From a virus, in IMG/VR virus record IMGVR_UViG_3300047320_000207, positions 1 through 30,954 of that record: DNA of 30,954 nucleotides; one strand, 5' to 3'. Within the stretch, counting starts at the first letter, position 1. Each line of letters begins with the position of its first letter. A program made the translations under genes and the position numbers. The notes beneath the pieces are model-generated. The model did not search any database and had not been told where the DNA came from. It saw nothing but the letters and a program-made list of their open reading frames with translations. Below are positions 1 through 30,954 of this stretch, piece after piece.

Positions 1-2897
1 TTCGCGGCGTCGGCCATCATCCGCTGCATGTACGGCATCAGGTCCTGGGCCAGGCGTTGCGGATCTTTGACGTCGCCTTGCACCGTGACCGGCATGCTCA
101 GGGAGTACTGAAACTGCTGATCCACTTTGGTTGGTGCCGGTTTCTCTGGCTCTTTGGGCTGGATCACTACCGCCGCCGGTTTGACCGGTGCCGGTGTCGC
201 CAGTGCGCGTGCGACATCACCCAACGCTGGGCTGGGAGGCACGGAGCTGGCCGCCATCAGCAGCGCACCGGGCTCGTTCGACCCGTTGAAAGATCGCCCC
301 ATGTTGGCCAAGCTGGGGACCACCGGCCCCGGTCGAGGCGCCATCAACAGCGGCGTTGCCAGTGCTGCTGGCTTTTCTTCCTCGCCACCAAACCACGACT
401 TACCCACGGCCCCGCCCAGTGCGGTGCCGCCCATGCTGCCCAGGTACGCACCGATCAAGCCGCCAATCGCGGTACCAATGATGGGCACCACCGAACCGAT
501 GGCCGCCCCGGCAGCGGCGCCGGCCATGGTGCCTGCCAGTGAACCCGCTGCCGCACCGTAACCCCCGGCCTTTTCATCTTTCGTCTCGGCATTCAGGTAA
601 GTGTCGACGGCCATGCTTCCGGCCTCCAACAGCGAGCCGCCCGGAATCACTTTGCCCAGCTTGCCGACCTTCCCCACCGTTCCCGCCACAACCCCCACCT
701 TGGCCAGTACCCCACCGGTTGGCGGTAGCGGTACGGGTGGGCGCGGCACGGGAACAGCCGGCCGAGGCAACGGCACCGACGGTCGCGGTGGCGGAACGGG
801 TACCAGAGGTCGCGGTACCGGTGTTGCCGGTCGAGGCGTGGGTAGCGGTGGACGGGACGGACCTTTCGGCCTTGGCGGCAGGGCCACACGCCGTCGACGC
901 GAAGAATTACGAGGAGCCCCTCGCCCCCGGCGCCGACTCTCAAACGGCCCCGCGCCACCGCCCATGGCCGCCGCGTTCACCACAAACACCTTCCTGATGC
1001 TGCCGTCTTCCAGACCGGCTTGCACCTCACCGCCGACGGTGGCTTCTTTGGCGAGCGACACCACCTCGAGCCCAGTCGCCACCAGATCTAAGCCACCGGC
1101 TTTTTTGCCCTCTTGTCCGTCAGCGGTGTCGCTGGTCTCGGGTGAGCCCTTGAAGGCCGTGACAGTCTTCAGCCCAGCCTCGACCAGGGCCAAAGCTTTA
1201 CCCGTCTTGCCCTTGGGCTCTGCCCCCGTACCGACACGGTCCCCCTCCAACGAGTTGGTGACAAAGACCTTCTGCACCTCGCCGGACTTGCCTTTGCCCA
1301 GTGTCCCGCGCGCCAGGTTGAGCAATCCCTTGCCGATCTTGAACGAGCTGACCGCTGTCTGCAGCGCGAGTAAACCGCCTCCGACCGCCGCAATACCGGT
1401 GACCACACCGGGCGAACTGTCCGCCAACGCGGTGATGCCCTTGGTAACTTTGGTCAACGCCTCCGCCACGGTATCCGTCACCGGCCGCAAGGCATCGCCG
1501 ACGCTGCGCATGGCGTCGTTCATCGACTGCGCCATTTCAGCCCACTTCTGTGACGACGATTCGCGCCGCTCGGCCAGGTTTTTATCGAGGATGCCCGAGG
1601 CTTCGCGCGAGTCGTTTTTCAGCTGGCTGTACAGCGCCTTGTTCTGCAGGTAGGCCGAAAGCGCCGCCTTGACCTGCATGTCGGCGAACAGGTCGCCGGT
1701 ACGCAAGGCCTCCTCCAGCGACGCCATCATCGCCTTGGCCTTTTCCGGATCCGCCTCCTGGCTGATCTTCGACGTGGCTTCGGCCATCAATGCTGCCCGT
1801 TTCGGGTCGGTGGCCTGGATGTATTTCTGCGCCAATGCCATGCTCGATTCCAACGTCGACATGCCGTTCTGCAAACCGGTCTGCATCGAGCCCTGGTAGT
1901 CGATGCCGGCCTTTTTGTAGGCCGCCACGGTGTCGGTCGAACCGATCTTGCCCATCCAGTTTTTGAGGTTGTTCGCCGCCTCATCGGCGCCGCCGGCGGT
2001 TTTCATCTGCACCTGCAGCATCGCACCCAACTGCGTCACCGCGTCCATGCCGGTGATGTTCAGGTTACCCATGTTCGACAACAGCTCGGGGAACCAGCGG
2101 GCCATGTCGACCGCCTCGAAGCTGCCGGCCTGTCCCTGAAAGGCAATGGCTTCGAGTGCCTGCTGCATCTGTTTGGCGTCGGTGATCTTGGCGTTCTGTC
2201 CGAGCGCGTTGATCATCTTCGCCGTGTCGGCACCGTTCGAGCCCTGGCCCACGGCAAACTTGGCCGCGACTGGGGCATATTCCAGCGCCTTGGCCAGGTC
2301 CATCCCGGCCCCGACCAATTGGTTGACCACGTCGGCGACGTCATTGCGCGCCATGCCCGTGTCGCGCGAAGTCTCGATGATCTTCTGCGACACCTGCTTT
2401 TCTTTCGGATCGTTGGCAATCCCAGCCTTGATCGCAATGTCACGGACAATGGCCCCGAAGTCGGCACTAACCTTGGTCGCAAGGCCCACCGTCGCCACCC
2501 CGGCGACGGCCTGACCGACCGTGCTTCTCATCCCGGCCTTGCCGGCGTCGATCTGCTGGTAACCCTTGGCCTTGAGTTCCGCTTTGTTCGCGGTCTGCCC
2601 CAAAGAGCGATAGGCCTTTTCCAGCCGACCGACCTCGATCCCCTGTTTTTTCAGACTGTCGAGGTTGGAATTCAGGCGACCCAGCAGTTTGGACGCGCCA
2701 GCGGCGCCGCTGTCGTGGGCCTTTTTCCATTCATCGCGCAGGCGAATGGTGTCGCCAATGGTGCGCTGCAGCACCCGCGCTTTGTTGCCTTCCGCTTCCA
2801 GACGCTTGATGCGCCCGGTCACCTCATTGAACGCGGCGCCGACCGTAGGACTGACGGCCCCGCCGATCACCAACCCGAGGGAGAACTTGTTCGCCAT
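1..2897 (-). CDS. T: Tail tape measure protein (TP901/P2 gpT-like), C-terminus cut by window edge
   Basis: The minus-strand frame stays open from an ATG at 2897 to the left edge, about 966 residues, so only the C-terminus is missing. It begins MANKFSLGLVIGG, followed by a coiled-coil-like, Lys/Glu/Arg-rich stretch (KRLEAEGNKARVLQRTIGD). In the middle are small-residue and hydrophobic segments such as VVTGIAAVGGGLLALQTAV, and the visible end is Gln/Met-rich. Tape measure proteins set tail length and occupy the tube lumen; alternating coiled coils and hydrophobic segments are typical of the family. An AGGGGAG Shine-Dalgarno lies just upstream of the chosen ATG. The position directly after the tail assembly chaperone pair is the conserved P2 order. 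The plus-strand ORFs over this interval are GC-rich antisense shadows. Confidence 0.9.
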   Translation of the reverse strand, partial: MANKFSLGLVIGGAVSPTVGAAFNEVTGRIKRLEAEGNKARVLQRTIGDTIRLRDEWKKAHDSGAAGASKLLGRLNSNLDSLKKQGIEVGRLEKAYRSLGQTANKAELKAKGYQQIDAGKAGMRSTVGQAVAGVATVGLATKVSADFGAIVRDIAIKAGIANDPKEKQVSQKIIETSRDTGMARNDVADVVNQLVGAGMDLAKALEYAPVAAKFAVGQGSNGADTAKMINALGQNAKITDAKQMQQALEAIAFQGQAGSFEAVDMARWFPELLSNMGNLNITGMDAVTQLGAMLQVQMKTAGGADEAANNLKNWMGKIGSTDTVAAYKKAGIDYQGSMQTGLQNGMSTLESSMALAQKYIQATDPKRAALMAEATSKISQEADPEKAKAMMASLEEALRTGDLFADMQVKAALSAYLQNKALYSQLKNDSREASGILDKNLAERRESSSQKWAEMAQSMNDAMRSVGDALRPVTDTVAEALTKVTKGITALADSSPGVVTGIAAVGGGLLALQTAVSSFKIGKGLLNLARGTLGKGKSGEVQKVFVTNSLEGDRVGTGAEPKGKTGKALALVEAGLKTVTAFKGSPETSDTADGQEGKKAGGLDLVATGLEVVSLAKEATVGGEVQAGLEDGSIRKVFVVNAAAMGGGAGPFESRRRGRGAPRNSSRRRRVALPPRPKGPSRPPLPTPRPATPVPRPLVPVPPPRPSVPLPRPAVPVPRPPVPLPPTGGVLAKVGVVAGTVGKVGKLGKVIPGGSLLEAGSMAVDTYLNAETKDEKAGGYGAAAGSLAGTMAGAAAGAAIGSVVPIIGTAIGGLIGAYLGSMGGTALGGAVGKSWFGGEEEKPAALATPLLMAPRPGPVVPSLANMGRSFNGSNEPGALLMAASSVPPSPALGDVARALATPAPVKPAAVVIQPKEPEKPAPTKVDQQFQYSLSMPVTVQGDVKDPQRLAQDLMPYMQRMMADAA

Positions 2898-2935
2898 GTC
2901 ATGGCTCCCCTGTGCAGAGCATTACCGGAAGCGGC

Positions 2936-3037
2936 TCAATCCGTGAGCCACCACACCATCTCGGAAAACGGCATCGACTGAATCTCGGCGGCAGAAAACC
3001 CGGTGTCCGCCGCGAGACGCTTCGCCACCACTTTCAT
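2936..3037 (-). CDS. Tail assembly chaperone, second ORF (gpE'-like), possibly made by frameshift
   Basis: This is a 33-codon minus-strand ORF from an ATG at 3037, between the tail assembly chaperone gene and the tape measure gene. The peptide begins MKVVAKRLAADTGFSAAEIQ and ends in a Met/Phe/Trp-rich tail (SMPFSEMVWWLTD). That end resembles the C-terminal part of GpE/E'-type proteins. Its reading frame is also open upstream through the end of the chaperone gene, so it can be reached either from its own ATG or as a C-terminal extension of the chaperone by a +1 (or -2) shift. In many tailed phages a second chaperone ORF in this place is fused to the first by programmed frameshifting. It was identified from position and peptide character, not from a long match. 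Confidence 0.6.
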   Translation of the reverse strand: MKVVAKRLAADTGFSAAEIQSMPFSEMVWWLTD

Positions 3038-3047
3038 CACCCCCGGA

Positions 3048-3056
3048 TCAAACCCC
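3048..3056 (-). other. Candidate programmed frameshift site in the tail chaperone gene
   Basis: On the minus strand the last codons of the chaperone are GAC GGG GTT followed by TGA. A +1 slip on GGG re-pairs perfectly with the next GGG triplet because the run is GGGG (3053-3056). It continues as Phe-Asp-Pro-Gly-Val-Met-Lys straight into the 33-codon ORF. A -2 shift would reach the same frame. A nearby stop codon and an open alternative frame are usual at such sites. The exact slip cannot be decided from sequence. Confidence 0.45.
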
Positions 3057-3647
3057 GTCGTCTTGCTCCAGGCGAAAATAGCCGGCCTGCAAACGGTTGT
3101 AATCCATCACTTTCAGGCCCTCCAGGTCGGCGATAGCGGCGCCGGCCAGCTCCGCGAACAACACCAGTTCGCGCTGCTCGTCGTCACCCGCTGCCGCCCG
3201 ATCCGCGGCCCGCACTTCACGTACCGTGGGCGACCGCAGGGTCAGTTGGTCGATCTGCACGCCGTTGATCTCGCTCGGGCGCGACAGGCTGACCACGGCG
3301 TTTTCGGCGGTGACCGACAACCAGGACGGGAGCGATTTCGAATAGTCGGCGTGCGGCACCAGGTTCGAATAGGCCGCCTGCAGGCGGCGGTAGTCCACCA
3401 CCTTCAGGCCCTCCAGATCCTTGAGGCCCGCCTCGGCCAGGCTGGCGAACAGCTGCAATTCGCGCAGTTCATCATCGTCACCGGCGGCGCGATCAGCGGC
3501 GCGGACTTCGCGCACCAGCGGCGCACGCAGAACCAGCGTATCGACCTTGACTCCATTGATCTCGCTCGGTCGCGAGAGCGTAATCACCGCGCGATCCGTG
3601 TTGATCGACAGCCAGGCCGGCAGATTATTTGCAGTTTGCATGGTCAT
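3048..3647 (-). CDS. E: Tail assembly chaperone with an internal tandem duplication (gpE/Mu gp41-like)
   Basis: This 199-residue protein sits between the tail tube and tape measure genes, the fixed place of the tail assembly chaperone, which binds the tape measure protein while the tube polymerises around it. It resembles the phage tail assembly chaperone family of P2/Mu-type tails. Two copies of an 88-residue unit follow each other, about residues 9-96 and 106-193. Both share LSRPSEINGV, VREVRAADRAA, DLEGLKV and DY-RLQA-Y. The usual protein is about half this length, so this gene arose by duplication of a whole domain. The start could also be the second Met (3641). The gene ends at a TGA at 3048 immediately preceded by a GGGG run. 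Confidence 0.8.
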   Translation of the reverse strand: MTMQTANNLPAWLSINTDRAVITLSRPSEINGVKVDTLVLRAPLVREVRAADRAAGDDDELRELQLFASLAEAGLKDLEGLKVVDYRRLQAAYSNLVPHADYSKSLPSWLSVTAENAVVSLSRPSEINGVQIDQLTLRSPTVREVRAADRAAAGDDEQRELVLFAELAGAAIADLEGLKVMDYNRLQAGYFRLEQDDGV

Positions 3648-3661
3648 CCGGTTCTATTCCC

Positions 3662-4165
3662 TTAGAGGCCGAGTGCGGAGCGCACTTCGGCGAGCTGGTC
3701 TTTGCCATCGATCACCTGAACACCGGCGATCATGTCGATTTCGTACATCACGCGGCCGTCGATCTCGAGCTTGTAGTACACCGGCGCGATGGCGTGTTTG
3801 ATCTCCGCCGGATCACCGGCTTTCCAGTCACCGAGGTCGACTTCTTTCAGTAGACCGCGCAGGGTCGCCACCACTGCGGTGACCGTGCCCTTGTGGCCAC
3901 GGAAGGCGCCACGGAACGACGCGTTGAACGCCGAGCCATCGGCCAGGCCGAAGTGTCTGAGCGACTCGCGACGCACGCCCTTGGTGACGAAGGTCGCTTC
4001 CATCTTTTCCAGGCCCTGGGCCATCTCGATAGAACCGGCCATGCCACCGGCCCGGTACTCGTCAGTTTTCACCGTCAGCTTGGGCAGGGTCAGACTCGGC
4101 ACGTCACCGGCAAAGTTCACGCCGTCGACGAACAGGTTGGTGTTAAACAGGGTTTGAGGAATCAT
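3662..4165 (-). CDS. FII: Major tail tube protein (P2 FII-like)
   Basis: This 167-residue protein starts MIPQTLFNTNLFVDGVNFAG, a typical opening for P2-type tail tube proteins, and directly follows the tail sheath gene. Tube subunits stack as hexameric rings inside the sheath to form the DNA conduit. Other family-like features are the conserved GGMAGSIEMAQGLEKMEATF region (about residues 39-58) and the C-terminal part with KLEIDGRVMYEIDMIAG. The length matches P2 FII. It is named after P2 FII and should not be confused with lambda FII, whose counterpart here is the head-tail joining gene at 12436-12756. The start ATG lies 10 bases after the sheath stop, consistent with one transcript. Confidence 0.93.
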   Translation of the reverse strand: MIPQTLFNTNLFVDGVNFAGDVPSLTLPKLTVKTDEYRAGGMAGSIEMAQGLEKMEATFVTKGVRRESLRHFGLADGSAFNASFRGAFRGHKGTVTAVVATLRGLLKEVDLGDWKAGDPAEIKHAIAPVYYKLEIDGRVMYEIDMIAGVQVIDGKDQLAEVRSALGL

Positions 4166-4175
4166 CTAGCGCTCC

Positions 4176-5342
4176 TTAAGCGTCGAGGACTTCGGTCAGC
4201 CACTGGTTGGTGACTTCGATCAGGAAGTTCGGGTTTTCCGCCGGCGGCACGTCGGTGAAGCGGATGCGCCAATACACCTTGCCCTGCTCGATCTGGCTGG
4301 CGGTGTTGAGTTCAGTGTCCGCGAACACTTCGAAGTTGATGATCGCGCCGGCGTTTTTCTGATCGCGCATGAACGCGTCCAGGCCTTCGGTCACTTCCTT
4401 GACGTAGGTCTTGGTGATCGAGCGGTCGACCGCCCATTTGTGCCCCGCCTGGATCGCATCCATGAGGATGTCGCAGGTTCGCACGCGGGTGACAAAGGCC
4501 CACTTCGGATCGCTGGAACAGGTACGGTTACCCCACAGGCGATAGCCGCCATCGCGAATGATCGTGGTGATGTTCGCGCCGTTGAGCAGGTTGGCTCGGC
4601 AGGTCTCGTCGCCGTCCAGGTACTCAATCGGGCGGGTGGTGCCGGTGATGCCGACAAACTCCTTGTTCGACGGCGATGCCCAGTAGCCGTAGTTCGCATC
4701 GGTCCAGGCAAACAAACCAGCGGTCCAGGCCGAGCCCGGCGCGTCGACCGTGGCACTTTCCACCGTGCTCCAGAACTGCACCCCCGGATCGACCAGGAAA
4801 ATTCGCTTGCTGCCGAAGTTCTCGGCATATTCCATCACCGCTTCATCGGTGGTGTTCGGCCCGTCGATGATGGCCATCGCACGCAACTTGCCGGCCAGGC
4901 TGTCCATGGCGGTGGCCACGGCCTGCGTGGCGGAATGCCCCGGAGCAATCAGCAGCTTCGGCTGGGCGTTGTGCACGCTCTTGCCGTCCAGCAGTGCCTG
5001 CAGACCGGTCCGCTGCCCCGAGGCCAACACGCCACCGATGATGGCGGAAGTTTGCAGTGCCGGATCCTCCAGCTTGGGCACGCCGACGGCGACGATCACC
5101 GCCTTGGCCCGCGCATAGATCGCCTGCGCCGCACGGGTGATGGCCGAGTCTGCGCCGAAGGCGGCAATGGCTTCGCGCTCGGTCGTGATCAACATCAACT
5201 CGCCAACCTTGGCCGTGCCACCGCCGAGGACGCCCGGGGTAAAGGTGTCGCACAGGCCGATGATCGACGACGACGGCAGCGAAATGGTCCGCGCGCCGTT
5301 ATCGATCAGCGAGGTCGTGACGCCATGGAAGAAACCACTCAT
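4176..5342 (-). CDS. FI: Tail sheath protein (P2 FI-like)
   Basis: This 388-residue contractile sheath subunit indicates a myovirus tail. The N-terminus (MSGFFHGVTTSLIDNGARTI) and the region with SSSIIGLCDTFTPG match the P2 FI family. So do the ATDA/GxxRIFLVDPGVQ core and the C-terminal VYWRIRFTDVPPAENPNFL strand, which packs against neighbouring subunits and the tube. I chose the ATG at 5342 because GGAG lies about 10 bases upstream; a TTG at 5351 is in frame but is only one base from that GGAG. A terminator-like hairpin (5365-5386) sits just upstream of the ribosome binding site, so expression probably depends on read-through of the late transcript. Confidence 0.95.
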   Translation of the reverse strand: MSGFFHGVTTSLIDNGARTISLPSSSIIGLCDTFTPGVLGGGTAKVGELMLITTEREAIAAFGADSAITRAAQAIYARAKAVIVAVGVPKLEDPALQTSAIIGGVLASGQRTGLQALLDGKSVHNAQPKLLIAPGHSATQAVATAMDSLAGKLRAMAIIDGPNTTDEAVMEYAENFGSKRIFLVDPGVQFWSTVESATVDAPGSAWTAGLFAWTDANYGYWASPSNKEFVGITGTTRPIEYLDGDETCRANLLNGANITTIIRDGGYRLWGNRTCSSDPKWAFVTRVRTCDILMDAIQAGHKWAVDRSITKTYVKEVTEGLDAFMRDQKNAGAIINFEVFADTELNTASQIEQGKVYWRIRFTDVPPAENPNFLIEVTNQWLTEVLDA

Positions 5343-5364
5343 AAAGGTCAATCTCCAGAAATGG

Positions 5365-5386
5365 AAAAGCCCCGCATTCGCGAGGC
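5365..5386 (-). terminator. Intrinsic terminator upstream of the sheath gene
   Basis: Read on the minus strand, GCCTCGC and GCGGGGC form a 7-bp stem (one U-G pair) around a 4-base GAAT loop, followed by TTTT. It lies about 23 bases before the sheath start, so it would attenuate transcription into the sheath gene unless polymerase is antiterminated. Confidence 0.65.
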
Positions 5387-5390
5387 CGTT

Positions 5391-5408
5391 GGGTGTGGGT
5401 GTGGGTGT
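5391..5408. repeat. Short tandem repeat (GGGTGT)x3
   Basis: Three perfect copies of GGGTGT lie in the 108-base gap between the sheath gene and the fibre assembly gene, flanked by two terminator hairpins. No function is evident. It may be a slippage-prone microsatellite. Confidence 0.8.
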
Positions 5409-5426
5409 TGCGCACTGTGGAAATGA

Positions 5427-5454
5427 AAACGCCCCGTCAGTGCGGGGCGTTTAT
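5427..5454 (-). terminator. Intrinsic terminator at the end of the fibre assembly gene
   Basis: CGCCCC (5430-5435) and GGGGCG (5444-5449) pair around an 8-base loop, with flanking AAA/TTT extending the stem. On the minus strand it is followed by a T-rich tract (GTTTTCATT). It overlaps the last codons of the fibre assembly gene. The AAA/TTT flanks mean it could also work on the plus strand. Confidence 0.75.
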
Positions 5455-5885
5455 TGTTCTTGTTCGGCCAACCAAGGCGGAGCGACCGGGCGATGATCCA
5501 CCAGGGGAAACTCACCGGACTCCGGCCACTCGCGCAACCGCCGGCGGTATGCCTGCAAATCGCGGTACTGCTCGGCTGTGAGCGTGGTCGCCAGACCTTC
5601 CTCGACCTCATCACGGTGCCGGGTTACATCTCCGTCCGTGGCGGCCAGTTTGGCGTCACGCCAGTTGCGCTCGATCGCGGCGACTTCCTCCGGAGTCAGC
5701 GGTGGCAGTTCAATCAGCACCGGGTTACCTACGGAATCTTCGCTGAGGATTTTTCCCTGCTCCATCCCGTCGAGTAGCTCCTGACGCAGTTCCGCCGTGA
5801 TCTCCTTGGCCCCCTCGGGAATGTTGTCACCGAGCAGGCAACTATCGTAGAAGCCGCGCGGGTTACTTGAGTAATAAATGGTCAC
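5451..5885 (-). CDS. Tail fibre assembly chaperone
   Basis: This 144-residue protein is encoded directly downstream of the tail fibre gene, the usual place for a fibre assembly (Tfa/gpG-type) protein that helps fold and trimerise the fibre tip. The N-terminus (MTIYYSSNPRGFYDSCLLGDNIP) and the later segment (AEQYRDLQAYRRRLREWPES) are typical of the phage tail assembly chaperone group found beside fibres of Pseudomonas phages. The start is a GTG at 5885 with AGGAAAGG upstream. The pairing with the upstream fibre is expected to be specific. A terminator overlaps its 3' end. Confidence 0.85.
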   Translation of the reverse strand: MTIYYSSNPRGFYDSCLLGDNIPEGAKEITAELRQELLDGMEQGKILSEDSVGNPVLIELPPLTPEEVAAIERNWRDAKLAATDGDVTRHRDEVEEGLATTLTAEQYRDLQAYRRRLREWPESGEFPLVDHRPVAPPWLAEQEQ

Positions 5886-5903
5886 GACCTTTCCTTTATG
5901 AAG

Positions 5904-8591
5904 TTACCTGCCGAGGGCACGCCACGAGAAATGACGGGCGTTAGTAGGGAGGTCGGTGTAAAAGACGCTCGCCTCAAATTTGTTCACAAGCGGGGAACCG
6001 GTCTGCCAGTCGGTCTTGTTCGACCGGTAGACGCCGCCCGATCCGTCGGCGGCATCCAAGTCCGTGGTGCTGATGCCCGAGCTAGCCACAACCGACAGGC
6101 ATGCGTTAGGAAAAGCAGTGGGGAACGTTATGTCTAAGTCCCAACGGCTGTTGGCCGGGTTCGCAGGGCCACTCACGAACCCCCATTGCTCGATCAGACC
6201 GCCGCCGATATAGCGGAAGCCGGTCGCGCCACTGGTGCTAGTGAGACCAGCGCCGCTACCAATCACCAACCAGATGCCGCCGTACTGCGTGACCGTTACA
6301 TCATCGTTCGGCAAGAGCACAGCACTCGTCGCGGTGCCGCCAGAGTTGAAGGCACCGATAAAGGTGTCAGCCCCTGTTCGCGCAAACGTGACCGTCCCGA
6401 CGCCGAGGTTAACGAAGCGAAGGCTTGCGCCGTTTGCCACGGAGGAGGCGGCGGGAAGGGTCAGTGTTACGGCTGACGCAGCTGAAACCACAAACTCACC
6501 ACCGAAATCTGCGAGCGTGATGGCGCGGCTGACCGTGATGGAAGTAGCTAGTCTTTTATTGCCCAGTGCGGCCTGCACAAAGGCCGACGTGGCAATCGAG
6601 GTGTCGGCGTCGAATTGCGCCGGTGTCGGCGCAGTTGGGTTGCCGGTGAAGGCTGGCGAAGCTTCCAGTGCGATGTTGCCAAGGTCGGTGGTGTCAACCG
6701 TGGCCTTCAGCTTGGCGCCAGCACTCCAGCCGATCTTTACTATGTTGGACGTTTGGCCCACCCCGGTGCCTTGCTGCACCGGGGTATACCCCAGCGAGGC
6801 CTGCTTGCCCGCCAGGGCGTTGGTAATGGTTGTGGCAAAGTTCGGATCGTTGCCCAGCGCTGCCGCCAGTTCGTTCAGCGTATCCAGGGCAGCCGGGGAT
6901 GATGCCACCAGGGCGGCGACTGCTGCCTGCACAAATGCTGTGTTGGCGAGCTGCGTTGTGTTCGTGCCAGGTGCCGCCGTTGGCGCGGTCGACACGCCAG
7001 ACAAAAGCACGCTGCTCAGCTCGGTGTAGGCAAACATCACCAGCGATCCGTTGGAATACAGCTCAGCGGTCCTCGACTGGGTAAGGACCACCGAAGCCCC
7101 GGTCGGGTTGCGCACGGTGACGGTGAACGCGGCCGTGGTGCTGTTGAACACCAACCACTTGCCGGTGACGCCGGCCGGCAGGGTTACGGTGACGTTACCC
7201 GTCAGGGCGCCGGTAAAGTTCAGGATGCCGGCGCTGACCTGGGCCACGGTTACCACGGTATCGCCGGCTGCGTTTAAGACGATGCTGGAGACACCGTTGA
7301 CCGCGTACTGCACGAATGCCGTGGTCGCCAGTTGTGTGCTGTTGGTTCCTGGCGCCGCGGTCGGTGCGAGTGGCACGCCTGTGAAGGCTGGCGAGTTGGT
7401 GAATGCAAATTCAAGCCATGGCTGGTACACACCCACCGATTTGCGACGATAAAACGCCCGGTCTGCTTGAATGCCAAGCGACAGTTGGGCGCCGTTGGAC
7501 GCATCGACCGGTAGCGCTAAAATTTTCGTCCACTGCGGCATAGGGGCATTCGCCGTGGTGCTGATGGTGCTGCGCGCCTCGACCATGGCCGAGCCGACGT
7601 TATTTGCGTCGTTGCCGCTTGGGCCGCCGGACGTCTGCGTGTACAGACCGGCCGTGTTCAAACGTGCCAGGACATGCGCAGTCGTCGCAATTTGCGTGCT
7701 GTTGCTGGTATCAGGGGCCGTCGGCGCCAGCGGCGTACCGGTGAAGGCCGGCGAGGCCAGCGGCGCGAAACCAAACGTGATGTTCTGAAAAGACAGCGCC
7801 GTGGTCCCAAGCACAATCGGCCCGTCCGTCACCAATTGCCAGAGGGTGTCCGTCTGAGTCGTCCCCTGTTCCACCACGACCGTCAGCGATGGAGTGACCT
7901 CAATGCTGGCGTCAGCATCGGCAGCCCGCCCCCATGCGCCGCTGGCTGCGATGTAGATACCGTTGTCTTTGGCGGCCGTCTGGTTTTTCACCAACACGCG
8001 GTCACCGGCCACCAGGGCCGCACCGTCCACAGTCTGAAGCCCGGCCAACGCGATGTTGGCCGTGGTCGCCGTCCGCACCGACTGCTTGCTGTCGAGCTTG
8101 TACAGCTCTTCCTGAATGCGCGAATCAACATATTCGCGCGTCGCCAACACCACCGCCGGGTCAATCTTGAGCGTGATGTTACCGGTACTGGCGACGATGA
8201 AATTCATCCGCACCACTTGCGTGCGCCCCGAGCCTTGAGACAGCACCGGCTTGAAGCTCGGCGCACAGTTGGCCACCGCCACCAGATCGCCGTCCGCGTC
8301 GTACAGACCAATCTCGCGAATCCAGAAACCGCCCTCATCGGCCGGGATAATCTGCTCGGCGATGATCACCGCCGGGTTGACCGGATCGACCCGCACCTGA
8401 TTCAACGGCTGACGACGCCACTCCCTGATCAGGCTGGTTTGTGTCGCGTTGGGAATCGGGTCGGTGCCGTTGGCATCACCCACACCCATGTGAGTGAACT
8501 TCCAGGCAATGCCGAGCGCGTCGGCGTTCGCCTGCTTGGCCATCCCCACATTCGTGAGGATCGCGAGAAACTGCGAATTCGCATCAATCAT
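5904..8591 (-). CDS. H: Tail fibre protein (P2 gpH-like)
   Basis: This 895-residue receptor-binding fibre overlaps the end of gpI by 8 bases. Residues 1 to about 160 are the conserved fibre N-terminal domain that docks on the baseplate (MIDANSQFLAILTNVGMAKQ, then GFWIREIGLYDADGDLVAVA). The shaft carries degenerate repeats of the type SPAFTG-P-APT followed by T-IATTAFV, with units starting near the FAPLASPAFTG, NSPAFTGVPL, GVSTAPTAAP and ASPAFTGNP segments. The C-terminal about 100 residues (GFRYIGGGLIEQWGF, TFPTAFPNACLSVV, FSWRALGR at the very end) look like the gp53-type C-terminal fibre domain. This end should determine host receptor range. The gene is intact. Confidence 0.92.
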   Translation of the reverse strand: MIDANSQFLAILTNVGMAKQANADALGIAWKFTHMGVGDANGTDPIPNATQTSLIREWRRQPLNQVRVDPVNPAVIIAEQIIPADEGGFWIREIGLYDADGDLVAVANCAPSFKPVLSQGSGRTQVVRMNFIVASTGNITLKIDPAVVLATREYVDSRIQEELYKLDSKQSVRTATTANIALAGLQTVDGAALVAGDRVLVKNQTAAKDNGIYIAASGAWGRAADADASIEVTPSLTVVVEQGTTQTDTLWQLVTDGPIVLGTTALSFQNITFGFAPLASPAFTGTPLAPTAPDTSNSTQIATTAHVLARLNTAGLYTQTSGGPSGNDANNVGSAMVEARSTISTTANAPMPQWTKILALPVDASNGAQLSLGIQADRAFYRRKSVGVYQPWLEFAFTNSPAFTGVPLAPTAAPGTNSTQLATTAFVQYAVNGVSSIVLNAAGDTVVTVAQVSAGILNFTGALTGNVTVTLPAGVTGKWLVFNSTTAAFTVTVRNPTGASVVLTQSRTAELYSNGSLVMFAYTELSSVLLSGVSTAPTAAPGTNTTQLANTAFVQAAVAALVASSPAALDTLNELAAALGNDPNFATTITNALAGKQASLGYTPVQQGTGVGQTSNIVKIGWSAGAKLKATVDTTDLGNIALEASPAFTGNPTAPTPAQFDADTSIATSAFVQAALGNKRLATSITVSRAITLADFGGEFVVSAASAVTLTLPAASSVANGASLRFVNLGVGTVTFARTGADTFIGAFNSGGTATSAVLLPNDDVTVTQYGGIWLVIGSGAGLTSTSGATGFRYIGGGLIEQWGFVSGPANPANSRWDLDITFPTAFPNACLSVVASSGISTTDLDAADGSGGVYRSNKTDWQTGSPLVNKFEASVFYTDLPTNARHFSWRALGR

Positions 8592-9192
8592 AATAAACGT
8601 CCAGGGTGTCTATGGAGTGTTCGCGGCCAACCACGCCGAGGGTGCCGCTGACCTCGATGTCACGCATCACCGGCGGGTAAACGTCGATTTCGTCGCCTTC
8701 GTAAACGCTGACAGCGACGTTCAAAACGCCTTTGCTTTCGAGGCTGATCGCCAGCCCCGTCAGGTGCCGGGTCACCGGCTTGGCGTCGTCAATCAGGCGC
8801 TCAAGCTCCTGATACATTTCCTCGGTGATCCCGGTGTCCAGCACGCCGACCTTGAGCGCAAAGGTGCCCGGCACCCCTTCCGGCACCGTGTTGAACCACT
8901 CGACAATCTCGATCAGGTAGCCCAGGGGCTCGACCACCCGGCGCAAGGCGCCGACGGTGCCCTTGTGGGCATGGATGTAATACGACGCCTTGATAGCCGC
9001 GCGCTTGGTCGCCTCGCTCCACCGGTAATCCCAGCGATCGACCGACCAGGCCCACGCCAGGTGCGGCAGCAAATGCACCGGACAGGTGTCGGCGTTGTAG
9101 AGCGTGCGTAGCGGGACAACGGTTTTTTCGTAGAACGTCGCCTCCAGGGCGCGCTCCAGGGGCGTGCTATTGACCGGCAGTAGACTGTTCAT
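8584..9192 (-). CDS. I: Baseplate/tail protein I (P2 gpI-like)
   Basis: This 202-residue protein starts MNSLLPVNSTPLERALEATF and contains the characteristic LPHLAWAWSVDRWDYRW motif of the phage tail protein I family (about residues 42-58), followed by KRAAIKASYYIHAHKGTVGA. GpI is a baseplate wedge component that, with gpJ, carries the tail fibre. It lies between gpJ (one base before) and the fibre gene (8-base overlap), exactly as in P2. The C-terminal part is beta-rich and variable, as usual. Confidence 0.93.
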   Translation of the reverse strand: MNSLLPVNSTPLERALEATFYEKTVVPLRTLYNADTCPVHLLPHLAWAWSVDRWDYRWSEATKRAAIKASYYIHAHKGTVGALRRVVEPLGYLIEIVEWFNTVPEGVPGTFALKVGVLDTGITEEMYQELERLIDDAKPVTRHLTGLAISLESKGVLNVAVSVYEGDEIDVYPPVMRDIEVSGTLGVVGREHSIDTLDVYYD

Positions 9193-9193
9193 G

Positions 9194-10075
9194 TCAGCCC
9201 GCCATGGTCACGGTGTAGCCCGTACAGAACGCCGCCTGCGCCTTGGTCGGGGTCAGGTCCACCCAGCCGACCAACTCAACCCGAGACACGCCGGCGATAT
9301 GCAGTTGTGCGTCCACCGCCGAGCGCGCCACTTCGACCCCCAGCCGCTTGCGTGGATTGATCCAGGCGTTAACGCGCTTTGTTGCCTCGGCCAGACTGGC
9401 GTCAGCCTCAGGCCCGACACTGCTCATGTGCAAAATGGCATCAATGCGATAGTCGATTATTTGCGCGCTTTGCACGGTCAGGCGATCGCCCACCGGCCTG
9501 ACGTCTTCGTCATTCAGCGCCGCATTGACCGTGGCCAGCAGCTCCGGACTGGCCACGCCTTTTTCCTCGGAACTCAGCACCGTTACCGTAACGTTGCACG
9601 GTGCCGGACTTTCGGCCGTGGCGTCCGCGACCAGGCCCGACGCATTGCGCGCATGCAGGATGTAACTGTTACGCGGCCCGGCCGTGGTCAGCCCTTCGTA
9701 GGCCAACTGAATGCGCTCACGGAACGGATCATCTTCTTCCCTGACCTCCGGTACCGGCGGCACCGCCAGCAGATCCGCGGCCTGAATGACCAGCCGCTTG
9801 AGATTGACGTTGGCCCCCAAGTGATCGAGGTCGTCGCGGATGGCGTGGGCCAATAACAGCGCCTTGCCCGCATCGTTGACCCGGGCACGGTTGCCGACCT
9901 TGATGTAGGCGCCCACCTCCAGCACCTTGGTGACCGGATCGCTTTCCAGCGCCGCGCTCCAGTTGTCGCCCATGTAGCCGCGAAAGACCCCCAGGCCTTC
10001 CTCATACACCGCTTCGAAATCCAACGGCTCCAGCACGCTCGGCGCGGGAAGCGACGACAGATCAACGATGCTCAT
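9194..10075 (-). CDS. J: Baseplate assembly protein J
   Basis: The protein has 293 residues starting MSIVDLSSLPAPSVLEPLDF. The frame is open further upstream, but this ATG forms an ATGA overlap with gpW and matches the family start. GpJ family features include ESDPVTKVLEVGAYIKVGNRARVNDAGKALLLAHA in the first third and the conserved DPFRERIQLAYEGLTTAGP and SYILHARNAS in the centre. The C-terminal end VELVGWVDLTPTKAQAAFCTGYTVTMAG is typical. It forms the baseplate wedge with W and I. Confidence 0.95.
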   Translation of the reverse strand: MSIVDLSSLPAPSVLEPLDFEAVYEEGLGVFRGYMGDNWSAALESDPVTKVLEVGAYIKVGNRARVNDAGKALLLAHAIRDDLDHLGANVNLKRLVIQAADLLAVPPVPEVREEDDPFRERIQLAYEGLTTAGPRNSYILHARNASGLVADATAESPAPCNVTVTVLSSEEKGVASPELLATVNAALNDEDVRPVGDRLTVQSAQIIDYRIDAILHMSSVGPEADASLAEATKRVNAWINPRKRLGVEVARSAVDAQLHIAGVSRVELVGWVDLTPTKAQAAFCTGYTVTMAG

Positions 10076-10398
10076 ACGCCCACCTCCAACATCACGCCGT
10101 CGCCCTGGTACTTGCCGACGACTTTCAGATTGATTCGTCCGCCGATCACCGAAATGACCCGCACCTGGTCCAGCTTCAAACGCGGCTCCCAACGACCCAA
10201 GGCTCTGGCGGCTTCCGCCTGCACGGAGCTTTTCCAGCCCTCGTTAACGGGCAGGTCGACAAACCGCCGGAGCGTGCTGCCGTAGGCTGGCCGATGCCGA
10301 CGACTGCCCAGCGGCGTACCCAAAATGTCCCCGATGGACTGCCGCAAATGCTCGATGCCGGAAATGGGCTGGCCGGTGTGGCGATCCATTCCGATCAT
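10072..10398 (-). CDS. W: Baseplate protein W (gp25-like)
   Basis: This 108-residue member of the GPW/gp25 baseplate family has the motif HLRQSIGDILGTPLGSRRHRPAYGS near the start and FVDLPVN after it. It is homologous to T4 gp25, the wedge component that nucleates sheath polymerisation. The start is at 10398, or at the second Met at 10389, which would remove three residues. It overlaps gpJ by the ATGA arrangement, suggesting translational coupling. Confidence 0.93.
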   Translation of the reverse strand: MIGMDRHTGQPISGIEHLRQSIGDILGTPLGSRRHRPAYGSTLRRFVDLPVNEGWKSSVQAEAARALGRWEPRLKLDQVRVISVIGGRINLKVVGKYQGDGVMLEVGV

Positions 10399-10403
10399 CT
10401 GGG

Positions 10404-10652
10404 TTACTCCTTCAGCAGTTCGAATTCGTCATGGGCTTTCAGAAACTTGACCGCTTCGATGTCGGAGCCCGGGATCTCGACCATGCCCTTCGCCACCGGC
10501 AGGCTGCGTTGGCTCTCCGGCAGGATCAATTGACGAGAGGTGTAGACCTTGTCGCGAAACTTCATCAGAGTCGAAACCGGTACCGACACCGGTTGTGGCA
10601 ATGGTTCAGGGCTCGCTGGCAAGTCGGTGATAGGCGCATCGCTTTTGGCCAT
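10404..10652 (-). CDS. Small phage protein of unknown function in the baseplate module
   Basis: I do not recognise this 82-residue protein. It starts MAKSDAPITDLPASPEPLPQ: a Pro-rich, probably flexible N-terminal quarter. The rest is a compact charged segment with FRDKVYTSRQLILPESQRSL and ends KFLKAHDEFELLKE. The frame extends upstream to 10685, but the ATG at 10652 has GGAG 7 bases before it, while the longer version would run through the terminator hairpin at 10671-10692. It sits between the spike V and gpW, where P2 has no gene, so it may be an additional baseplate or chaperone component. Confidence 0.65.
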   Translation of the reverse strand: MAKSDAPITDLPASPEPLPQPVSVPVSTLMKFRDKVYTSRQLILPESQRSLPVAKGMVEIPGSDIEAVKFLKAHDEFELLKE

Positions 10653-10670
10653 GTGTTTGCTCCAGGCATA

Positions 10671-10692
10671 AAAATGCCCGCGCAAGGCGGGC
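10671..10692 (-). terminator. Intrinsic terminator between spike V and the small baseplate ORF
   Basis: GCCCGC (10676-10681) and GCGGGC (10687-10692) form a perfect 6-bp stem with a 5-base loop, followed on the minus strand by ATTTTT. It lies about 19 bases upstream of the start of the 82-residue ORF and 17 bases after the V stop, inside the late operon. Confidence 0.7.
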
Positions 10693-10708
10693 CGTTGGGA
10701 GATTGAAA

Positions 10709-11266
10709 TTAATGCGTGTGGTGGTTGCTGTTACCACCGGTGTCAAGGATCGCGCCGGCACTGGTGATGCCCTTCGTGACGTGTAAGGCGCCGTCGATGG
10801 TCACCGCCGCTTTCAGGTTGATGTTCCCGGTGATCACGTTGACGGCGCTGTCCGTTACGACCACTTCCGTGCTGGCGACTTTGATGGTCACCGTGCCGCT
10901 CGGCAGGGTGATGCTGTAGCTCTTGGCCGCCCAGTCGTAGATCAGCGAACCGCCATCATCGAAACGCCAGACTGCCACGTGATCACGGTTGTCCGGCTGG
11001 CCACCGGCATCCCCATAGAGCCCAGGAATGAAGGTGCCCATGCCGGCCTGGCCACTGGGATTGAACAACACCCCTTGCTCGTTCAGGCTCGGCGCCCGCC
11101 AGTGACGGGCCTTGCCGGCCGCCAGACTGTGCCAGCGCACCCATGCGCTGACCCATTCCCCGGCCTGCACCCGAACAGTGGCTGCCGCCAAATCCACACC
11201 AACCACCACGCAAGGCATCAGCATGGCGGCAATCATGCGGTCATGCTCGGCAAGGGCGTAACTCAT
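10709..11266 (-). CDS. V: Baseplate spike protein V
   Basis: This 185-residue membrane-piercing spike of the P2 gpV family has an N-terminal OB-like domain (about residues 1-100, with GVLFNPSGQAGMGTFIPGLYGD). A triple-beta-helix region follows, made of short alternating strands (SITLPSGTVTIKVASTEVVV, then NVITGNINLKAAVTIDGALHV). The protein ends GGNSNHHTH; the terminal His-x-His (183-185) is the iron-binding motif at the apex of this family's spike tips. It overlaps the upstream gene by ATGA. Confidence 0.95.
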   Translation of the reverse strand: MSYALAEHDRMIAAMLMPCVVVGVDLAAATVRVQAGEWVSAWVRWHSLAAGKARHWRAPSLNEQGVLFNPSGQAGMGTFIPGLYGDAGGQPDNRDHVAVWRFDDGGSLIYDWAAKSYSITLPSGTVTIKVASTEVVVTDSAVNVITGNINLKAAVTIDGALHVTKGITSAGAILDTGGNSNHHTH

Positions 11267-11781
11267 GGCACGTCATCCGCTGGAAAGAACGCCTCTTTCG
11301 GGTCGTGGTTGAAACCGAACCACAGCGAACCCGGTTGCTCATCCGGCCATGGCCATTGCTGTGCACCGAGGTAAATCTGCTGATGCCATTCCACCAACCA
11401 GACGGTGTAGCCATCCAGCTCTGGCCGGGTCCAGTCCTGCCCGGCCTGAATGAATACCGCCGGTTCAACCGCCAGCCCCCAGGTCTGCGCCCGCAGAACC
11501 ACCGCGAGCTGGGAGGCCAGTTGCACGGCCTGTTGATGATGGTGCGGCTTGATCGGATCGACGACGATACGTGCCTCGAACCTGCACACCAAGGTCGTTT
11601 CACCGGTACCGATATCGACGCCCGGTTCAATCTCGGCCATCTCCAGAAACACCGCCGGCAGCGCCACACGATCTTTAATATTCGGCCAGGCCGTCACCGC
11701 ACACACACCCGGCAACTCCGCCAGCAGTTGTTGCTCAATGGCCCGATAAAGCTGATCCAGGCTAAAAGGCTCTTCCGACAC
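11263..11781 (-). CDS. Phage tail/connector protein, possible tail terminator (unassigned)
   Basis: I cannot assign this 172-residue protein to a family. It begins (GTG start, TTAGGG upstream) SEEPFSLDQLYRAIEQQLLAEL, an amphipathic helix. An alternating alpha/beta region follows with VFLEMAEIEPGVDIGTGETTLVCRFEARIVVD, then an aromatic C-terminus. The order after a Z-like protein and before the spike V is where lambda/P2 mosaics encode tail completion or terminator proteins. The fold pattern (an N-terminal helix, a strand, then a helix with QLASQLAVVLRAQTWGL) would fit a gpU-type tail terminator, but this is inference from position and length. Confidence 0.6.
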   Translation of the reverse strand: MSEEPFSLDQLYRAIEQQLLAELPGVCAVTAWPNIKDRVALPAVFLEMAEIEPGVDIGTGETTLVCRFEARIVVDPIKPHHHQQAVQLASQLAVVLRAQTWGLAVEPAVFIQAGQDWTRPELDGYTVWLVEWHQQIYLGAQQWPWPDEQPGSLWFGFNHDPKEAFFPADDVP

Positions 11782-11785
11782 GGCC

Positions 11786-12439
11786 CTAACTCCTCAGGTA
11801 CTTTTGCAACTCGAAATTGAGTTCCTGCTGCAGGAGCTGCAGCAAGCGCTCATCCGCCTTGCGCACCCAGCTTTCGAAATGTGGTCGCGCCTGTTCCAGG
11901 GACACCTTGGCCTTGGCCAGTGGAAACCGGCTGCCATTTTCAGCAACCCAACCCGAACTCGGTCCGCGCCCTGATGACACCGTACTGTCGGGATAGTCGT
12001 CCGCATCGAAATGCTTGCTCGCCGTGCGGATCCAGATGTCCGGCTTGTTGCCGTAGACCTGCTTGAGGAACGCACCCTGGTAACGACGCCCGGCGACCGA
12101 CACGCCGCTGCCAGTCTGCCGCGCGCGGCCGATCCGACTGGACTCGATGGCGTTCAAGCCAAACCACAGCTTGCCGCTCATGGCCCCACCGGTGACCGGG
12201 TAGCTGCGCAACCGTTGACGCACCGCCGCGACGGCGATGCGTTCCTGTCGACTGACCGCCCGGGCGATGTGAGTACGCAACCAGCCCAGCGTTTTATTAA
12301 TCGCTCGGCGATGCGCGGCGGCAGCCGCCTTGGGAACCACCTTGGCAAAGTCCTGGAATGCTTGCAGATCCGCTGACGAAGACTGGATGGTGACCATCCC
12401 TCCGCCGGCCGAGGACTTGTAATAGCTACCAACGCTCAT
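11786..12439 (-). CDS. Z: Minor tail protein Z-like (tail completion)
   Basis: This 217-residue protein resembles the prophage minor tail protein Z family. A basic helical N-terminal half (FAKVVPKAAAAAHRRAINKTLGWLRTHIARAVSRQ) is followed by the family's FGLNAIESSRIGRARQTGSGVSVAGRRYQGAF segment. A charged C-terminal helix precedes the stop. In lambda, gpZ acts at tail completion and head-tail joining. The gene overlaps the FII-like gene by ATGA, consistent with coupled expression in the head-tail junction block. Confidence 0.85.
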   Translation of the reverse strand: MSVGSYYKSSAGGGMVTIQSSSADLQAFQDFAKVVPKAAAAAHRRAINKTLGWLRTHIARAVSRQERIAVAAVRQRLRSYPVTGGAMSGKLWFGLNAIESSRIGRARQTGSGVSVAGRRYQGAFLKQVYGNKPDIWIRTASKHFDADDYPDSTVSSGRGPSSGWVAENGSRFPLAKAKVSLEQARPHFESWVRKADERLLQLLQQELNFELQKYLRS

Positions 12440-12756
12440 GCACGCATCCTCAGGATCAAGGCAACCAAACCGTCGCCGCTCGGCTCCAGCTGCAGCAGGT
12501 CGTAATCGCCACCGCCGTCCAGGGCAGGTAAATCGATACTGACCAACAGGCCCTGCTCCAGGCCGTGGGAATCGCTGACACGGATTTCAAAACGAGGTTC
12601 GCGCAACCCGGTGTTGAGCTTGCCGAACTTCGGTTGCAGCCAAGGCGCGGCAAACATACCGAGCACCGGCTCGTCCCGGCCCTCGATCCGAGCACTGTCT
12701 CCCAGCGTTTCGAACACCACCGCGTCAACCTCGGCTACCAGGTCGCGGAACGCCAC
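12436..12756 (-). CDS. Head-tail joining protein (lambda FII-like)
   Basis: I place the start at the GTG at 12756 (V/MAFRDLVAEVDAVVFETLGD), giving 106 residues. The longer frame from 12798 would overlap the capsid gene, and MAFRDL is the usual opening of this family. The body includes GRDEPVLGMFAAPWLQPKFGKLNTGLREPRF and ends in a beta-strand-rich domain (DYDLLQLEPSGDGLVALILRM). Lambda FII caps the portal/gpW complex and receives the tail. The position directly after the capsid gene is the lambda order. Confidence 0.8.
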   Translation of the reverse strand: MAFRDLVAEVDAVVFETLGDSARIEGRDEPVLGMFAAPWLQPKFGKLNTGLREPRFEIRVSDSHGLEQGLLVSIDLPALDGGGDYDLLQLEPSGDGLVALILRMRA

Positions 12757-12758
12757 GG

Positions 12759-13754
12759 TCAGAGTTCCAGCAGAATCTGCGTCCGTGGCCGCGTGCACAG
12801 GTGCAACGGGTTGGACTGGGCTTCACCGGCCATCCCTTTATTGAACGGCAGCGGCTCGATCATGCTGTAGTACGGAATGCCCTGGGTGTTGACCGTTTCC
12901 ATGTAGTCAGCCGGCGCAAACACCGAGATGTACAGATCCGGCACACCTTCAGGTACCAGCAGCGCCTTGTCGTCGTGAACGAAAGACACACCGGCCACCT
13001 TGCCACGGTAACGCTCCCAGATAATGCCGCCGAACTCGAAGCTTTCACGGGCGTCACCACGCAAAGCAGCCGCCTGCTGGCTGTTGAGGTAGGTCTCCTT
13101 GACCGACTTATGAACGATCAGCTTGTTCCAGAAGTTCTTGCCGCAAAAGGCACGGGAGCTGGTACTGGTCACACTACCGAGCGCGTCTTCTTGCATGTCC
13201 AATGCTTCGCCGCATTTAACCCGCAGTTCGGTGCTCGGATCCGCCAAGCCCATGGGCAACTTTTGACGCGACACACCGAAGCGATCGTAAAGGTCCAACA
13301 GCACCGTCGAGCCATCGGCATCGAGGATCAGGCCGTTGAGCGCGCCCATGCGCTGGAATTCGTGCGTGGCATCCAACTGACGGCGCGCTTTGGCCAGGCG
13401 GGCATTGACCACGTCCTGCACCGCCTGCAGCTCGGTGCGAGTACCGAAGGCACGAATGCCCTGGATCTCGTCGGCCTTGATGGTGAAGCGCTCCGGCAGG
13501 TGGACGGTGTTGAACGGGATCAGGTTGCGCTTGCTGGCCGCGACTACCAGACCAGAACCACCCCGCTCACCGGCAGGCACCAGCGCCAGGGTGTCACCGT
13601 CCTTTTCGATCTGCACGGTCAGGGTGGTGATGCCTTCCTCACGGAACAGGCCCAGGGCACTGATGCGGCCCGGCAGGTAGGGTTGGTCGTTGAGTGCGGC
13701 GGTCAGCGCGGTAACAGTAAACGCTTCGTCGTCAAAAATGGCGATCTCGGCCAT
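12759..13754 (-). CDS. E: Major capsid protein (lambda gpE-like)
   Basis: This 331-residue protein starts MAEIAIFDDEAFTVTALTAA; the frame extends upstream to 13799, but that part runs through the terminator hairpin and lacks family character. Typical gpE family features are LPGRISALGLFREEGITTLTVQIEKDGDTLALVPAGERG near the N-terminus and VHLPERFTIKADEIQGIRAFGT. DAVVNARLAK and LILDADGSTVLLDLYDRFGV follow, and the C-terminal GIPYYSMIEPLPFNKGMAGEAQSNPL region comes near the end. It has an HK97-like capsid fold by family. The ribosome binding site (CTGGAGAGTACCC) is strong and lies just after a terminator at 13773-13795. Confidence 0.95.
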   Translation of the reverse strand: MAEIAIFDDEAFTVTALTAALNDQPYLPGRISALGLFREEGITTLTVQIEKDGDTLALVPAGERGGSGLVVAASKRNLIPFNTVHLPERFTIKADEIQGIRAFGTRTELQAVQDVVNARLAKARRQLDATHEFQRMGALNGLILDADGSTVLLDLYDRFGVSRQKLPMGLADPSTELRVKCGEALDMQEDALGSVTSTSSRAFCGKNFWNKLIVHKSVKETYLNSQQAAALRGDARESFEFGGIIWERYRGKVAGVSFVHDDKALLVPEGVPDLYISVFAPADYMETVNTQGIPYYSMIEPLPFNKGMAGEAQSNPLHLCTRPRTQILLEL

Positions 13755-13772
13755 GGGTACTCTCCAGAAATG

Positions 13773-13795
13773 AAAAACCCCGCGCAAAGCGGGGT
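13773..13795 (-). terminator. Intrinsic terminator upstream of the major capsid gene
   Basis: On the minus strand ACCCCGC pairs with GCGGGGT around a TTTGC loop and is followed by TTTT. It lies about 18 bases before the capsid start codon. The same arrangement, including a shared CATTTCTGGAGA after the T-run, is seen before the sheath gene. Confidence 0.8.
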
Positions 13796-13816
13796 GCATG
13801 AAGTTGGGTGATCGAC

Positions 13817-14161
13817 TTAGCGAACGATCAGAAAATGAGTGGCCAGCGCTTTTTCAGCGTCCAGATCCAACCCGGTCAGATGGGCTTCGCTGACTTCCGC
13901 CAGCCGCACCACTGCACGCCCCCGGCGCACCACATCCGACTCGCCCAACGGACCGAAGAGAATGGCGACGGCGGTCTCGCTGCCGTCTTCTGCGTCTGGA
14001 GCGTACGGTGCGAACTCGCCGGTGGCCGTTACCAGGCCAAGGATCTGGCCCGGTTCCAACGCGGGACCGGCAGCGACGTTGATCGCTTCACGCGAGATAT
14101 TCCCGGCCCCTTCCGACAGCAGAAACTCACCGGCGTGGATCGGTTCTTTTTTGATGGTCAT
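13817..14161 (-). CDS. D: Head decoration protein D (lambda gpD-like)
   Basis: This 114-residue protein starts MTIKKEPIHAGEFLLSEG with the HDPD family motif GNISREAINVAAGPALEPGQILGLVT. It also has ETAVAILFGPLGESDV and ends LATHFLIVR. GpD trimers stabilise the expanded capsid at the three-fold axes. It lies between the protease (ATGA overlap) and the capsid gene, which is the lambda order. Confidence 0.95.
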   Translation of the reverse strand: MTIKKEPIHAGEFLLSEGAGNISREAINVAAGPALEPGQILGLVTATGEFAPYAPDAEDGSETAVAILFGPLGESDVVRRGRAVVRLAEVSEAHLTGLDLDAEKALATHFLIVR

Positions 14162-15312
14162 GCTCTTGCTCCTTTCGCGCCGTGCGCAGTTCCAGATTGA
14201 GCGGCTTGTCGAGCGGCCCAGATCGAAGTGGGATCAGGTTGTTTGGCCTGCACCTGCGGTGCCGGGTCATTGTCCAGTGGCAAGCTGTTGTCAATTTCAA
14301 AGCCCTTGCCGCTGCTGACGATCTTGTCGAACAGGCGCGCTCGAACCGCCGCAACGTCCAGGCCCGCCGCGACATACTCGACACTGAACTCGGGTAAGCG
14401 TGCGGCCACACAAAGGTCGTTGACGGCCTTGGCACGCGTAAGGCCGGCCTGGACGATTTCTTCGCTTTCAAGCCGGGTGGAGCTGAGCAGCGGTTCGATC
14501 AGGTTACTGATGCCCGACTCGGCACACCGCTGGGTGATCATCAGGGCCAACTTGGCCGAATCGATCACGGGTGGAGTCAGTGGTGGATCGTCCGGCTCCA
14601 ACTCGGGATCCGGCTCGGGTGGCTCGTCCAACTGGGCGAGCAATTCGGCCGGCGCATGCTGGTAACGCTGCAGCACGGCCCCTTGGCCGAGGCAAGCTTT
14701 GACCGTGACACCGTCACCGACTTCATCGGCCAGTCCCAGCGCCACTGCTTCGCTGGCGGTCAACCAGGTTTCGGCAGCGACCAGACGCCGCAACTCCTCC
14801 TCATCGATGTCCGGAGCCTTGGCCTTGTAGGCCGCAATGATGGCCTCCATCGTCTGATCGAGGACGTCAGCCACCTTGCGAAAATCGTCGGCGTCCCCGG
14901 CGGCGTAGGTCCACGGGTTGTGAATCATCAGCATGGCGTTGGACGCGATCACGACGCGGTGCGCGCCGCACACCGCCACGCTGGCGGCACTGGCCGCCAA
15001 CGCGTCGATGCGGCCGGTACAGCGCTCGCCCAAACGCGACAACGCGTTGTGCATCGCCAGCCCGTCGAACAGGTCGCCACCAATGCTATTGAACGCGGCG
15101 ATCACCGGCGAAACGCCGTCGTCCATGGCGCGCAGGTCTTGCACAAACTGATTCGCGGTAATGCCCCAGCCGCCGATCTCGCCGTAGACAAAGACTTCGA
15201 TCACCCGCCCGGCAGCCTCGCCGCTGGCTTGCAGCGCGTACCAGGTTTTGTCTTGCACCGGCACGCGTTTGCCCGCCCGGTTATAAACGTGTGGCCGCGC
15301 CTTCTTGCTCAT
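14158..15312 (-). CDS. Head maturation protease, ClpP-type (with scaffold-like C-terminus)
   Basis: This 384-residue protein has a ClpP/S49-like serine protease domain in about residues 20-215. The catalytic Ser is probably Ser108 in the ALAASAAS motif, followed by His131 in MLMIHNP and an acidic residue in APDIDEEE (about 167-173). The oxyanion region precedes them (FNSIGGDLFDGLAMHNAL). A Pro/Glu/Asp-rich linker (about residues 230-260, EPPEPDPELEPDDPPLTPP) leads to a helical C-terminal part that may act as scaffold, as in the C/Nu3 unit of lambda. A further downstream start for a separate scaffold product is possible but not shown. It overlaps portal and D by ATGA. Confidence 0.92.
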   Translation of the reverse strand: MSKKARPHVYNRAGKRVPVQDKTWYALQASGEAAGRVIEVFVYGEIGGWGITANQFVQDLRAMDDGVSPVIAAFNSIGGDLFDGLAMHNALSRLGERCTGRIDALAASAASVAVCGAHRVVIASNAMLMIHNPWTYAAGDADDFRKVADVLDQTMEAIIAAYKAKAPDIDEEELRRLVAAETWLTASEAVALGLADEVGDGVTVKACLGQGAVLQRYQHAPAELLAQLDEPPEPDPELEPDDPPLTPPVIDSAKLALMITQRCAESGISNLIEPLLSSTRLESEEIVQAGLTRAKAVNDLCVAARLPEFSVEYVAAGLDVAAVRARLFDKIVSSGKGFEIDNSLPLDNDPAPQVQAKQPDPTSIWAARQAAQSGTAHGAKGARA

Positions 15313-16787
15313 GGTTGCTCCTTGTCGTCGACGGGGACGAGCGTTTCAAGAGTGGTGTAATTGAGGCCAAGCTTGGTGGCCCGGGCCAGATCGGTGGCGT
15401 TTTCCGCGTCGACCGTTTCAGCGTCATAACCGGTGCGCAGGACCATCTCACTGCGCGAGGCGAAGCCGGCCTGCACTTCCATCCGCCGCGCTTGCACGTC
15501 CTGCACCGGCTGGATGTAGGCCCAGCCTTGCGGTACCCAACGGGTGCGCAGGTATTCACGGCGCCGCTGGGCGTAATCATCCAGCCGCAAGACACCGGAC
15601 AGAACCGCCATGTCCATCCAGGCCGCCCGCACCGGGCGGCAGAGTTGGTGGATGTAGACGTTGAATTGCAGTTGTTCCAGACGGCGCCGAAACTCGTTGA
15701 GCACGACCCGCAGCGCCCGGTCGTTGACCTCGCGCATGTCGCCGGTGAGGATTTCGTAAGGTGTCCCGGTCCCCGCAGCGGCCGCCATCAGCTGCTGCCG
15801 CATGAAGTCGGGATAGTTGTTGCCCGCGTCCGGTGGCTTGGAAAACTCGACCTCTTCACCGGGTCCCAACTCCTGCATGGTGCCGGGCTCCAGGGCGACC
15901 ATCGGCGTGAAACCGTCGCGGTCCAGGCTCAGCGGTTGGCCGGTGACCGGATCCCTCGGCACGAGGCCGGAGTCCGGCGCTGGCCGGCTGATAAAGCCGG
16001 CAAACAGGTTGGCCACTTCCTGCCGGAACAACACTGCGTCGTCGTAGTTGTCGAGACTGCGCAGGCGCTTCAACACCGGCGACAAGCGCGGCACACCGCG
16101 CAACTGGCCCGGTTCGACCGGTTCGAAGATGTGCAGCACCTGCGCGGCCGGTACGCGCACCAGCTGGTTGTAACCCGCGCTCAGCGACGAGGCATCGCGT
16201 GGATGCGCCAGGTACATCCAGTACGCCACGCGCTTGCCGCCGGGAGTGAATTCGATGCCGGCCCGGATGAAGTTGCCGTCGCGGGTGGTCTCGAACTTGT
16301 CATGCGGCACGAACTCTGGGGCCAGGATTTGCAGCTGCAGCGGCACCGCGAGCCCTTCGTCCTGGCCGCGCGGACGCAATCGAACAAAACATTCGCCCGA
16401 GGTTTCCACCGTGCGGGCCACCAGCGCCTGCTGGCCGTTGAAGTCGGTGCGCTCGTCGGCGTCCGATTCATCGACCCAGTCATCCCAAAGCTCTTGCAGC
16501 AATTGGCGCAGAGCTTCGTCGTCGGTTTTCGGGCGCGGCGTAATGCCGGTACCGATCAGGTTACTGACGCGCTTGTCGATCACGTTGTAGGCATACGGAT
16601 CATTGCGAACCGCTGCCCGGGAGCGAGAACGCAGGTTGCGCAGCGCCGGGGTGTTAATACTGTTGATCCCGTTGTCGGGAGCATCCCAGCCAGTCGAGCG
16701 GCGGCCCTCACCGGCACCTTCGTAACTGGCCTTGATGTTCGACGGCAACACGAATCCGTTACGGGTTAGCGTCGGATAGCGGGCCAT
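15309..16787 (-). CDS. B: Portal protein (lambda gpB-like)
   Basis: This 492-residue portal of the lambda family forms the dodecameric ring at one capsid vertex. Recognised segments are SYEGAGEGRRSTGWDAPDNGINS near the N-terminus and RNDPYAYNVIDKRVSNLIGTGITPRP. QALVARTVETSGECFVRLR, LHIFEPVEPGQLRGVPRLSPVLKRLR and the clip/stem part with GTPYEILTGDMREVNDRALRVVLNEFRR follow. It is full length and overlaps the protease gene by ATGA. A 492-residue plus-strand ORF over the same span is an antisense shadow. Confidence 0.96.
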   Translation of the reverse strand: MARYPTLTRNGFVLPSNIKASYEGAGEGRRSTGWDAPDNGINSINTPALRNLRSRSRAAVRNDPYAYNVIDKRVSNLIGTGITPRPKTDDEALRQLLQELWDDWVDESDADERTDFNGQQALVARTVETSGECFVRLRPRGQDEGLAVPLQLQILAPEFVPHDKFETTRDGNFIRAGIEFTPGGKRVAYWMYLAHPRDASSLSAGYNQLVRVPAAQVLHIFEPVEPGQLRGVPRLSPVLKRLRSLDNYDDAVLFRQEVANLFAGFISRPAPDSGLVPRDPVTGQPLSLDRDGFTPMVALEPGTMQELGPGEEVEFSKPPDAGNNYPDFMRQQLMAAAAGTGTPYEILTGDMREVNDRALRVVLNEFRRRLEQLQFNVYIHQLCRPVRAAWMDMAVLSGVLRLDDYAQRRREYLRTRWVPQGWAYIQPVQDVQARRMEVQAGFASRSEMVLRTGYDAETVDAENATDLARATKLGLNYTTLETLVPVDDKEQP

Positions 16788-16993
16788 TAAAGTCCTTTGC
16801 CTCCGTGGTAAAGCCGAACGACGCGGGAGCGCGGTCCGGCCGAGTTCACCAGCGAGGTGCGGATCTCGTCGCGAGCCTTGAGCAGCTCGTCGACAGAGCG
16901 GTATTCCACGGTGCGGTCGGTGTAACGCACGGTTTTTTCACCGCGTGCGATGGCCGCCTCAACCGCATCGAGGTGCTTTTGGGTAAATGACAT
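16787..16993 (-). CDS. Head completion protein (lambda gpW-like)
   Basis: This 68-residue protein starts MSFTQKHLDAVEAAIARGEK, with TVRYTDRTVEYRSVDELLKARDEI in the middle and a basic C-terminus. This is the gpW/head-tail joining family; gpW binds under the portal after packaging. It sits between the terminase large subunit and portal genes, as in lambda, and its stop overlaps the portal start by one base. Confidence 0.92.
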   Translation of the reverse strand: MSFTQKHLDAVEAAIARGEKTVRYTDRTVEYRSVDELLKARDEIRTSLVNSAGPRSRVVRLYHGGKGL

Positions 16994-16994
16994 A

Positions 16995-19016
16995 TCAGCG
17001 TCTCTTCAGGTAACCGCTGCTGGAACTGCGGCGTTGAGGTGGCGGTGCTGCGGGTCGTGATTGCACGACGGGAGCAGCGGGTTTCGGAGCCGGCTGTGAT
17101 ACGACAGCGGGTGTAGCCTGCTCGGTATTGCTGATGCGCTCGCCTTGCACGGGCTTGATACCCAACGCTTCGTCGAACAATCCGGACTGCGCCAGAGACT
17201 GACGCACGCGCTCCCAGTCATGTTCCTTGTAGCGGTTGAGGCCTAGGTAATGCGCCATGGCCAGGCAGTACACCATCAGGTCGAGCGCTTCGTTGCGCTC
17301 GGCCTTGCCCTTGACCCATTCGATACGCTTGTGACCACGGATGTAGCGCGCCACCTTGCGCTCCGCGACGCACTGATCGAAGAAATCGTCGGGCAGGTCA
17401 TTGGCGAAGTGCAATGCACCCGGGCCGGCTTCGAACGGGTAGCGGTTGTAGATCCAGTCCTTTGCCGTATCGGTACCGACGAACCACAGCTCGGCGCCGT
17501 TGCGTTCGGTCTGGCCTTTCCAGGTCACGTCGACCATGGACGGGCGCTGAGCAATGACCGGTTTGCCAGGTTTGCTGGCACCCTTGATGGCGAACACGTT
17601 GCGCCAGCGGCGAACGCGGCAGAACTGGTACACCTCATCGGTGTGGTGACCACCAGAGTCGACCGCCACCGCAAGAATGCCGAGACCGACACCACAAGGG
17701 TGGCGGTACTTGGCTTTCAGCAACTCGTCCAATGCGGCCCAGGTGCGCTCATCGGCAGGGTCGCCTGAGACTATCTGGTAATCGATGACCCAGCGCTCCA
17801 TGCCGACGCCCCAGCCCATGGCCATGAACTCCAGGCGGTTGGCCTGCACATCGACCGCACCGGTGATCATCAACACTGCAGCCGGCATCGAACCAAGTCC
17901 GAAGAGCTCCAACCGTGCCCGTTTACGCAAGGTATCGGCCTTGGTTTGCTCCTGCGCGCTGTCCCACACTTTGGCCAAACGGGTGTTGTAGAACACCTGC
18001 ATGGGCTCAAGGTCACCTTTAGCCTGGGCTTTCTTGGCCTTCTCAAACTGCTTGGCCAGCGACTTCCAGTCCATCCAGCCAAGAGGCGAATACAGCGCAT
18101 TGAGGTGAAAGCCCACCGTCTCGCCATCGCCTTCGGCATGGCCACGCCACTCGCCGCTGGCAAGCATTTCGCCCTTGTGGAACTCCTCGATCAGCACGTC
18201 GCAATCAGGACCGGCGCACTGGTAATGCACCACGCTGTAATCCTTCGAGTAGTGCAGACGTTCCCATTCCAGGGTTTGCATGTGGCGGCAGCTCGGACAC
18301 GGCACGTAGTAGTGACGCTGGTCGCTGCCGTCGAACAGGTCGGAAATCCGCGAAGCCCCCTTGATCGTTGGCGAGCTGGAAAAGTAGAACTTGGCGTTGC
18401 GGCCAAAGGTACTGCCCCGGGTTTCGGCCAGCTCGATGGGATCACCCTCCTCGCCGATGTCCACTTCCCAACGATCGATCTCGTCGCCGTACACATAGCG
18501 CGCCGACAACTCCGACAGGTTGGCCGCCGAGCCCGCAGTCGTGACGTACAACGTACCGCCCTCGAACTCCTTGGTGTCCATGGTATTGCGCGAGTCCCGC
18601 GAGCGGCTGGCCGCGACACGCTCGCGCAACACCGGAGTCGCCTTGATCGTTTTGCCGATCCGTGACGACACCCGTTTGGCCAGGCCCAAGCTGGGCAACA
18701 GCGCCAGGATGTTCGACGGCGCCATGTGCATCAGGCCGCCAATCCAGTTCAGGCCGATTTGGGTTTTCATCAGCTGCGACGCAACCATGGTGATCACACG
18801 CTTGCAGGGGTGAGCCGGCGACAGGCAGCGCATGGGCTCGCGGGCATACGGTGTACGGGAGGTGCGATACTGGCCGGGCTCAGCGGCGCCGGTGTCGCGC
18901 GGGATCCGCATGTACTCGTCGGCCCACTGATCAATCCAGACATCCGGATCAGGCCGGAGCCCACGGAAATACGCCTCGCGGTACACCTCTGCACCGTCAG
19001 GAATATCCGTGGGCAT
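16995..19016 (-). CDS. Terminase large subunit (lambda gpA-like)
   Basis: The protein has 673 residues. The N-terminal ATPase has a gpA-type variant Walker A at SQLMKT (residues 80-85) and a Walker B at YVYGDEID (174-181). A zinc-knuckle-like CPSC followed by CAGPDC lies in the central part. The C-terminal half has the nuclease character of the family (ITGAVDVQANRLEFMAMGWG, then AVDSGGHHTDEVYQFC). The last about 50 residues are a Pro/Ala/Gln/Ser-rich tail that may bind the portal. By homology to gpA it packages concatemers and cuts at cos sites. Confidence 0.96.
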   Translation of the reverse strand: MPTDIPDGAEVYREAYFRGLRPDPDVWIDQWADEYMRIPRDTGAAEPGQYRTSRTPYAREPMRCLSPAHPCKRVITMVASQLMKTQIGLNWIGGLMHMAPSNILALLPSLGLAKRVSSRIGKTIKATPVLRERVAASRSRDSRNTMDTKEFEGGTLYVTTAGSAANLSELSARYVYGDEIDRWEVDIGEEGDPIELAETRGSTFGRNAKFYFSSSPTIKGASRISDLFDGSDQRHYYVPCPSCRHMQTLEWERLHYSKDYSVVHYQCAGPDCDVLIEEFHKGEMLASGEWRGHAEGDGETVGFHLNALYSPLGWMDWKSLAKQFEKAKKAQAKGDLEPMQVFYNTRLAKVWDSAQEQTKADTLRKRARLELFGLGSMPAAVLMITGAVDVQANRLEFMAMGWGVGMERWVIDYQIVSGDPADERTWAALDELLKAKYRHPCGVGLGILAVAVDSGGHHTDEVYQFCRVRRWRNVFAIKGASKPGKPVIAQRPSMVDVTWKGQTERNGAELWFVGTDTAKDWIYNRYPFEAGPGALHFANDLPDDFFDQCVAERKVARYIRGHKRIEWVKGKAERNEALDLMVYCLAMAHYLGLNRYKEHDWERVRQSLAQSGLFDEALGIKPVQGERISNTEQATPAVVSQPAPKPAAPVVQSRPAAPPPQRRSSSSGYLKRR

Positions 19017-19020
19017 AAGG

Positions 19021-19623
19021 TCAACTCGTAGTCAGTGCGTGTTCAAGGTCCGCTGAAGACATGCGCTCGGCATCCTCCAGCGAGCGACGGATCGCCGCTG
19101 TCAGGTGCTTTTCGATTTCCCAAGGGTCGGTCATGGAAGCCAGTTCGGGTGCCAGCTGTGGAGGCATACCCAGCAACTGATCGCGGAGCATCCGACCAGC
19201 GTTGTAGGCGCCGGTCTGGACCGCTGTCGCCGACACCAGTGACCCCTTTGCCTTGTGCAACTCGATCTCGGCGAGCTGGGCCAGGTTGTGTTCGCGCAGT
19301 GCGCGGGCTTTCTGGAAGTCCGGCAGCTGCCCCGTGGGGACAATCACTGGCGGCGACGCAGCCATGGAAGTCGGCTCGACCTGGCTGGTGAGCTGGCTAT
19401 ACACATCACGCTGAAGCCGATCTTGGTGGTGCCGATCAGCAACGGCGGTTTTGCTCGGGTCAGCGGTGTCACGAATCAACGCTTCGCTGGCCATGACATC
19501 CACTTGCTTACCATCGGCGGTGAGCACCAGTCGGTTGTTGTTTTTCAACCAGGTGATGTAGCTGGGTGCCCTACCGATCCGAGCCGCAAAGGCGCTCTTT
19601 GACAGGTACATTGGTTCTGTCAT
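19021..19623 (-). CDS. Terminase small subunit (Nu1-like)
   Basis: This 200-residue protein starts MTEPMYLSKSAFAARIGRAP, then SYITWLKNNNRLVLTADGKQVDV: a winged-helix/HTH N-terminus of the Nu1 type that recognises the packaging site. A helical central part (ALREHNLAQLAEIELHKAKGSLV) is for oligomerisation and for contact with the large subunit. The start has an excellent ribosome binding site (AAAAGGAGGGC). It is the first gene of the packaging block, and the region just upstream is the expected place of cos. Confidence 0.93.
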   Translation of the reverse strand: MTEPMYLSKSAFAARIGRAPSYITWLKNNNRLVLTADGKQVDVMASEALIRDTADPSKTAVADRHHQDRLQRDVYSQLTSQVEPTSMAASPPVIVPTGQLPDFQKARALREHNLAQLAEIELHKAKGSLVSATAVQTGAYNAGRMLRDQLLGMPPQLAPELASMTDPWEIEKHLTAAIRRSLEDAERMSSADLEHALTTS

Positions 19624-19633
19624 AAGCCCTCCT

Positions 19634-19800
19634 TTTCAACGGCTTTTCAATGCAAACCTTTCAATTTCAATGGATTGAATTTCAGTAAGCTGGCAACCCT
19701 GCCGCTAACACTTTCCCGCGGGTTTGCGACCCCGTACCCACCGAATACCCTCAGGGTCCCCTCCGCTTTTTTTCGCAGTCAGCGCCTTGCAGATTAAACT
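19634..19800. other. Candidate cos/packaging region upstream of terminase
   Basis: The gap between terminase and the TIR gene has four TTTCAA copies (19634, 19645, 19659, 19665). The last is part of a palindrome TTCAAT-GG-ATTGAA (19666-19679). About 35-80 bases further there are several GC-rich inverted repeats, such as CCCGCGGG and ACCC-TCA-GGGT, and a T7 run. In lambda, cos and its terminase-binding repeats lie immediately upstream of the small subunit gene. The repeats could be small-subunit binding sites, and the cut site could be one of the GC-rich palindromes. No cohesive end can be read from a prophage sequence. Confidence 0.35.
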
Positions 19801-19884
19801 GGAGCTACAGTTAGGCAGGACGCCAGAGTTCGTTCTTGACCATCAAAGTGATGCCTATCGGATTGTTTTCATTGGGGGATTACC

Positions 19885-21042
19885 GTGTCGCTGAAAATAT
19901 TTGTGAGCTATGCGAAGGAAGACAGAGAGCACGCTTTAAAATACTACGATCTTCTCATTCAAGAAGGGATGCTTCCTTGGATAGACGTGAAACACATCCT
20001 CCCCGGTCAGAACTGGGAAGCAGAAATTAGCAGAGCATTCCAAGACGCCAACGTAGTCGTCCTGCTAATCAGCAACAAAAGTGTCAATAAGCGGGGCTTT
20101 GTTCAAAGAGAAGCAAACGATGCCATCGAGCGCCTCAGATACAAGCAGCCGACCGATATTTACGTACTACCTTTGCTTCTTGAGCCGTGTGATGTTCCAA
20201 GTCACATTTCTGTACGCCTTCAATACGTTGATCTCAGTACATCTGGGGCATGGGAACAGGTGAAAGCCTCACTCCGATTGGCTGCTGAACAACAGTCAAT
20301 TGAGCTTACCCAAGGTTTGAATGCTGGCGCGTTTAAAATTTTTTCTGAGCAGCTTGAAGATCACTGGGAAGGCGCACCAGGTCATGACATAAAAATTGAA
20401 TATCCGCGATTCGAGTCAACATCTCATCGCGCAGCTGCCAAGGAACTGACCCTATTCTTCGGTGGACGAGCCACTAGTGGATTAATTGAATCAAGACAGA
20501 AGCCTTGGGATCAGCAGCCTGAAATGTTTCCTCAGGTTGGCGGATACGTTGCAACGAACGGGCGTTGGGAGAGTTATGGAGTCGTCCATGCAACCGATCA
20601 ATTCCTCAGCCTGACATATGAGGTCAGCTGGTATGGAGCTGGCGCGGCACATCCAAATTCGTACTTTGAGACCTACAATTTTTCGATGCCTGAGCGACTT
20701 CAACTTTTGGGTCTTGATGATTTTTTCAGTGACAGGGATGCCGCTGTACAACGCATCAGCGAGTTGTGTGTCGCCGAGTTGTGCCGAGAGTATTGGAGGC
20801 GGTTTAGTGAAAAGCCAGACGAGCACCAGATTCAGTGGTTCAACGACGGCGCAGGTGCGAAAGCCGATAACTTCACTAAATTTACTGTCAGTGCAGACCA
20901 TTTCACATTTTTGTTTGCGCCATACGAAGTTAGCGCCTATGCCTGTGGAAACTGGAGCGTAGACGTCTCTTTTTATGACCTTCTCGAGACTTTAAAGCCG
21001 GACGGACCTCACCTACTTGCGGCGCAACAAGCGATTATCTAA
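19885..21042 (+). CDS. TIR domain protein with RsiV/PdaC-like (DUF4163/DUF3298) C-terminal domain
   Basis: The protein has 385 residues and a GTG start at 19885 with GGGGGAT upstream. Residues 1 to about 135 are a TIR domain: KIFVSYAKEDRE (BB-like first strand and loop), then PWIDVKHILPGQNWEAEISRAF, VVVLLISN, and RGFVQREAND, where Glu76 is at the position of the catalytic Glu of NAD-cleaving TIRs. Residues about 165 to 365 look like a DUF4163/DUF3298 module, with GAGAAHPN (251-258), YNF (264-266) and PYEVSAYACG (346-355). In RsiV this module binds lysozyme. There is no signal peptide or membrane segment, so it is presumably cytosolic. Gene content is visibly AT-richer than its neighbours, and the strand is opposite to the late operon: a moron. 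A defence or toxin role via NAD cleavage is inferred. Confidence 0.85.
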   Translation: MSLKIFVSYAKEDREHALKYYDLLIQEGMLPWIDVKHILPGQNWEAEISRAFQDANVVVLLISNKSVNKRGFVQREANDAIERLRYKQPTDIYVLPLLLEPCDVPSHISVRLQYVDLSTSGAWEQVKASLRLAAEQQSIELTQGLNAGAFKIFSEQLEDHWEGAPGHDIKIEYPRFESTSHRAAAKELTLFFGGRATSGLIESRQKPWDQQPEMFPQVGGYVATNGRWESYGVVHATDQFLSLTYEVSWYGAGAAHPNSYFETYNFSMPERLQLLGLDDFFSDRDAAVQRISELCVAELCREYWRRFSEKPDEHQIQWFNDGAGAKADNFTKFTVSADHFTFLFAPYEVSAYACGNWSVDVSFYDLLETLKPDGPHLLAAQQAII

Positions 21043-21160
21043 TGCTCTCCAAGTGGCGACTTACAGCGCCCCCTTCATTCCGTGATTCGTTTGGAAAGGC
21101 GGACATCACTGCACTAGTTACAGCAGGAGAGAATCCGCGAGTTCGATAATACGTGTAGGG

Positions 21161-21213
21161 GGCGGCCCTCGGGGAGGCCCAGAAAAATCGGCGTCTGCCC
21201 CCGAGGTGCCGCC
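21161..21213. other. Long GC-rich hairpin between the TIR gene and holin
   Basis: GGCGGCCCTCGGGG (21161-21174) pairs with CCCCGAGG-t-GCCGCC (21199-21213): 14 base pairs with one bulged base and a 24-base loop. It touches the holin stop codon and lies about 120 bases after the convergent TIR gene. No U-tract follows on either strand, so a simple intrinsic terminator is unlikely. It could be a transcription barrier, an RNA stability element or a remnant of moron insertion. Confidence 0.6.
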
Positions 21214-21551
21214 TAGGCGTTGTCGCCCGGCGCCGATTCCGCTACACCCAGTCGTTTCGCAACCCAGCGCTCGTATAGACCGATAGCAACATCGGCGCCC
21301 GCCATCGCTGTCAGGCAACCCAAGCTTCCAGCTGTCCAAATCGACATGCCTGCACCGACCATCAGCATCATTGCCGACACGCCACACACGATACAGGCGC
21401 CAGATCGCAGAGCCAGTCGGCGCAATAGCACCCAACCTCGCGCACCGTCCTTATCCGCCCGCCACATCTCACCCGACACACCACCTACCAGGGCCAGGAC
21501 GATCACTAACCAGATCGGCATTTCTGCCAGCGCTTGCTGTTCATTTGTCAT
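21213..21551 (-). CDS. Holin-like protein
   Basis: This 112-residue small membrane protein has an N-terminal hydrophobic segment (PIWLVIVLALVGGVSG, about residues 12-27). Two more follow in the ACIVCGVSAMMLMVGAGMSIW and AGSLGCLTAMAGADVAIGLY region (about 52-93). The end is charged (ERWVAKRLGVAESAPGDNA). This suits a phage holin, which forms the membrane lesion at lysis. It is the first gene after the Q-like gene and the tR'-like terminator, the position of the lysis genes in lambda-like phages. No endolysin follows in the window; it may lie beyond the tape measure protein, as in P2-like tail modules. It could instead be an unrelated membrane protein. Confidence 0.72.
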   Translation of the reverse strand: MTNEQQALAEMPIWLVIVLALVGGVSGEMWRADKDGARGWVLLRRLALRSGACIVCGVSAMMLMVGAGMSIWTAGSLGCLTAMAGADVAIGLYERWVAKRLGVAESAPGDNA

Positions 21552-21583
21552 GTTCTGCCTCAGTAATGGCGTGCTTGACTACG

Positions 21584-21613
21584 AAAAAAGAAAACCCCGC
21601 CGGGGTGGCAGGG
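21584..21613 (-). terminator. Strong intrinsic terminator (tR'-like) between the Q-like gene and holin
   Basis: On the minus strand CCCTGCC (21613-21607), loop ACCCC and GGCGGGG (21601-21595) form a 7-bp stem followed by TTTTCTTTTTT. It lies upstream of all visible late genes and downstream of the Q-position gene, as the Q-dependent tR' terminator does in lambda. Confidence 0.8.
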
Positions 21614-21623
21614 TTCTCAGTGC

Positions 21624-21639
21624 CGTGGCTCATGCCACG
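21624..21639. other. Perfect hairpin next to the tR'-like terminator
   Basis: CGTGGC-TCAT-GCCACG is a perfect 6-bp inverted repeat with a tetraloop, adjacent to the terminator on the upstream (late-promoter) side. Together with the nearby GCACGTGC palindrome (21653-21660), it may be part of an antiterminator loading site, but no such function can be read from the sequence alone. Confidence 0.45.
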
Positions 21640-21705
21640 ACGAAGTGCACAGCACGTGCTCGGGGGAAGCGCCAAGGCGCAAATTCCATATCGTGGGGAC
21701 TTTTT

Positions 21706-21734
21706 ACCCCTCTCCGGAAAAACCGAAAAGGGGT
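21706..21734. other. Nested hairpin in the putative late-promoter region
   Basis: ACCCC (21706-21710) pairs with GGGGT (21730-21734), with CGG/CCG nested inside around AAAAA. It lies between the Q-like gene and the tR'-like terminator. On the minus strand it is followed by an A-rich, not T-rich, stretch, so it is not a terminator in the late direction. I see no convincing sigma-70 late promoter in 21640-21814, though one is expected here. Confidence 0.4.
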
Positions 21735-21814
21735 CATTTTCGGTTGTTTGACTCGGCGCAACTTTGACGCAACTTTTACTCAGGTTTGAGGCAAACCACC
21801 CCGACGAATGGCAA

Positions 21815-22303
21815 TCAGCAAACCCGCGTACGCTTGCTCATTGATGCACGCGTGTAGTTGGTTTCCACCGTACCGCTGCGGCGCTCACGCCCATGTGTTG
21901 TTGCACTGCGCACGGTCAGTATCAACAACACCTGCTGGTGCAAACGATGCACCCAGTTTCTGTAGGTCCGGTCAGCATCCTCGGCCAGCTGTAACAACCG
22001 AAGCTGCTCACGCACAGTCATGGGAGGCTGGGCCAAGTATCGATTGCGAGCCAACAGAGCCAGCTGGGCGCCCTTCTTCGATTGCCGTTCGAGCTGCGCC
22101 ACAGCAGCGGCAACCTCGGTGCTGGCATGGTCCATACCACCGCCGGCCGACATCATCAGATCTCGCGACCCCGGAGTACCACGGGGAGCGCAGCCGCCAT
22201 ACTGCATGATCGTCGCCATCGGACTGCCCAAACCACCACCGTCGCCAATCTGGCCGTGCTGCGCGCCCCAATGCTGCATCAACGCTTCAACTTCCTCGAT
22301 CAT
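21815..22303 (-). CDS. Probable late-gene regulator in the Q position (antitermination-like)
   Basis: The protein has 162 residues from the ATG at 22303 (MIEEVEALMQHWGAQHGQIG). The frame is open up to 22369, but the extra N-terminus falls in the iteron region and has no family character. It contains GLGSPMATIMQYGGCAPRGTPGSRD and, near residues 105-125, LLQLAEDADRTYRNWVHRLHQQVL, a helix-turn-helix-like segment seen in small phage regulators of late transcription. Position argues for Q: after replication genes, before a strong terminator and holin. The residual C-terminal tail is basic. Family assignment is tentative; it could be another early DNA-binding protein. Confidence 0.55.
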   Translation of the reverse strand: MIEEVEALMQHWGAQHGQIGDGGGLGSPMATIMQYGGCAPRGTPGSRDLMMSAGGGMDHASTEVAAAVAQLERQSKKGAQLALLARNRYLAQPPMTVREQLRLLQLAEDADRTYRNWVHRLHQQVLLILTVRSATTHGRERRSGTVETNYTRASMSKRTRVC

Positions 22304-22326
22304 CGCCCCACTCCCCTGAAAATCGA

Positions 22327-22619
22327 ACCCGACACAAAAAACACGCAACCCAACACAAACCCAACACAACTAAAAACCTTATAAATCAATAGCTTTAATC
22401 GAATTGTGTTTAGTGTGTTGAGTTTGTTGGGTATTTCCGTCCTCGCATGAAGAAAATAATCAGTCATCAGAAACCGAACAAATAACGTCACGCATGCGCA
22501 CACGCGTAGCGAAACCCAACACACCTGACACAAAGCCCGCAAACTGCCGAAATAGAAGGTTCCAATCTGTGTGGGGTATCCGAAATCAACCCAACACACA
22601 CTCGACACACCCGACACAC
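22327..22619. repeat. Iteron cluster: 11-mers of ACCCAACACAA type, candidate phage replication origin
   Basis: The 328-base gap between the Q-like gene and the primase-helicase gene holds about a dozen variants of ACCCAACACAA. Direct copies begin at 22327, 22348 and 22359 (the last two identical and contiguous), 22514, 22523, 22589, 22600 and 22609. Copies in the opposite orientation span 22404-22414, 22413-22423, 22422-22432 and about 22567-22577. Spacing is 9-11 bases within groups. Between the first direct group and the inverted group is an AT-rich segment (about 22371-22405) that could be an unwinding element. The location next to the prim-pol/helicase gene supports an origin. Alternatively, it is an operator array or antitermination site. 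Confidence 0.6.
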
Positions 22620-22631
22620 TTTTAGCTGTAG

Positions 22632-25328
22632 TCATGCGGCAGCCACCTTGATGTGGTCCCAACTGTCCACATGCCAGCCCGCCAGCTTCGCCTTGGCCCG
22701 CCAGTGTTCCACTTGCTTGCCCAGCTCGGCCGCCTTCAGTGATGGGGGCGGGGAAGCGTCCGGATCGACGGGAAAGAAGAACGCGCCAAAGCGCCGGTTG
22801 TTGCCATCGGTCCAAGGAATGGCGCGGGTTTTATCGACCTCAGAACTGATGAACAGCGAGAACTTCGTCTGACTCATCACATGCTCTTTGTTGCGCTGGC
22901 ACCATTCGAGGAACAGCGAATAGAGATCGGTCGACAGACATGGACCCCAAAGCCCCTGGCCCAACTCGCCGTACTTCCACAGATGCAAGAACGTCTGCCA
23001 TCCCGCCCGACTCAAGGCCACCAAGCGCTCACGGGCATCCGTCGACGGCGGTCGCGTCCGCTGGTTGAAGTCGCCCAGATCGACCGACCGCAACCAACCG
23101 TATAGGGCCGCGACACCACCCTGCTCCAGCTCCCGCCCGATTGCCTTCTGCCGCTCGACCGGCAACGTTTCCATGGGCCACATCACCAGCATCCGCCGGT
23201 CACTGTCGCTGATCGGCCACGGCAAAATTTCGTTGCTCAGGAACACCGCGTTCATATGGTTGGCTTCCTCCCAACCGTTGATGAACTTCGATTCCATCCT
23301 CACCGTTTTACCGGTGATCAGGTGCTTGATCTTGCCCACCTGGTTGTATCGTTGATCGCGGCTCACCACCTCTTCGAACACCGACCACAACTTGCGGCTT
23401 TGCCAAGCGTTGAAGTTGCTCTCCAACTGCGTCTGGCCGACCGTGGCCGCGTACTGGCCGTACAACATGCCCAGTGCATCGGCGAACAGCAGGCTTTTGC
23501 CTGAGCCCTCCATGATCGAGTGCATCAGCACGGCGGTGTCCATCTTGGCGCCCAGGTGCTGCAACGGGTACGCCAGCCAGCGGGTCAGCCATTGGTGCGC
23601 CGCTTCATCGTGGTTGCACAAAAACGAAATCAGCCAACGCAGGTTCGCGCAGGCTTCGTCATCCCTGACAGGTTCGAGCGGCAGGCCATCAAAGGTATTG
23701 ATGTACACCGCAGGATCCTTGCTCATGGTCGGATCAAACACGATATGTTCGACATCCACGGTGCGCCGCCCGCTGCTGTTCAGCCACAGTGGATAAGTGT
23801 CGCCCAGCGCCATCTTCACCGCGCCCTCGGCAATACGCCGCTTCTTTTCCCGATCCCAAACATCCTTGGTGCCATCGATGTACACATATCGGTCAGTCGG
23901 TGGCATGCCGAACGCACCGCCCTTCTTGCCCGCCATGCGCCGTGCTTGCTCAATGTCACGGACGTGATCATCCGCAATCAACCGCTTGCCCATGTCATCC
24001 ATCCACGCCTTGGCAAGCGGCTTGCCCACCCGCGCTTCAAATGCGGCTTTCTTCATCACCCGCGACTGGTCGCAGTCCCACACTTGCGTGGTGCCCTCGA
24101 CCAGTGCAAAACGACGAAGCAACTGGCCAAGCGTCAGTGACTCCCCCGCGCCCCCATCAGGAGCCGGAGCGGCCTCGCTGACTTCGTCGGCGCCAGAGCT
24201 CGGCTCGCACTGATCACCAGATGGGGTCGGGGGAAGATCACGCGGATCAGGGCGCGAGGAATGCTGCATACCCATCATGCGAGCAGCGTCCTTCACCGCC
24301 TTCGACTGGTCCCCGCCATGCTCAAGCAAACAGAACACCTCGAAGGCGTCATTCTGATGCCCGTTCGCGAGCGGATCGGCACCGTGGTGCGAATAGACCT
24401 TGCCCTCAGCAATTGTCACACCCGGCAGGCCGGTGCTGCTCTGCGGGTAAAGCCACTTGCTGCCCCGCTTGATGTAACCGTGGGTACGCAGAAGTTCTTC
24501 AACGTCATGGCAACGATTGAACTCATCAATTACCGACGGGCGTTGACCCACCGCAACTGCTGGACGCTTGGCAACCTTCGCCAGTGGCGTGATCGGCTTG
24601 ATCGCCCAGGGGCATGCCGCTTCGGCATCGCGTTTAAAGAAGTCCCAGTTTTGCCAGACAGAAAGCAACTCATCGGTCAGCGTTGGCAAGCCGTCCGCGG
24701 CGTTGGGCGGGGTTCTCCAGGTGTAAGGCTTGCCGGTACCCGGATGAATCGAAGGCGGGAACACGTCCTGTACCAGGCCAGCACGCAGTTCGAATACCGT
24801 GAAGCGCTTGTACTCTTCCGCCTCCGTGCGCGCCGCAGCTTCCCCGACACCATCACCCTGCTCTTTCGCAGCCTTGGCTTTGTCCATCAGGCCTTTGTGG
24901 ATCGAACCGTCAGGATCTTTTTCATTCGGCCACGAGAGAGAATGCCGGGTCAGCTCAATGCCTTCCGGCAGCTTGAACAGCACCCGGAAGCGCGCAGGGT
25001 TGCCGACAATGGTCGGGTACACCAACGCCATTGCATCCAGATCGACACCCAGCAGCTCATACAGCACATGGCGCGTCCACTGAACGTCGTCGACGTCCAG
25101 CGAACAGACACGGCTCGGCCCAAGTACGACGCCGAGGTTGTGATTAGGGTTTCGTTGCCAGAATGCTTCAGCGGTGGCGGCATCGGTAATGTAGCCGCCC
25201 GGTTTGTTCCACCCCAAGCCCTTTGGGGCTTTCTCACCAGGCTCAATGGATACCAGGGCGAGGTCGAAGGTAGTGATGTAACGTTTTGCCCATGTAGCAA
25301 TGGCTATTCCTTTGGCCGGTTCAGTCAT
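22632..25328 (-). CDS. Prim-pol/primase-helicase replication protein
   Basis: The protein has 898 residues starting MTEPAKGIAIATWAKRYITT; the ATG at 25328 gives an ATGA overlap with the zinc-finger gene. Residues 1 to about 215 are a prim-pol (bifunctional DNA primase/polymerase-like) domain: LDVDDV at 77-82 supplies metal-binding acidic residues, with ARFRVLFKL near 112-120 and a His-containing IHPGTGKPYTW near 194-204. A linker of about 200 residues follows. The C-terminal third is a D5/DUF5906-type helicase with Walker A EGSGKS (607-612), a Walker B-like LWSVFEEVV, and FLSNEILPWPISDSDRRMLV (sensor/arginine finger region). It should prime and unwind the phage origin, for which the downstream iterons are the candidate. 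Confidence 0.9.
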   Translation of the reverse strand: MTEPAKGIAIATWAKRYITTFDLALVSIEPGEKAPKGLGWNKPGGYITDAATAEAFWQRNPNHNLGVVLGPSRVCSLDVDDVQWTRHVLYELLGVDLDAMALVYPTIVGNPARFRVLFKLPEGIELTRHSLSWPNEKDPDGSIHKGLMDKAKAAKEQGDGVGEAAARTEAEEYKRFTVFELRAGLVQDVFPPSIHPGTGKPYTWRTPPNAADGLPTLTDELLSVWQNWDFFKRDAEAACPWAIKPITPLAKVAKRPAVAVGQRPSVIDEFNRCHDVEELLRTHGYIKRGSKWLYPQSSTGLPGVTIAEGKVYSHHGADPLANGHQNDAFEVFCLLEHGGDQSKAVKDAARMMGMQHSSRPDPRDLPPTPSGDQCEPSSGADEVSEAAPAPDGGAGESLTLGQLLRRFALVEGTTQVWDCDQSRVMKKAAFEARVGKPLAKAWMDDMGKRLIADDHVRDIEQARRMAGKKGGAFGMPPTDRYVYIDGTKDVWDREKKRRIAEGAVKMALGDTYPLWLNSSGRRTVDVEHIVFDPTMSKDPAVYINTFDGLPLEPVRDDEACANLRWLISFLCNHDEAAHQWLTRWLAYPLQHLGAKMDTAVLMHSIMEGSGKSLLFADALGMLYGQYAATVGQTQLESNFNAWQSRKLWSVFEEVVSRDQRYNQVGKIKHLITGKTVRMESKFINGWEEANHMNAVFLSNEILPWPISDSDRRMLVMWPMETLPVERQKAIGRELEQGGVAALYGWLRSVDLGDFNQRTRPPSTDARERLVALSRAGWQTFLHLWKYGELGQGLWGPCLSTDLYSLFLEWCQRNKEHVMSQTKFSLFISSEVDKTRAIPWTDGNNRRFGAFFFPVDPDASPPPSLKAAELGKQVEHWRAKAKLAGWHVDSWDHIKVAAA

Positions 25329-25531
25329 CGCCGAGCCTCCCGCAACCCCTGGCATTCGACGCAGGTTTGGCAACCTGCAATCGTCTGCTGTCGAAGCAAC
25401 GGGATAGGATCATCGCAATCCGCGCAAAACTGGGCGCTGACGCGGCTAGATGGCGCAAGGCGACTGCGCTGAAGCGCAACGTCGAGCAGGTATTGCGCCT
25501 GGTCGTTGGCGCGATCGATTTCGTCAGCCAT
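25325..25531 (-). CDS. TraR/DksA-type C4 zinc-finger protein
   Basis: The protein has 68 residues from the ATG at 25531 (MADEIDRANDQAQYLLDVALQR). The C-terminal half has two pairs of cysteines, CADC and, 16-19 residues later, CQTC followed by CQG, forming the TraR/DksA zinc finger. TraR-family proteins bind the RNA polymerase secondary channel and mimic ppGpp/DksA effects, shutting down ribosomal promoters. The coding sequence is coupled to the CII-like gene (8-base overlap) and to the primase gene. Phage versions in this position are common and of uncertain role. Confidence 0.9.
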   Translation of the reverse strand: MADEIDRANDQAQYLLDVALQRSRLAPSSRVSAQFCADCDDPIPLLRQQTIAGCQTCVECQGLREARR

Positions 25532-26012
25532 GAACACGATCCTCCATCGCCTGACGAGCACCCGACATGATGCCAAGGATTTCGCGAATCACGTCCATAC
25601 CGCGCTGCTCCAGGTCCACGACCTCATACAGCTCCCAGACATTGTCGGCAGCACCGTCGTGCATGGCAGCCACAAACTCCCCGGTCTCGCCGAGTAATTT
25701 GCCAACGGCTTTCAAAGCATCCCGGGTTGCCGGGACCGGGACCGGGCGATACCACACCGCACCCGCTGGGCGCATCAGCGCGTCAAGTAAACGCGAGTCG
25801 CCAGTGAGCCGAATCACCTCTTCAAGTTCATCAGGGTTCAACCAGCGGCGCTCTTCATCGAGCTTGAGTTTCTTCTGAAGGGTGTCGTTGTCCAACACCA
25901 TGTCAAAGGCAAGGGCGGTAATTCCGCCCTTGTAGTCTCGACCAGCGCGATAGATCGCCTGGCGCAAAGGGAGAACCGGACCTGCGTCCGGCAAAAGATC
26001 TGTTCGACTCAT
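25524..26012 (-). CDS. cII: CP76/CII-like phage regulatory protein
   Basis: This 162-residue protein from the ATG at 26012 (MSRTDLLPDAGPVLPLRQAIYRAGRDYKGG) matches the phage CP76/CII regulatory family. The putative HTH includes ITALAFDMVLDNDTLQKKLKLDEERRWLNPDELEEVIRLTGDSRLLDALM. The C-terminal half is helical and acidic. The family is thought to regulate the lysis/lysogeny decision. Its start lies in an unusual context: the ribosome binding site sits in the loop of a 7-bp hairpin (26015-26035), suggesting translational control or a DNA operator. It is the second gene of the leftward early operon after cro. Confidence 0.85.
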   Translation of the reverse strand: MSRTDLLPDAGPVLPLRQAIYRAGRDYKGGITALAFDMVLDNDTLQKKLKLDEERRWLNPDELEEVIRLTGDSRLLDALMRPAGAVWYRPVPVPATRDALKAVGKLLGETGEFVAAMHDGAADNVWELYEVVDLEQRGMDVIREILGIMSGARQAMEDRVHG

Positions 26013-26014
26013 AA

Positions 26015-26035
26015 CCGTAAATCCCCTGTTTACGG
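26015..26035 (-). promoter_or_regulatory. Hairpin/palindrome with the CII ribosome binding site in its loop
   Basis: CCGTAAA (26015-26021) and TTTACGG (26029-26035) are a perfect 7-bp inverted repeat separated by 7 bases. On the minus strand the loop contains AGGGGA, which is the Shine-Dalgarno of the gene starting at 26012. It may be an RNA switch or the binding site of a dimeric repressor. Confidence 0.6.
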
Positions 26036-26152
26036 TGTAGCCATAAGACAGGGCAGTCCCTATCCTACAACCACGACCGATGTGCATGTGCTGTGTGTCG
26101 TCGTAGCCGGGCTGGGGGATTCTTTGGTGAGAGGCCCCAGCTCGGCACCCTT

Positions 26153-26350
26153 TTAAGCTGCCGACTTCAGGTCAGCGGCTGCTTTTTCTTGCAGGTAAAG
26201 GCATTCGATAGCCTTCCCTGTGACGTACCGAACATCTGCGCCCCTAGCGGCACGATTGATAGTCGGCTGCGTAGTCCCTACGCGATCTGCGATAACTCGC
26301 TGGGATAAACCCGACCGCAGCAACTCCGCGAGCATTTCTTGGATAGTCAT
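26153..26350 (-). CDS. cro: Cro-like repressor
   Basis: The protein has 65 residues from the ATG at 26350 (MTIQEMLAELLRSGLSQRVI). An HTH of XRE/Cro type spans about residues 15-37: SQRVIADRVGTTQPTINRAARG. The C-terminal half (YVTGKAIECLYLQEKAAADL) is helical and would dimerise. It is divergent from cI and is the first gene under the leftward promoter at 26384-26412, so it would repress cI and itself through the shared operators. The longer frame to 26560 runs antisense through the operator region and is not used. Confidence 0.85.
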   Translation of the reverse strand: MTIQEMLAELLRSGLSQRVIADRVGTTQPTINRAARGADVRYVTGKAIECLYLQEKAAADLKSAA

Positions 26351-26383
26351 ATCGTTCACCGATGCGCTTTCGCATTGAAGGCC

Positions 26384-26412
26384 ACAATACACAAACGTAT
26401 TGATTGATTCAA
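26384..26412 (-). promoter_or_regulatory. Leftward early promoter (PR-like) for cro-cII-primase
   Basis: On the minus strand a -35 of TTGAAT (26412-26407) and a -10 of TATTGT (26389-26384) are separated by exactly 17 bases. The promoter is completely covered by the palindromic operators at 26385-26415. The start of transcription would be about 25-30 bases before the cro ATG. Confidence 0.75.
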
Positions 26413-26415
26413 TAC
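26385..26415. promoter_or_regulatory. Interlocked CI/Cro operators
   Basis: Two palindromes share a half-site. CAATAC-N6-GTATTG spans 26385-26402. GTATTGA-N5-TCAATAC spans 26397-26415. A further CCAATACG half-site follows at 26421-26428. The consensus half-site is CAATAC. Sharing a half-site between two operators would make binding of two dimers exclusive or cooperative in a strand-specific way. Confidence 0.75.
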
Positions 26416-26451
26416 AATCCCCAATACGTTTTTGAATCAAGGCAGATAAAA

Positions 26452-27129
26452 GTGATTGGCGACCGCATCGCTCAACGAATGCAAGAACTGCATCTATCTG
26501 AAGGCGAGCTCGGCCGCCGTTCTGGCGTACCCCAGCCGACAATCCATAGGATCGTGACAAATGCAGTGGCCAGCCCGCGTCACGACAACGTCGAGAAAAT
26601 TGCCAAAGCCTTGAAAGTCAGCAGTAACTGGCTGTGGAAAGGGGGCGAACACAAAGAACCAAACATCGAGGTCAAGACTTCCTCAAGCTCTGAATCCAAT
26701 GTGGAGCCAGGGCCGGCAATCAAAGGATATGTGCCGTTGATTTCTTGGGTACAAGCAGGTTCTTGGTGCGAAATAGAAGACGTTCGTACGCTCGATGATG
26801 CGGAGATATGGCTGCCCTGCGCCGCCTCTCATAGCGGCCAGACTTATGCTCTCAGGGTGCGCGGACTTTCCATGTTCAACCAACATGAGCGTCGCTCTTT
26901 CAGAGATGGAGACATTATTTTCGTTGATCCCGCGAAGGACGCCGAAAACGGCTCACTTGTCATCGCAAAATTAGTCGATAGCCAAGAAGCAACGTTTAAA
27001 CAGCTGGTGATGGAAGGAAAGCGCCGTTTCCTGAAGCCGTTGAACCCTGCCTGGCCTGAGCCGATCATTGAGCTGGGAGACGACGCCACAATTTGCGGTG
27101 TCGTCTTCTCGAAACTAGAAATTTTCTAA
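26452..27129 (+). CDS. cI: CI-like prophage repressor with S24 peptidase
   Basis: The protein has 225 residues from the GTG at 26452, with AAGG upstream. Earlier in-frame codons lie in the operators. The N-terminal XRE HTH includes ELGRRSGVPQPTIHRIVTNA. A Ser/Glu linker follows. The C-terminal S24 domain has the Ala-Gly cleavage site at residues 102-103 (WVQAGSW), the catalytic Ser140 in RGLSMFN and Lys173 in SLVIAKL. RecA-activated self-cleavage would inactivate it after DNA damage, so the prophage should be SOS-inducible. It is divergent from cro and is followed by its own terminator (27150-27172) and a second operator. Confidence 0.93.
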   Translation: MIGDRIAQRMQELHLSEGELGRRSGVPQPTIHRIVTNAVASPRHDNVEKIAKALKVSSNWLWKGGEHKEPNIEVKTSSSSESNVEPGPAIKGYVPLISWVQAGSWCEIEDVRTLDDAEIWLPCAASHSGQTYALRVRGLSMFNQHERRSFRDGDIIFVDPAKDAENGSLVIAKLVDSQEATFKQLVMEGKRRFLKPLNPAWPEPIIELGDDATICGVVFSKLEIF

Positions 27130-27149
27130 TACATCGCACACCAGATTGA

Positions 27150-27172
27150 GCCCGCACTTTGCGGGCTTTTTT
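27150..27172 (+). terminator. Intrinsic terminator of cI
   Basis: GCCCGC-ACTTT-GCGGGC is a perfect 6-bp stem followed by TTTTTT, 21 bases after the cI stop codon. Confidence 0.9.
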
Positions 27173-27194
27173 ATGCCTCGCTCAAAAATCAATT

Positions 27195-27233
27195 CAAATA
27201 CGCATTGACTGGATCAATACGTATTTGTATCGT
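27195..27233 (+). promoter_or_regulatory. Rightward early promoter with CI-type operator
   Basis: A -35 TTGACT (27205-27210) and a -10 TATCGT (27228-27233) are 17 bases apart. They overlap a nearly perfect inverted repeat with 13-bp arms (27195-27207 and 27215-27227, one mismatch, 7-base spacer). It contains the same CAATAC/GTATTG half-site core as the operators upstream of cI. This should place the small-gene operon at 27269 onward under CI control. Confidence 0.72.
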
Positions 27234-27268
27234 CTGCCTCGTATACCTCTCACCAAAGAGTACGAGCC

Positions 27269-27475
27269 ATGCAATCCACACAGCACAGCTACACCCGCTG
27301 CCCGGTTTACCTGCATCCCTCCGCATGCAGCAGCCGCGCAGCCGTCGAAGACATCCAGCACCGTACCGGACTGCTAGTTATCACCACCCCCAAAGGTCGC
27401 ACCAAGGCAGTTACGCCACCTAACAACTCCCCAGTGGATGACAGCACCTGGCCGTTCGGAGGCGATGCAGCATGA
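27269..27475 (+). CDS. Small early protein of unknown function
   Basis: I do not recognise this 68-residue protein. It starts MQSTQHSYTRCPVYLHPSAC and contains a Thr/Pro-rich second half ending DDSTWPFGGDAA. It is the first gene after the operator-covered promoter, 36 bases downstream of the -10 box. It overlaps the next gene by 4 bases (ATGA), which supports it as a real translated gene. The N-terminal Cys residues could bind metal, but no full motif is seen. Confidence 0.65.
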   Translation: MQSTQHSYTRCPVYLHPSACSSRAAVEDIQHRTGLLVITTPKGRTKAVTPPNNSPVDDSTWPFGGDAA

Positions 27476-27846
27476 ACAGCTTCCTCATCCCGCTCGCAAA
27501 ACAAGAGCTGCTGCATCACATGCTTCAGGTTGGCGGTGCCGCTGTTTGCCCTCTTCAAAGGCCAGAGCAAACCATCCATGCAAGCTTTGAAGTCGAACTC
27601 ACCGACGACAGCGCAGTCATCAGCGTGGACTTCGGCGGCCACACCGGCGAACTGACCCTCAAGCGTTCAGATCGCGCCAATCATCTGCACCTGCGGGATT
27701 TCATCCAGGACATCGCGAACGGTCGCATTGAGTCGGCAGAACCTACGCCACCACCAGAGCAACCCGGTAGCGCAGCGCAAATACTGCAGATGCTGGCCGA
27801 GTCGGAAGCACTGCTGAACAACGTTCGAAAACTGCTCGCAGCCTGA
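27472..27846 (+). CDS. Early protein of unknown function
   Basis: I do not recognise this 124-residue protein. The N-terminus (MNSFLIPLAKQELLHHMLQVGG) is amphipathic. A beta-rich centre follows (HASFEVELTDDSAVISVDFGGHTGELTLKRSD). A Pro/Glu linker (EPTPPPEQPG) then leads to a terminal helix (AAQILQMLAESEALLNNVRKLLAA) that could mediate oligomerisation. It is coupled with the preceding gene by ATGA. It may be a small DNA- or protein-binding accessory protein. Confidence 0.65.
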   Translation: MNSFLIPLAKQELLHHMLQVGGAAVCPLQRPEQTIHASFEVELTDDSAVISVDFGGHTGELTLKRSDRANHLHLRDFIQDIANGRIESAEPTPPPEQPGSAAQILQMLAESEALLNNVRKLLAA

Positions 27847-27856
27847 GGACAGCGCC

Positions 27857-28132
27857 GTGAATCGCACCCTGGATCAAACGGCCGCCGTGCTCGGCCTCAA
27901 GCCCCGCGCCTTCCGCACCAGGTTGCGAGAACTACGCATCCTGACCAATGACGGAGACCTGGCCAGCCATCACCGCGACCGGGGCTACCTATTCTCGGAT
28001 CCGCGCAGCGTCCAGATCGGAAACACCAACCGCTATCGGCACTACGCCGTAGTGATGGTGAAGGAGGAAGGCGTCGAGTGGATCGCAAAAAAATTGAATA
28101 TCACCATTACGCACAAGGACGCCGCAGCATGA
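27857..28132 (+). CDS. KilAC-like phage antirepressor domain protein
   Basis: The protein has 91 residues with a GTG start at 27857 and GAGG upstream. It resembles the KilAC (ANT) C-terminal domain of phage antirepressors: QTAAVLGLKPRAFRTRLRELRIL forms the predicted DNA-binding helices, followed by DRGYLFSDP and TNRYRHYAVVMVKEEGVEWI. No N-terminal Bro/AntA part is present, so it is a stand-alone domain. It could act as an accessory DNA-binding protein or antirepressor. It overlaps the next gene by 4 bases (28129-28132). Confidence 0.8.
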   Translation: MNRTLDQTAAVLGLKPRAFRTRLRELRILTNDGDLASHHRDRGYLFSDPRSVQIGNTNRYRHYAVVMVKEEGVEWIAKKLNITITHKDAAA

Positions 28133-28503
28133 GCCAGAACGCCATTACCCAAGCCATCGGCGCACTGAAGCTGGTCCCGATGTTTCTCAACCACCCGACT
28201 GTCATCAGCCGCGCCACGCTGATTGGCGCCTCAGCCGAAGCCGTACAGCTGCTGGAATCGCTACCTCCGGTCAGCGCCGAACTAGCCGAGGTATTCCGTT
28301 GTGTCGACGCTGTCATTGGCGAGGGGCAAATCGCCTACGTCACCCCGACTAAATCGCCGGAGTACCCCTACGGTGCCGTCGTCGCCGACCAACGCGGCAA
28401 CGTCTGCGCGGCAGCAATGGGCAAAAGCAAAGAAGGCCTCGCCGAACTGATCCGCCTCAAGTTGCTGCCCCCATCGGAGGGGTTCGGGGAGGACGCGGCA
28501 TGA
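28129..28503 (+). CDS. Early protein of unknown function
   Basis: The protein has 124 residues from the ATG at 28129, which overlaps the previous stop by ATGA. The longer frame from 28078 lies inside the KilAC gene. It starts MSQNAITQAIGALKLVPMFL and contains HPTVISRATLIGASAEAVQLLESLPPVSAELAEVFRCVDAVIGEG in a helix-rich N-terminal half. A beta-hairpin-like VVADQRGNVCAAAMGKSKEG follows. Unassigned. Tight coupling on both sides suggests it belongs with the PrtN-like gene that follows. Confidence 0.65.
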   Translation: MSQNAITQAIGALKLVPMFLNHPTVISRATLIGASAEAVQLLESLPPVSAELAEVFRCVDAVIGEGQIAYVTPTKSPEYPYGAVVADQRGNVCAAAMGKSKEGLAELIRLKLLPPSEGFGEDAA

Positions 28504-28742
28504 GCAACACCCTCGACCAACTTCGGCGCCAGTTCGCAACACCGTGCCCAACGCTTGCAACCGTTCGCGAGCACTACTTCTCGCACATCCGCACCGACCG
28601 CCACCTGCTGACCGAAATCAAGAAGGGCCGCATCAAGCTCACGGTCAAGCGCCTGCACGGCTCCACCCGGGCCAAGCCGGTGGTCTACCTGCACGACCTC
28701 GCCGACTACCTCGACGCTCAAGCGTTGACGGCAGCGGCCTGA
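28500..28742 (+). CDS. PrtN-family (pyocin activator-like) regulator
   Basis: This 80-residue protein matches the pyocin activator PrtN family. The body is TLATVREHYFSHIRTDRHLLTEIKKGRIKLTVKRLHGSTRAKPVVYLHDLADYLDAQA, with the conserved LTEIKKGRIKL centre and the PVVYLHDLADYLD end. In P. aeruginosa PrtN activates pyocin genes from P-boxes. Phage-borne members may activate phage or host late genes, or be small DNA-binding proteins. It overlaps the previous gene by ATGA. A second family member lies at 30158-30439. Confidence 0.85.
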   Translation: MSNTLDQLRRQFATPCPTLATVREHYFSHIRTDRHLLTEIKKGRIKLTVKRLHGSTRAKPVVYLHDLADYLDAQALTAAA

Positions 28743-28751
28743 TTCAACGGT

Positions 28752-28770
28752 GCCCCTGCCGTTCAGGGGC
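28752..28770 (+). other. Hairpin between the PrtN-like gene and the next gene
   Basis: GCCCCTG-CCGTT-CAGGGGC is a perfect 7-bp stem in the 58-base gap. It lacks a T-tract, so it is not a clear terminator. It may stabilise the upstream mRNA. Confidence 0.55.
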
Positions 28771-28800
28771 AAACAACTCGCACTCAATGAGACACAGCAC

Positions 28801-29151
28801 ATGAAACCTACAGACACAGCCGAATTCATCGGCGAACTCAACGCAGGCGTCTTCGCGAACCAGATCGGTCACGCCCTTTCCGAAGTGGCATCGGGCGTTG
28901 TCGATAACGGCAAGGTTGGCTCCGTGACGCTGACCTTCACGCTGAAACAGATTGCCGACAGCCACCAGGTAACGGTCAACCACAAGCTCGCCTACAAGGT
29001 GCCAACTAAACGCGGCAGCCGTAGCGAAGACACCACCCTCGACACGCCGATGCATGTCAACGAAGGCGGCCGCCTGACCTTGTTTGCCGAAGCCCCCCGC
29101 GCTGGCCAACTGTTCAACCGAGACGCCGCACCGATTCACGCGAAATCCTAA
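28801..29151 (+). CDS. Early protein of unknown function, partner of DUF2303 gene
   Basis: The protein has 116 residues from the ATG at 28801, chosen over the earlier in-frame ATG at 28750 that falls before the hairpin. It starts MKPTDTAEFIGELNAGVFAN and contains QIGHALSEVASGVVDNGKVGSVTLTFTLKQIADSHQVTVNHKLAYKVP, then TRGSRSEDTT. It has an alpha plus beta fold pattern. Unassigned. Similar proteins are typically found directly upstream of DUF2303 genes in Pseudomonas-type phages, as here, which suggests a joint function in DNA metabolism or defence evasion (inference). Confidence 0.7.
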   Translation: MKPTDTAEFIGELNAGVFANQIGHALSEVASGVVDNGKVGSVTLTFTLKQIADSHQVTVNHKLAYKVPTKRGSRSEDTTLDTPMHVNEGGRLTLFAEAPRAGQLFNRDAAPIHAKS

Positions 29152-29193
29152 ACCGCCCTATTCCATTCCTCTCACTAAAAGGAAACCGATCCA

Positions 29194-30006
29194 ATGGAAG
29201 CTAAAGCAATTCAGTTGATTCAAGACACCGCTGTTCTGGCCTATGCCAAGCCGCTGAGCACTTTCACCCCTGTGCTGGTGCTGCCGTCTGACCAAAAAAT
29301 CCACAGCATCGAGAAGTTCCAAGCCGCTCGTAGTCGCTTCCGCGGCGCGCTCACCACCCACTCATTGCTGGACTTCGGTAATTACGTGATGGAGCAAAGC
29401 GCCGATATCGTCGCCTCTGGTTTTGTCGACGCAGAAGCTATGTCGTGCACCGTGATTTTCAATCTCGGCAACATCAAAGAGCCAGGGCACGGCGACTTTA
29501 CCGCCACCCTCAATCTGAGGAAAACTGCCGCCTTTCGAGCGCTGGAGCGTGCCGCCACCATCCAATTCGCGCAGAAAGACCTTAGCGACTGGATTGAGGA
29601 TTGGGCGTCGAACCTTCAAGCCCTTGCAGCCGATGACAGCCACATCGATCTGCGCAAAGCCGCGAGCGCCATCCGCTCCATCAGCATCGAGCAAGCACGC
29701 AAGAGCGAACATGTCGTTGGCGACCTTAGCGCATCCCGTTCTGCGATGGACCAGATCGAAGCCAAATCCTCGGAAGGCCTGCCCGCTGAATTCCTATTCA
29801 CCGTCGAGCCATACGAAGGGCTGAAGGTCCAGATCATCCGCCTCCGCGTTGCCGTTCTCACCGGCGGTGACAAGCCCCTACTGCGCCTGCGCTGGATTGG
29901 CGAAGAGCAGCTGTGCGAAGACCTGGCCCAAGAGTTCAAGGATGTCGTCCAGCAGGAAGTCGGCGACGCCGCCAACCTGACCATCGGTAATTTCAACCTG
30001 AGCTAA
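29194..30006 (+). CDS. DUF2303 family phage protein
   Basis: This 270-residue protein resembles DUF2303, a family of phage early proteins of unknown function. It starts MEAKAIQLIQDTAVLAYAKP, with LPSDQKIHSIEKFQAARSRFRGALTTHSLLDFGNYV, then NLGNIKEPGHGDFTATLNLRKTAAFRAL and, in the C-terminal half, VEPYEGLKVQIIRLRVAVLTGGDKPLLRLRWIG. It follows AAGGAAACC upstream of the ATG. The name is from the family only; some members have been proposed to act with phage recombination or exonuclease genes, but none is visible here. Confidence 0.85.
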   Translation: MEAKAIQLIQDTAVLAYAKPLSTFTPVLVLPSDQKIHSIEKFQAARSRFRGALTTHSLLDFGNYVMEQSADIVASGFVDAEAMSCTVIFNLGNIKEPGHGDFTATLNLRKTAAFRALERAATIQFAQKDLSDWIEDWASNLQALAADDSHIDLRKAASAIRSISIEQARKSEHVVGDLSASRSAMDQIEAKSSEGLPAEFLFTVEPYEGLKVQIIRLRVAVLTGGDKPLLRLRWIGEEQLCEDLAQEFKDVVQQEVGDAANLTIGNFNLS

Positions 30007-30023
30007 CCACCACTGCAACACCT

Positions 30024-30057
30024 CGCCGCCGGCCTCTCACCAACGATCCCGGCGGCG
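30024..30057. other. GC-rich perfect hairpin after the DUF2303 gene
   Basis: CGCCGCCGG (30024-30032) and CCGGCGGCG (30049-30057) are perfect 9-bp arms with a 16-base loop. No T-tract follows. It may attenuate transcription or protect the mRNA between DUF2303 and the last two genes. Confidence 0.55.
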
Positions 30058-30080
30058 GGTTCTGACGAGGAACGCAGCAC

Positions 30081-30161
30081 ATGCAAGTACAGCAAATCAC
30101 CTATTTCATGCGGCGCAACACGATCAGTGGCGATCGAAATATATGGGAGTCGGAGCAATGA
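30081..30161 (+). CDS. Very small ORF upstream of the second PrtN-like gene
   Basis: This 26-codon ORF starts at 30081 with GAGG 10 bases upstream and overlaps the PrtN-like start by ATGA (30158-30161). The peptide begins MQVQQITYFMRRNTISGDRN. The coupling and ribosome binding site argue that it is translated, as a leader peptide or a short protein. Evidence is limited to these two signals. Confidence 0.45.
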   Translation: MQVQQITYFMRRNTISGDRNIWESEQ

Positions 30162-30439
30162 ATACCCAGTTTCTCTTGATGGCCCAGTACAACGGCATGG
30201 CCATCATTCCCCTTGAACGCGTGTGCAGCGACTACTTCAACCACCTCACTCCAGAGAAAATGAAACTGAAGGTGGCCGCCGGTGATATCGACTTGCCACT
30301 GGTACGACTGGAAAGCAGCCAAAAGTCGGCCAGAGGGGTACACCTGAACGACTTGGCCGCCTATCTCGATGCCCAACACCTCAAAGCAAAGATGGAACAT
30401 GCCAAGCTCATGGGACGAGACCTAAGACGAGCTTCGTAG
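30158..30439 (+). CDS. Second PrtN-family regulator
   Basis: The protein has 93 residues from the ATG at 30158 (MNTQFLLMAQYNGMAIIPLE). This is the full PrtN family pattern: LERVCSDYFNHLTPEKMKLKVAAGDIDLPLVRLESSQKSARGVHLNDLAAYLDAQ. It is longer and closer to canonical PrtN than the 80-residue protein at 28500. It is the last gene of the rightward operon before the 235-base gap. It may activate phage or pyocin genes, or be used as an anti-regulator; no P-box has been located. Confidence 0.85.
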   Translation: MNTQFLLMAQYNGMAIIPLERVCSDYFNHLTPEKMKLKVAAGDIDLPLVRLESSQKSARGVHLNDLAAYLDAQHLKAKMEHAKLMGRDLRRAS

Positions 30440-30674
30440 CCAATTCCGTAATTGCTTGAATTGCCATCCAAAACTCACCTCGTCTGTTCAAGCTAACTGC
30501 ATTACAACTGACCCACCGTTGACATCGGCAAGACTATGAGGCGACCGATCATCCGATTGACCAAATCACTTTTTTTGCCCACAGCACTGCTTTTGGCTTA
30601 GGATGGTCCAGATTGATGCTCACAAAGCGCTTTTTTGTAGAAAAACTGAAAATTTTGAGGTTAGAGGTACGCCT
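30440..30674. other. AT-rich intergenic region before the ATPase gene
   Basis: This 235-base gap has no gene. A CAATTC/GAATTG inverted repeat lies just after the PrtN-like stop, and several T-runs occur (at about 30570 and 30631). I see no convincing terminator or sigma-70 promoter, although a promoter for the following gene is expected. The composition change from about 30500 marks the boundary to cargo DNA. Confidence 0.5.
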
Positions 30675-30954
30675 ATGCTGCTTAGATTTGGCACAAGTAA
30701 TCACAGATCGATCCGGGAATACCAGGAGATCAATTTTACTGCCTCATCGCTCAAGGACAGCGAGGAAGGCTTGCTTAGCCTAGACATTGAGAGCTCAGAA
30801 CTTCATGAGTCATCTATCAGTAACCGATTAAAGATTTTACCTGTAATAGCTATTTATGGGGCGAACGCTGCTGGCAAATCAACTTTACTAAATGCTCTGG
30901 ATTTTTATGTGGATTCAATTATTGAATCCCATAGTAGAGTTGCAAAAAGAAAGG
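30675..30954 (+). CDS. AAA/OLD-like ATPase, N-terminal fragment (runs off the right edge)
   Basis: The ATG at 30675 follows AGAGGTA. 93 complete codons are visible: MLLRFGTSNHRSIREYQEIN, the usual FxxxNFrSi-type opening of AAA_15/AAA_21 and RloA/AbiL-like ATPases, then the Walker A GANAAGKST (about residues 62-70). No Walker B or partner is visible. Such proteins, often paired with a second gene such as RloB, act in abortive infection or defence. AT-rich composition like the TIR gene suggests separate acquisition. It could also be an OLD-type or SMC-like ATPase. Confidence 0.8.
   Translation, partial: MLLRFGTSNHRSIREYQEINFTASSLKDSEEGLLSLDIESSELHESSISNRLKILPVIAIYGANAAGKSTLLNALDFYVDSIIESHSRVAKRK

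Follow-up and report, generated by a model that had tools for sequence, protein, structure and literature searches.

The window analyzed here, a virus record of 30,954 bases taken as a whole, contains a gene for a 385-residue protein in which an N-terminal TIR domain is followed by a DUF4163/DUF3298 unit, and this protein is probably an immune receptor of the single-protein kind that acts in the cytosol and travels as cargo of mobile elements. This was the best explanation because the proposed sensor is shared by proteins with interchangeable effector domains, because the carriers include mobile elements and because defense genes are frequently found close by. A TIR immune receptor with this sensor domain, together with a variant that carries an HNH nuclease, was unreported for defense in the searches made. 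The role of defense receptor suggested in an initial annotation of the sequence fits both the genomic surroundings and the exchange of effectors described below.

Genes for terminase, portal, head protease, primase and a repressor were noted in the window, along with genes for an E-type capsid, a contractile tail and a baseplate. Packaging, capsid and tail genes together with a repressor indicate a temperate tailed phage or a prophage fragment. Thus, the earlier description of the TIR gene as prophage-borne agrees with the presence of structural genes and a repressor in a virus record, while the designation prophage, judged from gene content, is likely only. The G+C content of the TIR gene was 48.1% compared with 60.0% for the window, and the gene was on the strand opposite to that of both flanking genes (Table 1), a pattern expected of a late-acquired cargo gene. 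Neither promoter-like nor terminator-like sites were found by a simple scan of positions 19600-21250.

Table 1. Coordinates in the window of the TIR-DUF4163/DUF3298 gene, its parts and its neighbors.
Feature	Position	Strand	Remarks
Whole TIR-DUF4163/DUF3298 gene	19885..21042	+	GTG start, 385 aa; recurs in 13 further distinct loci
GGGGGA, possible ribosome-binding site	19874..19879	+	5 nt before GTG
TIR_2 domain, residues 5-124	19897..20256	+	Pfam E 2.9e-22
Glu76 codon GAA	20110..20112	+	Kept in 14/14 TIR fusions; aligned with Glu of TIR-APAZ
C-terminal DUF4163/DUF3298 unit, residues 137-383, proposed sensor	20293..21033	+	Profile envelope; fold matches
PdaC/DUF4163 part, residues 169-259	20389..20661	+	20.6 bits, below Pfam cut-off 29.1
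DUF3298 part, residues 278-363	20716..20973	+	Pfam E 3.8e-10
GAGAAHPN loop, residues 251-258	20635..20658	+	Aligned at RsiV TQASS lysozyme loop; AH motif in 14/14 TIR fusions
PYEVSAYACG loop, residues 346-355	20920..20949	+	Aligned at RsiV P259-G260-Y261 lysozyme loop
Neighbor: terminase small subunit	19021..19623	-	phrog_57, E 2e-28
Neighbor: phage holin	21213..21551	-	Phage_holin_3_5, E 5.2e-53

Scores of the window protein exceeded the Pfam cut-offs for TIR_2 (79.9 bits versus 28) and DUF3298 (41.0 bits versus 24.1), while the PdaC profile fell under its cut-off in this protein and over it in two related fusions (L006 and L022). Thus, the 385-residue TIR protein and the DUF4163/DUF3298 motifs of the initial annotation, including YNF (residues 264-266), were all found where they had been placed, in agreement with Pfam. 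The catalytic glutamate is the active-site residue of TIR NADases, and Glu76 of the window protein, which we take to occupy this place, was confirmed at the position previously assigned to it, with the corresponding RE-motif glutamate, like the AH motif, present in all 14 TIR fusions identified. The protein had also been described as devoid of a signal peptide or membrane helix. Export was judged by a crude measure, namely the highest 17-residue Kyte-Doolittle mean as opposed to a dedicated signal-peptide predictor, and the maximum was 1.07 for the window protein, 1.07-1.74 for the 14 TIR fusions, 0.75-0.99 for three HNH fusions and 1.35-2.76 for 28 secreted-looking relatives. By this measure, the description held for the window protein, which was below the secreted range, although the ranges of TIR fusions and secreted relatives overlapped. 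Alignments placed the effector domain at or near the first residue in both TIR and HNH fusions, and no signal peptide was visible in the latter.

Support for the proposed fold of the C-terminal half was obtained from an AlphaFold2 model of the last 246 residues (11 sequences), which had a mean pLDDT of 79.9 and a pTM of 0.77. The solved structures closest to this model were 3cyg (Z 17.7), lysozyme-bound RsiV (5jen_C; Z 16.5, rmsd 3.4, 201 aligned residues), PA4972 (4e72; Z 15.5) and BF2082 (3s5t; Z 14.9), followed by the peptidoglycan deacetylase SpPgdA (2c1i) with a Z of 8.1, which is near the level possible by chance. Foldseek alone gave an E of 2e-9 for the comparison with RsiV. Thus, the C-terminus is predicted to fold as DUF4163/DUF3298, as had been expected, and RsiV was among the best matches in the comparison proposed earlier. 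Residues 3-137 of the model matched TIR domains, the top match being SPARTA TIR-APAZ (8qlo_A; Z 15.1, rmsd 2.7, 130 aligned residues), with several other TIR structures, animal ones included, tied within 1 Z of it. The full-length model was of middling quality (pLDDT 61.1), and contact between the halves was not readable from it. In addition, the secreted mycobacterial antigen MPT64 (2hhi) matched a wider profile of the sensor domain with an E of 9.3e-14, the Z for this structure being only 5.9.

Scans of viral contigs, species genomes, plasmids and 5,426 complete E. coli genomes identified 14 distinct proteins, duplicates removed, with the order TIR - DUF4163 - DUF3298 and with identities to the window protein that ranged down to 22%. 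These were carried by phage contigs, an E. coli satellite, plasmids and chromosomes, and the closest to the window protein were those of Pseudomonas sp. PB101 (L007, 86% identical) and Diaphorobacter aerolatus (L008, 72%). Recurrence of the identical domain order in 13 further distinct loci indicates that the fusion is real, and a sequencing artefact as its origin was ruled out by the 14 distinct loci. The number 14 was reached after removal of duplicates (L001, L003, L009-L011, L016, L019, L021, L023-L031, L067, L102-L104 and L106), of a cut Acidovorax copy (L005) and of plasmid hits that covered the TIR part alone. The Pfam TIR_2 profile was run on seven of the 14 and the other seven were assigned by alignment and motif; the PY motif was taken from alignments, as was the AH motif of HNH forms. 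Since much of the set came from viral-contig scans, the association with viruses partly reflects search design. No remnant of the C-terminal half was found by tblastn in the 12 kb of the cut Acidovorax plasmid locus (L005:6001-7610), where a TIR half 80% identical to that of the window is followed by an IS3 element.

Both domains evolve under purifying selection. Thus, dN/dS was 0.092 between the window gene and L007 (0.046 for the TIR part and 0.128 for the C-terminus) and 0.104 between L017 and L018. The dN value was higher for the C-terminus than for TIR in each of six pairs, some of which share members and four of which were saturated at synonymous sites. Faster change of the C-terminus fits a sensor, and looser constraint could give the same pattern.

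The TIR-fusion family is rare. When 84,980 species genomes were scanned with a pattern, which reaches close relatives only, two loci (L007 and L008) were obtained. Searches with the full-length profile gave matches in 7 of 298 genomes from the family of L007, comprising one TIR fusion (that of the centre genome), two HNH fusions and four secreted-looking proteins, and in at least 39 of 398 genomes from the phylum of L008, comprising at least one TIR fusion (again in the centre genome) and at least one HNH fusion. In the latter survey, which scored up to four candidates per genome, most places matched the TIR part alone, as read for L038, L039 and L050, and three places that matched in the C-terminal part (L048, L049 and L058) were unassigned to type. 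Searches with the C-terminal profile gave matches in 15 of 369 genomes from the class of L007 (the centre genome and 14 that looked secreted by eye), in 9 of 385 genomes from the class of G597, taken as Alphaproteobacteria (all secreted- or anchored-looking by eye), and a match in the centre genome only among 289 from the family of L008. Thus, a TIR fusion was noted only for the centre genome in the surveys of 298, 398, 369 and 289 genomes, and none was noted in the survey of 385. Similarly, tblastn of the window protein and L012 against 50,697 phage records gave no match at 1e-5, blastn of the window stretch gave none in E. coli and tblastn of two C-termini in plasmids revealed no new fusion.

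The nature of the C-terminal unit as an exchangeable module was suggested by three proteins of 315-317 residues, found in three genomes by profile searches, in which the same kind of unit follows an N-terminal HNH nuclease domain. In all three, HNH and DUF3298 scored above and PdaC below the Pfam cut-offs, and the HNH motif was complete. The TIR/HNH exchange thus looks like the mark of a portable immune sensor. One HNH form (L033) was a cassette in an array (L092:6415-13509) with five attC-type sites versus 0.04 expected by shuffling; no integron-integrase family was over its cut-off in the three genomes searched, and the array therefore has no demonstrated integrase. Rfam gave no match on the three HNH loci. 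The HNH part of L033 (L033:1210-2163) matched the NCBIfam IscB model with 38.8 bits versus a cut-off of 175, which suggests an HNH type akin to that of IscB. Searches by tblastn with L033 gave two plasmid records, in which the HNH part only was matched, and no match in phage records, while a scan of viral contigs with the HNH alignment gave four loci with short matches to the HNH part and the HNH profile matched only the centre genome among 244.

The other readable carriers of the C-terminal domain (28 in the tree; L053, L057 and L059-L062) appeared by eye to be secreted or membrane-anchored, in agreement with the extracellular location of the receptor part of RsiV. In a tree built from 45 C-terminal domains, separate clades were formed by the HNH forms (100/100), by eleven TIR forms (99/97) and by L004, L006 and L022 (100/100). 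The tree requires three changes, and a single TIR clade (p 0.31) and a single TIR plus HNH clade (p 0.21) were both compatible with the data. Together, the tree and clade tests indicate one to three captures of the C-terminal domain.

The association of the fusion with mobile elements was clearest in E. coli, where it occurred in 17 of 5426 genomes as 15 near-identical and two diverged copies named only 'TIR domain-containing protein' in RefSeq. All five of the near-identical copies inspected were in a satellite that adjoined a lambda-type capsid gene lacking its start. The missing capsid piece was at the far end of the satellite in four of these (L021, L023, L102 and L103), while in IAI39 (L019) one capsid piece was in view and an IS element, an integrase fragment and tRNA-Arg occupied the other side. 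The satellites carry capsid, decoration, SSB and primase genes of their own, and in L021 and L023 this capsid gene was 45-47% identical to the longer piece of the interrupted one. The TIR gene is located at the satellite end distal to the integrase and is oriented opposite to most neighbors. One diverged copy was part of an element that adjoins tRNA-Thr and has integrase, helicase and capsid genes; the other was by the same tRNA and adjoined IS26.

Genes of defense type were noted near fusions at other loci. Thus, DarT, HEPN and GIY-YIG genes were within a few kb on two Rhizobiaceae plasmids (Rhizobium and Agrobacterium), with DarT near L004, and a caspase-like gene, a bSEFIR/TIR gene and two unmatched genes were beside the fusion of Pseudomonas sp. 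PB101 (L007:972-6388), a cluster that may be a defense system of its own. An AAA_13 gene of the PADLOC candidate PDC-S06 was found near L017 and PDC-S57 near L022, and the HNH form L042 (locus L093) adjoined an FRG-domain gene of PDC-S15. L008 was chromosomal, beside an IS-type gene and without a clear defense neighbor, and by eye phage-type genes surrounded L002, L006, L013 and L014, which weighs against a defense role. In L002, the TIR gene was shortly before a gene for a small membrane protein (holin E 0.048, not significant) and a Phage_lysozyme gene. Proximity to lysis genes was given little weight as a hint of a muramidase trigger, since it was noted for the window (holin) and L002 and was absent from the E. 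coli, plasmid and chromosomal loci. At L017 and L018, a second gene (L017:8738-9487 and L018:5243-6025; 208 of 249 residues identical) overlapped the TIR gene by 4 nt. Its product had no Pfam or PADLOC match and, by eye, an ELK motif and a resemblance to PD-(D/E)xK nucleases.

The report on the RsiV-lysozyme complex places residues 163-171 and 255-261 of RsiV in contact with the lysozyme active site, with S169, P259 and Y261 as critical residues (PMC5014341). In a profile alignment, the TQASS stretch of RsiV fell on GAAHPN and the YEVAPGY stretch on PYEVSAYACG. Within the C-terminal family, no stretches were better kept than these two motifs, which indicates that the most conserved surface is the one that RsiV uses. 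The critical residues S169, P259 and Y261 aligned with the AHP stretch, A351 and A353, respectively, and were not kept; recognition of lysozyme would therefore require other contacts on the same face.

According to the preferred explanation, a DUF4163/DUF3298 unit of the extracytoplasmic type would have been taken into the cytoplasm as a sensor, where its GAAHPN and PYEVSAYACG loops, the two places that RsiV uses on lysozyme, would form a face for binding of an invader molecule, a protein from a competing phage being the likeliest candidate. Binding would cluster the N-terminal TIR domains, Glu76 of the clustered domains would then split or cyclise NAD+ and the infected cell would stop growing. 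In the HNH sister proteins, the same kind of signal would instead lead to DNA cutting. What many bacterial TIR systems respond to is not known. The DUF4163/DUF3298 unit has the look of a swappable alarm not described before, possibly for the detection of rival viruses, and the existence of a solved relative with a known binding face makes the question of its ligand testable by few mutants. The idea of a portable sensor also provides a handle for finding further systems and, if true, would connect phage defense with DUF3298, a poorly understood family that has links to lysozyme through LprI and RsiV. A comparable course of ligand sensing, TIR clustering and NAD+ consumption is described, with another sensor, in a report on SpbK (PMC12847820).

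Identification of a phage muramidase as the trigger, put forward as one possibility in the initial annotation, can be entertained only tentatively. The endolysin would be detected in the cytoplasm and the TIR domain would fire as it accumulates late in infection. In addition to the shared fold (Z 16.5 over 201 residues) and the placement of the RsiV lysozyme loops on the two most conserved motifs, matches to the lysozyme inhibitor LprI in six of six secreted relatives (L082, L084, L086, L087, L089 and L090, from the class of G597; five over the Pfam cut-off), which were picked by eye for that motif, as opposed to none of three others, are consistent with such a trigger, as is the order of genes in L002. 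However, the residues with which RsiV binds lysozyme are not conserved, the phage that carries L002 itself encodes the lysozyme and no endolysin was found among the window ORFs tested. Moreover, RsiV lacks the AH motif that a loose pattern detected in 27 of 28 secreted relatives and, as the odd member in this respect, may have acquired lysozyme binding as a private invention. The earlier claim is thus favored by the shared fold and by the LprI fusions of some secreted relatives, and disfavored by the lack of conservation of the lysozyme-binding residues. The wider proposal that the unit was recruited into the cytoplasm, perhaps repeatedly, as the sensor of a modular TIR/HNH receptor for phage endolysins, which would make it the first alarm for lysis enzymes, is doubtful. 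We know of no DUF4163/DUF3298 member other than RsiV with a known ligand. A C-terminus that, rather than sensing a protein, recognizes a small ligand (for example, a fragment of peptidoglycan) or acts as a hydrolase is unlikely. A role of this kind is made possible by a pocket-like set of residues, with a Ser, a His and two Tyr that hardly vary across the TIR, HNH and secreted forms and an Asn likewise kept in the first two of these, together with a weak match of residues 242-361 to the NCBIfam Rv3036c-type esterase model NF043047 (16.9 bits versus a cut-off of 200, E 0.0031), and the fold match to SpPgdA at near-chance level points in the same direction, but RsiV, from which this His is missing, has a protein as its ligand.

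Two other readings concern the output of the protein rather than its trigger. Production of a nucleotide signal such as cyclic ADP-ribose for a separate effector, as with ThsB of Thoeris, would mean that the TIR protein is not itself the killer. In favor of it, SpbK makes both ADPR and N1-cADPR (PMC12847820) and a second gene overlaps the TIR genes of L017 and L018, but no recurring partner gene was seen by eye in the other neighborhoods read and nothing ThsA-like was beside the window gene, so that this arrangement is rather improbable. Least credible, and considered very improbable, is a TIR protein of lysogenic conversion or virulence aimed at a eukaryotic host, or a factor for lysozyme resistance. 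Some bacterial TIR proteins reportedly act on animal hosts, TcpC being an example, and the C-terminal domain is found mostly in secreted-looking proteins. Against this, the effector domain is at the N-terminus with no signal peptide seen, the carriers include plant-associated bacteria, plasmids, satellites and a cassette array, the HNH forms would need delivery and defense-type neighbors were noted at individual loci. The single-protein immune receptor is retained as the preferred reading.

Comparison with known systems indicated partial likeness to several. B. subtilis RsiV (5jen) shares the DUF4163/DUF3298 fold and binding loops at the same places but is an anti-sigma factor whose receptor part is extracellular, whereas the window protein has TIR at its N-terminus and no visible export signal. 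Assignment to the RsiV-type lysozyme receptors was accordingly rejected, both the lysozyme contact residues and the anti-sigma and membrane part being absent. SpbK resembles the window protein in that sensor and TIR domains are joined in one protein, but SpbK senses the portal YonE through an N-terminal four-helix domain and has TIR at its C-terminus (PMC12847820), so that the window protein has the reverse order and another sensor; the gene for SpbK is reportedly on the mobile element ICEBs1 (PMC11984713). P2 and P4 elements, as described in PMC9122126, carry immune genes that include a single-gene TIR-NLR in which one sensor family is combined with TIR, SIR2 or nuclease effectors. This is a likeness to the single-gene TIR defense proposed here, but the TIR-NLR has a central STAND NTPase and a TPR sensor, according to the same source, and membership was rejected since no Pfam match to a STAND NTPase or repeat was found in the window protein at E <= 1.

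The SPARTA TIR-APAZ protein was among the closest solved TIR domains and the best PDB sequence match of the window protein. Membership was rejected, since the C-terminus is DUF3298 and not APAZ and no Argonaute was found as a neighbor or elsewhere among the window ORFs searched. Similarly, a portion of the TIR half was matched by the PADLOC ThsB model and, at a score far below the cut-off, by the NCBIfam ThcB4 model, but the neighbors are terminase small subunit and holin genes, with no ThsA partner, and the protein has an extra C-terminal unit; it was therefore not assigned to Thoeris. No PADLOC model spanned the fusion, matches being confined to the TIR or HNH part, and in NCBIfam no cut-off was reached, the sub-cut-off matches being to TIR models and the Rv3036c-type esterase model only, in which the score of 16.9 bits versus 200 excluded membership. 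Thus, comparison of the TIR part with defense profiles, as proposed earlier, gave a PADLOC ThsB match to part of it and no NCBIfam score over cut-off. In open-access literature, which held no bioRxiv and few subscription papers, so that a description elsewhere is possible, TIR and DUF3298 were not found together, no paper on DUF3298 or DUF4163 was about phage defense by title and nothing relevant by title was found for a TIR domain with RsiV and nothing for TIR defense that senses endolysin. The opinion that this fusion is not a described defense system was thereby upheld, as none of such make-up was found in the model libraries and literature searched. With respect to carriage, the words TIR and toll are absent from the main text of the report on the helper-embedded PICI 11capE (PMC10111431), although the E. 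coli carriers are of this type, being, as that report describes, satellites within a prophage capsid gene that bear a capsid gene of their own.

Follow-up and report, generated by a model that had tools for sequence, protein, structure and literature searches.

A conserved iteron array directly 3' of a prim-pol/helicase gene as the probable replication origin of a Pseudomonas-type temperate phage

Does the non-coding gap that directly follows the prim-pol/helicase gene of this phage serve as its replication origin, and which part of which protein would then recognise it? The window analysed here is the whole 30,954-nucleotide stretch of IMG/VR record IMGVR_UViG_3300047320_000207, in which the proposed origin occupies positions 22304..22631 (328 bases, minus strand). 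A sequence-only reading had described about 12 repeat variants in both orientations in this gap beside the prim-pol/helicase gene, two of them identical and contiguous (22348-22368), as well as an AT-rich segment with direct copies on one side and inverted copies on the other; all of these are present in the sequence.

The iteron array and other elements of the gap

In total, we identified 12 copies of TGTGTTGGGT (reverse complement ACCCAACACA), in both orientations, extending over 22327-22618 and laid out as 3+1+2 iterons, followed by three inverted iterons, an AT-rich core and three direct iterons. In the following, distances are counted from the stop codon on the prim-pol strand, with the sign giving the orientation; copies with a plus sign lie on the minus strand of the window and those with a minus sign on its plus strand. 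The array opens with three direct copies, iteron 1 (TGTGTCGGGT, 22609..22618, +14), iteron 2 (TGTGTCGAGT, 22600..22609, +23) and iteron 3 (TGTGTTGGGT, 22589..22598, +34), followed by the inverted iteron 4 (TGTGTGGGGT, 22568..22577, -55) and the pair formed by iteron 5 (TGTGTCAGGT, 22523..22532, +100) and iteron 6 (TGTGTTGGGT, 22514..22523, +109). Iterons 7 (TTTGTTGGGT, 22423..22432, -200), 8 (TGTGTTGAGT, 22414..22423, -209) and 9 (TGTGTTTAGT, 22405..22414, -218) are all inverted, and beyond the AT-rich core the array closes with iterons 10 (TGTGTTGGGT, 22359..22368, +264), 11 (TGTGTTGGGT, 22348..22357, +275) and 12 (TGTGTCGGGT, 22327..22336, +296). The spacing of 9-11 bases reported earlier holds for the direct steps, which are 9 or 11, but larger steps of 21, 45-46 and 91 also occur.

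The array lies far above chance level. Four exact copies of TGTGTTGGGT were observed in the gap against 0.01 expected from dinucleotide shuffles, and nine copies with at most one mismatch against 0.16 expected (1000 dinucleotide shuffles, maximum 3). Outside the gap, a single copy with at most one mismatch was found in the whole ~31-kb window, at 21471. Allowing up to two mismatches within the gap adds two chance matches, at +150 and +280.

The AT-rich core (22369..22404, minus strand), which separates the inverted from the direct iterons, contains TTGATTTATAAGGTTTTT and is a candidate DNA unwinding element. Together with two further minus-strand elements it forms a non-iteron skeleton that stays constant in relatives while the repeats change: a 20-nt alternating purine-pyrimidine, GC-rich run (TACGCGTGTGCGCATGCGTG, 22489..22508), kept across iteron classes with a median run of 18 nt as against 8 in shuffled sequence, and a T-rich tract with an ATGCG-containing CATGCGAGGA element (22440..22459), kept in many relatives (71 of 149 by a strict pattern). 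Both of these elements, at 22440-22459 and 22489-22508, are retained whatever the iteron class. The one terminator-like match in the gap is the alternating GC run itself, no more than was obtained in shuffles. Searches of the window gap returned no sigma-70 promoter-like site, no Rfam match and no DnaA box of the kind that an iteron plasmid (RepA/DnaA type) has in its origin, and third-position GC skew shows no switch at the gap, being uninformative as origin evidence. A few origins of the TGTCTAGGGT class (L097, L104 and also L323) have a perfect DnaA box (TTATCCACA) within the spacer.

Inverted iterons around an AT-rich core can pair. A stem-loop might be what chiefly marks the gap as an origin, as proposed for the pRN1-type replication proteins that combine prim-pol, SF3 and winged-helix parts. 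For pRN1, a stem-loop on the 3' side of the gene is required, and the study in question carries the idea over to phages (PMC4234260). However, DNA folding of the window gap was no better than that of shuffles (z -1.07), the direct repeats are also kept, and the arms are spaced 9/9 on one side and 11/21 on the other, so that continuous pairing is not maintained. We regard recognition as a stem-loop as highly improbable.

Conservation of the array and natural recombinants

The sequence-only reading had suggested conservation of the iterons in relatives with the same replicase as a check. About 375 loci were collected, many of them overlapping and mainly from Pseudomonas phages and prophages, and were deduplicated to 280 loci in which the helicase ORF is present and followed by 320 nt or more of sequence. 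De novo detection gave a repeat family at 280 of 280 loci, always in the same position, the gap that immediately follows this primase-helicase gene on its 3' side. Of the first 90 loci to be scored, nearly all have the fixed 12-iteron layout, with 9-bp shifts in the spacer, and in ten whole phage records all but one of ~94 exact matches to TGTGTYGGGT fall within the gap. In the L138 gap, the first iteron block has grown into an extended series of tandem 9-bp repeats of the GTGTGCAGG type.

The repeat itself differs between relatives. The most common class, TGTGTTGGGT, was found at 212 loci, followed by TGTCTAGGGT (20), TGTGTCAGGT (11), TGTGTCGGGT (10) and TGTGTAGGGT (7); rarer classes are TGGTTAGGGT (5), TTACTAGGGT and TGTGCAGGGT (3 each), GTGCTAGGGT and TGACTAGGGT (2 each), plus singletons. 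The change is concerted, most copies within one array switching together. Mixed arrays with two repeat types are few, for example L317/L319 and L318/L321; since L317 and L319 carry both types in one array, recognition appears to be degenerate.

Natural recombinants indicate which part of the locus the repeat goes with. In phage KT1 (L005), the primase half and the DNA upstream of it are 86-92% like L002/L082, whereas the helicase half, from about residue 405, and the array with it derive from the TGGTTAGGGT lineage and resemble L091; past the following gene, the DNA is again 88% like L002. Phages PG1 and pAN carry an unrelated Toprim/PriCT_2 primase half, together with a C-terminal half 81% identical to that of the window and the window's iterons. 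One and the same iteron class also precedes different, unrelated next genes; in the window the next gene is phrog_4300 (21815..22303, minus strand), which is not linked to iteron class. These recombinants and the varying next genes show that repeat identity follows the C-terminal helicase half, independently of the primase half, of the upstream genes and of the next gene. The prim-pol half, as the same recombinants show, is exchangeable. At L009:2873-5575 and L010:2873-5572, a Toprim/PriCT_2 half has naturally taken the place of the AEP Prim-Pol half, the helicase half being the same.

These exchanges also bear on a regulatory explanation, in which a phage transcription regulator (CII-like, TraR/DksA-like or the repressor) would use the array as its operator and in this way control the next gene together with the late operon. 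The array is indeed situated immediately before the next gene's start, and CII-like, repressor and HTH regulators are among the products of the phage. In KT1, however, iterons and helicase C-half changed together while the upstream regulator and primase DNA stayed largely unchanged; unrelated next genes follow the same iteron class, the gap has no promoter-like site, and it is the winged helix of the helicase that tracks iteron class (see below). An operator is very unlikely, though slightly less so than the stem-loop.

The predicted initiator and its covariation with the repeat

The proposed initiator, encoded at 22632..25373 (minus strand), combines a Prim-Pol domain (residues 30-230), an SF3-type helicase domain (DUF5906, residues 619-727) and a predicted C-terminal winged helix. 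The ORF is 913 aa long from a TTG start, or 898 aa from an ATG at codon 16; residues are numbered here on the 913-aa ORF, residue 835 becoming 820 with the ATG start. In the AF2 model (mean pLDDT 83), a helix at 814-828, a recognition helix at 835-843 and wing strands within 852-863 form the winged helix. Comparison of the model by Foldseek and VIA-align gave the NrS-1 C-terminal region (CTR) as best match (Z 22.9), together with ASFV PrimPol, vaccinia D5, AAV Rep and SaPI5 PriRep1 (Z 14.8; Z 11.9 for 7pds, its structure with dsDNA). The predicted fold is thus matched by SF3-type initiator helicases.

The segment that covaries with repeat class comprises the recognition helix (835-843) and the wing, at 22785..22892 on the minus strand (codons 828-863 of the 913-aa ORF). 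Residue 835 ranks first of 504 columns in normalised mutual information with iteron class, at two thinning levels. It is Q or H (one Y) at loci with TGTGTT-type repeats, E (18) or D (2) with TGTCTAGGGT, D (3) with TTACTAGGGT, A with TGGTTAGGGT (5) and TGACTAGGGT (2), and G (2) with GTGCTAGGGT. Residue 840 is L by default, G at 19 of the 21 TGTGTC(G/A)GGT loci, and E, together with A839, at 6 of 7 TGTGTA and 2 of 3 TGTGCA loci.

The tree on which coincident change was scored, a single one from which the C-terminal domain had been left out, holds 14 class changes; an unbiased scan placed the best 36-residue window at 827-862. With Q/H/Y and E/D grouped, a grouping chosen post hoc, 6 of the 8 changes at residue 835 fall on class-change branches (p 1.3e-6); sites 578, 580 and 741, outside the winged helix, score about as high. 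L012 and L187 were excluded from the parsimony test because T/C at position 6 is degenerate. The comparison of L319 with L317 as a clean single-letter class change was dropped, both loci carrying mixed repeats. The earlier proposal of an initiator-binding array for the prim-pol protein is supported by co-evolution with that protein, but the part that would read the DNA is best placed in the C-terminal winged helix and not in the prim-pol half.

Plasmid iteron arrays also act in partition and copy control, and the array might accordingly be a centromere-like, incompatibility or packaging site. Against this, no partition family was found among the neighbouring genes, the terminase genes lie ~3 kb away, and the array evolves with the helicase half. 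Of the three alternatives considered, a site of this kind is the one to which we give the least credence.

The gap is very probably the phage replication origin, with iterons that would be bound by the prim-pol/helicase encoded upstream of it, through the C-terminal winged helix; the presence of the array in 280/280 relatives and the co-evolution of repeat sequence and prim-pol/helicase speak for the origin that the sequence-only reading had proposed.

Comparison with satellite origins and a proposed mechanism

Self-loading helicases with a downstream iteron origin are a kind already known from P4, SaPI and PICI. In PICIs, the iterons flank an AT-rich region on both sides, immediately 3' of the gene, and pri-rep-ori supports plasmid replication; this organisation was said to occur in no other known bacterial replicon (PMC6092414). 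SaPI Rep and Cch2 recognise repeats just downstream of their gene via a C-terminal domain (PMC7581432), and PLE replication occurs only with cognate pairs of RepA and origin (PMC8263062). The window shares with the PICI/SaPI systems an origin immediately 3' of a primase-helicase initiator, C-terminal recognition (here predicted) and the SaPI5 PriRep1 fold (PMC6092414, PMC7581432); its initiator likewise is an SF3/AAA+ helicase with a fused primase and a predicted C-terminal DNA-binding domain, and its iteron sets flank an AT-rich region right after the initiator gene, as in the PICI definition (PMC6092414). The co-evolution of repeat and protein and the natural exchange of the cassette would fit an initiator restricted to its cognate iterons. 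The window differs in its 12-iteron array, in its AEP Prim-Pol half and in being part of a temperate phage with a contractile tail, which itself encodes terminase, portal, capsid and sheath. PICIs are satellites that need the structural proteins of a helper phage, whereas terminase, portal, capsid, sheath and tail fibre genes are present here.

In P4, crr lies directly 3' of the alpha gene and type 1 repeats occur in both orientations, an arrangement also seen for the window's own repeat. The left half of the window array (iterons 1-6) has the orientations of P4 ori, FFFRFF, with steps of 9-11-21-45-9 against 10-11-22-43-10. A match to P4 ori geometry within 2 bp was found in 0.2-0.4% of arrays in which the window's spacings and orientations were permuted (p 0.002-0.004), and in 5 per million with uniform positions. 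The right half (three inverted iterons, a 46-bp AT-rich step and direct iterons) recalls the pair-43-inverted step of P4 crr; taken by itself, this crr-like motif does not reach significance, since two or more such modules turn up in 10% of permuted arrays. In contrast to the window repeat TGTGTTGGGT, the P4 type 1 iteron is GGTGAACA, and ori and crr are ~4.5 kb apart in P4, while the two kinds of half-array adjoin in the window. The alpha protein is hardly related in sequence: it gave no significant match to the C-half profile, and TIGR01613, the P4-family primase C-terminal model, scored 19 bits against the window protein, below its cut-off of 108.7.

The primase-polymerase of Nitratiruptor phage NrS-1 consists of a Prim-Pol and a ring-shaped C-terminal region (PMC7102993), the same plan as in the window protein. 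Taken as a positive control for a downstream array, NrS-1 (L379) has neither gap nor array, the next gene starting 3 nt after the primase gene; as NrS-1 is the nearest fold to have been solved, members of the fold family do not all share the layout. SCCmec Cch2 is also a helicase whose C-terminal domain binds downstream direct repeats, at a putative origin (PMC7581432), but it has only three short repeats (AAGTG) and a separate polymerase and primase factor.

Because of the covariation of the C-half, the shared fold and the P4 ori spacing and orientation, we infer that the locus works like the self-loading-helicase origins of P4 and PICI/SaPI. The C-terminal winged helix of the prim-pol/helicase would bind the iterons, with the start of its recognition helix (residue 835) reading the variable left half of the repeat. 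Through the iteron sets on either side of the AT-rich core, helicase rings would then be loaded in opposite orientations, the AAA+ (SF3) motor would melt this core, and the fused prim-pol half (the Toprim half in PG1) would prime the exposed strands for the host replisome.

More tentatively, and with rather less than even confidence, the helicase C-half and a fused ori/crr-like array may constitute a replication-specificity cassette that is exchanged as one unit, with specificity residing largely in a few recognition-helix residues. The code proposed along with it, and put forward just as tentatively, would have Q/H at 835 specify TGTG, E/D a C at position 4, and A either TGGT or TGAC, while G or E at 840 would specify TGTGTC or TGTGTA/TGTGCA, respectively. 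If true, this would provide a readable protein-DNA code and mutually compatible phage replicons, a diversification perhaps driven by satellites or origin-directed nucleases.

A literature search, with subscription journals mostly outside its coverage, found no paper describing such a phage origin. As far as can be told, its occurrence in a large group of complete tailed phages is new, as are the composite layout, in which 12 iterons show a P4-like geometry, the joint transfer of C-half and origin as a cassette whatever the primase type, and the candidate recognition code. A satellite-type (P4/PICI) origin, described as unique to islands, would thereby be placed in widespread complete temperate phages. 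The natural series of matched repeats and recognition helices lets origin finding and opening by self-loading helicases be tested directly, and is a possible source of orthogonal replicons for Pseudomonas.

Besides genes for terminase, portal, capsid, contractile sheath and tail fibre, the window, a prophage or phage fragment, carries repressor, CII-like, TraR-like and prim-pol genes, and its phage is a Pseudomonas-type temperate phage. Between the terminase small subunit and holin genes, on the opposite strand and in a patch of 48% GC, lies a gene (19885-21042, plus strand) whose product joins a TIR domain (E 3e-22) to DUF3298 (E 4e-10) and has a weak PdaC match. Its best PADLOC matches are TIR defence proteins; it is a cargo gene, possibly for a TIR effector in which a further domain would sense the cell wall or lysozyme.
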